NCBI GenBank assembly: GCA_913060875.1
Contig: CAJXSL010000009.1
Location: 62,001 to 126,000, forward strand
Length of the DNA: 64,000 bases
Direction of reading: 5' to 3'
DNA from: an uncultured Desulfobacteraceae bacterium
Lineage (GTDB): Bacteria > Desulfobacterota > Desulfobacteria > Desulfobacterales > UBA5852
Part shown: positions 1 through 64,000 of the stretch, in pieces
Numbering within the stretch: the first letter of the stretch is position 1
Layout of the letters: each line of letters starts with the position of its first letter
Made by a program: the position numbers and the translations under genes
Notes under the pieces: model-generated
The model's input: only the letters and a program-made list of their open reading frames with translations
Databases searched by the model: none
What the model was told of the DNA's origin: nothing

Positions 1-63
1 GCCTGACCCGCTTGCCGTGAACGGCTGTGGAAAATAAAACGACTGAAACCGGGAAGGATGATC

Positions 64-807
64 ATGACCAGCGTCAGGACGATCGTTAGGGTTGCCAACG
101 TCACCAAGACTTTCCAGCTGGGTAAAATCGCCGTCCATGCCCTCAAGGGGGTCGATCTCGAAATCCCCACCGGCCAGTATGTTTCCATCATGGGACCTTC
201 CGGATCCGGTAAAAGCACCCTCTTCAACATGATCGGCGGGCTGGACAAACCGTCCACCGGCAAGGTGTTCATCGACGAGGTGGATATTTCCCAACTCGAC
301 GCCTACGAACTGGCCTGGCTGCGCTGCCGCAAAATCGGTTATATTTTTCAAACCTTCAACATCATTCAGGTGATGACAGCCCTGGAAAATGTCACCCTGC
401 CCATGACGTTTGCCGGCATGCGCAGCGAACGGGCCACGGAAAAAGGCATGGAACTGCTGGAACTGGTCGGTCTGGCGGACCGCTTTCAGCACAAGCCTTT
501 CGAATTGTCCGGCGGCCAGCAGCAGCGCGTGGCCATTGCCCGCGCCCTGGCCAACGACCCGGCCATCATTCTGGCGGATGAGCCCACCGGCAACCTCGAC
601 CTCTCCACCGGAGAGGAAATCATCACCCTTTTGAAAAACCTGAGCCATGAACGGGGGGTGACCATTATCTCCGCCACCCACGACATCAAAATGCTCAATG
701 TATCCGACCAGGTGGTGTGGATCCGCGACGGCCGGATCGACAAGATTGAAAGCCGTGAAGAACTGACCATTTCCGTGGGGCGCATCGATGCCCGCGCCGG
801 AGCCTGA
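64..807 (+). CDS. ABC transporter ATPase, MacB/LolD type
   Basis: This is the ATP-hydrolysing subunit of an FtsX/MacB-class ABC system and probably partners with the giant permease encoded immediately downstream. It has a Walker A motif GPSGSGKST near residue 45, the signature LSGGQQQR, Walker B ILADEPTGNLD and an H-loop in SATHD. At about 247 residues it has the usual length for this class. An ATG also lies at 58, but GGGAAGG at 51-57 sits six bases before the ATG at 64, so I prefer 64. An upstream gene may end just before the window or within its first 40 bases, but its identity cannot be read. The family is certain; the transported or extracted substrate is unknown. Confidence 0.93.
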   Translation: MTSVRTIVRVANVTKTFQLGKIAVHALKGVDLEIPTGQYVSIMGPSGSGKSTLFNMIGGLDKPSTGKVFIDEVDISQLDAYELAWLRCRKIGYIFQTFNIIQVMTALENVTLPMTFAGMRSERATEKGMELLELVGLADRFQHKPFELSGGQQQRVAIARALANDPAIILADEPTGNLDLSTGEEIITLLKNLSHERGVTIISATHDIKMLNVSDQVVWIRDGRIDKIESREELTISVGRIDARAGA

Positions 808-811
808 AACC

Positions 812-3800
812 ATGCCCATCGTGTTGATCCCCAAGGAAAGCTGCGGTGCCGCCGATCAGACGAAAAGCCGGAAGGGCCGGCCGCGCGGAAGACTTACGGG
901 AAGCGGCCGATGGTTGACTGTCGCGGCCCTTATCATGGGATGGGTTCTGCTCGGCAATATAGCGGCAACAGCGGCAACCTCATCTCTGGCCCAGGACATC
1001 CAAACCCTTGCCGCCCATGGCGATCGGAGCACCGGCAGCGCAGGCGCCAAAAAGGCGGCCGACTATATTCAGAAAACGTTCGATCAACTGGGCTATGCCA
1101 CCACCGGCCGCTTCCGGCTGGCCCTGCCCATCCGTCAGCACACCCGCAGCGAGTTGCATCGCAGCCCGGAAGCCCCACCCTTGGCCATCCAGCCCCTGCT
1201 GGCCAACAGTATTGCACCGGGCACTCTGCCCGCGGACGGCATCCAGGGGCCGCTGGTCTATGCGGGCCGCGGCGAATTGTCTGATTTCAACGGCCTAGAC
1301 GTGGCGGGCGCCATTGTCCTGATGGAAATGACCTCCGGCAAAAACTGGTTGAACGCCGCCAATTTGGGCGCCCGGGCCCTGATCCATATCGACCGCGGCG
1401 GCACCCGGCGCCCTCTTTTTCAGGACAAGTACGAGCTCACGCCCATTGATTTCCCCCGTTTTTGGGTCACGCGTGAAGCCTTGCAGGCGTATTTGGGCCG
1501 TGAGCAAGATTTCGAACGTGCGCAACTGGCTTCCAAGGTTCGGCTGAACTCACGGATCGCATGGCAGAACACCTTTGCGGAAAATCTCTTCTGCCTGGTG
1601 CCCGGCCGCCACGAAACCCTTGGCCAACAGCTTCTGGTGGTGGAAGCTTTTTTTGACAGCACGGCCCATGTTGCCGACCGCTCCCCCGGCGCCGACGAAG
1701 CCGGCAGCATCGGCGCACTGCTGGCCCTGGCCCGCTACCTTCGGGAAAATCCGCCGGACCGGTCGGTCTTGCTCCTGGCCACATCAGGCCACGCCCAGGG
1801 TCTGGTCGGTATGCGTGAGGCGGTCTGGGGCTTTCATGCGAATTCGAAAAACCTCATCCTCAAACGCCGCCAGCTTTCACAGGACCTCAAGTGGGGCCAA
1901 AAGGTTTCCAAAAAGCTGAACCGCGCCACCCTCTCGGCGGAACCACCCGACGACGATCTGGTCAAAGCTTTCGTCGATGCCGTCAAGACCGAGTCCGATT
2001 CAATCTCCCGGCGGCTCATGCGGCTGAGGCTGAAGGCGAATGACGCGGCCGCCGAAGCCACGATCCGTGATCTGGCCCAGCAGCGGCAGCTGCTGCGGGG
2101 ATTGAGCTGGAAATCAAATTTCGGCCAGCTGACGGAAGCGGAAACACGCATGGTTGAGCGCCTGATTCCCCAGGCGCGTACCGTCGGCAAAGCGGTGGCC
2201 GATGACGCCCGGCAGCAGACAAAACTTCTCAGGGAAATGATGGCCTTCCGCCGGGTGGTGCGGGATCATGAAATCGCCGCCGTGATTTCCCTCCATCTCT
2301 CCAGTCACGGCGACGGCGTCGGTGCCTTTAACCAGGGCTGGCTCTATGCCCTGCGCCCTCACCGCGCCAGCGCCAGGATTTCGCCTTACAGCATGTTGGC
2401 GGAGGTGCTGCGGGAAACCGCGGCGGCGGTCGAATCCGAAGAGAATCTTCCACCGCTTTTCAAAGACAGCCTGCGTCCCAGCCGCCTTAAATCCTGGCGG
2501 AGCTATCTCCCCGACCGCCCGCAGATGGGCGGCGAGGTCAGTGCCTTGGCCGGACTGCACGGCATCACCCTGGCCACCACCCACGACGTACGCGACTTCT
2601 GGGGCACCCCCTACGACACCGTGGAACAGATCGACTGGGCCTATGCGGAACAGCAAAGCCGGTTGATTTCCGGATTGATTCACAAACTGGCCGCCCAGCC
2701 CGCCCTGCACGCGGGTGAATTTCCCCGGGACGGTCTGTCCAAACTCGACGGCCGGGCCAAGTTCATCCGGCAGGGCGAACTTTTTGCCGAACAGCCGGCG
2801 CCGGGCACCATGATTCTGGCCTTTCAGGGGCCGGCGGTCTACCACGCCATGGTGGATCAAATGGGCCGCTTCGCTCTTCACGGTATTTCGGACAAAAAGC
2901 TTGTTTACGACAAAGTCATTCTGGAAGGCTATCGTTTTGACCCGGAAAGCGGTCAAACCCTGTGGGCCATCGATAAAAAACAAACCGGCAAAAGTGCCTA
3001 CCGGGTTAAAATGCAACGCCAGCAAATGGAAACGGACCTGATCATGTTTGCCGCCCGGCAAACCACGCTGTTCGGGCTGCTGGAACCCCGCAGTTTTCGC
3101 TACATGACCAAGATCAATCTGATCGACGGCCGCCTGGAAGCGCCGCCGCTACGCTATTGGTGGAGCCGCATCGACACGCGGGAATCCACCCTGGCCAGCC
3201 TTTTCATGGAACCGGACACGCGCCTCAAAATGACCTTGTCCGATTCGGTGTTGAACAAGAAATTGATTCTCACAGGGGCCACGGACCGGCGTTCCGAAGG
3301 GGTCGGCTACCGCATCGACGACTGGCCCCGGCTCTATCACACGGAATTTCGAATCGCGGAGGACATGTGGCGCCTTCTGGATCCCCGCCTGCAAAGTCTC
3401 GAAGAAAACGGCATCCACAATGACCGCCTGCGGGCCGTCGAAGAAGAGGGACGAAACGCCCTGGCAAGCGCCCGGGCGGCCCTGGATGCCAAGGCCTACG
3501 ACCGGTTCATGGAGGCCGCTACCCGATCCTGGGCGCTGGCCAGCCGGGTCTACAACCAGGTTGAAAAAACCCAGAAAGACGTTCTCTTCGGCGTCTTGTT
3601 CTACATTGCGCTCTTCGTCCCCTTCGCCTTCTGCGCCGAGCGGCTGCTTTTCGGGTACCGCAACATCCACAAGCGCATTATCGCCTTCATGCTGATCCTG
3701 CTGCTCTTGATCGCCATCATCTACAATGTCCATCCGGCCTTTGACCTGGCCTACAGCCCCACCGTGGTGATTCTGGCCTTTTTTATCATGGGCCTGTCCC

Positions 3801-5692
3801 TGATCGTGACCCTCATCATTTTCTTTCGTTTCGAAGAAGAAATGGCCCAGCTCCAGGATCGGGCCACCCGCAAAAGCAGTGAAGAAATCAGCCGCTGGAA
3901 AGCCTTTGTGGCTGCTTTTTTCCTGGGCGTCAGCAATCTCAGGCGACGCCGGCTGCGTACGGCCCTGACCTGCACCACCCTGATCATCCTGACCTTCACG
4001 ATCATGAGTTTCACCGCCGTCAAATCCTCCCGCCTGCATGCCCGGATCATGTTCCGGCCGGACGTGCCCTACCAGGGGTTTTTCCTCAAAACCCCCAGCT
4101 GGAAAGATCTGCCGCCGGAGGCCCTGGGCACCCTGGCCAACACCTTCCAGGGGGCTGTCGTGGGGCCGCGCGTCTGGCTCGAAAACGCGGATCGAACGCG
4201 GGTCACCCGGGTCCCGGTAAGATACGGCCCCCAAACGTTTGAAGCCCAGGGCGTGGTGGGGCTATCGGCCCGTGAGGGGCAATTTACCGGACTGGACCGT
4301 CTGTTGGTGGCCGGCCGGTGGTTTGACAACGACATCGATCCGGTGGTCATTCTCCCACAACGCATGGCGGAAAAACTGGAGATTCACCTGGATAATCTCG
4401 ACCGGGCGTCCGTGCAGTTGTGGGGCACCCGCTACCGGGTTATCGGAGTCTTTGATGGCAGCCGACTGGATAGCCATACCGATCTGGACGGCGAACCCCT
4501 GACCCCCGTGACCTTCCCCAGCGAGGCCTCCACGCAACTGACGGAAATCGAAATGGAAGCCCTCGAATCCGGGGAAGATATCCAGGCCTTTCAAAGCCGC
4601 TACCAGCACACGGCCGGCGATCTCACCATCTATATGCCATACAGAGCCCTGCAAGCCATCGGCGGACGGCTGAAAGGCGTGGCCCTGATCCCTCCCGCCG
4701 AAGTGAACACCCGTGAAGCCGCACAAAACCTGGCCGACCGGTTTGGGCTGGAACTTTTCAGCGGCGAATCCGAGGGCACTTTCCTTTATCACTCCAGCGA
4801 TACGATTCGATACAGCGGGGTGCCGAACATCTTCATTCCCCTGCTGATCTCCGTTTTCATCGTACTGAATACCATGATCAGCAGCGTCTACGAACGCCAG
4901 CGGGAAATCGGCATTTATACCTCCGTGGGGTTGGCGCCCTCCCACGTGGCCTTCCTGTTTATTGCCGAAGCCATCGCGTTTGCCGTGCTGAGTGTTGTTT
5001 TGGGCTATCTGGTGGCCCAGACGGCGGCCAAGCTTTTTGCCGGCACCGCCCTGTGGGCCGGCATTACGGTCAACTATTCGTCCCTGGCCGGTGTCGCCGC
5101 CATGGTGCTGGTCATCGTGGTGGTGCTGGTTTCCGTCATTTACCCTTCCCGGGTGGCCGCCAATATCGCCATCCCGGATGTCAATCGTTCCTGGCGCATG
5201 CCGGACCCGACCCAGAGCCGCATGGACATCACCCTGCCCTTCCTGATCAAACGGGATGAGCAAAAAAGCCTGGGGGGCTTTCTGTTGAGCCACTTCACCG
5301 GCCATCAGGATGTTTCCCATGGACTTTTTTCAACCGGTGAGATAGCGTTCCAGAGGGATTCCGATGGTCTCCGGGACACAGAGGAAGCAATGCCTGAAGG
5401 CGCCCCGCGGGCGTGTTTTCGATTGACGTCCCGTGTCTGGCTGGCCCCTTTTGATTTCGGCATCATGCAAGCGGTCGAAATCCTGTTTCTTCCGGCCGAA
5501 GATGATGCCGAATTCCTGGAAATTCGCGTTCGCCTCACGCGCCAAGCCGGCGAAGTCAACGCCTGGGGCCGCATCAACAAATCCTTTGTCAACGATCTGC
5601 GCAAACAATTGTTGATCTGGCGCTCCATGGATGGGTGGACGCTGGCCCACTACGAAAACACACTGGAAACGGCCGCCGCACCAACTGTTTGA
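812..5692 (+). CDS. Giant FtsX-type ABC permease fused to a degenerate M28 peptidase domain
   Basis: This protein of about 1626 residues is a fusion. After one N-terminal membrane helix (residues 35-55) comes an M28-peptidase-like periplasmic domain, recognisable from GDRSTGSAGAKKAADYI, SPGADEAGSIGALLALARY and GTPYDTVEQID. Next come a small beta-rich segment, three clustered helices near residues 920-1005, and a helix preceded by the basic run LRRRRLRTALTC. A periplasmic loop of about 210 residues follows, then the three closing FtsX helices, with YERQREIGIYTSVGLAPS between the first two. A C-terminal cytoplasmic domain of about 180 residues ends the protein. Several M28 metal ligands look substituted: HxD reads FFD, the EE pair reads HA, and the last His reads Gly. 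The domain is therefore probably a binding module rather than a protease. The start at 812 follows GGAG at 799-802; 788 is an alternative that overlaps the ATPase gene. Confidence 0.85.
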   Translation: MPIVLIPKESCGAADQTKSRKGRPRGRLTGSGRWLTVAALIMGWVLLGNIAATAATSSLAQDIQTLAAHGDRSTGSAGAKKAADYIQKTFDQLGYATTGRFRLALPIRQHTRSELHRSPEAPPLAIQPLLANSIAPGTLPADGIQGPLVYAGRGELSDFNGLDVAGAIVLMEMTSGKNWLNAANLGARALIHIDRGGTRRPLFQDKYELTPIDFPRFWVTREALQAYLGREQDFERAQLASKVRLNSRIAWQNTFAENLFCLVPGRHETLGQQLLVVEAFFDSTAHVADRSPGADEAGSIGALLALARYLRENPPDRSVLLLATSGHAQGLVGMREAVWGFHANSKNLILKRRQLSQDLKWGQKVSKKLNRATLSAEPPDDDLVKAFVDAVKTESDSISRRLMRLRLKANDAAAEATIRDLAQQRQLLRGLSWKSNFGQLTEAETRMVERLIPQARTVGKAVADDARQQTKLLREMMAFRRVVRDHEIAAVISLHLSSHGDGVGAFNQGWLYALRPHRASARISPYSMLAEVLRETAAAVESEENLPPLFKDSLRPSRLKSWRSYLPDRPQMGGEVSALAGLHGITLATTHDVRDFWGTPYDTVEQIDWAYAEQQSRLISGLIHKLAAQPALHAGEFPRDGLSKLDGRAKFIRQGELFAEQPAPGTMILAFQGPAVYHAMVDQMGRFALHGISDKKLVYDKVILEGYRFDPESGQTLWAIDKKQTGKSAYRVKMQRQQMETDLIMFAARQTTLFGLLEPRSFRYMTKINLIDGRLEAPPLRYWWSRIDTRESTLASLFMEPDTRLKMTLSDSVLNKKLILTGATDRRSEGVGYRIDDWPRLYHTEFRIAEDMWRLLDPRLQSLEENGIHNDRLRAVEEEGRNALASARAALDAKAYDRFMEAATRSWALASRVYNQVEKTQKDVLFGVLFYIALFVPFAFCAERLLFGYRNIHKRIIAFMLILLLLIAIIYNVHPAFDLAYSPTVVILAFFIMGLSLIVTLIIFFRFEEEMAQLQDRATRKSSEEISRWKAFVAAFFLGVSNLRRRRLRTALTCTTLIILTFTIMSFTAVKSSRLHARIMFRPDVPYQGFFLKTPSWKDLPPEALGTLANTFQGAVVGPRVWLENADRTRVTRVPVRYGPQTFEAQGVVGLSAREGQFTGLDRLLVAGRWFDNDIDPVVILPQRMAEKLEIHLDNLDRASVQLWGTRYRVIGVFDGSRLDSHTDLDGEPLTPVTFPSEASTQLTEIEMEALESGEDIQAFQSRYQHTAGDLTIYMPYRALQAIGGRLKGVALIPPAEVNTREAAQNLADRFGLELFSGESEGTFLYHSSDTIRYSGVPNIFIPLLISVFIVLNTMISSVYERQREIGIYTSVGLAPSHVAFLFIAEAIAFAVLSVVLGYLVAQTAAKLFAGTALWAGITVNYSSLAGVAAMVLVIVVVLVSVIYPSRVAANIAIPDVNRSWRMPDPTQSRMDITLPFLIKRDEQKSLGGFLLSHFTGHQDVSHGLFSTGEIAFQRDSDGLRDTEEAMPEGAPRACFRLTSRVWLAPFDFGIMQAVEILFLPAEDDAEFLEIRVRLTRQAGEVNAWGRINKSFVNDLRKQLLIWRSMDGWTLAHYENTLETAAAPTV

Positions 5693-5734
5693 GCCATAAC
5701 CTCGTCGATCAAAACATACGTCTGCGGAAGTGGA

Positions 5735-7738
5735 ATGCTGATGGGAACCGCCCTGCCACCAACAAGCCAAACGCGCCTGCGCCCCCGAGCCATTCTCCTG
5801 GGACTTTTGCTGGCGGTCGGACTTTGCGCGCTGACCCCCTTCAACAACGCCTTTCGGCAGGCCACACCGCTGGGCGGCGGCCATTTCCCCCTGGCGCCCT
5901 TTTTCATTTTCTTTTGGCTGACGCTGTTAATGGCCGGCAGCGGGAAGCTGTTCAAACGTTCCCCCTGGCTGAACGGCAAAGAATTGTTGTTTGTTTGGCT
6001 CCTGATGGTTCTCGTTTCCGGTATTGCCTATACCGGTCTGGTGCGCACCTTCTTTATCAATCTCACCGCGCCATTTCATTTCGCAACCCCTGAAAACCGC
6101 TGGACCGAGATCCTGACGCCCCTGCTCCCGGCCAACTGGTTTCCCCGCAGCCAGGAAGCAGTGGCGACCCTCTATGACGGCCTCCCGGGGGGACGGCGCA
6201 TGGGTTGGGCCGCCGTGCTGCAGGCCATTCCCTGGGCGGTCTGGCTGCCTTCGCTGGTTTCCTGGGGTCTTTTTGTCGGCCTGTGTTATTTTGTCATGAT
6301 CTGTTTGGTGAACCTTCTCAGCCAGCAATGGCTGCGCAACGAGCGCATGAATTTTCCCCTGCTGCGGGTGCCCCTGTTGATGGAAGAGGCCTATTCCCAG
6401 GATGCCATGGGACAATTCCTGCTGAATCGGTTCATGCTGGTGGGGCTTCTGATTCCGGCCACCCTGCACCTGCTCAACGGGTTGAACTTCTATTTTCCGG
6501 CCGTGCCCCAGGTCCCCACCCTTATCCTGGCCGGCGCTTATTTCCCCAAATTCGGTTTGTTCTCCGGTTTTTACAAGCTGAAAATCTATATCTATCCGGC
6601 CTTTATCGGGTTTGCCTTCCTGACCACCCGCCAGATTTCGTTTTCCTTCTGGTTCTTTTTTCTTCTGGGGAGCCTGCTATTCGGTCTGCTGGCGGTGATG
6701 GGTTACACTATACCGGCCGCCGCGCTGGGCATCACCTTCGGTCCCACCCTGTCCCGACCCGAGGAAATGCAGATGGTGGGCGCCTACGGCATCTTTTTTC
6801 TTTTTATCGTGTGGCTGGCCCGCTATCACCTGACGGATGTCGCCCGGAAAGCGTTTGGCCTGGCCCCCGGAACAGGGCGCAACATTTGGTTTTCCACCCG
6901 CCTGGCGGCCTGGGGACTGCTGGGCGGCATTCTCGTCCTGATGGCCTGGTTCCACTTGCTGGGGGTAGGCTGGTGGGTGTCCGGACTGGTCATCGGCGCC
7001 TTTCTGATGATCATGCTGGTGGCCAGCCGCATCATCACCCAGGGCGGCCTGGCCTATTTCACCCTTACAGCGGCCCCTCTGGATGGGGTAATCACGATCT
7101 TCGGCCCGGGCATCTTTTCGGCGGCGGGCATCTTTATCGCCGGCATCGTCCAGAAAGCCCTCTTCCTCGATCTGCGCGAGTCGCTGATGCCCTCCCTGGT
7201 ACATGCCAGCCGTATCACGCAAAAAATCAGGCAACGGCGACGCATGCTGACAACCATCTCCATCGCCCTGCTGCTGGGGGTGATCGTTTCCTTCACCGCC
7301 ATGCTGGCCCTGTGTTACAAATACGGCATCCGTGAGCTCGGCCTGGACTGGGCCAGCGGCACCACCCTGCATACCTACGAAAACGTGGTGGCGTTGATTG
7401 AAACCCCGCCGGAGACGAGCCAGTGGGTGCGCAACTTCGCACTGGCCGGTGCCGGCGTTATGCTGCTGCTGGTGGTCGGCTACCATCGGTTTTACTGGTG
7501 GCCCCTGCACCCCATCGGCTACCTGACCTGCTACAGTTCCGCCATGCGCATCCTCTGGTTCAGCTTTTTTGTGGGCTGGCTTTGCAATGCCCTGTGCATG
7601 CGCTATGGCGGCGTCGCCCTGTTTAAAAAAATCCGTTATCTTTTTATCGGACTGATTGTCGGTGATTTTCTGATGGGGGGCATCTGGGCCCTTGTCGGGC
7701 TTTTCTCCGATGCCAGCTATCAAGTACTGCCCTCGTAG
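5735..7738 (+). CDS. DUF6785/DUF6784-type polytopic membrane protein (OPT-like), first of a pair
   Basis: This is a very hydrophobic 667-residue protein with about 14-16 membrane segments. The C-terminal WWPLHPIGY, followed by a WFSFFVGWL segment and a basic KKIRYL stretch, matches what I recall of the DUF6784 end of DUF6785 proteins, which resemble oligopeptide (OPT) transporters. It starts 42 bases after the permease-peptidase fusion in the same orientation and precedes a second protein of the same class, so the two may form a heterodimer. ATGs at 5735 and 5741 are both possible; GGAAG at 5726-5730 fits the second slightly better. Transport function is inferred from topology, and the family name is from memory, not a search. 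Confidence 0.75.
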   Translation: MLMGTALPPTSQTRLRPRAILLGLLLAVGLCALTPFNNAFRQATPLGGGHFPLAPFFIFFWLTLLMAGSGKLFKRSPWLNGKELLFVWLLMVLVSGIAYTGLVRTFFINLTAPFHFATPENRWTEILTPLLPANWFPRSQEAVATLYDGLPGGRRMGWAAVLQAIPWAVWLPSLVSWGLFVGLCYFVMICLVNLLSQQWLRNERMNFPLLRVPLLMEEAYSQDAMGQFLLNRFMLVGLLIPATLHLLNGLNFYFPAVPQVPTLILAGAYFPKFGLFSGFYKLKIYIYPAFIGFAFLTTRQISFSFWFFFLLGSLLFGLLAVMGYTIPAAALGITFGPTLSRPEEMQMVGAYGIFFLFIVWLARYHLTDVARKAFGLAPGTGRNIWFSTRLAAWGLLGGILVLMAWFHLLGVGWWVSGLVIGAFLMIMLVASRIITQGGLAYFTLTAAPLDGVITIFGPGIFSAAGIFIAGIVQKALFLDLRESLMPSLVHASRITQKIRQRRRMLTTISIALLLGVIVSFTAMLALCYKYGIRELGLDWASGTTLHTYENVVALIETPPETSQWVRNFALAGAGVMLLLVVGYHRFYWWPLHPIGYLTCYSSAMRILWFSFFVGWLCNALCMRYGGVALFKKIRYLFIGLIVGDFLMGGIWALVGLFSDASYQVLPS

Positions 7739-7754
7739 GCCATGCGGACAGACC

Positions 7755-9716
7755 ATGTACGAAGATAAAGAACTGCAGGAATATCGGGATCTGCTCAAGC
7801 CCCCCACGCATTTCGAGGAGGGCTTCGACTGGAAAACCATCGTGGGCGCCATTTTCATCGGCTTTCTCATGATGCCGGGCAGTATGTATCTTCAGTTGGT
7901 CATCGGCACCGGTATCGGACCGGCCGCCCGCTGGGTCACCATCATTCTCTTCGCCGAAATCGCCAAGCGTTCTTATACGGAACTCAAACAGCAGGAGATT
8001 TTCCTGCTGTACTACATGGCCGGCGCAGCCCTGGCCTCACCCTTTCAGGGGCTTCTCTGGAACCAGTACCTCATTCAATCCGACGCCGCCCGTATGCTCG
8101 GCCTGACCGAATTCATCCCCGGTTGGATCGCACCCTCGGTGGACTCGGAGTCCCTGGTCGAACGCACGTTTTTCCATCGGGATTGGCTGATTCCAATTCT
8201 CCTGCTGGTGGGGGCCCAGATTATTCAGCGGATCGACCAGTTCGGTTTGGGCTATGCCCTCTACCGCATCACGTCGGATGTGGAAAAACTGCCCTTTCCC
8301 ATGGCGCCGGTGGGGGCCCTGGGCACCATGGCACTGGCCGAGTCCACCGAGGACCGCAAAAAGGGCTGGAAATGGCGCGTTTTCTCCATCGGCGGCATGA
8401 TCGGCTTGCTCTTCGGCGGAATCTATGTCCTGCTGCCCACGGTTTCCGATCTCCTGTTTACCCAGCCCATTCGCCTTATCCCCATCCCCTGGATCGAACT
8501 GACCCGCCACACCGAGGATGTCCTGCCGGCCGTGGCCACCGGTATTCAACTGGACCTGGGGCTCGTCTTCATCGGAATGGTGCTGCCGTTCTGGGCTGTC
8601 ATGGGAGGGCTGGTGGGATTGATCATCACCATCATCGCCAATCCCATTCTCTTCCGGGAAGGGATCCTGCACCGCTGGCACCCGGGCATGGGAACGGTGG
8701 ATACCATTTTCGCCAATAATTTTGATTTTTACATGAGCTTCGGTATCGGCCTGGGCCTGGCCATTGCCGCCATCGGCGTCTGGCATGTGATTAAATCCTT
8801 CCGCACGGAGACGGCCGGAGGACGGGGCTCCTGGAAAGACCTCTTTCATCCGCCGCCCGGACGCGGCGATTTCAATTTCTGGATATCCATCGGCATCTAT
8901 GTCTTCTCCACCCTGGCCTACGTGGTGCTGTGTGTGTGGCTGGTACCCACCTTCCCGTGGATTTTCTTTATCTGCTATGGGTTTGTCTATACACCGATCG
9001 TGTCTTACATCACCGCACGCATGGAGGGTATTGCCGGCCAGTTTGTGAGCCTGCCCCTCATACGCGAGGCCAGCTTTATTGCCGGCGCCAAATTTTTCGG
9101 CTACCAGGGCATCGAAATCTGGTACGCCCCGATTCCCATCCACAACTATGGGGAAGCCACCGTCAATTTCCGCCAGATCGAACTCACCGGCACCAGCATC
9201 CGGGGCATCATCAAGGCAGAAATCGTCGTCTTCCCGGTGGTGATGACCGCCAGCCTGCTGTTTTCCCAGTTCATCTGGCGGCTGGCCCCCATTCCCTCCA
9301 GCAGCTATCCCTATGCGCAGGAGCTCTGGCATCTGCAGGCCCTGAACACCCTGCTCATGCAAACCTCCACCATCGAGGGCAACTCCTTATTTTTCCAGGC
9401 CCTCAGCGCCACGTCCCTGTTGTCCGGCTTCGGTTTCGGACTGATCACCTATTGCGTGCTGACCCTCCTGGGGCTTCCCATTCTGCTCATTTACGGCGTA
9501 GTTCGCGGGCTGGGGCAAAGTGCGCCCCACGGGCTGATCCTGGAAGTCATCGGGGCCCTGCTCGGACGATTCTTTTTCCTGAAGCGCTACGGCGCCATGT
9601 GGCGGCAATATGCCCCGGTCCTTTTGGCCGGCTTTTCCTGCGGTATGGGGCTGACCGGGATGTTTGCCATGGCCTTTACCCTGATCTTGAAATCCCTGGG
9701 GCGATTGGCATATTAA
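7755..9716 (+). CDS. OPT-like polytopic membrane protein, second of a pair
   Basis: This 653-residue integral membrane protein has roughly 14 hydrophobic segments. It has a short soluble N-terminus (MYEDKELQEYRDLLKPP) and an extended internal loop with the sequence EIWYAPIPIHNYGEA. Its size and topology match the preceding gene, but the two are diverged. It starts 16 bases after the upstream stop, so co-translation is likely. The frame is open further upstream to 7692, but that would overlap the previous gene, and the ATG at 7755 gives the expected cytoplasmic start. A peptide-transporter-like role is an inference from similarity of layout to OPT proteins; no substrate can be named. Confidence 0.75.
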   Translation: MYEDKELQEYRDLLKPPTHFEEGFDWKTIVGAIFIGFLMMPGSMYLQLVIGTGIGPAARWVTIILFAEIAKRSYTELKQQEIFLLYYMAGAALASPFQGLLWNQYLIQSDAARMLGLTEFIPGWIAPSVDSESLVERTFFHRDWLIPILLLVGAQIIQRIDQFGLGYALYRITSDVEKLPFPMAPVGALGTMALAESTEDRKKGWKWRVFSIGGMIGLLFGGIYVLLPTVSDLLFTQPIRLIPIPWIELTRHTEDVLPAVATGIQLDLGLVFIGMVLPFWAVMGGLVGLIITIIANPILFREGILHRWHPGMGTVDTIFANNFDFYMSFGIGLGLAIAAIGVWHVIKSFRTETAGGRGSWKDLFHPPPGRGDFNFWISIGIYVFSTLAYVVLCVWLVPTFPWIFFICYGFVYTPIVSYITARMEGIAGQFVSLPLIREASFIAGAKFFGYQGIEIWYAPIPIHNYGEATVNFRQIELTGTSIRGIIKAEIVVFPVVMTASLLFSQFIWRLAPIPSSSYPYAQELWHLQALNTLLMQTSTIEGNSLFFQALSATSLLSGFGFGLITYCVLTLLGLPILLIYGVVRGLGQSAPHGLILEVIGALLGRFFFLKRYGAMWRQYAPVLLAGFSCGMGLTGMFAMAFTLILKSLGRLAY

Positions 9717-9761
9717 GTGGTGTCCGTCCGTAAAACGAAAGGTCGCATGAAAGGAAGGGTC

Positions 9762-10382
9762 ATGAAACGCCTGGTTGTTATCATTGTGCTCATGGTGTCC
9801 CTGAACGCCGTCCCGCTCCAGGCCGGCGACATTCCCCATGGCGTGGCCGGATTCACACTCGGCCAGAATGTCGCCCAAATCAAAAACCGCCTCCAGATGG
9901 AAACCGTGCTCCCCTTGCGCTACAGGGAATACCTCCGGGAGGTGGAAATCGCGGCCTTGCCCGGATTCAAAAGTGGACTGATTGTCTACGGAACCTGTGC
10001 GCAGCCGGGACACGTCGTCCGGATCAAGCTCAAATATGCCGATGCCAGCCGGGCCTTCTATGATGCGCTCTTGAAACGTGTGGAAAAACGCTTTGGCAAA
10101 CCGACAGCCTACGAAGGGGATCCTTTCCATATCGTCATCGATTGGAAATGGTCGTTTATCGATGCCGACGGCAACCGGATCACGATGCACTTGAGTCACA
10201 ACAACCGGGATACCGAAGAAAAATTTGGCAATGCCATTAAACTGACCTTGGTCAGCGCCATGAAAAAAGAACGTCAGTGCTCTCGCGATAAAACGCCTCA
10301 GGCGGGATATTCGCAAAAGGCGAGCCACCGGCCTCTCGAATCCCTGAGCGCGGAAGACTGGAATGCGCTCGTTCCCGATTGA
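9762..10382 (+). CDS. Exported protein of unknown function
   Basis: I do not recognise this 206-residue protein. It begins with a clear signal peptide: MKRLVVIIVLMVSLNAVPLQA is followed by a plausible cleavage before GDIPHGV. The mature part opens with GVAGFTLGQNVAQIKNRL, resembling the short 'G-F-x-L-G' opening seen in many small periplasmic proteins, and contains WKWSFIDADGNRITM. The ATG at 9762 follows AAGGAAGGG; earlier GTG (9717) and ATG (9747) codons would put a charged extension before the signal. It lies inside the transporter operon, so it may be a periplasmic partner of the permease-peptidase fusion. That role is inference only. Confidence 0.7.
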   Translation: MKRLVVIIVLMVSLNAVPLQAGDIPHGVAGFTLGQNVAQIKNRLQMETVLPLRYREYLREVEIAALPGFKSGLIVYGTCAQPGHVVRIKLKYADASRAFYDALLKRVEKRFGKPTAYEGDPFHIVIDWKWSFIDADGNRITMHLSHNNRDTEEKFGNAIKLTLVSAMKKERQCSRDKTPQAGYSQKASHRPLESLSAEDWNALVPD

Positions 10383-10388
10383 ATAACG

Positions 10389-11288
10389 GTGATCACTCCC
10401 GCCAACAGGCCGTCGTATAGCGGTGACACCAAGCCCTTTGTCTGGGCCGGCATCTCCCTGGCGATTCCGTCAGAATGGGAAACCGGCCAACTCGGCGAAG
10501 GCTATGCCCTGCTGGAATATCGATTCCGCCCGGCCATGGAGCTTAAAACCGCACCCATTCGGGGCCGATTTTCGTTCCCGCGTCATCTCAAGCAATTGAC
10601 CCGGTCGGGATTAAACCCGTCGCCCCCGCCCGTGAAACAGATACCCCCGCCGGCCGAATGGCCGGATTTCCCCCCGGAAGCGGAGTTGGCTTGCTTCTCC
10701 TGGAAGGGGGATCATTTAAGCGGCCAGGGCCTATTGTATTACTGCCGGCAATGCTGCCGGGCCACATTGCTCCAATTCTACGACCCGGTGGGCGACATGG
10801 CCCCCCGCGTGCTGGCCTCGTTTAAAGATCATGATACACAATCCGGCCCCACCTTTGCCGTCTATGACATTGCCGCAGTCCTGCCCGAGGCCTACCGGCT
10901 CACACGGTTTGCGTTCAATGCCGGCCGCTTTGAACTCGTTTTCAGCCATGCCGGGGCCGTGGTGACCCTGTGGCGCTGGAGCCCGGCCGACGTCCTTTTG
11001 GCGCGCGCGAAGGGTCATCTGACCCCCATCGTTCAGGCCAACGGTCTGCTCCCGGCTGTGGCGGCCCAGGACCCCGGGCATCCCGTCGAACAGGGTTTAG
11101 AGTGGCGCTGGCCCAACAGCAGCTGGCGAAACCGCCTGGGGCGTCTAAGAACAGCATCAGCCCCGCCCGTCAATGCACTGCGCATCTGGCACCGACCAGA
11201 TGCCAACCGAATCCTGGCGGTAGGGGCCGAAGGTGTTGCCGAAGGGGATATTTTTGACAGGATTTGCCGATCGTATGGGATTATTTAG
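10389..11288 (+). CDS. Soluble protein of unknown family, linked to PqqD-like gene
   Basis: This 299-residue protein has no signal peptide or membrane helix and I cannot assign it to a family. Two parts are visible. The N-terminal half has the pattern FVWAGISLAIPSEWETGQL, a beta-rich 'V/I-P-x-x-W-E' opening. The second half, from about residue 155, has LPEAYRLTRFAFNAGRFELVF followed by TLWRWSPADVLL. A Cys cluster YYCRQCCRA lies between them and could bind metal or form disulfides. It starts with GTG six bases after the preceding stop and its last 14 bases overlap the PqqD-like gene, so the two products are probably made together. Confidence 0.65.
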   Translation: MITPANRPSYSGDTKPFVWAGISLAIPSEWETGQLGEGYALLEYRFRPAMELKTAPIRGRFSFPRHLKQLTRSGLNPSPPPVKQIPPPAEWPDFPPEAELACFSWKGDHLSGQGLLYYCRQCCRATLLQFYDPVGDMAPRVLASFKDHDTQSGPTFAVYDIAAVLPEAYRLTRFAFNAGRFELVFSHAGAVVTLWRWSPADVLLARAKGHLTPIVQANGLLPAVAAQDPGHPVEQGLEWRWPNSSWRNRLGRLRTASAPPVNALRIWHRPDANRILAVGAEGVAEGDIFDRICRSYGII

Positions 11289-11691
11289 AAAAAAAGCTGC
11301 CGCCCCCCGGTTGTCACGGGATGAAGCTCTGCGCTGTGTTCCCGTAAAAAGCGGGGCTATTCAGGCCTCCCGCACAACAGATGATGTCATCCGCTTGCGG
11401 TATCCGCTGGTCTTAAAACCCTGGATCGCCGAATTGGCACGGCGCTTTTCCAGCAGCCCGGCCAAACCACCGGCGCGCCAGTTGGAACTGGACGAATTGG
11501 GCAGTCTGACTTGGGATTTAATCGATGGGCACCGCTCAGTCGGTGACATCGTGCGGCAATTTGCCCGTCAAACCCAGGTACATCCCAAGGAAGCCGAAAC
11601 CGCAGTGACCCAATTCCTGCGGGAACTCGGACGACGCGGCATTATCGGGATGGCCCCGGGGCAGCGCAAGGGGAACAACCGGAAGGGATAG
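11275..11691 (+). CDS. PqqD-like protein
   Basis: This 138-residue protein carries a PqqD-type winged-helix fold. After LRYPLVLKPWIAELARRF comes the diagnostic LDELGSLTWDLIDG, then HRSVGDIVRQFA and a helix ending in FLRELGRRGII. PqqD domains (RiPP recognition elements) bind precursor peptides and present them to modifying enzymes, usually radical SAM proteins; none is encoded in this window. The ATG at 11275 overlaps the end of the preceding gene by 14 bases. It is the last gene of the operon and converges with the partner-switching operon. Whether it binds a peptide here is unknown. Confidence 0.75.
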   Translation: MGLFRKKAAAPRLSRDEALRCVPVKSGAIQASRTTDDVIRLRYPLVLKPWIAELARRFSSSPAKPPARQLELDELGSLTWDLIDGHRSVGDIVRQFARQTQVHPKEAETAVTQFLRELGRRGIIGMAPGQRKGNNRKG

Positions 11692-11747
11692 GTCGCATAT
11701 GCGGCCGCCGATCGGAAAGAACGGCACCGGAACGCCGGAAGGAAGGG

Positions 11748-12080
11748 TCAGACCGTTTTGATCGCATCGTCCAATGTCGCCTCGATGGGCAGGAATGAAT
11801 CGAAACCGGAAATCTCGAATACCTCCTTGACATAATCCTGCATGGCGCAGAGCACCAACTTGCCCTCGGCACTTTTAAGATTCTTGGTGGCCTTGAGAAT
11901 CACCCGCAACCCCGCACTGGAGATATAATCCAGATCCTGAAAATCCAAAATCAATCGTTGGGTTCCGTTCTCGATACAGTCGAATAGTTTTTGTTCAAAG
12001 CCCATCGCAGTATTGGAATCCAGGCGGCCATCGAGCTTGAACACACTGTACTGTTCATGCTTGGTTTCGGTAATATCCAT
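11748..12080 (-). CDS. STAS-domain anti-sigma factor antagonist (RsbV/SpoIIAA-like)
   Basis: This is a 110-residue single-domain STAS protein. The phosphorylatable serine motif is visible in DLDYISSAGLRVILKA, preceded by LILDFQ as in RsbV/SpoIIAA proteins. In partner switching the unphosphorylated form binds the kinase, and a PP2C phosphatase restores it. Both partners are encoded upstream in the same operon. AAGGAGG lies just before the ATG at 12080. The final target of the switch, whether a sigma factor or another protein, is not encoded here. Confidence 0.9.
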   Translation of the reverse strand: MDITETKHEQYSVFKLDGRLDSNTAMGFEQKLFDCIENGTQRLILDFQDLDYISSAGLRVILKATKNLKSAEGKLVLCAMQDYVKEVFEISGFDSFLPIEATLDDAIKTV

Positions 12081-12145
12081 TCTTTCCTCCTTACATCGTG
12101 GCCAGAACAAAATTTTGGCCTTCAATGGGATCTAACAGAGACAGA

Positions 12146-12592
12146 TCAAAGTTCCTTGGTCAAAACAAGCACATTCTTCCCACCCCGGCGGCGGTACTCG
12201 ATGTGATCCATATAAGAGCGTATCAGATGAATCCCCAGGCCACCGATCTCGCGATCCTTGAAAGCGCATTTGAGATTCGGATGGGGGGCGTCGGTCGGAT
12301 TGAAGGGGATGCCGTCGTCCTCGATGGTGATTTTAAGGGCGTTGTCTTCGCTCACACAGGTGACCTGCACATGGTGCTCGTCACCGTCCGTAAACCCATG
12401 ATTGATAATATTCGTAAACAACTCATCCAGCGCCAGATTGATTTCGAAAGTCTGGCGTTTGGAAACCCCGCAGGAGCGACAAAACCCGCTGAGATGTTCG
12501 CACAGGACATCCAGTTCCGACAAGTTGTTTTTTAGAGCAAACGATATGCTTCCCATCGGCTTCTTTTGTTCGGGATTTTCGAAATGCGCCAT
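12146..12592 (-). CDS. RsbW-like serine kinase / anti-sigma factor (HATPase)
   Basis: This protein of about 148 residues has a GHKL ATPase fold of the RsbW/SpoIIAB class. The N box is NLALDELFTNIINHGF, the first glycine box is EDDGIPFNP and the second is GGLGIHLIRSYMD. It would phosphorylate the STAS protein encoded 65 bases downstream. The ATG at 12592 lies 17 bases after the end of the cyclic-nucleotide-fold gene; a later ATG at 12556 is possible, and neither has a strong ribosome site. The frame is open further upstream into the preceding gene, which is not a likely start. Confidence 0.88.
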   Translation of the reverse strand: MAHFENPEQKKPMGSISFALKNNLSELDVLCEHLSGFCRSCGVSKRQTFEINLALDELFTNIINHGFTDGDEHHVQVTCVSEDNALKITIEDDGIPFNPTDAPHPNLKCAFKDREIGGLGIHLIRSYMDHIEYRRRGGKNVLVLTKEL

Positions 12593-12609
12593 CACAGGGG
12601 GACCTTTTC

Positions 12610-13137
12610 TCACAGGGCGCTGATACCGGTCATTCCCTCCAATGATAAGCCTTTTTCCGTCATTGCAAAGAGGAGTTGCTGATCCCAGCGGCGGATGCTG
12701 TCCACAACCGACCGAAAAATCCTGGGGACCAGCTCCGGGAATTGCGCGATGGCCTTGGCGAACTTCTCCCGGGTCATCACCATGCATTCCGTATCCTGTC
12801 CGGCCTTGAGGGAAAACAGACGCCGACCGGGCGCCAGCAGCGAAAGGCCGCCGATAAAGTCCCCGGGTTGGTAGGTCCGCAGGGTCTCCTCGCCATCATC
12901 GGTTTCATGGATCAGGAACAGTTGGCCGTTGATAATGTAGACCGCCTGGCCGTCATCGTCATCCTCGTGAAAAACAAAATCTTCAGTGGTATAGGATTCA
13001 CGCCGACACAGATAGGCGAAGACCTTTAAGGTCTCCATCGGAAGGCCGGCAAAAAACTCGATCTGTCTGAGAATCTCCAGGTTTTGTTGGAACTCGCACG
13101 ACGCATCGGATTTATTTTTTTCCATGGATGAGTCCAT
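12610..13137 (-). CDS. Cyclic-nucleotide-binding-fold protein without DNA-binding domain
   Basis: This 175-residue protein consists of one cNMP-type beta-barrel (about residues 25-145) and a short C-terminal helix. The phosphate-binding cassette region reads PGDFIGGLSLLAPGRRLFSL, where a canonical cassette has Gly-Glu-Leu/Ile and a later Arg-Ala-Thr/Ser. The Glu and the key Arg appear absent, so cAMP binding is doubtful. There is no helix-turn-helix. It starts inside the end of the ABC exporter gene with a 26-base overlap, and AAGGAGTG lies before the ATG at 13137. It could act as a sensor or scaffold for the exporter or the partner switch. Confidence 0.8.
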   Translation of the reverse strand: MDSSMEKNKSDASCEFQQNLEILRQIEFFAGLPMETLKVFAYLCRRESYTTEDFVFHEDDDDGQAVYIINGQLFLIHETDDGEETLRTYQPGDFIGGLSLLAPGRRLFSLKAGQDTECMVMTREKFAKAIAQFPELVPRIFRSVVDSIRRWDQQLLFAMTEKGLSLEGMTGISAL

Positions 13138-15628
13138 AAAGCACTCCTTTTTGAGCCATGAGATCGTCGTAACTTCCGATTTCAATCAATTTACCCGCCT
13201 TCATCACCGCCACCTTGTCATAATCGCTGATGATGTCCAGGCGATGAACCACCGCAATCACGGTCGTCCTGCCCTTCAGGCGGGTTCCCAGAAAATTTTG
13301 GATGCGGGCCTGGGAATTGTTATCCAGCGCGGAAGTGGCCTCGTCCATAATCAGCAGATGCGGCGATTTTAAAAAGACGCGGGCGATGGCCAGCTTTTGG
13401 CGCTGGCCGCCGGACAGCTTGTCCCCCTTGCTGCCGACCTGAAACTGCATACCGATGCCGACGATCGTCTCAAGAAGGTCTTCCTCGATCAGCAGCTGAA
13501 TAATGCTCTGGACAATGGAGTCCTGGGCCTTGGGCCTGGTGGTTTTGGTTTTGCCGAAAAATATATTGTTCTGGATCGTCTGGGAAAAAATATAGTCTCC
13601 CTCGTCGTAGAAGGCAAACGCATCCGGATGATCCTTGTGAATCTGCTCTTTGAACAGGGCGCGGCCCTCCAGAATGAGCCGCTCCAGGAGTTCGGGGAAA
13701 GATACCATTTTATGGCGCCCGGGAATAAAGCGCAGCGCCAGCTCCAGCAGCTTGTACCGCTCCGCCGAAGTCAACTGGTGCAGTTTATGATGGCGTGTCT
13801 GCTGGGCCAACGGTTTGAACTCATCCAGTTCCTCCGGGGCAATCGGGCTCTGTTCGAAAAAAACTTTTTCGGGAGGGAGATTGCCAAGGATATCCACCGT
13901 CTGCCGGGCCAGGTCGGCCCCGAGTTCCATGAGCGGCCTTTTCAAGTCGGCTTTTTCCAGAAAAGCGATAAAATCACGATTCGCGGCCAGGGCCGGGCCG
14001 CTGAATTCTTGGCGTTTGGATGTACCGAACAACAAATTCGCCGCCACGCTGGAATGATACAAGTAGCGGTCTTCTTCAAAAAATTCCACATATTTGGCGA
14101 GGGTTTTGCCGAATTGCTGCCGGAAATTTTTACGCACCCGGACCAGCTGTTCCACAAGCGCACGGTCGCGTTCCGCATCGAGCATCGCGTTTAGACCGAA
14201 CCGCAGGGTGTCGACGAAAAGCCCGGTCTGGTGCAGGACCTGGATCATATCTTCCAGGGACGGCTCGGATGCTTCGTAGGCCCCGGCGGAAGCATCACGG
14301 GCAGCCTGGCAGGAATAGAGCAAATTGTCTTCGATCGTCCCGTCGAAGATGAACGGCGTCTGGGCCACAAACCCCATATTCAGGGCCATGTCTTGCTTGG
14401 TCAGTTCGCGAACTTCGGCGTTTCCAAACAGGGCCTGCCCATCGGTGTAAGCATAAAGCTGACCGATGCATTGGGCCAGCGTGCTCTTGCCACTGCCCGA
14501 AAATCCCACCAGGGCCATATGTTCGCCCGGTTTGAGTTCCAGGGAGATGTGGTCCAGCAGGCGAATCCCGTCGCCGGTGACAAACGCGAGATTCCTCACT
14601 TCCACATGGCCGTCCAGATGATAGGGGGCGCGATCGGAAGGGGCCAGGGCATGGTCTGGCTGGGTGTCGAAATAGCGCATGGTTTTGGTATAGGTGACGC
14701 TGCCGTCCTGGTATACCTGGTAGAACTGGATAAGCTCCTTCCAGGGATCGTAGAGTTTTTCCTGGGCCGAAAGAAAGGCCACCAGCGCTCCCAGCTCCAG
14801 CTGCCCCTGTATGGTCAGATAACCACCGAGGATAAAGACGAGAAAAGGCCCCAGACTGGTAAAAAAATTATTGGTAACTTTCACGCTGGCCCGGAAAAAA
14901 TCCCAGCGCAGGCGGATCCGGTAAAGCCGATCGACAATGCCGCCAAGCTTGCGGTTTTCGATGTCGTAAGCCGCGTTGCCATGCACTTCGTGAATCCCGG
15001 AAATCGTCTCCTGGATCTTGTCGGATAACACGCGGGTCGTATCCACACGCTTCTTGTTGGCCTGGTTGACCCGTTTCTGAAGCAACGGCACGAGAAATAT
15101 CACGATGGGATAAATCGACAGGGACAGACCCGCCAGCCAGGGATTGAGAAAAAAAAGATAGACGGCAAAGGCCACCAGGGTGAGCAGGTTGATGACCGGC
15201 ACGGCGATGGCCATTCCCACGAAGTTGGCCGGCAGGGTCAGCTCGGATATAAGCGAGGACACCACCAGACCCGGCTGGGTGTTGCGAAAAAAATTGAGCG
15301 GCAGGGAAATGATATGGGCGAACAAGCCCTTGCGCATCCGCGCCAGGGTTCGCTGGCTGATCATCACCTGCAACACGGTAATCAGGTATTTAAGACCGCT
15401 GGCGGTTACGACGGAAGCCAGATAAATGGCGCAGTAACGGATGAGCAGATCCACCTGCCGCAGCCGAATGGCCTCGTTGACGATCCGTTTCTGCATTTCC
15501 AGAGGCAAAACCCGGGCAACAACCGTTACGGCAATCAAGACCAGGACCACCAACTGCAATTTGGTGTTGCGGCCAAGAATCCAGCTGTTGATGGAGCGCT
15601 TAACCACGGATGGACGCGGTTTGGCCAT
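13112..15628 (-). CDS. ABC exporter half-transporter with a large insertion in its NBD
   Basis: This 838-residue protein has a type-I exporter membrane domain (about residues 25-320) fused to a nucleotide-binding domain. Walker A is GFSGSGKST near residue 375, the signature LSGGQRQK starts near 738, Walker B is LLIMDEATS and the H-loop is in VVHRLD. The distance from Walker A to the signature is about 354 residues instead of roughly 95. The extra sequence includes FIFDGTIEDNLL after a proper Q-loop glutamine (about 423), YLYHSSVAANLL (about 522) and YIFSQTIQNNIF (about 679), which look like repeats of the Q-loop region. AGGAG lies before the ATG at 15628. It sits within the partner-switching genes, and the substrate is unknown. 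Confidence 0.9.
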   Translation of the reverse strand: MAKPRPSVVKRSINSWILGRNTKLQLVVLVLIAVTVVARVLPLEMQKRIVNEAIRLRQVDLLIRYCAIYLASVVTASGLKYLITVLQVMISQRTLARMRKGLFAHIISLPLNFFRNTQPGLVVSSLISELTLPANFVGMAIAVPVINLLTLVAFAVYLFFLNPWLAGLSLSIYPIVIFLVPLLQKRVNQANKKRVDTTRVLSDKIQETISGIHEVHGNAAYDIENRKLGGIVDRLYRIRLRWDFFRASVKVTNNFFTSLGPFLVFILGGYLTIQGQLELGALVAFLSAQEKLYDPWKELIQFYQVYQDGSVTYTKTMRYFDTQPDHALAPSDRAPYHLDGHVEVRNLAFVTGDGIRLLDHISLELKPGEHMALVGFSGSGKSTLAQCIGQLYAYTDGQALFGNAEVRELTKQDMALNMGFVAQTPFIFDGTIEDNLLYSCQAARDASAGAYEASEPSLEDMIQVLHQTGLFVDTLRFGLNAMLDAERDRALVEQLVRVRKNFRQQFGKTLAKYVEFFEEDRYLYHSSVAANLLFGTSKRQEFSGPALAANRDFIAFLEKADLKRPLMELGADLARQTVDILGNLPPEKVFFEQSPIAPEELDEFKPLAQQTRHHKLHQLTSAERYKLLELALRFIPGRHKMVSFPELLERLILEGRALFKEQIHKDHPDAFAFYDEGDYIFSQTIQNNIFFGKTKTTRPKAQDSIVQSIIQLLIEEDLLETIVGIGMQFQVGSKGDKLSGGQRQKLAIARVFLKSPHLLIMDEATSALDNNSQARIQNFLGTRLKGRTTVIAVVHRLDIISDYDKVAVMKAGKLIEIGSYDDLMAQKGVLYGLIHGKK

Positions 15629-15749
15629 GAAGGATCTCCTGCCATGGCGAACAGTCGTTCGCCCGCGAAGCATTTTTCGGAGGCAACGGGTTAGACATCA
15701 GGGGACTTTTGATGTGCTACACCGAAAGCCCCCCATTGACAAGCGGATT

Positions 15750-17219
15750 TTAGGATGCCCCACCCAGTTTGACCACCACCAGGGTCGTATCGTCCTCTCG
15801 CGGCCGATCCTGTCGGTAGGCGTCGATGGACTGCAGAATGGCGTCTTTGATCGCGGCCGCCGCCCCCTCCCGGTGCCTGCGAATCGTCTCGCAAAGGTTT
15901 TCGACGCCATACATGCGGCCTGCGGGATCCCGGGTTTCATGCAGGCCGTCGGTGCCCATCAGGACAATGCTGTCCTTGGCCCAGCCCTTTTGCGTATAGG
16001 CCTGATAACGGTAATCGTGTTCGATACCCAACGCCATGCCGTTCCCCTCGAGACGTTCGAAGCGATCCCGGGTCGGATCATAAAACAACGCCGGATCATG
16101 CCCGGCCCGTATCCAGGTCAATTGCTGCCCGACAGGATCGATTTCCAGCCAGAACAGGGTGATGAACCAGCCCGTGGCCTGGATATCCTGACTCAGGAAT
16201 CGGTTGACCGCCCCGATAAGCCGGGGACCGCTCTCATAGGTCTGGACCCCCGAAACAAGGTGGGCCCGGGCGGTGGTCATGTGCAGGGCGGAGCTGATGC
16301 CGTGCCCGGAGACATCCGCGACGACAATCCCCAGACGCCCTTCCGGCAGTTGGAAGAAGTCATAATAATCGCCCCCGGTTTCCGTACAATAAAGGCTGGC
16401 GCCGGCGATATCAGCGCCTTTGAAGTCCGTCCCCCGTCGCGGCAACAGGTTTTGCTGCACGTCATCGGCCAGCTTGAGGGCCTGCAGCAGTTCCGTGCGG
16501 TGCCGTAATCCCGTGATCATCGTGTTGGTATGGCCGGCAATCACGCCAAACTCGTCCCGTGTGGCCACCGGCACCATACGGGACAGATCGCCGCGGGAAA
16601 CGTTTTCGAGAACCCGGGTCTCATTGTTGAAGAGCAGCTTCAGGTTGCGCGAATAGGAAACAATCAGGTTGACCACCAGCCCCAGCAGGACCGCCATGAT
16701 GAACACCACCTCGATCATCACCGTACGCTCGGCCTCCTTGAGGGAAGCCGCACTGGTGGTGGACTGGGCCAGCCAGGCAAAATCCCTGGAAATGACCAAT
16801 GCCAGAATAAGACATATAAAAAAGCTGAGGCAGAGCGCCACCACCGAAAATCGGCGGGTCATGGGGTAATATTTCTTCGGCGGACTGACATTCCGGTTTT
16901 GATCAAGAGCCTCCTGTATACCGTTCCGCTCACGGGCCAAGGCCATATCGAGCCCCATGAAAAAGCCCGCCACCAGGCAACCGGAAAGCAAACTCAATGC
17001 ACTGACGAGATAAAACTGGTGCACATAATGGTTAAACACCCCCACGAGGCTACCCGCCCCCATACACAAGCTCAACTCCAGTATAAACTGCCGTCGGGGG
17101 CGCTTCTCCAACGCAACCGCCAGCACCATTCGCCGCTCCAGCGGCCCGCGCAATGCGAGCGCCAGGATAAAAGCCACGCCTAACGTCGTCCCCAGCATCA
17201 CGGGGGACAGGCTCTCCAA
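15750..17219 (-). CDS. Membrane-bound SpoIIE-type PP2C serine phosphatase (RsbU-like), 5' end interrupted
   Basis: This is the phosphatase of the partner switch. Two hydrophobic N-terminal pairs and a helix near residues 120-145 precede a further helix, a HAMP-like linker (NETRVLENVSRGDLSRMVP) and a C-terminal SpoIIE domain with ETGGDYYDFF, VVADVSGHG and REDDTTLVVVKL. It would dephosphorylate the STAS protein. The 5' end is odd. The open frame begins with TTG at 17219, or GTG/ATG at 17201/17198, none with a good ribosome site. The same frame continues upstream through a single TGA (17226-17228) to an ATG at 17291 that does have AAGGAGAG. The functional start is therefore uncertain. Confidence 0.85.
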   Translation of the reverse strand: MESLSPVMLGTTLGVAFILALALRGPLERRMVLAVALEKRPRRQFILELSLCMGAGSLVGVFNHYVHQFYLVSALSLLSGCLVAGFFMGLDMALARERNGIQEALDQNRNVSPPKKYYPMTRRFSVVALCLSFFICLILALVISRDFAWLAQSTTSAASLKEAERTVMIEVVFIMAVLLGLVVNLIVSYSRNLKLLFNNETRVLENVSRGDLSRMVPVATRDEFGVIAGHTNTMITGLRHRTELLQALKLADDVQQNLLPRRGTDFKGADIAGASLYCTETGGDYYDFFQLPEGRLGIVVADVSGHGISSALHMTTARAHLVSGVQTYESGPRLIGAVNRFLSQDIQATGWFITLFWLEIDPVGQQLTWIRAGHDPALFYDPTRDRFERLEGNGMALGIEHDYRYQAYTQKGWAKDSIVLMGTDGLHETRDPAGRMYGVENLCETIRRHREGAAAAIKDAILQSIDAYRQDRPREDDTTLVVVKLGGAS

Positions 17220-17225
17220 AAACGG

Positions 17226-17291
17226 TCAGACCTGGCCCCCATAGAGGGTGAGGGCGCCCACGGCAAAGAGATAATGGAAATAGATGCGCAT
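17226..17291 (-). other. 21-codon frame in phase with the phosphatase, ending at an in-frame TGA
   Basis: ATG at 17291 has a strong ribosome site (AAGGAGAG, eight bases upstream) and opens a hydrophobic stretch starting MRIYFHYLFAVGALTL, ending at TGA (17226-17228). The phosphatase frame continues in the same phase straight after the TGA. Read together they would give one protein of about 513 residues with an extra membrane helix. This could be a nonsense mutation or base error, UGA recoding, or a tiny leader peptide coupled to the phosphatase. Confidence 0.55.
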
Positions 17292-17451
17292 CGGCGAGGC
17301 TCTCCTTTCTGGGTATCGTTGGGTTGTCCGGGATAGATAGTGCCCACCCACAAATGGCACCTTTCGGCCCCTGGCGGCGTTCGCGCTCGTTTTCAATCCT
17401 CGCAATAGTGGGCTATTCCTCCGGTTGACACCCACCGATCGGAATCGATTA

Positions 17452-17486
17452 GACGGGAATTCCCGTCAAGCGGGATAATATCCCGC
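17452..17486. promoter_or_regulatory. Two adjacent perfect palindromes, possible operators
   Basis: GACGGGAATTCCCGTC (17452-17467) is a perfect 16-base palindrome. Two bases later, GCGGGATA and TATCCCGC flank a single A (17470-17486). Their centres are about 18 bases apart, so they could face nearly the same side of the helix. They lie about 160 bases upstream of the partner-switching operon. No specific regulator can be named. Confidence 0.45.
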
Positions 17487-17630
17487 GGAGAGGGAAAATG
17501 CGCTCGGGCCTTGCCAGAAACCAAAATCTACCATTCATGGACAGACACGATATAACGCCATCCCCGGGCCGAATGGGTAGAGGGCAAAACGGCTCCTTGA
17601 ATTCCATAGATAGGGATATCGGGTTTCTTT

Positions 17631-17660
17631 TTGACAAGTCCGTATTCACCAGTCTATAGT
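17631..17660 (+). promoter_or_regulatory. Sigma-70-type promoter for the DUF2065-queA-tgt operon
   Basis: TTGACA (17631-17636) and TATAGT (17655-17660) are separated by 18 bases. The predicted transcription start is about 30 bases before the DUF2065 gene. Confidence 0.6.
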
Positions 17661-17695
17661 CCTCCCCCCAAAAACCGCAATGGAAATGATACCGG

Positions 17696-17884
17696 ATGAA
17701 ATTTTTTCTTTGTGTGCTGGGGATGGTGATGATCATCGAGGGTCTCCCCTATTTCGCCTTCCCGGAAAAAATGAAAAATTGGATGCTTCAAATCCAGGCC
17801 ATGCCCGGAGAAACCCTCCGGCGGTTCGGCCTTGTGCTGATGGCCGTGGGACTGGCCCTAACCTACATCGGCAAATCAGGATGA
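17696..17884 (+). CDS. DUF2065 family small membrane protein
   Basis: This 62-residue protein has two membrane helices. The first is MKFFLCVLGMVMIIEGLPYF. The second, RRFGLVLMAVGLALTYIG, follows a short amphipathic loop that ends in LRRFG. Length, spacing and the 'EGLPYFAFP' and 'LRRxGL' features match DUF2065, a widespread family of unknown function. It is seven bases upstream of queA and shares its promoter. The ribosome site is weak. Confidence 0.8.
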   Translation: MKFFLCVLGMVMIIEGLPYFAFPEKMKNWMLQIQAMPGETLRRFGLVLMAVGLALTYIGKSG

Positions 17885-17891
17885 CCCGGCC

Positions 17892-18953
17892 ATGTATGCA
17901 CTGCATGACTACCATTTCGATCTTCCGGAAGAATTGATCGCCCAGACGCCGGCCGCAGAACGTGATCACGCCCGGATGATGGTCATGGACCGCCAAACCG
18001 GTGCTGTTGACCATCGCCGGTTCGTGGACCTCCCCCATCTGCTGAGCCCCCGTGACCTTCTGGTGGTCAACAACACCCGGGTGGTGCCGGCCCGTCTTTT
18101 CGGACACAAGGCCACCGGCGGCAAAGTGGAAGTGCTCATCCTGGACTATGCCGGCGGACTGGAACAGCTCGATACCAAAGGTGTTTTCATCAGCGAATGC
18201 CTGGTCAAAGCCTCCAAATCGCCCCGGCCCGGAACGCACCTGCTTTTTGGTGATATGCTGACCGCCGATGTGCTCGATTCCCGGGATGGCGTTCATACCC
18301 TTCAATTTTCCAGCCAGGCGCCCCTGGAAGCGGTTTTGGATAACATCGGGGCGGTACCGCTGCCGCCCTATATCAAGAGGACCGACCCTGCCGCCAACCC
18401 GCAGGATCGACACGACTACCAGACCGTCTATGCCGCCCACGCCGGGGCGGTGGCCGCCCCCACGGCCGGCCTGCACTTCACCGACGATCTCATGCAGGCC
18501 ATTGAAGCCCGGGGCATCCCGATCGTTGCGTTGACCCTGCATGTGGGTTACGGCACCTTCGTGCCGGTCCGGGTCGACGACATTCGCGACCACCGCATGC
18601 ACGCCGAACGCTTCCACGTTCCATCGGCAGTTGCGGAAACGGTCAATCGCCACAAGGCCGGGGGAGGACGCATTGTGGCGGTGGGCACCACCAGTGTGCG
18701 CACCCTGGAATACGCCACCGGACCGGACGGCCGCTTGCGGGCCACGGAAGGCCAGAACGATCTTTATATCTATCCCGGCTACCGGTTCCGCATGGTGGAC
18801 GCCATGATCACCAATTTTCACCTGCCCCAGTCGACCCTGCTGATGCTGGTATCCGCGTTTGCCGGACGCGAGGCCATCCTGGACGGCTACCGTGAAGCCG
18901 TTAACCAGGGCTATCGTTTTTTCAGCTATGGCGATGGCATGCTGATCGCCTGA
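17892..18953 (+). CDS. queA: tRNA preQ1(34) S-adenosylmethionine ribosyltransferase-isomerase
   Basis: QueA transfers and isomerises the ribosyl part of SAM onto preQ1 at the wobble base of GUN-decoding tRNAs, giving epoxyqueuosine. The 353-residue sequence has family hallmarks: YHFDLPEELIAQTP near the N-terminus, LVVNNTRVVPARLFG, GAVAAPTAGLHFT, LHVGYGTFVPVR and NFHLPQSTLLMLV near the end. Length is normal. The gene encoding the preceding step, tgt, follows 36 bases downstream, making this a queuosine unit. Confidence 0.97.
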   Translation: MYALHDYHFDLPEELIAQTPAAERDHARMMVMDRQTGAVDHRRFVDLPHLLSPRDLLVVNNTRVVPARLFGHKATGGKVEVLILDYAGGLEQLDTKGVFISECLVKASKSPRPGTHLLFGDMLTADVLDSRDGVHTLQFSSQAPLEAVLDNIGAVPLPPYIKRTDPAANPQDRHDYQTVYAAHAGAVAAPTAGLHFTDDLMQAIEARGIPIVALTLHVGYGTFVPVRVDDIRDHRMHAERFHVPSAVAETVNRHKAGGGRIVAVGTTSVRTLEYATGPDGRLRATEGQNDLYIYPGYRFRMVDAMITNFHLPQSTLLMLVSAFAGREAILDGYREAVNQGYRFFSYGDGMLIA

Positions 18954-18980
18954 AACCCAACTTTAAAAGAACGGAACTGA

Positions 18981-20117
<1,137 letters not shown>

Positions 20118-20196
20118 CGTCGGTCGGCCTTGCCGTATACGATATACCACCCGACGCCGTCTCCCACGGACGGCGGAAGCCCATAGGGAGGACATC

Positions 20197-20415
20197 ATGC
20201 GGGATCAAGTCAAGGAAGTGCTGGACAAAATTCGCCCCTCGCTGCAAGCGGACGGGGGGGACGTGGAATTGGTGGACGTTGTCGACGGCATTGTCAAAGT
20301 GCGCCTCAAGGGGGCGTGTGCCGGTTGCCCCATGTCCCAGATGACCCTCAAAAATGGCATTGAAAAGTTTCTCAAGCGGGAAATCCCGGAAGTGGTTGCC
20401 GTGGAGGGCGTTTAA
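20197..20415 (+). CDS. NifU-like C-terminal (Nfu) iron-sulfur scaffold protein
   Basis: This is a 72-residue stand-alone Nfu domain. It opens with [22 protein letters not shown] and contains the cluster-binding CAGCP near residue 40, followed by [16 protein letters not shown]. Such proteins carry [4Fe-4S] clusters to target enzymes. AGGGAGG lies before the ATG at 20197; the frame is open upstream into tgt, but that is not a likely start. It is probably cotranscribed with queA-tgt. Confidence 0.93.
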
Positions 20416-20515
20416 TTTACAACGCGGCCGATAGCGATTGCCGAACCGGGCCGGGCCTCTTCTTAATCAACCTCATGCGTGCCGCCACGCACGCCAGCCG
20501 ATGGATTGGACTGTC

Positions 20516-21694
20516 ATGACCATTGCCAAAAAAATCGATTCGTTCATCAACCGCTCGTCCTGGATCCGCAAAATGTTTGAAGAGGGCGGACGCCTCAAGG
20601 CCCTGCACGGCGCCGAAAAAGTGTTCGACTTCAGCCTCGGCAACCCCAACATTGCCGCGCCCGACTGCTTTGACAAAACCCTGGCCGAAACCGCCTGCTC
20701 CTGCAGCGGCGAACACGGCTACATGCCCAATACGGGGTATCCCCACGTCCGACAGGCCGTGGCCAAGTATCTGGCGGCCGAACAGGGTGCCGTCCTCAGT
20801 GAAACCGAAATCATCATGACCTGCGGCGCTTCCGGCGCCCTCAACGTGGCCCTGAAAACGCTGCTTGACCCCGGGGACGAAGTGCTGACCCCCATTCCCT
20901 GCTTCGTTGAGTATGGTTTTTACGCCGACAACCACGGCGGGGTGCTGAAGACCGTGCCCACCCACACGGATTTTTCCCTGGACCTCGATCGTATGGAAGA
21001 GGCCATTACCGAGCGCACCAAGGTCGTCCTGATCAACTCGCCCAACAATCCCACCGGCCAGATTTACAGCCGGGAAAGTCTCGAGGCTTTGGGCGAACTT
21101 CTGCGGCGCAAGAGCGAACAGTTCGATCGCACCATCTACCTGGTGTCCGATGAACCCTACCGTAAAATCGTTTTCGACAATCATCCGGTACCCAGCATTT
21201 TTCAATGCTATGCCAACAGCATCATCGGCACCTCCTATTCCAAGGATATTTCCATTCCGGGCGAACGCATCGGGTTTGCCGCGGTCAACCCGGCCGCCGA
21301 CTATCATGACGACCTCCTGAACGGCATGGCGCTGGCCAACCGGATTCTGGGTTTTGTCAATGCGCCCGCCCTCATGCAGAAAATCGTCGCCTGTCTACAG
21401 GGCACCAGTGTCGACATCAGCCTTTACCAGCGCAAACGGGATCTCCTGTGCCAGGGACTGGCCGAAGCCGGTTATGAATTCACGACGCCGCCGGGCACCT
21501 TTTATCTTTTCCCCAAAACCCCCATCGCCGATGATGTCCAATTCGTGCAGGCCCTGCAGGAAGAGTTGATTCTTGTCGTCCCGGGCAGCGGGTTCATGGG
21601 GCCCGGCCATTTCCGCATCGCCTTCTGTGTGGATGACGACACCATCGTGAACGCCCTGCCCGGGTTTGCGCGGGCCATGGCCCGCTTCCGATGA
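20516..21694 (+). CDS. Pyridoxal-phosphate aminotransferase, class I/II
   Basis: This fold-type I aminotransferase of about 392 residues has FDFSLGNPNIAAP near the N-terminus, the glycine-rich CGASGALNVALKTLL, the Asn-Pro motif INSPNNPTGQ, the Asp-Tyr region VSDEPYR, the PLP lysine in TSYSKDISIPGERIG and a substrate-binding Arg in GHFRIAFC. The sequence does not decide between aspartate, alanine and other specificities. The ATG at 20516 is preferred; ATG at 20501 is possible. Confidence 0.9.
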   Translation: MTIAKKIDSFINRSSWIRKMFEEGGRLKALHGAEKVFDFSLGNPNIAAPDCFDKTLAETACSCSGEHGYMPNTGYPHVRQAVAKYLAAEQGAVLSETEIIMTCGASGALNVALKTLLDPGDEVLTPIPCFVEYGFYADNHGGVLKTVPTHTDFSLDLDRMEEAITERTKVVLINSPNNPTGQIYSRESLEALGELLRRKSEQFDRTIYLVSDEPYRKIVFDNHPVPSIFQCYANSIIGTSYSKDISIPGERIGFAAVNPAADYHDDLLNGMALANRILGFVNAPALMQKIVACLQGTSVDISLYQRKRDLLCQGLAEAGYEFTTPPGTFYLFPKTPIADDVQFVQALQEELILVVPGSGFMGPGHFRIAFCVDDDTIVNALPGFARAMARFR

Positions 21695-21793
21695 TCCGGA
21701 TTTTTCCGGCGTAACGGCCAGGGAACAGGCCCCCACAAAAATGCGGTAGCATTGCTGAACGTCCATCCCAACAGTGGTTCAGGGAGGCGTGAC

Positions 21794-24151
21794 ATGCCGA
21801 TTTTTCAGTCTTTTCGGGATCTGCGCATCCAGCACAAACTGCTGGCCGGCTATTCCGCGGTCTTCATCCTGTGCATCATCCTGGGTAGTATGGTCGTATA
21901 CTCCGTCGTCCGCCAGACGCTGGAATCCAATATCGAAAGCGAGCTGAAGAACACCACCACCTCGATTCTCAATATGGTCCGGACCTCGGCGGCCACCTCC
22001 ATCAAAAACCATCTCCGGGCCGTAGCGGAAAAAAATCACGACATCGCAGCCTATTTCCATGGGCAGGCGCTGGCCGGCCACCTCACTCAAAGCGAAGCCC
22101 GGCAGAGGGTCGCCGAAATCATCCTGAGTCAGTCCATCGGGGCCACCGGATACGTCTACTGTCTGGACAGTACCGGGATCATCAACGTTCATCCCAAGCA
22201 GGAATTGATCGGCGCCAATCTGTCCGAGTATGCCTTCATCCGTGAACAGACCGTCCGCAAGGACGGCTACCTGGAATACGACTGGATGAACCCCGGCGAG
22301 GCCCGGGCCCGCCCCAAGGCCCTCTACATGAATTATTTCGAGCCCTGGGACTGGATCATTTCGGTTTCGTCCTACCGGGAAGAATTTCACGAACTGGTGA
22401 ATGTGGACGACTTCCGCGACAGCATCCTCTCCCTGCAGTTCGGCCAGACCGGCTATTCCTATATCATCGACGAGCACGGCAACATGGTGCTGCACCCCCA
22501 GGTCAGCGGCAACTACCTGCATGCCAGGGACCGCAACGGCCTTGAATTCATCAAGGCAATCTGCGCCCGCAAAAGCGGCAAGATCACCTATTCATGGGAA
22601 AACCCGGGGGAAAACAGGGCCCGTGACAAACTGGTGATTTTCAACCACATTCCCGAATATCAATGGATCGTGGCCTCTTCCAGCTATCTCGACGAGTTTT
22701 ATGCCCCCCTGAACACCATGCACCGCCTGATCCTGGCCACTGTGCTCATGTCCTTTATCATCGTTTTGCCGCTGACGCTGACCATCAGCAATTCCATCAC
22801 CACCCCCCTCAAGCAACTCATGAACCATTTTTCATCCGGCGCCGGCGGCAATTACAGCGTCCGCATGGAGCGGCGCTCCAGGGACGAAATCGGTCGTCTG
22901 GCCAACTACTTCAACCAGTTCATGGAACGGCTGGAAGCCTACAGCAGCAGCCTCGAAAACGAAATCAACGAAAGGGAGCGCCTGCAGCATTACCTGGCCA
23001 GCATCATTAACTCGATGCCGTCCGTTCTTGTGGGGGTCGACCGCTGGGGACGCGTCACCCAATGGAACCGCGCCGCCGAGAAGGCCACCGGGGTAAGCAG
23101 CGCCGAAGCCCGCAACCAGAATCTGGGACACATCTATCCCCTCATGCAGCCCCTGGGCGGCATGGTCAAAGAGGCCATCCGCGAACGAAGCGTCCGGCAG
23201 GCCGAAAAGGTGGCCTATCCGATGGGCGGTCAGATTCATTATGCCGACATCATGGTCTACCCCCTGGATATCGAGACTCTGGAAGGCGCTGTCATCCGGA
23301 TCGACGACGTGACGGCCCGGGTGCGCATGGAAAACACCATGGTGCAGACGGAGAAAATGCTCTCGGTGGGGGGGCTGGCCGCCGGCATGGCCCACGAAAT
23401 CAACAACCCCCTCAGCGGCATCCTGCAAAGCGCCCAGAATATCGTGCGCCGCCTCGATCCGGCCCTGGCCGAGAACCACACCGTGGCAGCCCTGTTCGGA
23501 ACCGACCTGGCCAGCATCCGTGGCTATCTGGAAGCGCGGGGGATCAGCCGGTTTATCGACGGCATCCGCCAGTCCGGCGAAAGGGCCTCCACCACGGTCG
23601 CCGATATGCTCCATTTCAGCCGGCCCAGCGATGCCCGCCTGGTGCCGACCGCGATGGAAGAATTGCTTGAAAAAACAGTGGCCCTGGCGGCCCATGACTA
23701 TGACCTGCGCAAAAAATACGACTTCCGCCAGATTGAGATCGTGCGCGAATATGAAGACGGCCTGCCGCCGGTCCCCTGCGTGGCCACTGAAATCGGCCAG
23801 GTCATCCTGAATCTCCTGCGCAACGCGTCCCAGGCATTTGGTCCGGCCGGCGCGACCAAGGGCACACCCCGCATTACCCTTCGCCTTTCCCGTGAACCCG
23901 GCTTCGTGCGTATCGAAGTGAACGATAACGGCCCGGGCATGGATGAAGAAACCCGCAAACGGGTTTTCGAACCCTTTTTCACGACCAAAGACGTGGGGGT
24001 GGGCACCGGTCTGGGGCTGTCGGTATCGTATTTTATCGTGACCAGTCACCACCGGGGCACCATGGCAGTGGATTCCGCCCCCGGGAAGGGCGCACGCTTC
24101 ACCCTGCGACTGCCGTGGGGCGACAAAATGCCCCCCGCGGGTAAACCTTAA
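21794..24151 (+). CDS. Sensor histidine kinase with tandem Cache domains, HAMP and PAS
   Basis: This 785-residue membrane sensor has one N-terminal helix (about residues 16-40). Two periplasmic Cache modules follow, seen in the parallel segments TGYVYCLDSTGIINVHP and TGYSYIIDEHGNMVLHP, each followed by a DWI/QWI-V-S-S-Y pattern. Next come a second helix, HAMP (PLKQLMNHF), PAS (NSMPSVLVGVD), the phosphoacceptor MAHEINNPLSG near residue 534 and a HATPase domain with LRNASQAF, DNGPGM and GTGLGLSVSY. GGGAGG precedes the ATG. It lies 15 bases before a sigma-54 response regulator and upstream of a carboxylate transporter and acyl-CoA synthetase, so a small carboxylate signal is a reasonable inference. 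Confidence 0.93.
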   Translation: MPIFQSFRDLRIQHKLLAGYSAVFILCIILGSMVVYSVVRQTLESNIESELKNTTTSILNMVRTSAATSIKNHLRAVAEKNHDIAAYFHGQALAGHLTQSEARQRVAEIILSQSIGATGYVYCLDSTGIINVHPKQELIGANLSEYAFIREQTVRKDGYLEYDWMNPGEARARPKALYMNYFEPWDWIISVSSYREEFHELVNVDDFRDSILSLQFGQTGYSYIIDEHGNMVLHPQVSGNYLHARDRNGLEFIKAICARKSGKITYSWENPGENRARDKLVIFNHIPEYQWIVASSSYLDEFYAPLNTMHRLILATVLMSFIIVLPLTLTISNSITTPLKQLMNHFSSGAGGNYSVRMERRSRDEIGRLANYFNQFMERLEAYSSSLENEINERERLQHYLASIINSMPSVLVGVDRWGRVTQWNRAAEKATGVSSAEARNQNLGHIYPLMQPLGGMVKEAIRERSVRQAEKVAYPMGGQIHYADIMVYPLDIETLEGAVIRIDDVTARVRMENTMVQTEKMLSVGGLAAGMAHEINNPLSGILQSAQNIVRRLDPALAENHTVAALFGTDLASIRGYLEARGISRFIDGIRQSGERASTTVADMLHFSRPSDARLVPTAMEELLEKTVALAAHDYDLRKKYDFRQIEIVREYEDGLPPVPCVATEIGQVILNLLRNASQAFGPAGATKGTPRITLRLSREPGFVRIEVNDNGPGMDEETRKRVFEPFFTTKDVGVGTGLGLSVSYFIVTSHHRGTMAVDSAPGKGARFTLRLPWGDKMPPAGKP

Positions 24152-24166
24152 GAGGGAAAGAACGCC

Positions 24167-26101
24167 ATGCGCAAAGCACGCCTGCCCATGCCCTCTTCGG
24201 CCCATCGTCCGGTCAAGATTCTGGCCATCGACGATGAGCCCGTCATCCGTGACAATATCGCCTCCTATCTGGAGGACAGCGGCTTCAAAGTTCTGCAGGC
24301 CGGCGACGGCCAGGAAGGACTGGCCCTTTTCCGGGAACAAGCGCCGGACTTGATCCTGCTCGATCTGCGGATGCCGGGTATGGACGGGCTGGCATTTCTG
24401 GAAACCCTGCAAGGGGAAGCCTCCGACACCCCGGTCATCGTCGTTTCCGGCACCGGCGTGCTGCAGGATGCCATTGAAGCCCTGCGCGCCGGGGCCCATG
24501 ATTTTGTCACCAAACCCATCATCGACATGGCCGTCCTGGAGCATGCCATTCAAAACGCTCTGGAACGCGCCCGCCTCCGTCAGGAAAACAACCGCTACCG
24601 GCAGCATCTTGAAGAAGAAATCGCCCGCCGCACGGCCGACCTGGTGGAGCGTACCCGGGAACTGGAAGCCTCCAACCAAAACTTGAAAAAGGAAATCGTT
24701 CAGCGCAAACAGGCCGAAGCGACCCTGCGCAACCGCGAACAAAAATTCCGGGAGCTGGCCGATCTCCTGCCGCAACCCGTGTTTGAAATCGATCAGGCGC
24801 AGCAGTTCTCCTTCATCAACCGCTATGGCGCTGAAATCCTGGCCGGGGGGGACCAGGCCCGCATCGCTCAAATGACCGCAAAGGACATCTTCAGCCCCGA
24901 CACCCATCCCCAGATCGCGGCGGCCATGCGTCAGATCATGGCGGGCAAAGGCCCGGTGGAATTCGAAGCGGTGGTCCTCCGCCGGGACCAAACCCTCTTC
25001 CCGGCCATGGTCTATGCCAGCCCTATCATCCGCGCCGGCGACCTGGTCGGTTTGCGTGGCATCCTCTTCGACCTGACGGCAATTCGCAAAGCCGAGGAGG
25101 CGCTCCGGGCCAGTGAAGCCCAATTACGCCAGGAAAACTTGCGCCTGCGATCGTCGTTGAAAGACCTCGGGCGCTTTGGCCGCATTATCGGTAAAAGCCA
25201 CGCCATGCACGAAGTTTACCAGGTGATTCTTAAAGCGGCCGGATCCAGCGCCAACGTCATCATTTACGGCGAATCCGGCACCGGTAAGGAACTGGTAGCC
25301 CACACCATCCACGAATTGAGCGATCGAAGCCACCGTACTTTCGTTCCCGTGAATTGCGGTGCGATTCCGGAAAACCTTCTGGAAAGCGAATTCTTCGGCC
25401 ACAAAAAGGGCGCTTTCACCGGCGCCCACAAGGACAAACCCGGATTTCTGGCCGAAGCCGACGGTGGCAGCCTTTTCCTGGACGAAATCGGCGAGATCAA
25501 TCCCAACCTCCAGGTAAAACTGCTGCGCGCCATCGAAGGGGGCGGCTACACACCCATCGGCAGCAACGAGACGGTCATGCCTGATATCCGCATCATTGCC
25601 GCTACCAATCGCGATCTCACGGAAGAAGTCCGCCGAGGCAACCTGCGGGATGATTTTTTCTATCGGATCCACATTATCCCCATTCACCTGCCGCCCCTGC
25701 GCGACCGCCGGGAGGACATCCCGCTTCTCATTCAACATTTCCTGCAATCATTAAGCGATGCTGACACCCTGCCGGTCATGCCCGAACATGCCATCCAGTC
25801 CATGGTGCAGCGGGATTGGCCCGGAAATGTCCGTGAACTGCAAAATGCCGTTCATCGCTTCATCACCCTGAACTCGGTTGAAGCCGTGGAGGTGTCGGCA
25901 CCGCCGCAGGGGCCTCCCACCGACCCAACGGTGCCGCCATTGGAGCCCACGCTATCCCTGAAAGCAGCCATGGGCCACTACGAAAAGCAATACCTTCTCC
26001 GGGTGCTGGAAGCTCACCAGTGGCGCCGAGCCCGCGTCGCGACCCTCCTGGGCGTTGACCGCCGCACCCTCTTTCGTAAAATGAAGGTTCATGGGCTATA
26101 A
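24167..26101 (+). CDS. Sigma-54-dependent response regulator (REC-PAS-AAA+-Fis)
   Basis: This 644-residue activator has a receiver domain with acceptor Asp66 (LLDLRMPGMDG) and a coiled segment. A PAS domain (about residues 195-305) precedes a sigma-54 AAA+ domain with Walker A GESGTGKE, GAFTGA for sigma-54 contact and Walker B GGSLFLDEIGE. It ends with a Fis-type helix-turn-helix (VATLLGVDRRTLFRKMK). The cognate kinase is directly upstream. The next intergenic region contains a sigma-54 promoter, making the transporter/synthetase pair its likely target. The extra PAS domain suggests a second input. Confidence 0.95.
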   Translation: MRKARLPMPSSAHRPVKILAIDDEPVIRDNIASYLEDSGFKVLQAGDGQEGLALFREQAPDLILLDLRMPGMDGLAFLETLQGEASDTPVIVVSGTGVLQDAIEALRAGAHDFVTKPIIDMAVLEHAIQNALERARLRQENNRYRQHLEEEIARRTADLVERTRELEASNQNLKKEIVQRKQAEATLRNREQKFRELADLLPQPVFEIDQAQQFSFINRYGAEILAGGDQARIAQMTAKDIFSPDTHPQIAAAMRQIMAGKGPVEFEAVVLRRDQTLFPAMVYASPIIRAGDLVGLRGILFDLTAIRKAEEALRASEAQLRQENLRLRSSLKDLGRFGRIIGKSHAMHEVYQVILKAAGSSANVIIYGESGTGKELVAHTIHELSDRSHRTFVPVNCGAIPENLLESEFFGHKKGAFTGAHKDKPGFLAEADGGSLFLDEIGEINPNLQVKLLRAIEGGGYTPIGSNETVMPDIRIIAATNRDLTEEVRRGNLRDDFFYRIHIIPIHLPPLRDRREDIPLLIQHFLQSLSDADTLPVMPEHAIQSMVQRDWPGNVRELQNAVHRFITLNSVEAVEVSAPPQGPPTDPTVPPLEPTLSLKAAMGHYEKQYLLRVLEAHQWRRARVATLLGVDRRTLFRKMKVHGL

Positions 26102-26112
26102 TTGACCATTTT

Positions 26113-26194
26113 TGGGACATTTTTGTCATTTCCCGAAATTTCACATATTTTAAAGTATTTACATTGTAAGAGTCGTTAAAATGTGACAATTTTG
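26113..26194 (+). promoter_or_regulatory. Candidate activator-binding sites upstream of the sigma-54 promoter
   Basis: TGGGACATTTTTGTCA (26113-26128, containing GACA/TGTC arms) and TGTGACAATTTTG (26182-26194) are near-repeats starting 69 bases apart. They lie about 95-175 bases upstream of the -24 element, where enhancer-binding proteins usually bind. This is inferred from position and similarity only. Confidence 0.35.
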
Positions 26195-26286
26195 CCTCTT
26201 TTTTAAATTTCATTCATTCTTCATAGGCCGTCTTAATCCCTATCTATATATTAGTTGTTTAAAGACTTTCTAAATCGTAAATTTTG

Positions 26287-26302
26287 TGGCATATGAGTTG
26301 CA
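26287..26302 (+). promoter_or_regulatory. Sigma-54 (-24/-12) promoter
   Basis: TGGCAT, five bases, then TTGCA matches the RpoN consensus TGGCAC-N5-TTGCA with the required spacing between the invariant GG and GC. Transcription would start near 26314 and run into the transporter gene. The upstream neighbour is a sigma-54 activator. Confidence 0.75.
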
Positions 26303-26500
26303 CTGCCATGGGCATCCTGTTTCGGAAAATGCCGCCAAAGACATTTTCCGGCGATCGACCCCGAAAGGAGGTGGCCAGCAGCAAGACCGGTCGCGCACAG
26401 GAAAGACGCTTCATCACGGGATGACACCGGGAGATTACAGCCCGCGGTCCCGCCGGAAATAAGCTTCATTGCCTGAATACATAAACTTTAGGAGGATGAC

Positions 26501-27121
26501 ATGGCAGAGCAGCAGCAAATGGGTAATCCCGCAGTGGTCGGACTGGCAGGGTTTGGATTGACAACCATGGTTCTTCAGTTTCACAATGTCGGCTGGATGG
26601 GTATCGGCCCGGTTTTAGCCTTGGCCATTGCCTTCGGCGGGGGCGCCCAATTGATCGCCGGTTTCCAGGAATTTAAATGCGGCAACAATTTCGGCTACAG
26701 CGCCTTTGTTTCCTACGGCTCGTTCTGGATCGCCCTGGGCATCATTTTTCTGCTCAACCATTTCGGCATCTACAAAGCCAGCGGGACGGACGTGGGCTGG
26801 TTCCTCGTTGCCTGGACCCTTTACACAGCGATCCTCTGGGTGGCGGCCATGCGGGTTCACGGTGCCATGGCCATCACGTTCACACTCCTTCTCATCGGCT
26901 TCATTCTCCTGGATCTCGCCCACTTCGGCTACCCTGCCCTGACGAAAGTGGCCGGCTATGAACTCATGGCCTGTGCTGCGGCTGCCTGGTATATGATGGC
27001 CCATGTCATTTTTCTCCAGGTTTTCGGAAAAGACATTCTGCCGGTTGGGAAGCCTTGGATCACCGGCGAAGCGGAAAAGGTCAAAGGCACTCCGCTGGCT
27101 GCCAAAGCCCCTGCCCGTTGA
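26501..27121 (+). CDS. Acetate/succinate-type transporter, GPR1/FUN34/YaaH family
   Basis: This 206-residue protein has six hydrophobic segments and the family signature NPAVVGLAGFG at residues 8-18. FQEFKCGNNFGYSAFVSYG follows, as in SatP-type carriers. Members move acetate, propionate or succinate with protons. AGGAGG lies before the ATG. It is followed by an acyl-CoA synthetase gene and preceded by a sigma-54 promoter, which suggests uptake and activation of a short-chain acid. The exact substrate cannot be read from the sequence. Confidence 0.92.
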   Translation: MAEQQQMGNPAVVGLAGFGLTTMVLQFHNVGWMGIGPVLALAIAFGGGAQLIAGFQEFKCGNNFGYSAFVSYGSFWIALGIIFLLNHFGIYKASGTDVGWFLVAWTLYTAILWVAAMRVHGAMAITFTLLLIGFILLDLAHFGYPALTKVAGYELMACAAAAWYMMAHVIFLQVFGKDILPVGKPWITGEAEKVKGTPLAAKAPAR

Positions 27122-27245
27122 CAGCGCTTGGCAGACCATCCGGGCAACACCCCGATCCAGCAGCCTGCGGCCTCGCCGAACCAACGGAATCCAACTGACG
27201 GGGTGTTTTCGGCAACTCGGATAAACACAGAAAGGAAAGTGACCC

Positions 27246-29150
27246 ATGACCAATCTGTATGAAGACGCCTATGCGAAATCCTTGAATGACCCGGAATCCT
27301 TCTGGGGCGAAGCGGCCGAAGACTGCCACTGGTATAAAAAATGGGACAAGGTTCTGGATGATTCCAACAAACCTTTTTACCGCTGGTTTACCGGGGGCGT
27401 CTGCAACACCTGTTACAATGCGCTGGATTTTCACATCGAGAACGGACGCGGTGATCAGGATGCCCTCATCTATGACAGTCCGGTCACCGACACCATAAAG
27501 AAATACACCTATAGCCAACTCAGAGACGAAGTCGCCAAATTCGCCGGTGTCCTGGTCAACCAGGGGGTTACCAAAGGCGACCGGGTGATCATCTACATGC
27601 CGATGATCGCGGAAGCCGCCATTGCCATGCTCGCCTGTGCACGCCTGGGGGCCGTCCATTCGGTGGTTTTCGGCGGATTTGCCGCCAAGGAACTGGCCAC
27701 CCGCATCGAAGACGCCAAACCCAAAGTCATCGTGTCGGCGTCCTGCGGTATCGAAGTTAAAAAAGTCATAGCCTACAAGCCCCTGCTGGATGAAGCCATC
27801 GAATTTTCCAGTTCCAAACCCGAAAAATGCGTCATCCTGCAGCGGCCCATGGAAACGGCCGGCATGATGGAAGGCCGTGATGTGGACTGGATGGAGGCCA
27901 TGGCCGCGGCCCAGCCCCAGGATTGCGTCCCGGTGGCGGCCACGGATCCGTTGTACATTCTCTACACCTCGGGCACCACCGGTCAGCCCAAAGGCGTCGT
28001 GCGCGACAATGGCGGTCACATGGTGGCCCTGAAGTGGACCATGAAAAATATCTACGATATCGATGCCGGTGATGTCTATTGGGCGGCCAGTGATGTCGGC
28101 TGGGTGGTGGGCCATTCCTATATCGTCTACGCGCCACTCTTCAAAGGCGCCACGACCATCCTGTTCGAGGGCAAACCGGTGGGCACCCCTGATGCCGGCG
28201 TTTTCTGGCGGGTCATCTCCCAGCACGGCGTCCGATCGCTTTTCACGGCGCCCACCGCTTTCCGGGCCATCAAGCGCGAAGACCCGGAAGGAAACCTGAT
28301 CAAACAATACGACCTTTCCAACTTTAAATACCTGTTCCTGGCCGGGGAGCGTTCGGATCCGGACACGATCCAGTGGTCCGAGCGGAACCTGCAAGTCCCG
28401 GTCATCGATCACTGGTGGCAGACCGAGACCGGCTGGGCCATTGCCGCCAACTGCATGGGCCTGCACCAGTTTCCGGTCAAATATGGCTCCCCCACCAAGG
28501 CGGCACCGGGCTGGAACCTGCAAGTGGTGGATGCCGACTGTAAACAGGTGGCACCGGGCGAAATCGGCGCCCTCGTGGTCAAGTTGCCGCTGCCGCCGGG
28601 CACCCTGCCCACGCTCTACAAGGCGGATGAACGGTACAAGGAGGCCTACCTCGAGGAATTTCCGGGCTACTACAAGACCGCCGACGCGGGCTATATCGAT
28701 GATGAAGGCTATGCCTACGTCATGTCGCGCACCGACGACATCATCAATGTGGCCGGACATCGCTTGTCCACCGGCGCCATGGAAGAAGTGCTTGCCGACC
28801 ATCCGGATGTGGCCGAGTGCGCGGTGCTCGGGGTGGAAGACAGCCTCAAGGGACAGATTCCCATTGGCTTCGTGGTCCTGAACGCCGGTGTGGATCGCGG
28901 CCACGACGACATTACCAAGGAATGTGTCCAGATGGTCAGGGACCGTATCGGTCCGGTGGCGGCCTTTAAGACGGCGACCGTGGTCAAACGGCTCCCCAAG
29001 ACCCGCTCCGGTAAAATCCTGAGAGGGACCATTCAGAAAATCGCCGACAACAAGGACTACAAAGTCCCGGCCACCATTGATGATCCGACGATTCTGGGCG
29101 AGATCGAAGATGCCCTGAATACCATTGGCTTGGCCGCGTCGCGGAAGTAG
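27246..29150 (+). CDS. prpE: Propionyl-CoA / acetyl-CoA synthetase (AMP-forming)
   Basis: This 634-residue ANL-family ligase has the core motif YTSGTTGQPKG, the WWQTETGW motif, the YKTADAGYIDDEGY hinge region and the C-terminal catalytic lysine in PKTRSGKILRGT. The N-terminus (YEDAYAKSLNDPESFW) and the sequence EDAKPKVIVSASCGIE resemble PrpE-type propionate ligases more than Acs. Placement directly upstream of the methylmalonyl-CoA genes supports propionate. AAGGAAAG precedes the ATG. Acetate activity is also likely, since the family is promiscuous. Confidence 0.88.
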   Translation: MTNLYEDAYAKSLNDPESFWGEAAEDCHWYKKWDKVLDDSNKPFYRWFTGGVCNTCYNALDFHIENGRGDQDALIYDSPVTDTIKKYTYSQLRDEVAKFAGVLVNQGVTKGDRVIIYMPMIAEAAIAMLACARLGAVHSVVFGGFAAKELATRIEDAKPKVIVSASCGIEVKKVIAYKPLLDEAIEFSSSKPEKCVILQRPMETAGMMEGRDVDWMEAMAAAQPQDCVPVAATDPLYILYTSGTTGQPKGVVRDNGGHMVALKWTMKNIYDIDAGDVYWAASDVGWVVGHSYIVYAPLFKGATTILFEGKPVGTPDAGVFWRVISQHGVRSLFTAPTAFRAIKREDPEGNLIKQYDLSNFKYLFLAGERSDPDTIQWSERNLQVPVIDHWWQTETGWAIAANCMGLHQFPVKYGSPTKAAPGWNLQVVDADCKQVAPGEIGALVVKLPLPPGTLPTLYKADERYKEAYLEEFPGYYKTADAGYIDDEGYAYVMSRTDDIINVAGHRLSTGAMEEVLADHPDVAECAVLGVEDSLKGQIPIGFVVLNAGVDRGHDDITKECVQMVRDRIGPVAAFKTATVVKRLPKTRSGKILRGTIQKIADNKDYKVPATIDDPTILGEIEDALNTIGLAASRK

Positions 29151-29214
29151 ACCGCCAGGCAATCGATCCTTAAACTCTTTAACCGAGCAACGTAAGCCAA
29201 AAACCGCTCGATGG

Positions 29215-29252
29215 ATAGCCGGCACGAAACAAGGTTGTTTCGTGCCGGCTAT
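29215..29252 (+). terminator. Strong hairpin terminator after the synthetase gene
   Basis: Perfect 17-base arms ATAGCCGGCACGAAACA (29215-29231) and their complement (29236-29252) flank a four-base loop. TCTTCCTT follows, a modest T-rich tail. The hairpin isolates the transporter/synthetase unit from the epimerase gene. Confidence 0.8.
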
Positions 29253-29431
29253 TCTTCCTTGGATCGATCATCGCCCAAAGCATGGATACGTCGGCATGGT
29301 TGTTGCTGCGATTTCGCCTGAACTGAAGGTCCATTGAAATAGTCGTTTACAGCCGCCATTGCCATGACATAGGGTAATTGGGAACCCATCACCAAATATC
29401 TCGTGATGGAGAACCCCGGGAAGGAGAACCC

Positions 29432-29833
29432 ATGCAGATATTGAAAATCGATCATTTGGGGATTGCCGTCAACAGTATCGACGAGGGCAAAAACTTCTGG
29501 TCCGATGTGCTCGGCCTGGCGTTCGAGGGCGCCGAAACCGTCGAGGCTCAGAAGGTAACCACGGCCTTTTTCCCGGTGGGGGAAAGCGAAGTGGAACTTT
29601 TGGAATCCACCAGTCCGGACGGTCCCGTGGCTAAATACATCGAGAAACGCGGCCAGGGCATCCAGCACGTAGCGTTTAGGGTGGCCAATATAGAAGAGGC
29701 CTTGGAAGAATTGAAGGCCAAGGGTATTCGTCTCATCGACGAGAAACCCCGCATGGGGGCCGGCGGGGCCAAGATTGCGTTCCTGCACCCCAAGGCCACC
29801 AACGGCGTATTGGTGGAATTGTGTGAACGTTAG
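29432..29833 (+). CDS. mce: Methylmalonyl-CoA epimerase
   Basis: This is a 133-residue glyoxalase/VOC-fold enzyme that interconverts (S)- and (R)-methylmalonyl-CoA. It has [14 protein letters not shown] with the metal His near the start, the second-half His in GIQHVAFRV, and the C-terminal segment [17 protein letters not shown] typical of the family. AAGGAG precedes the ATG at 29432. The mutase, carboxyltransferase and MeaB genes follow, so the pathway assignment is firm. Confidence 0.95.
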
Positions 29834-29988
29834 CCGCCAACCAATAGGGCTTTAGAGGAGACCTTTCGCGCCATTCGGCGATCGGCATCCCCACGAAGAA
29901 TCTCGTTGACAATGCCGCGGGGTTTTTCTAAGCCCTGAGAGGGTAACAACAGTTCATTTTTTTTAGCAAGCACCATACCTAAACCATA

Positions 29989-30011
29989 TATGTAATAGTA
30001 AATATTACATA
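29989..30011. promoter_or_regulatory. Palindromic operator, probably for the adjacent TetR protein
   Basis: TATGTAATA (29989-29997) and its complement TATTACATA (30003-30011) flank five bases. The site lies 52 bases before the preferred start of the TetR gene, where autoregulation is common. The palindrome is long enough for one or two TetR dimers. Confidence 0.6.
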
Positions 30012-30062
30012 ATTTATTTGATAACCAGATTTTTTCGACGCGATTCTTCACAGGAACCATCA

Positions 30063-30692
30063 GTGCCCAAGGTAACGCCCGTTCGAAACCATCTGCCCGA
30101 ACCCGATCTGCGACCGGATGTGCACGCACGATTGGAGAAAGCCGTTCTGGAAATCTTTTCCGAATCCGATTTCCACAAGGCCAATATCCGTGATGTGGCG
30201 CGCAAGGCCGGTGTCAGCTTCACCACGATTTACAAGCATTACGGCAGCAAAGAACGTCTGCTGTTCAGCTTCGTGGACATCTGGCTGGGGAAGCTGACCG
30301 AACGCATCATCGATCACTTGCAGGGGATCGAGGATCTGAAGGAAAAGATGCGCAAGGTTTACTGGCTGCAGCTGGACTATTACGAACGGCACCAGGGCCT
30401 GGGGAAAATCCTGTTCATGACCCTGCCCATGCAGACCTGGATGTCGGACCAGACCTTCCGCCAGAAGCGGATGATCAACCTCTATCTGGAAGTCCTCAAA
30501 AAAGGCCAGGCCGAAGGTGTCTTGAACCCCCATGTCCGGGCCGGCGTCCTGCTGGATTTCATGCTGGGCAGCGTCCAGCGGGCCTTTTTCATGTGGGTTT
30601 CCCGGGGGCAAAAGGAAAGCCTGTCCGGGCAATCCCAGGTCCTTTTTGACATGGTATGGCGCGCCATCGTTCGCCCAAACGATAATCCGTGA
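30063..30692 (+). CDS. TetR-family transcriptional regulator
   Basis: This protein of about 209 residues has a TetR DNA-binding domain: AVLEIFSESDFHKANIRDVARKAGVSFTTIYKHYGSKERL is the classic helix-turn-helix, here cited only to locate it (about residues 26-65). The C-terminal ligand domain resembles no specific family I can name. The start is uncertain. GTG at 30063 follows AGGAA at a good distance; TTG at 30018 would run into the palindrome. It sits between the epimerase and mutase genes, so an acyl-CoA ligand is plausible. Confidence 0.85.
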   Translation: MPKVTPVRNHLPEPDLRPDVHARLEKAVLEIFSESDFHKANIRDVARKAGVSFTTIYKHYGSKERLLFSFVDIWLGKLTERIIDHLQGIEDLKEKMRKVYWLQLDYYERHQGLGKILFMTLPMQTWMSDQTFRQKRMINLYLEVLKKGQAEGVLNPHVRAGVLLDFMLGSVQRAFFMWVSRGQKESLSGQSQVLFDMVWRAIVRPNDNP

Positions 30693-30767
30693 TGCACGAC
30701 CGCTGCATTAGGCGGTTGCGCGTTGCTTAACGGCTTTGCGGCTCAACACGATCATAAGGAGAGCACC

Positions 30768-32891
30768 ATGGCAGAACATCCCGAATTGACGCAGTGGAAG
30801 GAACTGGCCGAAAAACAGATGAAGGGCAAATCCGTGGACACCCTCAACTGGAACACGCCCGAGGGGATTCCAGTCAAACCGCTTTACACGGCCAAGGACC
30901 TTGAAAGTATCGAACATTTGAATGCCCTGCCCGGTATGGCGCCTTATGTTCGCGGCCCCATGGCGACCATGTACGCCGGCCGTCCCTGGACCATTCGCCA
31001 ATACGCCGGATTTTCAACGGCCAAAGAATCCAATGCCTTTTACCGGCGCAACCTGGCGGCCGGTCAGCGCGGCCTCTCGGTGGCCTTCGACCTGGCCACC
31101 CACCGGGGTTATGACTCCGACCATCCGCGGGTGGCCGGCGACGTGGGCAAGGCCGGGGTGGCCATCGATTCGGTCGAAGACATGAAAGTCCTTTTCGACC
31201 AAATCCCGTTGGACAAGATGTCCGTTTCCATGACCATGAACGGGGCCGTCCTGCCGATCATGGCCGGCTACATCGTGGCGGCCGAAGAGCAAGGCGTGAA
31301 ACAGGAACAGCTTGCCGGCACCATCCAGAATGACATCCTCAAAGAATTTCTGACCCGCAACACCTATATCTATCCGCCGGTGCCGTCCATGCGGATCGTT
31401 TCGGACATCATCGGATACTGCTCCCAGAACATGCCCAAATTCAATACGGTCAGTATCAGCGGCTACCACATGATGGAAGCCGGCGCCAATTCCGTGCTCC
31501 AATTGGCTTTCACCCTGGCCGATGGCGTCGAATACGTGAAAGCCGCCATCGATTCCGGCATGGATATCGATGCCTTTGCGCCCCGCCTGTCGTTTTTCTT
31601 CGGCATCGGCATGAATTTTTTCATGGAAATTGCCATGCTGCGCGCGGCCCGCTTCCTGTGGCACAAACTGATCAGCCGCTTCAATCCTAAAAACCCCAAA
31701 TCCACCATGCTGCGGACCCATTGCCAGACCTCGGGCTGGAGTCTCACGGAGCAGGATCCCTACAACAATATCATCCGCACCACCCTGGAATGCATGTCCG
31801 CCGTCCTGGGCGGCACCCAATCCCTGCATACCAATTCGTTTGACGAAGCCGTGGGGCTGCCCACCGACACCTCGGCCCGTATCGCGCGCAACACCCAGTT
31901 GGTGGTGCAGCACGAAAGCCAGGTTTGCCATGTAATCGATCCCCTGGCCGGCTCTTACTATGTCGAATCCCTGACGGCCAGCCTCTATAAAGAAGCGGAA
32001 AAAATCATCGACGAAGTGGAAGCTCTGGGCGGCATGGCCAAGGCCATCGAAACCGGCATGCCCAAGATGCGGATCGAAGAGTCGGCGGCCCGCCGCCAGG
32101 CCCGCATCGATCAGGGGCTGGACGTCATCGTCGGCGTCAACAAATTCCAGTTGCCCGACGAAGAACCGCTGGATGTCCTGGAAGTCCCCAGTACCGTAAG
32201 GGACGAACAGGTCGCCCGACTGGAGGCCCTCAAGGCGAAACGCGACAATGCGGAAGTCGAGCGCTGCCTGCAGGCGGTCACCCAGGCGGCGGAAACCGAT
32301 GGCAACCTGATGGCCGCCTGTATCCCCGCGGTCCGGGCCCGGGCCACGGTGGGCGAGATATCGGATGCCATTGAAAAGGTGTTCGACCGCTACGTGGCAA
32401 CGACCCAGTGCATTTCCGGCGTATACGCGGCCGAATTCGGCGACAGCGAAATTATCGCGTCCCTGCGCAAGCGGACGGGCGATTTTGCCGAGCAGCAAGG
32501 GCGGCGCCCCCGCATCCTGCTGACCAAAATGGGGCAGGATGGCCACGACCGGGGCATCAAAGTCGTGGCCACCGCGCTGGCCGACCTTGGATTCGACGTG
32601 GATATCAGCCCCATGTTCCAGACGCCCCAGGAAGCTGCCAAAATGGCGGTTGAAAACGATGTCCACATGGTGGGCGCCTCCAGTCTGGCGGCCGGGCACA
32701 AAACGCTCGTCCCCGATCTCATCGAGGAGCTGAAAAAGCTGGGCGGCGGGGATATTCTTGTGTTCGTCGGTGGGGTCATCCCGCCCAAGGACTATGGCTT
32801 TCTGGAGGACAAGGGCGTATCCGGTATTTTCGGACCCGGGACGCCGATCACGGATTCGGCCAATAAAATCCTCAACGCCCTGGAGGCTTGA
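30768..32891 (+). CDS. Methylmalonyl-CoA mutase, full-length B12-dependent
   Basis: This 707-residue enzyme rearranges (R)-methylmalonyl-CoA to succinyl-CoA. The catalytic barrel has [30 protein letters not shown] and the substrate region [10 protein letters not shown]. The C-terminal B12 domain has the base-off motif DGHDRG near residue 593 and [12 protein letters not shown]. Both domains are in one chain. AAGGAG precedes the ATG at 30768. Its stop overlaps the meaB start by one base (TGATG). Confidence 0.97.
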
Positions 32892-33886
32892 TGCATCCGC
32901 CGGCTTCAACCGACGACTACGTCAACGGTGTCCTGAACGGCGACCGGCGCCTGCTTTCGAAGACGATCACCGTGATCGAAAGCGCTCTCGGTCGCCACAA
33001 AGACATGGCCCGTGCCATTCTGAATCAGCTTCTGCCCCACACGGGCAAAGCGGTCCGCCTGGGCATTACCGGCGTGCCGGGGGTTGGTAAAAGTACGTTT
33101 ATCGAAAGCCTCGGCATGGCGCTGATTAACAAGGGACACAAGGTCGCCGTCCTGGCGGTGGATCCCAGCTCGACACGCAGCGGCGGCAGCATCATGGCCG
33201 ATAAAACCCGTATGGAACAGCTATCGGTCCAGGCGGATGCCTTCATCCGGCCCAGTCCCTCCGGCGGCACCCTGGGCGGCGTGGCGCGCAAAACCAGGGA
33301 AACCATGCTGGCCTGCGAGGCAGCGGGCTTCGACGTCATGATCGTGGAAACCGTGGGCGTCGGCCAGTCGGAGACCGCTGTGGCGTCCATGGTGGACTTT
33401 TTCCTGGTCCTGATGCTGGCCGGCGCCGGGGACGAGCTGCAGGGCATCAAAAAAGGCGTTCTGGAACTGGCCGATGCCATCACCATCACCAAGGCGGACG
33501 GCGACAATGTTGCCAAAGCCAAACAGGCCGCCCGGGCGTACGCTTCGGCCCTGCACCTCCTGTCACCGGCATCGGCCAACTGGTCGCCACCGGTCTTAAC
33601 GTGCAGTGCCTTGTCCCAGGATGGCATCGACGACGTCTGGCAGACGGTTTTGGACCATCGCGCGCGCATGCAGGCTTCCGGCGAATTCGACATCAAACGG
33701 CGCGGCCAGGCTCTGGATTGGCTCCAGGCCCTCTTGGACGAAGGCCTGCGGGAACGCTTCATGCGCCACCCCGAAATTGTACGGCATCTGCCCCGCTGTC
33801 AGCGGGCGGTGGCAAGGGGCGAAACATCGCCGACCGTAGCGGCCGGTGAGCTCCTTTTTTTCCTTGACAACCCCAAGTCACCATAG
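32891..33886 (+). CDS. meaB: MeaB/ArgK-type GTPase chaperone of methylmalonyl-CoA mutase
   Basis: This G3E GTPase of about 331 residues protects and reactivates the mutase. The P-loop is GVPGVGKST, followed by LAVDPSSTRSGGSIMADKTRM, VETVGVGQSE and the guanine-specificity motif TKAD. Its one-base overlap with the mutase gene implies equimolar expression. ATG at 32891 is preferred over TTG at 32888. Confidence 0.96.
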   Translation: MHPPASTDDYVNGVLNGDRRLLSKTITVIESALGRHKDMARAILNQLLPHTGKAVRLGITGVPGVGKSTFIESLGMALINKGHKVAVLAVDPSSTRSGGSIMADKTRMEQLSVQADAFIRPSPSGGTLGGVARKTRETMLACEAAGFDVMIVETVGVGQSETAVASMVDFFLVLMLAGAGDELQGIKKGVLELADAITITKADGDNVAKAKQAARAYASALHLLSPASANWSPPVLTCSALSQDGIDDVWQTVLDHRARMQASGEFDIKRRGQALDWLQALLDEGLRERFMRHPEIVRHLPRCQRAVARGETSPTVAAGELLFFLDNPKSP

Positions 33887-34025
33887 GATCTAAGTGATTT
33901 CGATTTAGTTACTGATCAACATTTTAAATGCTCACTAAAATCATGCCGATTGATTAATATATTAACGCATTAGTGGTTGGTGCCCGTTATCGAGAAACAT
34001 GGCCACGGGAGAAAGGAATCGTCTA

Positions 34026-35579
34026 ATGGGTGTTACGGAAGACAGAATCAAAGCACTCAAGGAAAAAGAAAAGAAGATCCTTGGGATGGGCGGCGAGAAA
34101 GCGGTCGCCAAGCACAAAGACAAGGGCAAACTGACGGCCCGGGAGCGACTCGATGCCTTGTTTGATCCCGGCACGTTCCGGGAAATCGACATGTTTGTCA
34201 CCCATCGCTGCACCAATTTCGGCATGGAAAAAGTCGAGATCCCTTCCGATGGTGTGGTCACCGGCCATGGCCGGGTCAACGGCCGAACCGTGTTCGCTTT
34301 TGCCCAGGATTTCACCTCCCGGGCCGGCAGCCTGGGGGAAATGCACGCCAAAAAAATCTGCAAGGTGATGGATCTGGCACTGAAAGCGGGAGCCCCCTTT
34401 GTGGGCCTGAACGACTCGGGCGGTGCCCGTATCCAGGAAGGGGTCGACGCCCTCTCGGGCTACGGACAGATCTTCTTCCGCAACTCCGCCGCCTCGGGAG
34501 TCATCCCCCAGATTTCCGCCATCATGGGACCGACGGCGGGGGGGGCGGTGTATTCCCCGGCCATGACCGATTTTATCTTCATGGTCAAAAATACCAGCTA
34601 TATGTTCATCACCGGCCCGGAAGTGATCAAATCCGTCACGGGAGAAGAGATCACCTTCGAAGAACTGGGCGGCGCCATGACCCACAACGAAAAAAGCGGC
34701 GTGGCCCATTTTGCGGCGGAAAACGACGCCGACTGCATCGAGCAGATCAAAAAGATGCTGTCTTATTTGCCCGCCAACAACATGGAGGATCCACCCATCG
34801 TGGACACCGGGGATGATCCCCGCCGCACGGCACCCGAGTTGGATACCATCATTCCGGACAATCCCAACCAGTCCTACGACATGAAGGCCGTCATCCAATC
34901 TATTGTCGACAACGGCGAAATCTTCGAACCTCACGCGTATTTTTCTCCGAATATACTGGTCTGTTTTGCCCGCTTGAACGGCCGCACCATCGGCATCATC
35001 GCCAACCAACCGGAAGTCATGGCTGGCTGCCTGGACATCAATGCTTCGGATAAGGCCACCCGCTTCATCCGCTTCTGCGACGCCTTCAACATCCCCATGC
35101 TGACCATCGCCGATGTTCCGGGCTACCTGCCCGGCAGCAACCAGGAGTGGGGCGGCATCATCCGCCATGGCGCCAAACTGCTCTGGTGCTATTCCGAAGC
35201 CACGGTGCCCAAGCTCCTGCTGGTGACCCGCAAGGACTACGGCGGCTCCTACCTGGCCATGTGCTCCAAGGACCTGGGCGCCGACATGGCCTTTGCCTGG
35301 CCGTCGGCCGAAATCGCCGTCATGGGCGCCGCCGGGGCCGCCAATATTATCCACCGAAAAGAAATCAAGGGGGCCGACGATCCCAAAGCCAAGCGGGAAG
35401 AGAAGATCAAGGAATACGAAGCGCTCTTCTCCAATCCCTATTGCGCAGCCAACCGCGGCTATATCGATGCGGTTATCGTGCCCAGCGAAACCCGGTCACG
35501 ACTGATCGACGCCCTGGAAGCCCTGTGCACCAAACGCGAACTGCGCCCGGCCAAAAAACACGGCAACATCCCGATGTAG
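34026..35579 (+). CDS. Acyl-CoA carboxyltransferase (methylmalonyl-CoA transcarboxylase / MmdA-type)
   Basis: This 517-residue crotonase-fold carboxyltransferase has FVGLNDSGGARIQEGVDALSG and GPTAGGAVYSPAMTDF in the N-terminal half, and IADVPGYLPGSNQEWGGIIRHGAK with RKDYGGSYLAM in the C-terminal half. Such subunits exchange CO2 between biotin and propionyl-CoA. No biotin carboxylase is encoded nearby, while a keto-acid carboxyltransferase with its own biotin domain is two genes downstream. A methylmalonyl-CoA:pyruvate transcarboxylase is therefore the best reading; a decarboxylase or propionyl-CoA carboxylase subunit is an alternative. Confidence 0.9.
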   Translation: MGVTEDRIKALKEKEKKILGMGGEKAVAKHKDKGKLTARERLDALFDPGTFREIDMFVTHRCTNFGMEKVEIPSDGVVTGHGRVNGRTVFAFAQDFTSRAGSLGEMHAKKICKVMDLALKAGAPFVGLNDSGGARIQEGVDALSGYGQIFFRNSAASGVIPQISAIMGPTAGGAVYSPAMTDFIFMVKNTSYMFITGPEVIKSVTGEEITFEELGGAMTHNEKSGVAHFAAENDADCIEQIKKMLSYLPANNMEDPPIVDTGDDPRRTAPELDTIIPDNPNQSYDMKAVIQSIVDNGEIFEPHAYFSPNILVCFARLNGRTIGIIANQPEVMAGCLDINASDKATRFIRFCDAFNIPMLTIADVPGYLPGSNQEWGGIIRHGAKLLWCYSEATVPKLLLVTRKDYGGSYLAMCSKDLGADMAFAWPSAEIAVMGAAGAANIIHRKEIKGADDPKAKREEKIKEYEALFSNPYCAANRGYIDAVIVPSETRSRLIDALEALCTKRELRPAKKHGNIPM

Positions 35580-35639
35580 GGTTGTCGGGCTGCGCTCTGC
35601 CCTCGCTGGCAGGGCGCAAACCTATGGAACGGAGAACCC

Positions 35640-35864
35640 ATGGATCAGAAGAAAAAAATGGCCGCCGCTCTGGCCGCCGTTACAGCCTATATCCAGACCG
35701 AGGAAGAGGCGCTTTGCACACAAATGGCCGCCGTACCTGCCGGCCCTGAGCCCGCGGGGCCGTCGGCTGGCGCCGGACCGGTCAACCTGTGGGGCCTCAG
35801 CGGCCGTCAGGCCCTCATGCAAATGGGTACCATGATGCAGATGAAGGCCTTCCACCGTCCCTGA
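35640..35864 (+). CDS. Small protein of the carboxyltransferase cluster
   Basis: This 74-residue protein lies between the two carboxyltransferase genes. It has an N-terminal helix rich in Ala (KKKMAAALAAVTAYIQTEEE), a Pro/Gly/Ala linker and a C-terminal conserved-looking block VNLWGLSGRQALMQMGTMMQ. The layout of helix, flexible linker and short C-terminal patch recalls small assembly subunits (delta/epsilon type) of biotin-dependent decarboxylases, though it lacks a clear membrane anchor. GGAG lies before the ATG. A role in joining the two larger subunits is inferred from position. Confidence 0.75.
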   Translation: MDQKKKMAAALAAVTAYIQTEEEALCTQMAAVPAGPEPAGPSAGAGPVNLWGLSGRQALMQMGTMMQMKAFHRP

Positions 35865-35936
35865 CGCCGGGAGTCCTTCGCCCTTAACCAATAATCGCAG
35901 TTTGGCTTTTTATATCATGATCAAGGAGATGGTTTC

Positions 35937-37994
35937 ATGAGCGAGCACACCGTACTCAAAATGACCGACATGAATTACAGCCCGGAACGACCGGCGGCGG
36001 AAAATCCCATCAAGGTGATGGACCTGACCCTGCGGGACGGCCATCAATCGCTGTTCGCCACCCGCGGCCGCACCGAAGACATGATCCCCGTGGCTGAAAA
36101 GATGGACGCGATCGGCTTCTGGGCCGTGGAAACCTGGGGCGGGGCGACCTTCGACACGATGCACCGTTTCCTGAACGAAGACCCATGGGAGCGCATCCGG
36201 ACCCTCAAACGCTATTTCAAGAAAACACCGTTTTCCATGCTCCTGCGGGCCCAGAACCTCGTGGGCTACCGCAACTACGCCGACGACGTGGCTAACGCAT
36301 TCATGGACCGGGCCTGTGAAAACGGCATGGATATCTTCCGTACCTTTGATGCCTTGAACGACTACCGCAATTTCCAGACCGTCGTGCCCAAAATCAAGGA
36401 ATACGGCAAACATTTCCAGGGCTGCATCTGCTACACCATGACGGAGCCGCGCCTGGGCGGCGAGGTCTACAACCTGGACTACTACGTCAATAAGGCCAAA
36501 GACCTCGAAGCCATGGGCGCCGACAGCATCTGCGTCAAGGATATGGCCGGACTGATCGCCCCCTACGACGCCTATGAATTGGTGAAGGCCCTCAAGGCGG
36601 CCACCCAAGTACCCATCCACCTGCACAGCCATTTTACGTCCGGCATGTCGCCCATGAGCCACCTCAAGGCCATCGAGGCCGGCGTCGACATCATTGACAC
36701 CTGCATGACACCCTACGCTTACCGGACCTCGCACGCCGCCATCGAACCGCTGGTCATGGCGCTGCTGGGCACCAACCGCGACACGGGCTTCGACATCCGG
36801 AAACTGGCCGAAATCAACGAAATCCTCGAAAAGGAAGTGCTGCCGAAATACAAACACCTGCTGGACGACTCCAAAGTCTCCATCATCGACATCAACGTCC
36901 TGCTGCACCAGACCCCCGGCGGCATGCTCTCCAACCTGGTCAACCAGCTGCGCGAAATGGACGCCCTGGACAAGATCGACGATGTCTACAAGGAACTGCC
37001 CAAAGTGCGCAAAGACCTGGGGCAGATCCCGCTGGTTACGCCCACCAGCCAGATCGTGGGTATCCAGACGGTCAACAACGTCCTTTTTGATGAACCCGGC
37101 GAACGCTACAAGATGATCACCGGGCAGGTCAAAGACCTCTGTTACGGGCTCTACGGCAAGACCGCCGTGCCCATCAACCCCGATGTTCAGAAGAAAGCCC
37201 TCAAGGGCTACGACCGCGGTGAAGATCCCATCACCTGCCGGCCGGCCGAAGTGCTGGAACCCGAACTGGAAAAAGCCAAGGATGAAATCGGCGACCTGGC
37301 CGTGGATATGGACGACCTGGTGCTCTATGCCATCTATCCGGTCACCGGGAAAAAATTCCTGCAGTGGAAATACGGCAAGGAAGAGCCGCCCGCCGAAGTC
37401 AAGGCCATGAGTCTCGAAGACGCCAAGGCCAAGCAAGACCTGGTAAACAAAGCCCGCAAGGGTGAAGTGGTCGAAAAGGCCAAGCTGGATGAAATGCCGG
37501 TCAAATCCGAAGGTGCCCGTAAATTCAACGTCTTCATCGACGACGACTGCGTCGAGGTGGCCGTGGATGAAGTGGGCGGATCGCCGGTTTTGAACTTCCT
37601 CCAGGCCGGCGGCCAGGTGGCGGTGGCCCCTGCACCGGCAGCCGCCCCGGGACCGGTTCCTGCAGCCGCACCCGCCCCGGCGCCCGCCGCACCCACGGCA
37701 CCGGCACCCGCCGCACCCGCCCCGGCAGCCGCCCCGGCGCCTGCCGCCGCTCCCGCACCGGCACCGGCGGCCGACGCCGAAGGAACCCCGTTGAACGCCC
37801 CCATGCCGGGCATGATCGTCAGTTATGAGATAGAGGTCGGCGACACGGTGGAAAAAGGGGACACGGTGGTCATCCTGGAAGCCATGAAAATGGAAAACGC
37901 CCTGCCGGCACCTTGCAGCGGAACGATCAAAGCGATCGGCTTCAAGAGTGGCGACTCGGTTGCCAAAAACGCCGTACTGGCGGTTATCGGATAG
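35937..37994 (+). CDS. Pyruvate/oxaloacetate carboxyltransferase with C-terminal biotin domain
   Basis: This 685-residue protein has an HMGL-like carboxyltransferase barrel. Its active-site features are [14 protein letters not shown], the carboxylated-lysine region [10 protein letters not shown] and the metal-binding [12 protein letters not shown] conserved carboxylase region follows (about 300-470). A Pro/Ala linker of about 50 residues then leads to a biotinyl domain with EAMKMEN, where the acceptor is Lys651. It would transfer carboxyl groups between biotin and pyruvate/oxaloacetate and pair with the acyl-CoA carboxyltransferase upstream. A good ribosome site (AAGGAG) precedes the ATG. A separate role as an anaplerotic pyruvate carboxylase subunit is possible but needs a biotin carboxylase elsewhere. 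Confidence 0.92.
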
Positions 37995-38005
37995 TCTCGC
38001 GACTA

Positions 38006-38029
38006 GCCGGGCGGTCAATACCGCCCGGC
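38006..38029 (+). terminator. Intercistronic hairpin, weak or partial terminator
   Basis: GCCGGGCGG (38006-38014) and CCGCCCGGC (38021-38029) form a nine-base stem with a six-base loop. There is no T-run, so it may protect or attenuate the transcript between the carboxyltransferase gene and sucC rather than end it. Confidence 0.5.
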
Positions 38030-38109
38030 ACGCTCCATTACCTCATCCCGTCTACAACCTGGCAGGGACGCCATCGGTTCCGCACCCTGCCTTTGCAAGG
38101 AGAGGGATC

Positions 38110-39276
38110 ATGAAGATCCATGAATATCAAGCCAAAGAGCTTTTTCGAGAATATAACGTAAATGTTCCCCAAGGCGGCGTTGCCTTCACACCGGCCGAAG
38201 CGCGTAAAGCCGCCGAGGGTCTGCCGGGCTTTCCTGTTGTGGTCAAAGCCCAGATCCACGCTGGCGGCCGGGGCAAAGGCGGCGGTGTCAAACTGGCCCA
38301 GTCCGCGGAGGAAGTCGAATCCCTGGCCGATGAAATCCTCGGCATGACCCTCGTCACCCATCAGACCGGCCCGGAAGGACGTCTGGTGCGCAAGGTGCTG
38401 ATCGAGCAGGGGCTGGATATCGCCAAAGAGCTTTATCTGAGCATCCTGCCGGATCGCGCCACGGCCCAGAATGTCATCATGGCCAGCGAGGCCGGCGGCA
38501 TGGATATCGAAGCCGTGGCCGCCGAGACCCCTGAAAAGATCATCAAGGTCTTCGTCAACCCCCTCGGCGGGCTCCAACCCTACCATGTACGCGAAGCCGC
38601 CTTTGGGCTGAACATCCCGCCCGCCGCCATGAAAGGGTTTGGCCAGCTGCTCCACAACCTTTACCGCCTGTTTGCCGCCTACGACTGCTCATTGGTGGAA
38701 ATCAATCCCCTGGTATTGACCGCGGATGACCAGGTCATCGCACTCGATGCCAAGGTCGATGTCGACAGCAACGCCCTTTACCGCCACAAAGACGTCCAGG
38801 CCTACCGGGATACGGACGAAGAGGACCCCCTGGAAGTGGAAGCGTCGAAATACAACCTCAACTATATCCACCTGGGAGGCAATGGAAATGTGGGCAACAT
38901 GGTCAATGGCGCCGGACTGGCCATGGCGACCATGGACATCATCAAGCAGGCCGGTGCCGAACCGGCCAACTTTCTGGATGTCGGGGGCGGAGCCAACGCC
39001 GAAATGGTGGAAAACGGCTTCCGCATCCTGCTCAGCGATGCCAACGTGAAAGGTATTCTGATCAATATCTTCGGCGGTATTTTACGGTGTGATGTGTTGG
39101 CTCAAGGGGTCGTCGAAGCCGCCAAAAAGGTCGGTCTGGAAGTACCGGTGGTGGTCCGCATGGAGGGCACCAACGTGGAAGAGGGACGCCGCATCCTGGC
39201 CGAATCGGGCCTGACCCTGATCACGGCTGAGAATCTAAAGGATGCCGCCAGCAAAGTGGCGGAAATCGTAAAATAA
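38110..39276 (+). CDS. sucC: Succinyl-CoA synthetase, beta subunit (ADP-forming)
   Basis: This 388-residue ATP-grasp subunit starts [15 protein letters not shown] and has [20 protein letters not shown] for nucleotide binding, [13 protein letters not shown] for metal binding, and [14 protein letters not shown] near the end. It works with SucD to convert succinyl-CoA to succinate with ATP formation, or the reverse. AAGGAG lies before the ATG at 38110. Confidence 0.97.
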
Positions 39277-39304
39277 CTTTTGGCTTATTAGCGAGGATAC
39301 GAAC

Positions 39305-40177
39305 GTGAGCATCTTTGTCGACAAACATACCAAACTTCTGGTTCAAGGCATCACCGGAAAGGAAGGCCAGTTTCATACGCGCCAGTGTCTCGCCTACGGC
39401 ACCCAGGTTGTGGCCGGTGTCACGCCGGGCAAGGGCGGCCAGACGATGGACGACGTGCCGGTCTTCAACACGGTCAAAACGGCGGTCCGCGAGACCGGCG
39501 CCAACTGTTGCATGATTTTCGTGCCGCCGCCCTTTGCGGCCGACGCCATCATGGAAGCCGCCGATGGCGGCATCGACCTGATCGTGGCCATCACCGAAGG
39601 CATCCCGGTCATGGACATGATGCGGGTCAAAAATTATCTGAAGGACAAAGCCTGCCGCCTGATCGGCCCCAATTGCCCCGGCATCATCACACCGGGGGAG
39701 GCCAAGATCGGTATCATGCCCGGGCCCATTCACAAACCCGGTGGGCCCATCGGCGTGGTTTCGCGCTCCGGCACGCTGACCTACGAAGTTGTCCACCAGC
39801 TGACGGCCCAGGGCATCGGTCAGACCACCTGCATCGGTATCGGCGGTGACCCGGTCAACGGCACCAATTTCATCGATTGCCTGGAGGCCTTCCAGAACGA
39901 TCCGGCCACCGAAGGCATCGTCATGGTGGGTGAAATCGGCGGGTCGGCCGAAGAGGAAGCCTGCGACTATATCAAAGCCAACGTTACCAAACCGGTTGTC
40001 GGTTTCATTGCCGGCCTGACCGCACCTCCCGGCAGGCGTATGGGCCATGCCGGCGCCATCATCAGCGGCAACAGCGGTACCGCGGATGCCAAGCTGGCGG
40101 CCATGCGGGCCGTTGGCGTGCACGTCTGCGAAAGTTTGGGCACCCTTGGCGAATTATGCGCCGGCGTATTTAAATAA
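39305..40177 (+). CDS. sucD: Succinyl-CoA synthetase, alpha subunit
   Basis: This 290-residue subunit has a CoA-binding Rossmann domain with [13 protein letters not shown], followed by [16 protein letters not shown] and SRSGTLTYE. The phosphorylated His lies in [12 protein letters not shown], near residue 248. The start is GTG with GAGGA upstream, 28 bases after sucC. It completes the step from succinyl-CoA to succinate. Confidence 0.97.
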
Positions 40178-40197
40178 TAAACTAAAAGTGGTAGAAG

Positions 40198-40248
40198 AGG
40201 TGTTCGTCTAGGGGGCTCCATCCGGGGCCGTCGGGCGGGCACCTTTTT
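40198..40248 (+). terminator. Possible terminator after sucD
   Basis: AGGTG (40198-40202) can pair with CACCT (40240-40244) around a GC-rich internal region, and TTTTT follows. The outer stem is short, so confidence is low. Confidence 0.35.
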
Positions 40249-40345
40249 ATTTGCCCTGTCCGGTCGAGGGAGGAAGGGCTTTTGTTGCGGCACTTGCTTT
40301 CTGGACCGGGGAATTGGGGCTAAACAGTCAGGAGGCCATGGATCC

Positions 40346-40702
40346 ATGCACGAAATGGGCGTCGCCATGCAAATTGTGGAAATTGCCACAGCATCCATCC
40401 CCGCGGATCTGATCGGGGCACGGGTCGAAAAGGTCAACCTCAAGGTCGGCAAGCTATCCGCGATTGTGGCGGACAGCCTGCAATTCTGCTTCGAGGCCGT
40501 ATCCAGGGATACCGCGCTGGAAGGCGCCCGCCTTAATATCATGGAAATACCCGTCCGGGCGGTATGCAATGCCTGCCAGAACGAATGGACCATCGATCTA
40601 CCGGCCTTCACCTGCCCGCAATGCCAAAGCGGCGACATCACCCTTTTGTCCGGTCGGGAGCTCGACATTGAATCCATAGAACTTGCGGAAGAGGACAATT
40701 GA
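40346..40702 (+). CDS. hypA: Hydrogenase nickel incorporation protein HypA
   Basis: This 118-residue protein begins [14 protein letters not shown], where the N-terminal Met-His is the nickel site. It has two zinc-binding CxxC pairs in VCNACQNEW and [10 protein letters not shown]. HypA delivers nickel to [NiFe] hydrogenases with HypB, encoded immediately after. No hydrogenase structural genes lie in the window. The ATG follows an AGGAGG site. Confidence 0.97.
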
Positions 40703-40703
40703 T

Positions 40704-41480
40704 ATGCTGTTAGACGGAATCAACACCATCAGGGCCTGCCATCACAAGGAAGGCCATCCCCATCATCACCCCCACGGTACGGACCAACCGGTGGAAACCC
40801 ACACCCATGGCGGGCGCGAAATCAAAGTCGTGCGCCGGGTCCTGGATGCCAACGACATCATGGCCACCGTCAACCGGAAGCTTTTTGCCGAAAAGAAACT
40901 GTTCGTGCTCAATTTGATGAGTTCGCCCGGATCCGGCAAAACCACGACCCTGGAAAAAACCTTGCAGCATCTGATGCCCGACTACCGCTGCGCCGTCATC
41001 GTCGGCGATATCTGCACCACCCAGGATGCCGACCGTCTGGCGGCCAGCGGCGCTCCGGTGGTCCAGATCAACACGGACGAGTTCGGCGGCGACTGCCACC
41101 TGGCCGCCCATGTGATTGAAAAGGCGTTGGGCGGCCTGGATCTGGACAACCTCGACGTCCTGATCGTTGAAAACATCGGCAATCTCGTGTGCCCGGCGGA
41201 ATTCGACATCGGCGAGGACAAACGGGCCGTCATCCTGAGTGTCACGGAAGGCGAAGACAAACCCCTCAAATACCCCCTCATGTTCCGGGAATGCGACGCG
41301 GCCCTGCTCAACAAAATCGATCTGCTGCCCTACCTGGATTACGATGTCAGACTTGCTGCGGATAACATCCTGCAGATCCATCCGGATATGCCGGTGTTCG
41401 AAACCTCGGCCAAAACCGAAGAGGGTTTCACGCCTTGGCTGGACTGGTTCAAGACCGCCGTAAAGGAAAAATTGGGGTAG
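40704..41480 (+). CDS. hypB: Hydrogenase nickel incorporation GTPase HypB
   Basis: This 258-residue GTPase has a His-rich nickel-storage segment near the N-terminus ([14 protein letters not shown]). Its G domain has a P-loop [35 protein letters not shown] and the specificity motif [11 protein letters not shown] hydrolysis drives nickel transfer from HypB/HypA to the hydrogenase large subunit. It starts one base after the hypA stop; GAGGA precedes it. Confidence 0.97.
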
Positions 41481-41522
41481 ACACCCTGTAGGGTTTTTTC
41501 CTTAGATAAAACCGCACCCATT

Positions 41523-41572
41523 AAAAAAGCCGTCGCAAGGAGATCGACCCGATCCCTTGCGACGGCTTTTTT
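41523..41572. terminator. Bidirectional terminator between hypB and serA
   Basis: AAAAAAGCCGTCGCAAGG (41523-41540) and its complement (41555-41572) form an 18-base stem with a 14-base loop. It is flanked by A and T runs, so it serves both converging genes. Confidence 0.85.
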
Positions 41573-41580
41573 TCTTGAGA

Positions 41581-41717
41581 TAGCAATTGCCGCCAGTCGA
41601 TTTTGTTCCGGGCAAGGCCTTGGTCTTGCCACGACCGCAAGCGTAGCAGACGCTACGTCAAAAATCGCCGGTAGGCCAAAAACGCCGTCCGGGGACAAAA
41701 AAGGCGCCTCTGCGCCA
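41581..41717. other. Non-coding stretch with small hairpins downstream of serA
   Basis: No gene is visible in these 137 bases. GGCAAG/CTTGCC and CGTAGC/GCTACG short dyads occur near 41610-41660. They may be part of a dispersed repeat, but no second full copy is in the window. Confidence 0.35.
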
Positions 41718-43310
41718 CTATCTTAAGTGGACTTGCCTAACCGAGATCATATTCGGCAGGGCCCGAATATCCTCGATGGTGCTGTCGTCGGCCGGCGTAT
41801 CGATATTCACCATACAGACGGCCCGGTCCCCCAGGCGGCCCAGCTGGAAACGGCCGATATTGATATTGTGTTTACCCAGGGTCGCCCCCACGTTGCCGAT
41901 GACGCCGGGCTTGTCGATATTCTGAATAATGATCATGGACCCTTCCGGAATGGCATCCATGTAGATCTTGCCAAACCGCACGATCCGGGGATGCTTGTCA
42001 CCGAAAATCGTGCCCCAGATCTCGTTGGGCCCCTCTTCATAATCTTCCAGGCGCATCCGGATGGTACCGGTGTAGCTGCTGCGGTCCTTGCTCAGGGTTT
42101 CCTTGACCTTGATGCCCTTGGCCTTGGCAATGGCCCGGGCATTGACAAAATTGACCGGCTTGTCCGTAAAAACCCCCAGAAACCCTTTCAGGGCGGCGTG
42201 GGTCAGCGGCCGGGTTTCCAGTTCCGCCACATCGCCCGAGTAGGTCATGGTGATATGATGGATGCCGGAAACCATCTGGCCCATGAGGGCCCCCATCTTC
42301 TCGGCCATGTCCACCCAGGGCCGGATCTGGGCCATGACTTCACGGGACACGGACGGAAAATTCACGGCATGCACGATCACGTCGTGCATCAGGTATGAGG
42401 CCATCTGGTTGGCAATCATTTCCGCAACCTTGACCTGGGCCTCACCGGTGCTGGCCCCCAGATGCGGGGTGAAAATCACCCGGGGATGCTTCAACAGCGG
42501 CATGTCGGCATCCGGTGGCTCTGTGGGCAGTACGTCCAGGGCGGCACCGGCCACATGACCGCTTTCCAGCGCCGCGTGGAGATCATCGAGCTTGACGACT
42601 TCCCCCCGGGAGCAGTTCACCAGGCGAACGCCCGGCTTCATGCGCGCCAGGGTGTCGGCATTGATCATGTTCACGGTTTCCTTGAGACGGGGGACGTGAA
42701 GCGTAATGAAATCGGACCGGGCGTAGAGATCATCAATGGACACCAGTTCCACATGCAGCGCTTCGGCCGCTTCGGCGCTCACAAAAGGATCGGAGGCGAT
42801 GACTTTCATGCGCAGCCCGTTGGCCAGTGTGGCCACCACGCGACCGACATGGCCCAACCCGACGACGCCCAGAGTTTTGCCGGTGAGTTCGACCCCCATC
42901 AGGGTTTTTTTGGCCCATTGCCCGTCCTTGAGGGTCGCGGTACCCTGGGGGATATTCCGGGCCACGGCCAGCAGCATGGCAATGGCATGCTCTCCGGTGG
43001 TCACCGTATTGCCTCCCGGGGCGTTCATGACCACCACACCATTTCGCGTGGCCGCGTCGACATCGATGTTATCGACACCGACTCCGGCCCGGCCGATCAC
43101 TTTCAACTTGCTGGCCCGTGCCAGCACGGCCTCGGTCACCCGGGTTCCGGACCGCACCGCCAATCCATCGAACTCGCCAATAATTTCGGCCAGACGCTCC
43201 GGATCGTTGTTGCTTTTGTCGTTATCCACAACCACTTCGATCTGTCCGGTGGCTTCCAGAATCTCCCGTGCCACGGGCGACATGCTGTCACGAATCATCA
43301 CTTTGAACAT
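41718..43310 (-). CDS. serA: D-3-phosphoglycerate dehydrogenase (long form with ASB and ACT domains)
   Basis: SerA makes 3-phosphohydroxypyruvate for serine synthesis. The 530-residue chain has the NAD-binding GVVGLGHVGRVVA, catalytic Arg in NCSRGEVV, Glu in DVLPTEPP and His in FTPHLGASTGEAQ. It then has the intervening (ASB) domain and a C-terminal ACT domain (IIIQNIDKPGVIGNVGATL) that usually senses serine. GGAG precedes the ATG. It is divergent from the Memo-family gene. Confidence 0.97.
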   Translation of the reverse strand: MFKVMIRDSMSPVAREILEATGQIEVVVDNDKSNNDPERLAEIIGEFDGLAVRSGTRVTEAVLARASKLKVIGRAGVGVDNIDVDAATRNGVVVMNAPGGNTVTTGEHAIAMLLAVARNIPQGTATLKDGQWAKKTLMGVELTGKTLGVVGLGHVGRVVATLANGLRMKVIASDPFVSAEAAEALHVELVSIDDLYARSDFITLHVPRLKETVNMINADTLARMKPGVRLVNCSRGEVVKLDDLHAALESGHVAGAALDVLPTEPPDADMPLLKHPRVIFTPHLGASTGEAQVKVAEMIANQMASYLMHDVIVHAVNFPSVSREVMAQIRPWVDMAEKMGALMGQMVSGIHHITMTYSGDVAELETRPLTHAALKGFLGVFTDKPVNFVNARAIAKAKGIKVKETLSKDRSSYTGTIRMRLEDYEEGPNEIWGTIFGDKHPRIVRFGKIYMDAIPEGSMIIIQNIDKPGVIGNVGATLGKHNINIGRFQLGRLGDRAVCMVNIDTPADDSTIEDIRALPNMISVRQVHLR

Positions 43311-43460
43311 GGCGGCTCCATCGTTTTTTCAATAGGTCATCGATAAATGGCCGGCCATCGGCTGGCCCGGGAAAACGGCTGTATATCACATCCCCCTGAC
43401 CTTTAGCAAAGCCGATTTCAATTCTTGCCGGGTGGAACCCGTGTCCCATTCATTCGGCTT

Positions 43461-43489
43461 TTGACTTCGGAATGCCGGAACATTATCTT
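43461..43489 (+). promoter_or_regulatory. Sigma-70-type promoter for the Memo-family gene
   Basis: TTGACT (43461-43466) and TATCTT (43484-43489) are 17 bases apart. The predicted transcription start is about 30 bases before the gene. Confidence 0.55.
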
Positions 43490-43526
43490 GATCCTATAGG
43501 TTAACCAAGGGAAATGGAGGTATCTT

Positions 43527-44381
43527 ATGGTAGCGCGCCGCCCTGCCTTTGCCGGCAGCTGGTACCCGGATGACGAAAAGGCCTGCCGTGGGCAGATTGA
43601 AACGTTTTTGACAGACGATCCCCCCCGCGAAAAGTCTCATGCGGCCCGAGCGGGTGTGGTACCGCATGCCGGCTGGTTTTACTCGGGTGCAATTGCCTGC
43701 CGCGTGATTCAGGCCCTGCATGAAAAAAGCAGGGCGCCCGATGCGGTGGTCCTTTTCGGGATGCACATGCACCCGGCCCAGCGCCCGGTCATCATGGACC
43801 GGGGGGCCTGGGAAACACCGCTGGGGAATTTGCCCGTCGCCGAAAAGCTGGCCCGCTATCTGATCGAACGCATCACCTTTGTCGTTGAAAAGCCGCAGGA
43901 TCCCAACCGGGACAATACGATCGAACTCCAGCTGCCGTTCATCCGGCATTTTTTTGGAGAAGTCCCAATTCTACCCATTGGCGTGCCGCCCGCCCCCATC
44001 GCTTTGGATATCGCCAATACGCTGGTGGAAGGTGCCCGGTCTTTGGATCTGGATCTTAAAGTGGTGGGATCAACGGACCTGACCCATTACGGCCCCAATT
44101 ATGGGTTCACGACTCACGGAACGGGCAGGGCTGCGGTGGCCTGGGTCAAAGATACCAACGATCGCCGGTTTATCGACGCTGCGCTGAACTTGCGCCCGGA
44201 AGATGTCATCGCCGGGGCCCGGAACTACCAGAATGCCTGCTGTGCAGGTGCGGCCGCCGCCGCCATGCAGGCCGCTCTCGGCTTGGGCGCCACCCGGGGC
44301 ACGCTCCTGGCATACACCACCAGCTACGATAAAATCCCCGGCGACAGCTTTGTCGGGTATGCCGGCATAACATATTGTTAA
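43527..44381 (+). CDS. amrB: AmmeMemoRadiSam system protein B (Memo family)
   Basis: This 284-residue Memo-like protein opens RRPAFAGSWYPDDEKACR and contains the metal-site sequences VVPHAGWFYSG, LFGMHMHPAQ and DLTHYGPNYGF, with CCAGAAAAAMQAAL near the end. The family is often coupled to AmmeMemoRadiSam A and a radical SAM protein. Neither partner is encoded next to it here, so the molecular role is unclear. GGAGG precedes the ATG. Confidence 0.92.
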   Translation: MVARRPAFAGSWYPDDEKACRGQIETFLTDDPPREKSHAARAGVVPHAGWFYSGAIACRVIQALHEKSRAPDAVVLFGMHMHPAQRPVIMDRGAWETPLGNLPVAEKLARYLIERITFVVEKPQDPNRDNTIELQLPFIRHFFGEVPILPIGVPPAPIALDIANTLVEGARSLDLDLKVVGSTDLTHYGPNYGFTTHGTGRAAVAWVKDTNDRRFIDAALNLRPEDVIAGARNYQNACCAGAAAAAMQAALGLGATRGTLLAYTTSYDKIPGDSFVGYAGITYC

Positions 44382-44437
44382 ACGTGCCACCGGTTACCCG
44401 CCGGGGCCGCCGCTGCGAGGGCGTGAGGATAGCGCCA

Positions 44438-44782
44438 CTAGACTGAAGGCGGTTCTCGAAACAGGGTATACAACAACTCCAAATGATCGGAGCGCCCCCC
44501 CTTCCCCTTGTCCACGATGACACGCCAGGAGGAGTGATTTTCCAATAGCATCAGGGCCTGGGTGATGCGTGCCAGGATGGCCGCAGGTTCGGTGCCCTGG
44601 AGGGCAATGCTCTCGCGCTCATCAAAAGATGCGGGGTCGTTGGCACTCATGCCATTGGGAAGCCCCACCAGCACCGAGCCCTCTCCCATATCCACAAGCG
44701 CACGATTCAATGCGGCAGCCAAACGGGGCGCTATCGGTGAAAGATCCCGGTGCAATTCCCGGGACAATTCATAAGGTGTCAT
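44438..44782 (-). CDS. Hypothetical protein, 114 residues
   Basis: I do not recognise this protein. It is soluble and probably mixed alpha/beta, with a helix MTPYELSRELHRDLSPIAP, a middle segment LVGLPNGMSANDPASFDERE and a C-terminal strand-helix WRVIVDKGKGGRSDHLELLY. AAGGAG six bases before the ATG makes it a convincing gene. It sits just downstream of glnS on the same strand (45-base gap) and converges with the Memo-family gene. Confidence 0.65.
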   Translation of the reverse strand: MTPYELSRELHRDLSPIAPRLAAALNRALVDMGEGSVLVGLPNGMSANDPASFDERESIALQGTEPAAILARITQALMLLENHSSWRVIVDKGKGGRSDHLELLYTLFREPPSV

Positions 44783-44827
44783 GCCGAACTCCTTTGCAAA
44801 GGCGGCTTAAGGCCATTGGTGTACCGA

Positions 44828-46522
44828 TCACCGCCCTTTTTTCAGTTGACGATCGATCTTGGCCCATGGATCCCGCAGGGTGGCGGTGCGGTTGAACACC
44901 AAGTGCTCCGGCCGGCTGTCGTGGGCGTCCAGGCAGAAATAGCCCATCCGCTCAAACTGTACCGCCGTCGTGCTTTCGATCCGACCCAGCGCCGGTTCAA
45001 GTTTGCAGGCGCTTAACGTTTGCAGGGATTGGGGATTCAGGCAAACACGAAAATCGCCATCGCCCGCCGCTTCCGGGTCAGGGGCTGTAAACAACCGGTC
45101 ATAGAGCCGCACTTCGGCGTCCACGGCATGGTCCGCCGCCACCCAGTGCAGGGTTGATTTGACCTTGCGCCCGTCAGGGGCATTCCCGCCGCGTGTTTCC
45201 GGATCGTAGGTGCAACGCAGCTCCACGATTTCACCGGTAGCAGGATCCTTGACAACATCGGTGCAGGTGATGAAGTAAGCATAGCGCAGGCGGACCTCCC
45301 GGCCGGGTGCCAACCGGAAAAACTTTTTGGGCGGGTCTTCCCGGAAATCGTCCCGTTCGATATAAATCACTTTACCGAACGGAATGCTTCGTTTGCCGAA
45401 GCTTTCATCCGTCGGGTGGTTCAGTGCTTCCAGTTCCTCCTGCTGGCCGTCCGGATAATTTTCGATCACCACCCGCAGGGGGTTCAAAACCCCCATGAAA
45501 CGCGGCGCGCGGTCGTTCAAATCCTCCCGGATGCTGTACTCCAGCAGCGCGACATCCACCACACTGTCCCGCTTGGCAACCCCGATGCGGTCGCAGAAGT
45601 TCCGAATGGCTTCGGCCGTATACCCCCGCCGCCGAATGCCCGACAGCGTCGGCATGCGCGGATCATCCCATCCGTCCACGATTTTTTCTTCCACCAGCTT
45701 GAGCAGCTTGCGTTTGCTCAAAACCGTGTAGCTGATATTGAGACGGGCGAATTCATATTGGCGCGGTCGGCTGGTCACCGGCAGGTTGTCGAGAAACCAG
45801 TCGTAGAGCGCGCGATTGTTTTCAAATTCCAGCGTGCAGATGGAGTGGGTGACGCCTTCGATGGAGTCCGACAGACCATGGGCAAAATCGTACATGGGGT
45901 AGATGCACCATCGATCGCCGGTGCGGTGATGGGCCACTTTGCGAATCCGGTAGATGGTGGGATCGCGCAGACTCATGTTGGGCGAAGCCATATCGATTTT
46001 GGCCCGCAAAACATGGGCGCCGTCCGGGAATTCGCCCGCGCGCATCCGCTCGAACAAATCAAGATTCTCTTCCACCGACCGGTCCCGGTAGGGACTGTTG
46101 CGGCCGGCCTCGGTCAGGGTGCCGCGGTAGGCACGGATTTCATCCGCACTCAGGCTGTCCACGTAGGCCTTGCCGTCTTTGATGAGGTGGACGGCAAACT
46201 GGTAAAGCGACTCGAAATAGTCGGAAGCAAAATATTCCCGGTCTTCCCAGTCAAATCCCAGCCAGCGGACATCTTCCTTGATGGACTCCACATATTCCAC
46301 CTCTTCCTTGGTCGGGTTGGTGTCGTCGAACCGCAAATTGCAGGCACCGCCGTAATCCCGGGCCAGGCCGAAGTTGAGACAGATGGATTTGGCATGACCG
46401 ATGTGCAGATAGCCGTTGGGTTCCGGCGGGAAACGCGTCATCACGCTGGTGTGCTTCCCGCTGGCCAGATCTTCATCGATGATGTCCCGGATAAAGTTGG
46501 ATGAACTTACGGGCTCCTTCAT
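44828..46522 (-). CDS. glnS: Glutaminyl-tRNA synthetase
   Basis: This 564-residue class I synthetase has [18 protein letters not shown] with the HIGH motif, [11 protein letters not shown] for substrate binding, [17 protein letters not shown], and the VLSKRKL equivalent of KMSKS. A beta-barrel anticodon domain follows. It charges tRNA-Gln directly; a tRNA-Gln gene lies 1.2 kb upstream on the same strand. GGAG precedes the ATG at 46522; an earlier ATG at 46543 is less likely. Confidence 0.97.
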
Positions 46523-46595
46523 GTTGTCTCCAATGGGGAACAATGCTTTTTGTAAGATTTTAACCTTCGTCGCATTGAACGTACAGATAGTAAGG

Positions 46596-47702
46596 TTATG
46601 ACATAATGGTCTTGAAACGACGGAAATAGCGAATTACAGGTTTTTCCAAATACTTGTAGCTCAAATGCCCAAAAATCAAAACGATCAGCAGCATTATTGC
46701 AAGCACGCAAATATTATCATACAGCCCTGGCAGACCCCATCGATACCAAAGTCTCCCAAGGAATGAAAGCACAAGGATATGGGAAAGATAGATGGAATAA
46801 GAAGCATCGCCGACAGCAGTGAACCACGCAGGAAATCGAAATGCAGAGCGCATCTCAGATGCCACCGCGCCATAGACCATCAATGCGCTTGGTACTCCAA
46901 AAAAAAGCACCCGATACCACCCTGCCGGTAACGCTCGCCCAAAATAAAGATAACAGCCTAACATGTTGAACATCAATAAAGCGCCCCCTCCGAAAAAGAA
47001 AACGCGCCCGTAAGCCGTGCTGCCATTGAACAAGATTAATGCAACAAAGCATCCGGCAATGAATTCCAGGGTCAATGGATGAAAAATAATCTTCATTACC
47101 GGGGCCGCCTGCCCCCCCATGATCATGTTGCCGGCTGTTGCAATGGTCAGCCAAATAAAGAGATAGAGATGGATATAACGACGCGGCCCCCAGAGCATCA
47201 CGGCAAATACAATATAAAAATACATTTCATGGGTCAGCGTCCAGGCCACTGCCAGCAATGGGACCAGCCTCTGTGGCCATAACAGATAAGATTCAAAAAT
47301 GAGGACCTGATTGCCTTGGGAGCTGTTCACCATTTCAGGCCGCACTAAATATACAACAAGCACAAGGGAACAATAAAACCAGTAAACAGGATAAATACGC
47401 GTAACCCGGTTGTACAAAAACAAGAGCGGCATCGCGTTGGTCCGGCTTTTTTTTCGCTGCGAAACGGCGATCATGACGAACCCACTGATAACGAAAAACA
47501 AATCGACACCGGAGACGCCATAAAGAAAAAAGTCCGATAGGACATGGCCACCGTGCCCGTATTTCTTTTCGATGTGCACCAAGTGGGAAAAAACCACCAG
47601 CAAAACAGCACAGGCCCTCAACGCCTGAATATTAAGCAGTTTTCGATCAATCAATGCCAATTTTCCCAATAGGCCTCTTCTGACGAAATATATGATTCCC
47701 AT
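46596..47702 (-). CDS. Acyltransferase 3 family membrane protein (OafA/YrhL-like)
   Basis: This 368-residue polytopic protein has the family opening [18 protein letters not shown], then [14 protein letters not shown] with the catalytic-type region, [14 protein letters not shown] and a C-terminal [13 protein letters not shown]. It would transfer acyl groups to a surface polysaccharide or lipid. Composition is less GC-rich than its neighbours, suggesting acquisition. The start at 47702 lacks a good ribosome site and lies only 12 bases from the terminator T-run of tRNA-Gln, so a later start is possible. Confidence 0.88.
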
Positions 47703-47713
47703 CTCAGAAAACG

Positions 47714-47748
47714 AAAAAAGGAGTTGGGGCCGGAACCCACAACTCCTT
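47714..47748 (-). terminator. Terminator downstream of tRNA-Gln
   Basis: On the minus strand AAGGAGTTGTGGG pairs with CCCCAACTCCTT around a six-base loop, with one bulge. A T-run follows. It lies ten bases after the tRNA 3' end. Confidence 0.75.
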
Positions 47749-47757
47749 CTATACGCT

Positions 47758-47831
47758 TGGCTGAGGGACCAGGATTCGAACCTGGATTGACGGAGTCAGA
47801 GTCCGTAGTCCTGCCATTGGACGATCCCCCA
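47758..47831 (-). tRNA. tRNA-Gln, anticodon CTG
   Basis: The minus strand folds into a 74-base cloverleaf with an encoded CCA. The acceptor TGGGGGA pairs with TCCCTCA. The anticodon loop CTCTGAC, between ACGGA and TCCGT, gives CTG. The T-arm contains GGTTCGAATCC. It reads CAG codons and would be charged by the nearby GlnRS. Confidence 0.96.
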
Positions 47832-47899
47832 GAAGAACACAGACCCGACTAATTAACCCAACTCCGTTAATGAGTCAAGCCTTTTTGGCATATCGCCGG

Positions 47900-49306
47900 T
47901 TAATCGCCATGCGCGGCAATGGTGTCGGCGGCCCTTCTCAAACGGGCCAGGGTCTTCTCTTTTCCCAGCACCCGGATGATTTCAAATATTCCCGGGCTCA
48001 CGGTTTTGCCCGTCAGGGCCACACGCACCGGCTGGGCAATTTTGCCCAGCTTGAGACCGGTCTTTTCCATGGTTTGTACGAAAGCGGCCTCAATGGACGC
48101 ATCATTGAAAACACCCTGGGCTTCCAACTGCGCGATCAAAAAACGGAGCGGCTCGAGGGCTGCGGGTTTTAAAAATTTGCGGGCCGCCTTTTCCTCATAC
48201 ACCACATCGGCCTGAAAATAAAACACCGCCCCGTCAGCCATTTCCAGCAACGTCTTGCTGCGGGTCTGCAAGGTTTCGATAGCCGCCCCGAGATAGGCCG
48301 GATCCGGATTGTCGACCCCCAGTGCGCCGAGAAAGGGTTTCAAATGCAGGGCCAGGGTTTCGATAGAGGCCGTTTTGATATGATCGGCATTGAGGGCCAG
48401 TAATTTCTGCGGGTCGAAAACACCGGCTGATTTGCCGATGTGTTCAAGGCTGAATTTGGCGATCAGCTCGTCCCGGGTAAAAAACTCCTGGTCCCCGTGG
48501 GACCAGCCAAGCCGCACGAGATAATTCAACACGGCGTCCGGCAGGTATCCCATATCCCGGTATTCCGTGACAGACATGGCACCATGGCGCTTGCTCAAAC
48601 GCGCCCGGTCGCTTCCCAGCACCATGGGAACATGGGCAAAGACCGGCAGAGGGGCGCCCAGAGCCTTATATAGAAGGATCTGCTTGGGGGTGTTGTTGAC
48701 ATGATCATCCCCCCGAATCACCGTATTGATCCCCATCGTGATATCATCCACGACAACGGCCAGGTTGTACATGGGCATGCCGTCGCTGCGGCAGATGATA
48801 AAATCGTCCAATTCGTCATTCTGAAATACGATCGGGCCTTTGACCACATCCTCGATCACCGTCGTTCCGGTGCGCGGGGCTTTGAAACGGATCACCGCAT
48901 CCTCCGAGGGGGGCCGATGTTTATCACGGCAGCGGCCGTCATAGCGGGGCTTGTCGCCCCGCGCCTTGGCCTCATTGCGCATGGCTTCGATATCTTCCGG
49001 CGTGCAGGTGCAGTAATAGGCGTGTCCGCGGTCCACCAATTTCTGAATGTGCGCACGGTAGACATCCACGCGCTGGGTCTGGTAATAAGGGCCGTCATCC
49101 CAGTCGATGCCCAGCCATTGAAGGGCTTCGAAGATGGCGTCCACCGAGGCCTGGGTGGACCGCTGGACGTCGGTATCCTCGAGCCTTAAAACAAACCGCC
49201 CGGCCGTGTGGCGTGCATAAAGCCAGTTGAAAAGGGCCGTTCGGGCACCCCCGACATGCAGATAGCCGGTGGGACTGGGTGGAAATCGGGTTACGACAGG
49301 ATCCAT
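47900..49306 (-). CDS. gltX: Glutamyl-tRNA synthetase
   Basis: This 468-residue class I synthetase has RFPPSPTGYLHVGGARTAL with the HIGH-like HVGG, LRLEDTDVQRST, a CTCTPEDIEAM segment, RGDDHVNNTPKQ and the KMSKS-like RLSKRHG. A helical anticodon domain ends the protein. AGGAG precedes the ATG at 49306; the frame is open upstream but without a better start. A dedicated GlnRS is encoded nearby, so this enzyme probably serves tRNA-Glu. Confidence 0.96.
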   Translation of the reverse strand: MDPVVTRFPPSPTGYLHVGGARTALFNWLYARHTAGRFVLRLEDTDVQRSTQASVDAIFEALQWLGIDWDDGPYYQTQRVDVYRAHIQKLVDRGHAYYCTCTPEDIEAMRNEAKARGDKPRYDGRCRDKHRPPSEDAVIRFKAPRTGTTVIEDVVKGPIVFQNDELDDFIICRSDGMPMYNLAVVVDDITMGINTVIRGDDHVNNTPKQILLYKALGAPLPVFAHVPMVLGSDRARLSKRHGAMSVTEYRDMGYLPDAVLNYLVRLGWSHGDQEFFTRDELIAKFSLEHIGKSAGVFDPQKLLALNADHIKTASIETLALHLKPFLGALGVDNPDPAYLGAAIETLQTRSKTLLEMADGAVFYFQADVVYEEKAARKFLKPAALEPLRFLIAQLEAQGVFNDASIEAAFVQTMEKTGLKLGKIAQPVRVALTGKTVSPGIFEIIRVLGKEKTLARLRRAADTIAAHGD

Positions 49307-49517
49307 TGGGTTGTTTCTCCTATAAACATTGGGATGTTGCCGTTTTTGAAGTGGATCTCCATAGCATATCCTGAAGAGGGGCACAATACGGGAAATCAGG
49401 AAAATCCGCAAATTTTCTTGACATTCCAATCCGATTAAATTACTTAACTCAGTTTATGTCACTGTAAGCTTAACAAAAATATATCTCATACGATTCCAAT
49501 TGGTTAGGAGATGACTC

Positions 49518-49700
49518 ATGGCTGTACCCAAGCGAAAAACATCCAAATCCAAACGCGATATGCGCCGTACCCACAAAAAAACGGCTGCGCCCAGCGTCAC
49601 AACCTGTGCCCAATGCGGCGAGCCCAAGCTGCCCCACCACCTTTGTATGAACTGTGGCACCTATAAAGGTCGCACCCTGATAGAGACCGACGAAGATTAA
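49518..49700 (+). CDS. rpmF: 50S ribosomal protein L32
   Basis: This 60-residue protein begins [17 protein letters not shown] and has a zinc site [24 protein letters not shown] lies before the ATG. It is followed by acpP, with none of the plsX or fab genes that commonly lie between them. Confidence 0.97.
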
Positions 49701-49879
49701 AATTCCCGGTGTTGCCGCAGAGGAGCGGAGATCCGGTATCACCGCCACGATCAGGCCTTGAGACCATTTTCAGCCGTAAACTTTTGCCCTTGCCGGCCTG
49801 ACGAAAATCTACCGACCGGAAAGCAACGGCCCTTTTCAGCCGCAATTTCATTCTGCAGCCGCAGGACAAAGGAGGATAC

Positions 49880-50107
49880 ATGTCGACCGAAGATAAAGTC
49901 AAAAAAATGATAGCGGAAAAACTGAATGTTGATCCTTCGGAAGTGGTCCCCGAAGCCAAATTCGTCGATGACCTGGGAGCCGACTCCCTGGACCTGGTCG
50001 AACTCATCATGACCATGGAAGAAGAATTTGATATCGAGATCCCGGATGAAGACCAGGAAAAAATTCTTTGTGTCAAGGATGCTATCGATTACATCAACGC
50101 CCATTAA
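49880..50107 (+). CDS. acpP: Acyl carrier protein
   Basis: This 75-residue acidic four-helix protein has the phosphopantetheine site [10 protein letters not shown], typical of fatty-acid-synthesis ACP. AAAGGAGG precedes the ATG. A GC-rich terminator follows. No fabF is adjacent, unlike the common order. Confidence 0.96.
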
Positions 50108-50468
50108 ACCTTACGGCGAGGACCCGATGCCGACCTTACAGCTCGGCCGCGGCCCTTCTTGATTGCTAGCCCCCCAAACCCAACCCGCCAAACGATTCAG
50201 CCGGGGCCGGCGCTTTGTTGCGTCGGCCCCGCTTTTGGTCTGATCAGCACCCCCATTCCTGCAGCCGCAACTTCGATGCATCCCCCTGAAAAGGGTACAC
50301 GCCGGTCTTTTCCCTTGCACTGGAGAAACAGGTTGTATTAGAAGCAAGATCCAAGAGTCTTAGCGGCTTACAAGCCTTAAAGGGCTTGGAGCCTCCGGCG
50401 AATCACGCGCCAATCGTAATCAACCCGATGGTTGACCAAAGGCCTATCCCGCTCAATGAGGAGAACCA
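50108..50468. other. Intergenic region after acpP, 361 bases
   Basis: Apart from the terminator listed separately I see no gene. It occupies the place where fabF is commonly found, but no fabF-like remnant is evident in translation. Confidence 0.5.
50202..50231 (+). terminator. GC-rich terminator after acpP
   Basis: CGGGGCCGGCGC (50202-50213) pairs with GCGTCGGCCCCG (50220-50231), with one G-T pair and a six-base loop. CTTTT follows. Confidence 0.75.
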
Positions 50469-50918
50469 ATGACCGCCCCATCGACCGCTATCGTTATCGG
50501 CTGTGATCACGCGGCTTTCGAAATGAAGGAAAAACTCAAAGCTTATCTGCTCCAGCGGGGAGAATCTGTTGAGGATGTCGGCCCCCACAGTGCCGAATCT
50601 GTCGATTATCCCGACTACGGCAAGAAAGTTGCCCAAATGGTATCCAACGGTCGCTTTGCCCGGGGCATTCTTCTGTGCGGCACCGGCCTGGGGATGTCCA
50701 TGGTGGCCAACCGCTTCCCGGGCGTGCGGGCCGCCCTGTGCCACGATTTGTTTGGAGCCACAATGAGCCGCAAACATAACGATGCCAACGTCCTGGTTTT
50801 AGGGGGCCGTGTGACCGGCGAAACCCTGGCGGAAGAAATCGTGAAAGTATGGTTGGAAACCCCTTTTGAAGGCGGTCGGCATCAAAAACGCCTGGATCTT
50901 TTCGATCGGATCGACTGA
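50469..50918 (+). CDS. rpiB: Ribose 5-phosphate isomerase B
   Basis: This 149-residue sugar-phosphate isomerase has [18 protein letters not shown], the Pro/Ser pattern [11 protein letters not shown], the catalytic Cys in [13 protein letters not shown] and a [12 protein letters not shown] motif. It interconverts ribose- and ribulose-5-phosphate. GAGGAG precedes the ATG. It is followed by glyA, the usual neighbour. Confidence 0.96.
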
Positions 50919-50982
50919 CCAGTGTCCGCAGCGGCCAATCCGGGAAACGGAGTACGCCAGTCAAAGGAGAGAAAAAACCACA

Positions 50983-52239
50983 GTGAATTGCGCGCATATC
51001 GAAGCTGTCGACCCGGAAATCGCCCGTGCCGTCGCCCAAGAGCTTGATCGGCAGGAAACCCAACTTGAGCTGATCGCTTCTGAAAACACCACCAGTCCGG
51101 CTGTCATGGAAGCCCAGGGCAGCGTCCTGACAAACAAATATGCCGAAGGTTACCCGGAAAAGCGCTATTACGGCGGATGTGAATTTGTCGACGTGGCTGA
51201 AAAGCTTGCGGTGGAACGGGCCTGCACATTGTTTGACGCCGAATATGCCAATGTTCAGCCGCATTCCGGCTCCCAGGCCAACATGGCCGTTTACTTTGCC
51301 CTGTTGCAGCCGGGCGATACCGTCCTGGGCATGAATCTGGCCCATGGCGGCCATCTCACCCACGGCAGCCCGGCCAGTTTTTCGGGCCGCCTTTTTGATT
51401 TTCACCATTACGGTTTGAACCCGGAAACCGGACGGATCGACTACGACAGCGTGGCCCGCCTGGCCCACGAGGTGCGCCCCCGTCTGATCGTGTGCGGTGC
51501 CAGTGCCTATCCCCGGATCATCGATTTTCAGGCTTTTGCCGATATCGCCCGTGAGGTCGGGGCCAAGCTGATGGTCGACATGGCCCATATCGCCGGCCTG
51601 GTGGCCGCCGGGCAGCACCCGTCTCCCGTTCCCCATGCCGATGTGGTCACCTCGACGACCCATAAAACCTTGCGGGGACCAAGGGGCGGCCTCATCCTCG
51701 GTCAAGCGGAACTGGGCGCACGCCTCAACAAGGAAATTTTTCCCGGCATCCAGGGCGGGCCTCTCATGCATGTGATCGCCGCCAAAGCCGTGGCCTTCAA
51801 GGAAGCCCTGACCGAAAAATTCCAGCAATACCAACAGGCCATCGTTCGCAATGCCCATAAGATGGCCGACGATTTGCAACAGGACGGTATCCGTCTCGTC
51901 TCCGGGGGAACCGATAACCACATGCTCCTGGTGGACCTGCGCAATCTCGAAATCACCGGCAAGGAAGCCGAAGCAGCCCTGGGCCGGGCCGGCATAACCG
52001 TGAACAAAAACAGCATCCCCTTCGACCCGCGGGGTCCGGCCGTCACCAGCGGCATTCGGATCGGCACGCCCGTCGTGACCACACGCGGCATGGGGGTGGA
52101 CGAAATGGCCCAGATCGCCGCCTGCATTGGCCGGGTGTTGCACCATCCTTCCGATGAAACCATACGGACGGAAGTTCGCCGGGATGTGCAAGCCCTTTGC
52201 CGGCGGTTTCCGCTTTACCCGGGAACTGACAATGACTGA
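50983..52239 (+). CDS. glyA: Serine hydroxymethyltransferase
   Basis: This 418-residue PLP enzyme converts serine to glycine and loads C1 units on tetrahydrofolate. It has [50 protein letters not shown], the PLP lysine in [14 protein letters not shown] (about Lys228) and a C-terminal [14 protein letters not shown]. The start is most likely GTG at 50983, with AAAGGAGAG upstream; the next gene overlaps its end by eight bases. Confidence 0.95.
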
Positions 52240-52732
52240 GGAACCGAGCACTATCCTGCCTGGAAGGGATCGTCCTTCCTGGGACACCTATTTCATGGAC
52301 ATCACGACACTGGTGGCCAAGCGCACGACCTGCCTGCGAAGGGCGGTGGGCGCCATCGTCGTGAAAGACAAGCGCATTCTGTCCACCGGTTACAACGGTG
52401 CACCGAGCCATATCCGCCACTGCCGCGAAGTCGGATGCCTGCGGGAGCAGCTCAAGGTCCCCTCCGGCCAACGGCATGAACTTTGCCGGGGGATTCACGC
52501 GGAACAAAATGCGATCATCCAGGCCGCCTACTATGGTGTCTCCATTAAAGGGGCAACCCTCTATTGCACGACGCAGCCGTGCTCGATCTGCGCCAAAATG
52601 ATTATCAATGCCGGAATTCGTAAGATTTATTACCAGTCCGGCTATGCCGACCCCATGGCCCGGGAGATGTTGGCCGAGGCCGGTGTGGAGGTCATCCACC
52701 TGAACCCCAGTGATCAGGAGGCCGCTGAATGA
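52232..52732 (+). CDS. dCMP deaminase (ComEB-like)
   Basis: This zinc-dependent deaminase of about 166 residues has the catalytic [11 protein letters not shown] and the ligand pair [25 protein letters not shown] near the start is typical of deoxycytidylate deaminases, which make dUMP for thymidylate synthesis. ATG at 52232 overlaps the end of glyA, and its own stop overlaps nrdR by four bases. Confidence 0.92.
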
Positions 52733-53184
52733 AATGCCCTTTTTGCAAGGAAACGGACAACAAAGTCATCGACTCGCGGCTCAGCAAAGATGGTAACGAA
52801 ATTCGACGGCGGAGGGAATGTTTGGTCTGCAGCCGCAGGTTTACCACCTATGAGCACATCGAAAAAATCCCGATCATGATCATTAAAAAGGACGGTCGAC
52901 GCGAAGTTTTCTCCCGGGAAAAGGTTCGTACCGGGGTTCAGAAGGCCTGCCAGAAGCGGGATATCAGCGTCAACCAAATCGAAAACTTTCTCGATGAACT
53001 GGAACGGGATCTGGGGGAACTCGGTGAAAAAGAAATCCCCTCTTCCTATTTGGGAGAAAAAATTATGGCCAAGCTGCATGCCCTCGATGACGTGGCCTAT
53101 GTGCGCTTTGCCTCGGTTTACCGGGAATTCAAGGACGTGAATGATTTTTTTGCCGAACTCAAAAGCCTCTTGAGCCACCGCTGA
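52729..53184 (+). CDS. nrdR: Transcriptional repressor NrdR
   Basis: This 151-residue protein controls ribonucleotide reductase genes. It has a zinc ribbon [13 protein letters not shown], with the second pair in [17 protein letters not shown], followed by an ATP-cone ([18 protein letters not shown]). Length is normal. It is translationally coupled to the dCMP deaminase gene through ATGA. Confidence 0.97.
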
Positions 53185-53194
53185 TCGCCTTCCC

Positions 53195-54322
53195 ATGAGC
53201 ATTTTCACGGCACAAGACCGGTTTTACATGCAGATGGCGTTGGATTTGGCCGCCCGGGGGACAGGGCATACCTCTCCCAACCCGCTGGTGGGGGCCGTTG
53301 TCGTCAAAGACCGCAAAGTCGTCGGCCGGGGTTGGCATGAACGCTTCGGCGGTCCGCATGCGGAAGTCAACGCCCTGAACCAGGCCGGGGATAAGGCTCG
53401 CGGGGCAGCCCTCTACGTCACTCTGGAGCCCTGCAACCACACCGGGAAAACCCCGCCCTGCACCGAAAAAATTCTGACGGCCGGCATCCGGCGCGTGGTG
53501 GTGGCGATGCGGGACCCCAATCCCGGTGTCAAGGGTGGTGGCAACGACCGTCTGCGCGCCGCAGGGTTGGAAGTGGCCGAGGGCCTGGCCGAAGATGCCG
53601 CCCGGCGGCAGAACGAGTTTTTCATTAAACACGTCCGAACCCAAAAACCCTTCGTGATCTTGAAATGCGCTGCCACCCTGGACGGGCGCATCGCCACCCG
53701 AACCGGCGATGCCCGATGGGTCAGTGGGCCGGAATCACGCGGGTTTGTCCATGATTTACGGCACGCCGTGGATGCCATCCTGGTGGGTGTGGGCACGGTC
53801 AAAGCGGATGATCCCAGCCTGACCACCCGGCTGCCGGACAGAAAAGGATGCGACCCCAAGCGTATTATCCTTGACACCCGCCTGTCGATACCGTTAAAGG
53901 CCCGTGTGCTGACTCAATCATCGCCAAGCGAAACGATCCTGGTCGCCGGACCGGAGGCTTCTCCCGAAGCGCGCCATAAGCTAACCGGCACAGGCGCTCG
54001 GGTTCTGGTAGCGCCTGTGAAGGACGGCGGCATCGACATGGCCGCGTTAATGGCCACATTAGGCCGGGAAGGCATCGCCAGTATACTGGTGGAGGGGGGC
54101 AGCCGCATTAGCGGATCAGCCCTGCAGGCCGGCATTGTCGATAAACTTCTGTTGTTTTATGCCCCCAAGCTGCTGGGAGGCGATGATGGCGTACCCATTT
54201 GCCGCGGACAGGGCCCGGAACGCATGCAGGACTGCCTGAACGTGGCGGATGTCAACGTGCATCGTTTCGGCCCTGACATCATGCTGGAAGGTTACCTCCA
54301 TACGGGGTCAACCCACCGTTGA
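53195..54322 (+). CDS. ribD: Bifunctional riboflavin deaminase/reductase RibD
   Basis: RibD carries out the second and third steps of riboflavin synthesis. The N-terminal deaminase has GGPHAEVNALNQAG and EPCNHTGKTPPC; the C-terminal reductase has KCAATLDGRIAT, VGVGTVKADDPSLT and LVEGGSRISG. At 375 residues it has the usual length. It opens a rib unit continuing with ribE, ribBA and ribH. Confidence 0.97.
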   Translation: MSIFTAQDRFYMQMALDLAARGTGHTSPNPLVGAVVVKDRKVVGRGWHERFGGPHAEVNALNQAGDKARGAALYVTLEPCNHTGKTPPCTEKILTAGIRRVVVAMRDPNPGVKGGGNDRLRAAGLEVAEGLAEDAARRQNEFFIKHVRTQKPFVILKCAATLDGRIATRTGDARWVSGPESRGFVHDLRHAVDAILVGVGTVKADDPSLTTRLPDRKGCDPKRIILDTRLSIPLKARVLTQSSPSETILVAGPEASPEARHKLTGTGARVLVAPVKDGGIDMAALMATLGREGIASILVEGGSRISGSALQAGIVDKLLLFYAPKLLGGDDGVPICRGQGPERMQDCLNVADVNVHRFGPDIMLEGYLHTGSTHR

Positions 54323-54434
54323 CAACGTGAAAAATATAACTAGATTGAGTGTTTACGAATATTAACAGCAAGCTGGCCCAGGATCTTTTACAACCGTTGC
54401 GAAAGCATACGGCCGGACGACGAATTCAAAAGCC

Positions 54435-55088
54435 ATGTTTACGGGAATTATCGAAGGTTTAGGAACACTGGCCGCCATTAAAACCCATGGCAACGGCCGA
54501 CGTCTGGTCATCGAATCGGATTTTGATCTGAACGAAGTTCGCATCGGCGACAGTATCGCTGTCAACGGCGCCTGCCTGACGGCCGTAACCATCAACGGCC
54601 GACGCTTCGAAGTTGATGTATCCCCCGAATCCCTTGCCACCACCACATTCAATGAAGCCCGCACCGGGGAGCGCTTGAATCTGGAACGCGCCCTCCGTCT
54701 TTCCGATCGCCTGGATGGCCATTTGGTGTCCGGACACGTGGACGGCATCGGGGTTATTCAATCTCGGGAGCGACTTGACAATGCCCTGCTGATTCGCGTT
54801 GCCGTACCCACCGAGCTGAGCCGCTACATGATCCACAAGGGCTCCGTCGCCCTGGACGGCGTCAGTCTGACCATCAACCGCTGCGATGAAACCGGACTGG
54901 ATGTTACCATCATTCCCCATACGGCCCAATGGACCACCATCGGCTTTAAACCCGTGGGCAGCCGCATCAACATTGAAACCGACATGATCGCCAAGTATGT
55001 CGAACGCTTTACAACGGCCGCCCGCGGGACTGAAAAACCGGCCTCGGCCGTCGACCGGGAATTTCTGATTAAAACCGGATTTCTATAA
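54435..55088 (+). CDS. ribE: Riboflavin synthase, alpha subunit
   Basis: This 217-residue enzyme has two lumazine-binding barrels, starting [15 protein letters not shown] and, at mid-protein, [12 protein letters not shown]. It contains [11 protein letters not shown] and [11 protein letters not shown] in the two halves. It makes riboflavin from two lumazine molecules. No FMN riboswitch is visible in the 112 bases before it. Confidence 0.96.
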
Positions 55089-55161
55089 TGCCGGAGAAAT
55101 AGGGAATGGCAGCCCAACACCATCGTTCCCAAATACCATTGAGGAGGAAGAGTCGTCACTT

Positions 55162-56379
55162 ATGCCGCTTCTAACGATTGAACAAGCTATCAAGGACATC
55201 CGCGCTGGCAAGATGGTCATTCTCGTGGATGACGAGGATCGCGAAAATGAAGGCGATCTCTGCATTGCCGCCGAAAAAATCACGGCGGACGCCATCAACT
55301 TCATGGCGAAATATGGACGGGGCCTTATCTGCCTGTCGCTGACGCCGGATAAGGTGGATGCACTCGATCTGCCGCTCATGGTCGATCACAACACATCACC
55401 GTTCGAAACCGGCTTTACGGTATCCATCGAGGCCCGGTGCGGGGTCAGCACCGGCATTTCGGCGGCTGACCGCGCCACCACGGTTTTGACCGCGGTACGC
55501 GATGAGGCCAAACCAACCGATCTGGTGCGCCCCGGTCATATTTTCCCCCTGCGGGCCCGCAAAGGCGGTGTCATGGTGCGAACGGGGCAGACCGAAGGAT
55601 CGGTGGACCTGGCCCGCCTGGCCGGCCTGCGGCCCTCCGGTGTCATCTGCGAAATCATGGACGACGACGGCACCATGGCCCGTATGCCTTCGCTGGAAAA
55701 ATTCAGCCAGAAGCACGACATCGGCATTGTTACCATCGCCGATCTCGTGGAATACCGGATGCGCAAGGAATCCTTCGTGCGGCGGGCATCGGAAGCAAAA
55801 ATCCCCACGGCGGTAGCCGGCGAGTTCCGGATCGTGGTCTATGAAAATGACGTGGACAACCTGACCCACATGGCCCTGGTCAAAGGCGAGATCGATCCTG
55901 ATCAACCCGTCCTGGTACGGGTCCATTCTGAATGCCTGACCGGCGATGTTTTCGGGTCCATGCGCTGTGACTGTGGTGACCAACTGCACCGGGCCATGGA
56001 GAAAATCGACGCCGAAGGGGCCGGCGTGGTCCTCTATCTGCGCCAGGAAGGCCGCGGCATCGGGCTGGTGAATAAAATTAAAGCCTACGCCCTTCAGGAA
56101 CAGGGGTTGGACACGGTCCAGGCCAATGAAGAGCTGGGATTCAAGTCGGACATGCGCAACTACGGTATTGGCGCCCAGATTCTCGTCGATCTGGGGGTTC
56201 GCCAAATGCGCCTGATGACCAATAACCCCAAAAAAATGGTCGGCCTGGAAGGCTATGGGCTGAGTATCGTGGAGCAGGTGCCGATTGAGATCGAGCCCAA
56301 CGAATTCAACCGCTGCTATCTGAGCTGCAAAAAACTGAAAATGGGCCATTTGCTGAAAACAGTGGATGCGACACCTTGA
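55162..56379 (+). CDS. ribBA: Bifunctional DHBP synthase / GTP cyclohydrolase II
   Basis: This 405-residue fusion supplies both precursors of riboflavin. The N-terminal half has [16 protein letters not shown] and [14 protein letters not shown] (DHBP synthase). The C-terminal half has [19 protein letters not shown] with the zinc cysteines, [16 protein letters not shown] and [15 protein letters not shown] (cyclohydrolase II). GAGGAGG precedes the ATG. Confidence 0.97.
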
Positions 56380-56438
56380 TCTCCCGCCAAGGGAAGGGCC
56401 ACAATAACGATTTTAACGCTTTTGGTTAAGGAGAAACC

Positions 56439-56912
56439 ATGCCGAGAATTCTGGAAGCCAAGCTGCTGGCAGAAGGCAAAAAATTTGCGCTGATCATGAG
56501 CCGGTTCAACGATTTTATTACCGAAAAGCTGGTGGACGGCGCCGTGGACGCCCTGAGGCGCTCGGGCGCCCGGGACGACGACATCGACATCGTGAAAGTG
56601 CCGGGGGCGTTCGAAATCCCCCTGCTGGCCAAAAAAATGGCTGCCAAAAACCGCTACGATGCCATCGTCTGCCTGGGGGCTGTCATTCGGGGCGCAACCC
56701 CGCATTTCGACTATGTCAGCGCCGAAGTATCCAAGGGCATTGCCATGGTCAGTCTGGAGGCCGACATTCCGGTCATTTTCGGCATCATCACGACGGATAC
56801 CATTGAACAGGCCATCGAAAGGGCGGGCACCAAGGCCGGTAACAAAGGCTGGAGTGCGGCGATGTCCGCCGTGGAAATGGCCAACCTTACGGAAGTGGTA
56901 CAGCAGGCCTAA
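56439..56912 (+). CDS. ribH: 6,7-dimethyl-8-ribityllumazine synthase
   Basis: This 157-residue enzyme has [48 protein letters not shown] with catalytic His, and [16 protein letters not shown]. It makes the lumazine used by riboflavin synthase, as a capsid-like oligomer. AAGGAG precedes the ATG. nusB starts two bases after its stop. Confidence 0.97.
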
Positions 56913-56914
56913 CG

Positions 56915-57403
56915 ATGGGCAAACGAAGACAGGCCCGTGAACTGGCCTTGCAGGCACTCTATTTTCTTGAGGAGCAAAACGGCGATCCGGACCAGGCCCT
57001 CGATCTTTTCTGCGGCAATTTTTCGCCGCCGCGTAAAAGCCGGACTTTTTTTCTCGATCTGGTCAAAGGGGTTCAGCGTCATCAGTCCACCATCGACGGC
57101 ATCGTGGAAGGTTATTCGGACAACTGGAAAGTCTTTCGTATGCCCCGGGTCGATCGCAACGTGATTCGAATGGCCGTTTTTGAAATGCTCTGGATCGATG
57201 ATATCCCCCCCAAGGTGTCCATCAACGAAGCCATCGACATCGGCAAGCGTTTTGGCGCCGACGATTCGGGCGCATTCATCAACGGCATTTTGGATCGAAT
57301 TCATCGGGCCCTGGAAAACGGTGAAATCGAAAATCCGGCAAAAATGGCGAACGGGGACGTAGCGCCGTCCGCTACGCCCGGGGAACCCTATTTGAACGGA
57401 TAA
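56915..57403 (+). CDS. nusB: Transcription antitermination protein NusB
   Basis: This 162-residue helical protein opens KRRQARELALQALYFLEE and contains VDRNVIRMAVFEML and PPKVSINEAIDIGKRFG, the family hallmark. It takes part in rRNA antitermination. A tail of about 25 residues (after NGILDRIHRALE) is longer than usual. The ribH-nusB pairing is common in bacteria. Confidence 0.96.
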   Translation: MGKRRQARELALQALYFLEEQNGDPDQALDLFCGNFSPPRKSRTFFLDLVKGVQRHQSTIDGIVEGYSDNWKVFRMPRVDRNVIRMAVFEMLWIDDIPPKVSINEAIDIGKRFGADDSGAFINGILDRIHRALENGEIENPAKMANGDVAPSATPGEPYLNG

Positions 57404-57416
57404 TCAGGAGGCATAT

Positions 57417-58043
57417 GTGATCATCAGGCAATTAGCAGTCGGACCGATTCAGGCCAATTGTTATATCCTCGGGTGTGAAACCACGCATGTCGCTGCCGTC
57501 ATCGATCCGGGCGACGACCCGGAACGGATTCTGGCAGAGGTGCAGCGGGCCGGTCTCACCATCGCAAGCATCATCAATACCCATGGGCATTTCGACCACG
57601 TGGGGGGTAATCGCCAACTCAAATCAGCCACCGGCGCAGAGCTGCTGATCCATCCCCTCGATGCCCCCATGCTGGGACAGCTCGACCAGATGGCCGGTGC
57701 TTTTGGGCTTCGGGCCGAGAATTCGCCGGCCCCGGACCGGCTGGTGGAAGACGGTGATACCATTGCCGTAGGGGAACTCGAACTTAACGTCCTCCATACG
57801 CCGGGGCACACCCCGGGCGGGATATCCCTGCATGTGGACAGCTGCGTCTTTGTCGGTGACACGCTTTTTCAAGGCTCCATCGGCCGGACCGATTTCCCCG
57901 GGGGTGACTTTGACACCCTGATTGCCAGCATTCGCACGCGCCTCTTCTCCCTTGACGACAAAACGACCGTTTACACCGGCCATGGCCCTGAGACCACCAT
58001 CGGCACGGAAAAACAATATAACCCGTTTGCCCGGATGGGATAA
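57417..58043 (+). CDS. MBL-fold hydrolase (glyoxalase II-like)
   Basis: This 208-residue metallo-beta-lactamase-fold protein has the metal motif NTHGHFDHVGG, a second His in LHTPGHTPGGIS, Asp in FVGDTLFQGSIGRTDF and His in VYTGHGPETTIG. It is the short form common in bacteria, whose substrate is often not known; hydroxyacylglutathione hydrolase activity is possible. AGGAGG precedes a GTG start at 57417. Confidence 0.9.
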   Translation: MIIRQLAVGPIQANCYILGCETTHVAAVIDPGDDPERILAEVQRAGLTIASIINTHGHFDHVGGNRQLKSATGAELLIHPLDAPMLGQLDQMAGAFGLRAENSPAPDRLVEDGDTIAVGELELNVLHTPGHTPGGISLHVDSCVFVGDTLFQGSIGRTDFPGGDFDTLIASIRTRLFSLDDKTTVYTGHGPETTIGTEKQYNPFARMG

Positions 58044-58121
58044 TAACGTTCCGGTATCCGCCTTTGCCAGCTACCCGCACAGGACCCCCGTGGCGGTGTC
58101 ACAGGCAGAAGGCCATTTAGC

Positions 58122-58150
58122 TTGAAGTCCCCACACCGGTTTGGTAAAAT
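58122..58150 (+). promoter_or_regulatory. Sigma-70-type promoter for ispG
   Basis: TTGAAG (58122-58127) and TAAAAT (58145-58150) are 17 bases apart. The transcription start would be about 100 bases before the ispG ATG. Confidence 0.55.
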
Positions 58151-58256
58151 TTAACGTTGCGGCCTGATCGGAAACCGGGTGCCGGCATTGAAATCTTTCC
58201 CGGCAGCCGACCGGTCCGCAGGGAATTCCTTTGGCAAAGGGCCGGATGCATCTTCC

Positions 58257-59360
58257 ATGAACGAAACGATCGCCATTCAACGCAGGCATTCAAACCCCAT
58301 TCAAGTTGGTTCCGTCACCGTAGGCGGCCAGGCACCGGTGTCGGTTCAGTCCATGACCAACACGCCGACCCAGGACGTCCAGGCCACCCTGGCACAGATC
58401 CAGCGGCTGGAGGCCGCCGGCTGTGAGATCGTCCGCGTGGCCGTGCCGGACATGGACGCCGCCGCGGCCATCAAATCCATTAAAACCGGCATCAAAATCC
58501 CCTTGATCGCCGACATTCATTTTGACCACCGTCTGGCCATAAAGGCAGCCGAGGCGGGAGCCGATGGATTGCGGCTAAACCCGGGCAATATCGGTGGACC
58601 TGATAAAATACGGGCCGTGGTCCAATGCGCCCGGGACCACGGCGTGCCGATCCGTATCGGCGTCAATGGGGGGTCGCTGGAAAAGGATCTCCTCGAGCGC
58701 CATGGGGGCGCCACCCCGGCCGCCATGGCTGAGAGCGCCCTGCGTCACGCCGCCCTTCTGCAGGAGCTTGATTTCCACAAAATCAAGATTTCTCTCAAGG
58801 CCTCCGACGTTGGCCGCACCCTGATGGCGTACCGTCTTTTGGCAGGGCAAACCGACCTGCCATTCCACATCGGGGTGACGGAAGCCGGAGCGCTCTATCC
58901 CGGCATCGTCAAATCGGCCCTGGGCATCGGCATGCTGCTGGCCGAAGGCATTGGCGACACCTTGCGGGTCTCTTTAACGCGGGATCCGGTGGAAGAGGTG
59001 CGGGTCGGCTGGGAAATATTGAAAGCGCTGGATATTCGTCGCCGCGGACCGGACATCATTGCCTGCCCGACCTGCGGCCGTACGGAAATCGATCTATTCG
59101 ATGTGGTCGAAAAAGTTGAAGCCCGGGTGCACCATTTTAAAAAACCCATCAAAATCGCTATCATGGGTTGCGTGGTCAATGGCCCCGGAGAGGCCCGGGA
59201 GGCCGACGTTGGTATCGCCGGAGGCAAGGGCCTCGGCATCCTGTTTAAAAAAGGCGAAGTGGTCCGAAAGGTTCCGGAAACCGACCTCGTCGAAGCCCTT
59301 ATTCAGGAAATCGAGCGACTGGAGACCAGCGATTCCCATCTGGAGCCCCCGGTACCGTGA
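58257..59360 (+). CDS. ispG: 4-hydroxy-3-methylbut-2-en-1-yl diphosphate synthase
   Basis: IspG catalyses a late step of the MEP isoprenoid pathway. The 367-residue bacterial-type protein has VSVQSMTNTPTQDV, LIADIHFDHRLAI, LRLNPGNIG and the [4Fe-4S] ligands in ACPTCGRTEID and MGCVVNGPGEA. The ATG at 58257 gives the usual N-terminus (QRRHSNPIQVGSV); 58179 would add an unusual extension. The ribosome site is weak. Confidence 0.96.
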   Translation: MNETIAIQRRHSNPIQVGSVTVGGQAPVSVQSMTNTPTQDVQATLAQIQRLEAAGCEIVRVAVPDMDAAAAIKSIKTGIKIPLIADIHFDHRLAIKAAEAGADGLRLNPGNIGGPDKIRAVVQCARDHGVPIRIGVNGGSLEKDLLERHGGATPAAMAESALRHAALLQELDFHKIKISLKASDVGRTLMAYRLLAGQTDLPFHIGVTEAGALYPGIVKSALGIGMLLAEGIGDTLRVSLTRDPVEEVRVGWEILKALDIRRRGPDIIACPTCGRTEIDLFDVVEKVEARVHHFKKPIKIAIMGCVVNGPGEAREADVGIAGGKGLGILFKKGEVVRKVPETDLVEALIQEIERLETSDSHLEPPVP

Positions 59361-59539
59361 GGGAGAAAAAGCCCCGACACGCCGATCGATTGCCCTTGAC
59401 GGAAGGCGTCTCGATGGCATGTTCCGTTTGACCCTCGGGCCACGACACGCCTTAATGTTATAGTGTAGCGAAGACCTTGACGAATAACGGTGGTCCGGAT
59501 TACCGGCGCCGCCTAACGCATGAACTGGAGATAACGCAC

Positions 59540-61060
59540 ATGGCCAAGCCGTTAAAAACCGCAATTACCCCTGTACGCGCCGAAGACTATCCCGAATGGT
59601 ACCAGCAAATCATCAAAGCATCGGATCTGGCTGAAAAATCACCGGTACGCGGTTGTATGGTCATAAAACCCTGGGGATATGCCCTGTGGGAAAATATCAT
59701 GCGCGGCATGGATGACATGTTCAAGGCCACCGGGGTTAAAAACGCCTATTTTCCCCTGTTCATTCCCTTGAGTTTTCTGGAAAAGGAAGCCGAGCACGTC
59801 GAGGGCTTTGCCAAAGAATGCGCCGTCGTAACCCATCACCGGCTGGAAAAAAACGACCAGGGCGGCCTCGCCCCGGCCGGCGAGCTGGCAGAGCCCCTCG
59901 TGGTCCGGCCGACCTCCGAAACGATCATCGGCGATTCCTTCGCCAAATGGGTCTCCAGCTACCGCGACCTGCCCATTCTGATCAATCAGTGGGCCAATGT
60001 GGTACGGTGGGAGATGCGCACCCGGATTTTTCTCCGGACCAGCGAATTCCTGTGGCAGGAGGGCCATACCGCTCACGCCAGCGCCGAGGAAGCCATCGAA
60101 CGCACCCAAATGATGCTGGAAGTTTATGCTCGATTCGTCGAAGACTTTCTGGCCATGCCGGTGATTCGGGGAAGCAAAACTGCATCGGAGCGTTTTCCCG
60201 GGGCGGTGGATACCCTCTGCATCGAAGCCATGATGCAGGATTGCAAGGCCCTGCAGGCCGGAACCTCTCATTTCCTGGGACAAAATTTTGCCATTGCCTC
60301 CGGGATCCGGTTCCAAAATGCCAGTGAAGAGGAGGAATACGCCTGGACGACGTCGTGGGGCTCCTCCACGCGGCTGATCGGCGGATTGATCATGACCCAT
60401 TCGGATGACAACGGGTTGGTGCTCCCGCCGCGCATCGCCTCTGCCCACGTGGTCCTGCTGCCGATTTACCGCTCCGATGCCGACCGTGAGAAAGTCATGG
60501 CGTATACCGAAAAGCTGGCCACTGATCTGCGCGGGCAAAAATATCACGACCGCAGCGTTCAGGTCGAAATCGATACCCGTGACATCGGCGGGGCCCGGGG
60601 ATGGGACTGGATTAAAAAAGGCATTCCGGTTCGCGTGGAGATCGGGCCTAAAGATATCGAAAAAGATGCCCTCTTTGTCGGCCGGCGGGACCATGACCCC
60701 AAACAAAAGACCTCGATACCGCGGGTGCAGTTCCTGCAGGACTTTACCGCTACGCTGGATGAAATCCAGCGCAGCCTTTACGACCGGGCCCTGAACTTTC
60801 GGGAGGCCCACACCCAGAAAATCGAAAGCCGGGAAGCCTTCGATGCCTATTTCACGCCCCGGTCAGCGGAAAAGCCGGAGATCCATGGCGGCTTTGCCTT
60901 GTCACACTGGTGCGGTGAGGCCCAGTGCGAACAGCAGATCAAGGAAGCTCTTAACGTTACGATCCGGTGCATTCCGCTGGAAAATACACCGGAAGACGGG
61001 CGCTGCATATGTTGCGGCCGGCCCAGCCGCGAGCGGGTGGTATGGGCCAAGGCCTATTAA
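59540..61060 (+). CDS. proS: Prolyl-tRNA synthetase, eukaryote/archaea-type
   Basis: This 506-residue class II synthetase has VVRPTSETIIGDSFAKW (motif 2 region), LINQWANVVRWEMRTR, FLWQEGHTAHAS and GSSTRLIGGLIMTHSDDNG (motif 3). It lacks the editing insertion of the long bacterial form and ends with a zinc-type domain (CICCG) and C-terminal Tyr, as in the archaeal/eukaryotic type. GGAG precedes the ATG at 59540. Rel/SpoT follows after six bases. Confidence 0.95.
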   Translation: MAKPLKTAITPVRAEDYPEWYQQIIKASDLAEKSPVRGCMVIKPWGYALWENIMRGMDDMFKATGVKNAYFPLFIPLSFLEKEAEHVEGFAKECAVVTHHRLEKNDQGGLAPAGELAEPLVVRPTSETIIGDSFAKWVSSYRDLPILINQWANVVRWEMRTRIFLRTSEFLWQEGHTAHASAEEAIERTQMMLEVYARFVEDFLAMPVIRGSKTASERFPGAVDTLCIEAMMQDCKALQAGTSHFLGQNFAIASGIRFQNASEEEEYAWTTSWGSSTRLIGGLIMTHSDDNGLVLPPRIASAHVVLLPIYRSDADREKVMAYTEKLATDLRGQKYHDRSVQVEIDTRDIGGARGWDWIKKGIPVRVEIGPKDIEKDALFVGRRDHDPKQKTSIPRVQFLQDFTATLDEIQRSLYDRALNFREAHTQKIESREAFDAYFTPRSAEKPEIHGGFALSHWCGEAQCEQQIKEALNVTIRCIPLENTPEDGRCICCGRPSRERVVWAKAY

Positions 61061-61066
61061 GGCGCT

Positions 61067-63220
61067 ATGATTCGAATCACCGATATTCTGGATAAGGTTG
61101 CCGACAACAATCTCGAGGCCGATCTGGACATTATCGACCGGGCCTATATCTTCAGCGCCCGGGTGCATGACGGTCAGGTCCGGCTGTCCGGTGAGCCTTA
61201 TCTCTCCCATCCTCTGGAAGTTGCCGGCATCCTCGCGGACATGAACCTCGATCCGGTCAGCATTGCCGCCGGACTTCTGCACGATGTGGTGGAAGACACC
61301 CATGCCTCGCCCGAGGAAATCGAAAGCACATTCGGACCCGAGGTGCAGCACATCGTTGCCGGCGTAACCAAGATCAGCAAACTGCCCTTCAGCAGTTCCC
61401 AAGCCCGCCAGGCCGAAAGCCTTCGCAAAATGCTGCTGGCCATGGCGGACGACATCCGGGTGGTCTTCATCAAGCTGGCCGACCGCCTGCATAATATGCG
61501 CACCCTGCAGTTCCACAAGGAGGGCAAACAACGGTTAATCGCCCAGGAAACCCTGGACATCTACGCCCCCATCGCCGCTCGCCTCGGTATCTATTGGATG
61601 AAAAACGAGCTTGAGAACAGCTCCTTCAAGTTTCTCCTGCCGGATGAATACGCCCGTATCAAGGACCGTGTCATCGCCGACATCAAAGAGCGCGAATCCT
61701 ACATGGAAACGGTCAAAGGCATCATCCGCGAAAACATGGACAACCATCACCTGGAAAGTGAGGTGATGGGGCGTTACAAAAACTATTACAGCATCTACCA
61801 GAAGATGGTTTCTCAGAACCTGGCCTTCGAGGATGTCTACGATATCATCGCCTTTCGCATCATCCTGGAAACGATTCCCCATTGCTACGAAGCCCTGGGC
61901 ATCGTGCATTCCCTCTGGAAACCCATCGATATCAAGTTCAAAGACTACATTGCCCGCCCCAAGCCCAACATGTACCAGTCTCTCCATACCACCGTCATCG
62001 GCCCGCGCGGTGAGCGGGTGGAAATCCAGATACGGACCCACGATATGGATCGGGTCGCCAAATCCGGCATCGCGGCCCACTGGCATTACAAGGAGGGTGG
62101 AGAGGGCGACGAGAATGTCAGCAAGCGCTTTGCCTGGATCCAGAACCTTGTGGAAAACCAGGAGAACATCGGGAATCCGGATGAATTCCTGGAAAATGTG
62201 CGCATCGACCTCTATCCTGACGAAGTTTACGTTTTCACACCCCAGGGGGATGTCAAAACACTCCCCAAAGGGGCGACCCCGGTGGATTTTGCCTATATGA
62301 TTCATACCGAGGTCGGCAACCAGTGCACCGGCGCCAAGGTCAACGGCCGCATGGTGCCCCTGAGCCAGGAGCTTCAAACCGGCGACACGGTCGATATCAC
62401 AACCTCCAAAAACCACCATCCCAGCAAAGACTGGCTTAAATTCGTCAAAACCGTCAAAGCCCGCTCCCGGATCCGCCAGTGGATCAAAATTCAGGAAAAA
62501 AACCGCAGCCTGACCCTGGGGCGGGAAATGTGCGAAAAAGCCTTCCGCAAACATCGCCTCAATTTTCACACTTTGGTGAAATCGCCGCAAATGGCAGACG
62601 TGGTCGAGCATTTCGGATTTAAAACAGCGGACGATCTGATTGCCAGTGTGGGCTACGGCAAAACCACCCCACTACAAGTGGTAAGGCGCTTTCTGCCCAA
62701 ATCGGAGGAAACGGAAGAAGAGGCCCCGCGGGAATCCATTTTCGATCGCATCATGGGGCGGGTGAAAAAGAAGCCGGCCAAAACCGAAATCCTGGTCAAG
62801 GGGCTGGATGATATTCTGATCCGGTTCGGCAAATGCTGTCAGCCGGTACCGGGAGATCCGATCATCGGCTATATTACGAGGGGGTATGGCGTGACAGTGC
62901 ATCGTGCCAACTGCGTCAACGCCCTGAAGATGAATCCGGAACGGCAGATCGAGGTCGCCTGGACCGAAGAAAGCAGGGAAACCTACCCGGTGAAAATTCT
63001 GGTACTCTCCTATGACCGGGTCGGCCTGTTGGCCGATATCGCCACCACAATCAGTAAATATGAGGCCAACATCGTCAGCGTCAACACCAAAACCAAAGAA
63101 AATCAGGTGGTGGAAAGCTATTTGACGCTGGCGGTTTCAAGCACCGCACACCTTAATCGGGTGCTGTCCGCACTCCGCCGCATCCATATGGTCCAGGACG
63201 TCCGACGCCTGAATATGTAA
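61067..63220 (+). CDS. Bifunctional (p)ppGpp synthetase/hydrolase
   Basis: This 717-residue RSH protein sets the stringent-response alarmone level. The HD hydrolase domain is intact (YLSHPLEVAGIL, LLHDVVEDTHAS, KLADRLHNMRT). The synthetase domain has KNYYSIYQKM, the KFKDYIARPKPN region and EIQIRTHDMDRVAKSG. The RxKD-like charge pattern and intact HD point to a bifunctional Rel/SpoT. TGS (VFTPQGDVKTLPKGATPVDFA) and C-terminal ACT domains follow. It overlaps no gene and lies six bases after proS. Confidence 0.95.
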   Translation: MIRITDILDKVADNNLEADLDIIDRAYIFSARVHDGQVRLSGEPYLSHPLEVAGILADMNLDPVSIAAGLLHDVVEDTHASPEEIESTFGPEVQHIVAGVTKISKLPFSSSQARQAESLRKMLLAMADDIRVVFIKLADRLHNMRTLQFHKEGKQRLIAQETLDIYAPIAARLGIYWMKNELENSSFKFLLPDEYARIKDRVIADIKERESYMETVKGIIRENMDNHHLESEVMGRYKNYYSIYQKMVSQNLAFEDVYDIIAFRIILETIPHCYEALGIVHSLWKPIDIKFKDYIARPKPNMYQSLHTTVIGPRGERVEIQIRTHDMDRVAKSGIAAHWHYKEGGEGDENVSKRFAWIQNLVENQENIGNPDEFLENVRIDLYPDEVYVFTPQGDVKTLPKGATPVDFAYMIHTEVGNQCTGAKVNGRMVPLSQELQTGDTVDITTSKNHHPSKDWLKFVKTVKARSRIRQWIKIQEKNRSLTLGREMCEKAFRKHRLNFHTLVKSPQMADVVEHFGFKTADDLIASVGYGKTTPLQVVRRFLPKSEETEEEAPRESIFDRIMGRVKKKPAKTEILVKGLDDILIRFGKCCQPVPGDPIIGYITRGYGVTVHRANCVNALKMNPERQIEVAWTEESRETYPVKILVLSYDRVGLLADIATTISKYEANIVSVNTKTKENQVVESYLTLAVSSTAHLNRVLSALRRIHMVQDVRRLNM

Positions 63221-63257
63221 CCTGAACAGCGGCCCGTCTCAGGACCCCAAAACCCGC

Positions 63258-63449
63258 TCAGGGCGCTTTGACCACCCGTCCGGATTTGATGCAGTTGGTG
63301 CACACCACCATGCGTTTGGCTTGGCCGTTCTGAAGAGCCCGAACGGTCTGCAGATTGGGATTGAAACGTCGCTTGTTGATATTGTGTGCGTGGCTGACGT
63401 GGTTGCCGACCATCGGTTTTTTCCCACAGATCTCACATTGTTTTGACAT
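63258..63449 (-). CDS. rpmB: 50S ribosomal protein L28
   Basis: This 63-residue protein has a zinc-type pair CEICGKKP and CTNCIKSG, and the core [24 protein letters not shown] precedes the ATG. It converges with the Rel/SpoT gene. Confidence 0.96.
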
Positions 63450-63655
63450 CTTGCCAGTTCCCTTCGCTAAAAAACTTATCTTCGCAATTCGAAACGCTGA
63501 ATGTTATATTATCTAAAAATGTTTGTAAAGACTTTTGTGAATGTTCTGGTGGGAGGCGGGGTGTTTTCACGAAAGCGGAAACGACGCTGTTGTCGGCAAC
63601 CCAGCGCGACATGGTCACCGATGCAGTTAAGCGTCGTTGCGACTAGAAACCACCG
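63450..63655. other. Intergenic region between bamD and rpmB
   Basis: No gene is supported. The part next to rpmB is AT-rich and probably holds its promoter, but no clean -35/-10 pair stands out. Confidence 0.4.
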
Positions 63656-64000
63656 TTAAAAAAAGGGCAGGATGCTGCTGCTGTCGGCACGGCTGATCTC
63701 CGCCAGGGCGGCCTCGGCCATGGCAATATGGCGCAGGGCCGTCTGGTGCACCCCCACATCCGGATAGCGGCTCAACACGTTTTTAAACCGCCGCAGGGCG
63801 GCTTTGTAATGGCCATCATTATAGTAAAACAGCCCGATCCGAAGTTCGGATTCCGCCAGGCTGCGCAGGCAGGCATTGATGTTCTCCTGCGCTTTGACCG
63901 CATAAATATCGCCGGGGTAGTCCCTCACCAGGCGACCAAAAACATCCAGGGCCTTGCGCGTCGACTCCTGGTCCCGATCCGGGGTGTCGATCTGTTCGTA
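63656..64000 (-). CDS. bamD: Outer membrane assembly lipoprotein BamD, 3' part
   Basis: The gene is cut by the window edge; its frame is open to position 64000 on the minus strand, so only the last 114 codons are present. It shows YEQIDTPDRDQESTRKAL, VRDYPGDIYAVKAQENI, RIGLFYYNDGHYKAALRRF and LSRYPDVGVHQTAL, the TPR-like repeats of BamD/YfiO. BamD is a periplasmic-facing lipoprotein of the beta-barrel assembly complex. The lipobox is outside the window. Confidence 0.85.
   Translation of the reverse strand, partial: YEQIDTPDRDQESTRKALDVFGRLVRDYPGDIYAVKAQENINACLRSLAESELRIGLFYYNDGHYKAALRRFKNVLSRYPDVGVHQTALRHIAMAEAALAEISRADSSSILPFF

Follow-up and report, generated by a model that had tools for sequence, protein, structure and literature searches.

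What lies between the Walker A and signature motifs of an ABC exporter when the two are far too distant from one another, and what could it be doing there? In type IV exporters, the usual distance between these motifs is ~95 residues. The ABC protein encoded at 13112..15628 of the window (the whole stretch of DNA analyzed, 64,000 nucleotides from an uncultured Desulfobacteraceae bacterium; all features described below are on the minus strand) departs from this, with a gap of 354 residues. An earlier note on this DNA had called attention to the wide spacing, and it is borne out: ordinary exporters encoded in the same genome have Walker A and signature 103-104 residues apart (start to start), and the gap is 347-464 residues across 78 homologues of the protein in question. 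There are many ABC proteins in the host genome, and only this one has the insertion.

The gene runs from an ATG at 15628 to a stop codon that ends at 13112, and encodes 838 amino acids (starting instead from an upstream ATG, at 15673, the protein would have 853). Full-length homologues have 835-839 amino acids. Those with 82-85% identity are equal in length to the 838-amino-acid protein, thus the insertion is not an artefact of assembly or of a frameshift. The protein is a type IV (MsbA/Sav1866-like) ABC half-exporter, in which Pfam recognizes a membrane domain and an NBD fused in one chain (ABC_membrane, E=1.5e-27; ABC_tran, E=7.1e-26). The transmembrane domain (14669..15601) covers residues ~10-320, with the Pfam match at 47-288, and its model aligns to MsbA, Sav1866, and ABCB1. 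The set of ATPase motifs is complete, and comprises Walker A with its Lys (GFSGSGKST, residues 375-383, 14480..14506), the Q-loop Gln, the signature LSGGQ (residues 738-742, 13403..13417), Walker B with the Asp and catalytic Glu (LLIMDE, residues 758-763, 13340..13357), and the H-loop His. The NCBIfam model for the MsbA equivalog (TIGR02203) gives 307 bits, below its curated cut-off of 602, and SMC_N is below the Pfam cut-off as well (27.7 vs. 40 bits). There is no Pfam match to a C39 peptidase domain in this protein or in the family members L017 and L020.

Pfam divides the ABC ATPase domain into two stretches, with no family matched between them. The insertion occupies residues ~444-712 (13493..14299), and no curated family in Pfam or NCBIfam covers it. 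The possibility that it is a known domain of foreign origin is unsupported, given that Pfam identified no family in 41 insertions (except for one chance match to DUF787) and that Foldseek, run with the insertion alone, returned no PDB match at E<0.001.

Three segments recur between Walker A and LSGGQ, as the earlier note had claimed: FIFDGTIEDNLL (the Q-loop segment, residues 420-437), YLYHSSVAANLL (residues 522-533), and YIFSQTIQNNIF (residues 679-690). When compared as single sequences, they score 38-50, vs. ~20-22 for shuffled sequences, and beat the shuffles in 497-500 of 500 trials (i.e., no more than 3 of 500 shuffles scored equally high). Such scores are modest, and speak for a reading in which the recurrence is nothing but a chance likeness of short amphipathic segments. 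This reading has almost no prospect of being correct, however, in light of comparisons of family sub-profiles, which were built from homologues in whole genomes, plasmids, and a genome collection. HHalign matches the second and third copies with E=1.7e-17 over 83 columns, the first and third with E=1.8e-9 over 58 columns, and the first and second with E=1.4e-7 over 53 columns, whereas repeat-free windows of the same alignment (residues 1-400) all gave E>0.08 against the three copies. Further, when each segment of 12-13 columns was slid without gaps along the 838-column family profile, the top two places were always taken by the other two copies. The helix pair of copy 1, slid along the whole protein, likewise had copies 2 and 3 as its best matches (the helix pairs of copies 1, 2, and 3 are IQVLHQTGLFVDTLRFGLN, IAFLEKADLKRPLMELGAD, and IQLLIEEDLLETIVGIGMQ, respectively). 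Chance recurrence is refuted by the profile E-values, the control windows, and the finding that each copy has the others as its best matches in the whole protein.

Based on these profile comparisons, the three copies are truly homologous, and the repeated unit includes at least the segment that follows the Q-loop, ending in N-[LI]-[LF]-[FY]-[GS], and then a helix pair that ends in glycine (G478, G570, and G726). Copy 1 (R1) starts with the Q-loop segment FVAQTPFIFDGTIEDNLLY (residues 420-438, 14315..14371), which includes the catalytic-type Gln423 and the conserved Asn435. Its helix pair (SLEDMIQVLHQTGLFVDTLRFGLN, residues 458-479, 14192..14257) was placed by DSSP of the model and by its profile similarity to the other two copies, and is followed by a terminal helix (residues 489-506, 14111..14164) with the invariant Arg499. 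Copy 2 (R2) begins with VEFFEEDRYLYHSSVAANLLFG (residues 514-535, 14024..14089), which has the invariant Asn531. Its helix pair (starting FIAFLEKADLKRPLMELGAD, residues 551-581, 13886..13978) is separated by a helical spacer (from LGNLPPEKVFFEQ to LTSAERYKLLELALRF, residues 582-645, 13694..13885) from its own terminal helix (residues 646-666, 13631..13693), the site of the invariant Arg656. In copy 3 (R3), the segment FAFYDEGDYIFSQTIQNNIFFG (residues 671-692, 13553..13618), with the invariant Asn688 and Gly692, is followed by a helix pair (residues 699-727, 13448..13534) that leads into LSGGQ. Copy 1 holds the catalytic-type Gln and copy 3 runs into the signature motif, and copy 2 is without both.

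The signature helix is probably also part of the repeated unit. The terminal helices of copies 1 and 2 match each other in the profile slide (z 5.4-5.7), and the distance from the glycine of the helix pair to the arginine is 21 residues in copy 1, 86 in copy 2 (spacer included), and 24 in copy 3, where the residue is Arg750. R499 and R656 are invariant (78/78 sequences) and R750 is nearly so. From the register, the alignment to MsbA, and the invariant Arg, we infer that these two helices are the probable equivalents of the signature helix in copies 1 and 2. They match the true signature helix at rank 4-5 only in the profile slide, and profile comparison of the helices that precede copies 2 and 3 with the true signature helix gave no significant match. 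A degenerate LSGGQ within copy 2 (in LTSAERYKLLELALRF) was also considered, and is unsupported (profile comparison, E 0.012-0.059). Overall, the sequence pattern shows that the helical subdomain was tandemly triplicated and that the two extra copies are degenerate.

It had been noted from the one sequence that only the first segment has the canonical Q-loop Gln, and the Gln is indeed confined to copy 1 in every one of the 42 canonical homologues. At the equivalent position, the other copies vary (mostly E or P in copy 2; P, E, or A in copy 3), and in the canonical group Q is outside the four commonest residues there. We also dropped the idea that in copies 2 and 3 a conserved acidic residue takes the place of the Gln, as the position is variable. 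With no conserved Gln, neither copy 2 nor copy 3 is a functional Q-loop. The earlier description of these segments as Q-loop-like is correct as to the repeat, but the unit is larger than the segments, since it takes in the helix pair and, probably, also the signature helix. The proposal of an internal duplication of the transmission-interface region can be retained for the duplication, which follows from profile homology, but the “transmission interface” function is unproven.

Structure prediction, which the note had suggested as a check, is consistent with the repeat. AlphaFold2, run on the full-length sequence together with 41 family members, gave a mean pLDDT of 82.5 and a pTM of 0.75. Most blocks of the insertion have pLDDT 82-93 in the full-length model, dropping to 62-70 in residues 441-460 and 581-590 at the lowest; confidence is also lower in parts of the membrane domain. 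The full model matches MsbA, Sav1866, ABCB1, and TAP1 with a VIA Z of ~31. A complete normal NBD exists in the model besides the insertion, because the isolated NBD of ComA aligns to model residues 336-835 over 239 of its 239 residues, at 1.7 A. The insertion is predicted to be a compact domain of its own (residues 444-734 folded alone: pLDDT 89.1, pTM 0.83). It is made up of many short helices and short strands in a repeated topology, and is not a coiled coil in the model. Copies 2 and 3 share one modeled topology with equal spacing, i.e., helix, strand, a 14-residue step, short helix, strand, and helices.

The best PDB match to the insertion alone is MsbA (residues 425-498 against model positions 76-218; Z 4.7, rmsd 2.7, 73 residues) and the second is ABCD3 (residues 512-589, Z 4.5), followed by an unrelated protein at Z 3.5. 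It should be noted that these two ABC NBD matches, which are weak in absolute terms (Z<5), ranked at the top of 947 re-aligned chains in a VIA list that is a re-ranking of Foldseek's own matches, so that absence from this list proves nothing. The sequence profile of the insertion has weak PDB matches (E 0.14-0.64) that include Sav1866, ABCB19, YheI, and Ste6, and in these copy 3 falls on the segment that follows the Q-loop of ABC proteins.

How widespread is the insertion? It occurs in 28 of the 395 sampled genomes of Desulfobacterota and in 31 of 398 genomes of Pseudomonadota, the phylum of an alphaproteobacterial member (~7-8% in each case), as well as on 262 plasmids, the majority from Rhizobium and Sinorhizobium. 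All three copies are recognizable in aligned homologues from both phyla, at almost constant distances from one another, so the threefold pattern is kept. Together with the common topology of copies 2 and 3, this means that neither of the conditions under which the note would have given up the duplication holds. N531, N688, G692, R499, and R656 do not vary in any of the 78 non-redundant sequences, despite overall identity of only ~25-30%. Members from Desulfobacterota form one supported group in which the ATPase motifs are all intact (42/42 in the canonical group). The Pseudomonadota relatives (n=36) have ATPases that are degenerate to varying degrees, none with a full motif set: of the 36, 6 retain the Walker A Lys (K381) and 7 the catalytic Glu (E763), and the five commonest residues at the H-loop position (His795) do not include His. 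Because the residues of the copies are invariant where the ATPase motifs decayed, the alignment indicates that the insertion is under constraint other than ATP hydrolysis.

Immediately downstream, with a 26-bp overlap with the end of the ABC gene, is a gene whose small product has a cyclic-nucleotide-binding domain (12610..13137; Pfam PF00027, E=1.4e-14). It is followed by an RsbW-like gene with HATPase_c_2, of the anti-sigma/kinase type (12146..12787, with the true start probably near 12600), and a gene for a STAS-domain protein of the anti-sigma antagonist type (11748..12080). Upstream, and in the same direction, is a MASE10-HAMP-SpoIIE phosphatase (15750..17219). The cyclic-nucleotide-binding-fold gene adjoins the ABC gene in 79 of 80 database loci, although this count includes many near-copies and the non-redundant tree is a better guide. 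In that tree, the partner is a separate gene in most members and is fused to the C-terminus of the ABC protein in ten (L020, L124-L131, and L133), which belong to one Pseudomonadota clade with support of 92. Eight members are without an adjacent sensor gene (L019, L026, L103, L105, L117, L123, L141, and L115, the last of which is cut by a contig end), and therefore the insertion is not strictly dependent on the sensor. In most Desulfobacterota, the ABC and sensor reading frames overlap and the kinase and STAS genes follow. Loci from Mesorhizobium have an added gene of metallo-beta-lactamase fold, and the partner there matches PF00027 with E=1e-23. The fusion and the gene overlap argue for a functional pair of ABC protein and sensor-fold partner. 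The earlier note had missed both this partner and the ATPase decay in relatives.

The ligand pocket of the partner differs between the phyla. In Pseudomonadota, it reads GE(I/M)(A/G)...R(S/T)A, and this canonical form is also present in the deep-branching member L111. The best matches of known structure to a rhizobial partner include the regulatory subunits of PKA, which are closely similar. In most Desulfobacterota, Gly or some other residue stands in place of the key Glu. The partner of the 838-amino-acid protein has GGLSLL...RRLFS, and so has lost the Glu of the phosphate-binding cassette and kept the Arg. Judging from these residues, the sensor pocket in the source lineage is probably unable to bind a cyclic nucleotide in the usual manner. 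The nucleotide itself is probably available in the organism, because the genome encodes six class III nucleotide cyclases and 23 cyclic-nucleotide-binding domains. The partner encoded beside the 838-amino-acid protein may not read a cyclic nucleotide.

One arrangement that would accommodate these observations, and which we consider to have about an even chance of being correct, is that the additional copies serve as a regulatory module, on which the sensor-fold partner is received and from which its state is relayed to the NBD or membrane domain. The catalytic NBD would be made of the core, the Q-loop of copy 1, and the signature of copy 3, from which the intervening copies and spacer would protrude. 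The docking site of the partner would be this module or the C-terminal end of the NBD next to it, and its binding would alter either NBD opening and closing or coupling to the membrane domain. The engine would be active in Desulfobacterota and the partner mainly a protein-binding regulator, because its ligand pocket usually has no key Glu; the linked SpoIIE-RsbW-STAS switch could be a further input. In Pseudomonadota, the sensor looks cAMP/cGMP-competent by sequence and the engine is decayed, therefore the module would act as a sensor-controlled pseudo-ABC membrane protein. A bolder extension, offered tentatively and with some doubt, is that the triplicated helical subdomain signals without ATP hydrolysis, and that the Pseudomonadota protein is a cyclic-nucleotide-controlled pseudo-ABC receptor or gate, derived from an exporter by loss of the engine with the added copies kept.

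There are other ways to account for the insertion. It could be a structural appendage, serving dimerization or stability and with no regulatory role, in which case the sensor gene would be linked only via shared transcription. SMC/Rad50- and UvrA-kind ATPases do bear large structural insertions at the same place, and a few members have no sensor gene beside them. However, residues that are invariant at ~25-30% overall identity are difficult to reconcile with a mere appendage, and the overlap and fusion of the sensor gene are unusual for simple co-transcription; we judge this explanation unlikely, if still a serious one. Another option is that the extra copies work as elements of the transmission interface, each docking a coupling helix, so that one NBD engages several. 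Copies 2 and 3 do keep xxN[LI][LF]FG with its invariant Asn, a motif that normally follows the Q-loop, near the coupling-helix groove. Yet the Q-loop Gln is not kept in these copies, a half-exporter has two coupling helices and normally one groove per NBD, nothing of the canonical NBD is missing when the insertion is left aside, and the copies stay conserved where the ATPase motifs are lost. All of this makes multiple docking quite improbable.

It might also be asked if the Pseudomonadota proteins are degenerate halves that work with an unlinked catalytic ABC subunit, the insertion serving heterodimer pairing. Degenerate half-sites are common in heterodimeric ABC exporters (reviewed in PMC7756269), and the rhizobial loci adjoin an Opp-type ABC system. 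Against this, the joint loss of Walker A Lys, catalytic Glu, and H-loop His exceeds the usual single degenerate site, no exporter-type partner gene adjoins the annotated rhizobial loci, and the Desulfobacterota motifs are fully canonical, with no need of a partner. Heterodimer pairing is accordingly improbable to a still greater degree, and the regulatory module remains our preferred reading.

With regard to known systems, type IV exporters (MsbA, Sav1866, TAP1, and the ComA NBD) have the same fold of membrane domain plus NBD, and the source lineage has their Walker A, Q-loop, LSGGQ, Walker B, and H-loop. What sets this family apart from them is the ~260-residue insertion, with two extra copies of the helical subdomain between Q-loop and signature, and the Pseudomonadota members without a full ATPase motif set. 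It is a type IV exporter fold in which the usual domain layout is broken, and many relatives also break the defining chemistry. Large insertions in the NBDs of ABC exporters are unusual. The ABC ATPases SMC/Rad50 and UvrA also have a large insertion between the Q-loop and signature lobes of the NBD, but theirs are coiled coils or zinc- and UvrB-binding domains in soluble DNA-repair proteins, whereas here the helical subdomain itself is duplicated, in a membrane exporter. HetC and other cyanobacterial exporters with cNMP domains are similar in that an exporter works with a cNMP-type sensor. HetC sets a precedent for control of an ABC exporter by such a domain, which is needed in vivo and has ppGpp, not cAMP, as its ligand (PMC10986499). 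In HetC, the sensor is N-terminal and accompanied by a C39 peptidase, whereas here it is encoded by a downstream gene or fused at the C-terminus, and no peptidase domain was found. In the open-access literature searched, as judged by titles and abstracts, we found no description of the insertion or of the ABC-sensor gene pair.

An insertion derived from a twice-copied helical subdomain is, in effect, a natural experiment on the role of that subdomain. The family separates parts that normally co-evolve, with the ATPase intact and the sensor pocket worn in Desulfobacterota and the reverse in Pseudomonadota, and despite this opposite wear the key residues of the extra copies are invariant in both phyla. 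Should the sensor indeed control the transporter, an input of second-messenger type would be feeding straight into an ABC exporter or pseudo-exporter, in a family that occurs in Desulfobacterota and is widespread on plasmids of rhizobia. The rhizobial plasmid members are currently annotated merely as ABC transporter.

Two members of the family from the window's phylum (L103, positions 5595-9059 of that locus, and L105, 4165-7483) retain the SpoIIE, HATPase and STAS neighbors, and the sensor gene, whose product has a cyclic-nucleotide-binding fold, is absent between their ABC and HATPase genes. This arrangement hints that the partner-switching module has a link of its own to the transporter. 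A second, shorter family copy of 771 aa (L117, 4835-7147), found in a genome of the same genus, also has no adjacent sensor gene, and part of its membrane domain seems to be missing.

Upstream of the long ABC gene in the window, a minus-strand gene (15750-17219) encodes a membrane sensor fused to a PP2C-type phosphatase, in which MASE10 and a HAMP-like region are combined with a SpoIIE domain. Just beyond the STAS gene lies a small plus-strand gene (11233-11691), the product of which resembles PqqD-type peptide-binding proteins, as judged by eye only.

In nearly all of the Mesorhizobium loci (L017, L057-L102), a gene for a Lactamase_B_2 protein of the metallo-beta-lactamase fold occurs downstream of the sensor gene (e.g., L017, 8674-9525), and possibly encodes a nucleotide phosphodiesterase. 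In L017, the annotation also shows a class III cyclase nearby. Rhizobial and Azospirillum members (L145, L146, L148) adjoin an ABC importer of the Opp type (ATPase, binding protein and two permeases), which in Azospirillum is immediately downstream of the long ABC gene and in Rhizobium etli and Phyllobacterium is accompanied by three glycosyltransferase genes.

Follow-up and report, generated by a model that had tools for sequence, protein, structure and literature searches.

Gene arrangement and the sigma-54 promoter element

The window, by which we mean the whole 64-kb stretch of DNA that was analysed, carries the genes of a two-component pair, a sigma-54-type promoter element, and genes for a transporter, an acyl-CoA ligase and proteins of the methylmalonyl-CoA pathway. 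The features concerned are as follows.

21752..24151, + strand: sensor histidine kinase with two Cache modules, HAMP, PAS, HisKA and HATPase (Pfam dCache_2 5.6e-46, HAMP, PAS, HisKA, HATPase_c)
24167..26101, + strand: response regulator / sigma-54 activator with REC, PAS, AAA+ and Fis-type HTH (Pfam Response_reg 1.5e-31, Sigma54_activat 7e-65, HTH_8 1.1e-10)
26112..26131, + strand: candidate upstream activating sequence (UAS) 1, TTGGGACATTTTTGTCATTT (12/16 to the consensus TTGGGACA-N4-TGTCCCAA; same place in orthologous loci)
26181..26200, + strand: candidate UAS 2, ATGTGACAATTTTGCCTCTT (10/16 to the consensus, 69 bp after UAS 1; weak alone)
26287..26302, + strand: sigma-54 -24/-12 promoter element, TGGCATATGAGTTGCA (GG 26288-26289, GC 26300-26301; predicted +1 about 26313)
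26501..27121, + strand: SatP-type (GPR1/FUN34/YaaH) monocarboxylate transporter (NCBIfam AceTr_1 NF038013 132.5 bits, cut-off 50; Pfam PF01184)
27246..29150, + strand: PrpE-type propionate-CoA ligase, an AMP-forming acyl-CoA ligase (best NCBIfam model PRK10524 prpE, 752 bits, cut-off 955)
29378..29833, + strand: methylmalonyl-CoA epimerase, context and possible operon member (TIGR03081 159.6 bits, cut-off 114.95)
30018..30692, + strand: TetR-type regulator, context (Pfam TetR_N)
30723..32891, + strand: methylmalonyl-CoA mutase, context of the propionate oxidation pathway (PRK09426 1250.7 bits, cut-off 876)
32888..33886, + strand: MeaB GTPase, context (PRK09435 494 bits, cut-off 329)
33999..35579, + strand: acyl-CoA carboxyltransferase / methylmalonyl-CoA decarboxylase alpha type, context (TIGR01117 894 bits, below the cut-off of 998.8)

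The Pfam match to dCache_2 bears out the two Cache modules that the initial annotation had attributed to the upstream kinase, for whose gene translation more likely starts at an in-frame ATG at 21794. In the regulator, the GAFTGA loop is present in the translated AAA+ domain, and the combination of REC, AAA+ with GAFTGA, Fis-type HTH and an adjacent partner kinase identifies it as NtrC-type. An intergenic region of 399 bases separates it from the transporter gene, whose ATG has a ribosome-binding site, AGGAGG, 6-11 bases on its 5' side and whose product scores above the curated cut-off of the SatP / AceTr acetate uptake family. The promoter had been described as lying between a sigma-54 activator and carboxylate uptake genes; activator and transporter stand, yet the second gene serves activation (a CoA ligase) rather than uptake. 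The nearest named relatives are Desulfobacterales and Deltaproteobacteria records, which suggests that the organism is a sulfate reducer.

The element at 26287-26302 reads TGGCAT-ATGAG-TTGCA and differs from TGGCAC-N5-TTGCW by one mismatch (T for C), its near-consensus hexamers being exactly spaced with GG and GC in exact register; the letters on the + strand thus agree with the initial claim of a sigma-54 site with one mismatch and exact spacing. It is the sole match with at most one mismatch within the window, whereas matches with at most two numbered 31 against 35.8 expected from shuffles, which makes a 2-mismatch match in the window uninformative. The genome to which the window belongs (5.88 Mb) has one rpoN (3.0e-62), and TGGCAY-N5-TTGCW has 47 occurrences in it, compared with 10 for the reversed pattern used as control; this motif class is therefore enriched, with a background of roughly one fifth. 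When the 17 orthologous promoter regions (350 bp each) were shuffled, 8 of 1700 shuffled versions held a site with no more than one mismatch. Placing the start 12 bases past the C of the GC gives a computed +1 at about 26313, within one base of the 26314 proposed earlier. We consider this element real and very probably functional. A leader hairpin at 26323-26350 (CGGAAAATG...CATTTTCCG) was considered as an RNA element and rejected, being not conserved in two genus relatives; the Rfam search gave only a tRNA elsewhere and nothing at the hairpin.

Conservation of the promoter and its candidate activating sequences

In two genus relatives that have the locus, AAATTTTGTGGCATATGAGTTGCACTGCCAT (slightly less at its first bases) is kept, followed by one variable base and then by a kept GGCATCC. 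Among the three genus species the rest of the intergenic region has strongly diverged while the promoter site is invariant. A 26-base core around the site is identical in three of five genus genomes; the two without it are 80-81% complete, and in one of them (L172) the contig ends inside the regulator. The genus-invariant block, 26280-26317, extends beyond the -12 element to about +5 and includes an imperfect TGCC-N3-GGCA repeat, which is more than sigma-54 alone should need.

By transporter similarity 80 loci were gathered, of which the 75 with at least 500 bp upstream were used and 5 dropped. Ten of the 80 have orthologues of both kinase and regulator directly upstream, and in each of these ten the 500 bases ahead of the transporter contain a site with no more than one mismatch. 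Over the 75 SatP loci, such a site was found in 21 of the 23 with an adjacent NtrC-type regulator versus 3 of the 52 without, with a Fisher value of 2e-13 that overstates independence because the sampled loci are related; the reversed pattern gave 0/75 and the opposite strand 1/75. Both misses with an adjacent regulator (L090, L106) have 2-mismatch sites at the usual distance, and L071 was scored as lacking an adjacent regulator solely because its gap exceeds 800 bp. Good sigma-54 sites before SatP were also seen in L048 (9768) and L064 (9703), where no NtrC-type regulator was matched alongside; the activator for these two must lie elsewhere.

A further 23 loci were gathered by the sensor domain, independently of the transporter. 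Thirteen have an orthologous NtrC-type regulator, and where the intergenic region is complete the site is present in 10 of 10, as against 0 of 8 loci with a LuxR-type regulator, anywhere in the stretch taken; left out were L172, L179 and L182 (incomplete regulator loci) and L193, also incomplete. The promoter thus goes with the type of regulator and not with the sensor. L186 has one sigma-54 site and no regulator match. Taking L174, L177, L180 and L181 as repeats of L087, L091, L047 and L105, each counted once, the -24/-12 site is found in all 17 species with an orthologous regulator and a complete intergenic region. On contig 14 of the window's own genome (L170, G000:C14:143000-153751) lies a two-Cache sensor paralogue, 56% identical, that is coupled to a LuxR-type regulator and adjoins a different acyl-CoA ligase and an SSS carrier, that is, the same sensor type with a different output.

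Upstream of the promoter, the 17 species have two copies of the palindromic consensus TTGGGACA-N4-TGTCCCAA, with centres at about -95 to -109 and -164 to -178 when counted from the start of the promoter element; in 15 of them the distance between the copies is 67-70 bp. Their summed score is 425 against 300 +/- 5 in shuffled regions (the largest of 200 shuffles reached 319); the consensus was read by eye from 11 sequences and then scored on those 11 and 6 more, and the shuffle test therefore gauges how strong the signal is and does not amount to discovering it independently. The spacing played no part in choosing the consensus. Of 850 shuffled regions, 27 gave a distance of 66-71 bp, and of the 6 species that joined the set later, 5 have the pair, L178 being the exception. 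As for the exceptions, the second copy was not recovered in L046, and in L178 neither copy is clear, both being weak. The pair is an addition to the initial annotation, and its copies are likely binding sites of the regulator.

It is highly improbable that the match at -24/-12 is fortuitous and that the genes are read from a sigma-70-type promoter. Chance should account for about 10 of the genome's 47 motifs of this kind and sigma-70-like matches do lie close by (26123-26151), yet these number 4 for a shuffle mean of 3.9, and the site is kept in 17 species and closely tracks the NtrC-type regulator. We also regard it as unlikely, though less so, that the transporter gene is one of many targets in a broad carbon regulon with no dedicated local switch. 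Regulators of this type can have several operons, and the searches for further targets miss sites as degenerate as the window's own. Within this sensitivity, however, the palindrome showed no excess in the own genome (28 matches vs 40 for the control), the strict pair pattern matched in only 2 of 291 genomes, G234 (this locus) and G171 (one other place), and the 32-bp promoter block has a single occurrence in the own genome. On contig 15 (L171, 4286-4412; G000:C15) a palindrome was noticed about 100 bp ahead of a sigma-54 site; the two precede a PEP-CTERM-like gene, and we took them as unrelated and rejected them as a further target.

Transporter slot, ligase and sensor pocket

Across the 17 species, the first gene behind the promoter encodes SatP in 14, a sodium:solute symporter (SSF) in two (L178, L187) and an MFS carrier in one (L184), the last scoring as a lactate carrier with 358 bits against a cut-off of 320 for the SfMCT model. 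Regulator, promoter and ligase remain constant while the transporter slot is swapped, and the PrpE-type ligase comes next in every species with enough sequence to show it, L087 stopping short of the gene. That unrelated carriers occupy the same slot under a single switch indicates a shared substrate class, and the swapped slot offers a clean natural experiment on the purpose of the circuit. In L047 the PrpE-type gene that follows SatP (10835-11370) looks fragmentary, with 68% over residues 1-88 and then 40% over 374-473; the promoter and the UAS pair are kept there despite this.

The ligase scores below the curated PrpE equivalog cut-offs (PRK10524 752 vs 955; TIGR02316 701 vs 827) and is therefore named PrpE-type rather than PrpE. 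Its nearest solved structure is 5gxd, at 949 bits versus about 450 for Acs. A change of Val386 to Ala in Acs admits propionate. The window ligase has Ala at this position and keeps Trp414; Ala is also found in 5gxd and in 2p2b, which we take to be the V386A mutant, and Val in the Salmonella Acs 1pg3. The same Ala motif was read in 13 of the 16 loci searched, L047, L087 and L101 giving no readable motif.

The solved sensors nearest by sequence are 4k08, 2qhk/4exo and 5g4y, and the predicted structure of the sensor (mean pLDDT 83.9) matches 4k08, 5g4y and 4exo across a single Cache module (target TM-scores 0.76-0.77). The acetate in 4k08, whose crystal was grown with acetate, is held by Tyr94, His107, Tyr147, Lys160 and two Trp (PMC3831638), and the 5g4y domain binds acetate, glycolate, propionate and pyruvate (PMC5062169). 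All 18 aligned sequences keep Tyr, His, Tyr, Trp and Lys in the first Cache module; the second module has the same residues, apart from one sequence of the 18 in which the second Tyr is replaced by His. In the kinase of the window the sensor domain, membrane ends excluded, covers residues about 49-336, and the pocket Lys of the two modules are K189 and K293. The position of Trp96 is Tyr in the aligned Cache modules (Phe in 2 of 18, second module). As judged by alignment, both modules retain the ligand residues of known acetate/propionate sensors.

Taken together, we propose, with a probability of about 0.83, that the locus is a self-contained sigma-54 switch answering to a short monocarboxylate, propionate being the most likely one. 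The kinase would bind the acid in its periplasmic Cache modules and phosphorylate the adjoining NtrC-type regulator, which would then assemble on the palindromes at 26112-26131 and 26181-26200, which precede the promoter by about 165 and 96 bp. From there its GAFTGA-bearing AAA+ domain would open RpoN-polymerase bound at 26287-26302. The predicted transcript would begin near 26313 and carry the transporter and the PrpE-type ligase, which may feed propionyl-CoA to the methylmalonyl-CoA pathway encoded just downstream.

The initial annotation had left the cue as propionate or acetate. Such a circuit is supported by conservation, by the tracking of the regulator, by the candidate UAS and by the pocket residues, and propionate is favoured over acetate because of the Ala at the Acs Val386 position and the methylmalonyl-CoA pathway genes downstream. 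A possible though less probable alternative keeps the circuit as described and lets acetate, lactate, pyruvate or C2-C3 acids generally, not chiefly propionate, be the cue; it overlaps our explanation in all but the ligand. The acids reported for 4k08 and 5g4y, the best solved relatives, would fit it, as would the naming of SatP as an acetate uptake family and the lactate-type score of the carrier in L184. Moreover, LuxR-type systems use this family of sensors too, in the own genome next to a different acyl-CoA ligase, and the ligand may therefore be another short acid. Against this stand the PrpE-type ligase with its Ala, the recurrence of that motif wherever it could be read, and the methylmalonyl-CoA pathway within the window. 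The locus offers a concrete candidate for propionate sensing in sulfate reducers of this group, with named candidate binding sites, and the prediction carries to Desulfosarcina alkanivorans, D. widdelii and D. cetonica.

Related systems and a second circuit before SatP

Anaerobic degradation has propionate as one of its main intermediates, and the organisms that consume it include sulfate reducers of this group. In Escherichia coli and Salmonella, PrpR and prpBCDE likewise place a sigma-54 activator beside a propionate-CoA ligase gene. PrpR governs the methylcitrate cycle as a one-component regulator, whereas the window regulator is two-component with REC and PAS and the nearby pathway genes are those of methylmalonyl-CoA; its identity as PrpR itself was rejected, given 258.6 bits for TIGR02329 against a cut-off of 499.2 and the lack of the PrpR N-terminal domain. 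CrbSR and MctSR are two-component systems controlling uptake and activation of short acids; CrbSR is, to our knowledge, not a sigma-54 system, and the window kinase reaches 89.7 bits with the MctS model, whose cut-off is 700. In Pseudomonas aeruginosa, AauRS-AatJQMP and MifSR are described as alike in their two-component enhancer-binding control of an organic or amino acid transporter, and differ in their ligands (glutamate/aspartate and alpha-ketoglutarate) and in using other transporters.

Another such system is DVU3023 of Desulfovibrio vulgaris Hildenborough, a two-component sigma-54-dependent regulator of a sulfate reducer whose mapped targets are monocarboxylate permeases and oxidation genes; it differs in answering to lactate rather than propionate and in having its targets scattered over several loci (PMC3333781, PMC4641369). 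Letters of the GGGACA or ACAAC type do not appear in the main texts of these reports (PMC3333781, PMC4641369). The sensor domains of PscD and Adeh_3718 share the Cache fold and the Y, H, Y, W and K ligand residues, yet these are described as single-Cache chemoreceptors, while the window sensor has a kinase output and one pocket Trp replaced by Tyr (PMC5062169, PMC3831638). The D. vulgaris sigma-54 study mentions propionate for E. coli only (PMC4641369), and the main text of a recent survey does not mention it (PMC12316311). Our literature search, whose coverage mostly excludes subscription journals, found no paper on this circuit. Two-component, enhancer-dependent carboxylate uptake is already known, also in sulfate reducers, and the proposed switch appears well supported but ordinary in kind. 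Desulfobacteria carry very many sigma-54 activators (PMC12316311), which makes it useful to assign one of them by conservation.

A different kinase-regulator pair stands before SatP in 12 loci (L053, L060, L071, L076, L078, L081, L086, L094, L095, L102, L103 and L118), which by record titles belong largely to Desulfopila, Desulforhopalus and Desulfobulbaceae. We refer to this arrangement, an unrelated sigma-54 circuit with an NtrC-type regulator, as circuit B, and to the one in the window, with its two-Cache kinase, REC-PAS-AAA+ regulator and two TTGGGACA-N4-TGTCCCAA sites 67-70 bp apart, as circuit A. Scans of three circuit-B kinases show a single Cache in each, and the scan of one circuit-B regulator shows REC-AAA+-Fis without PAS. 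All 12 promoter regions contain three ACAAC-N4-GTTGT sites, two of them 18 bases apart and one farther down, with 40 matches in total against a shuffle mean of 1.5 (largest 4). These sites were found in none of the 17 circuit-A regions, and circuit-A sites (at least 12/16) in none of the 12 circuit-B regions. We lean towards the view that sulfate reducers evolved sigma-54 control over the uptake of short acids on at least two occasions, the binding sites being unrelated and the sensors and regulators differing in build; circuit A would then be a fixed socket for SatP, SSF or MFS carriers before the same ligase, and circuit B would have captured SatP independently. L090 and L106 likewise have three ACAAC-N4-GTTGT sites, and in L050 and L073 a sigma-54 site lies directly before a ligase gene that precedes SatP.
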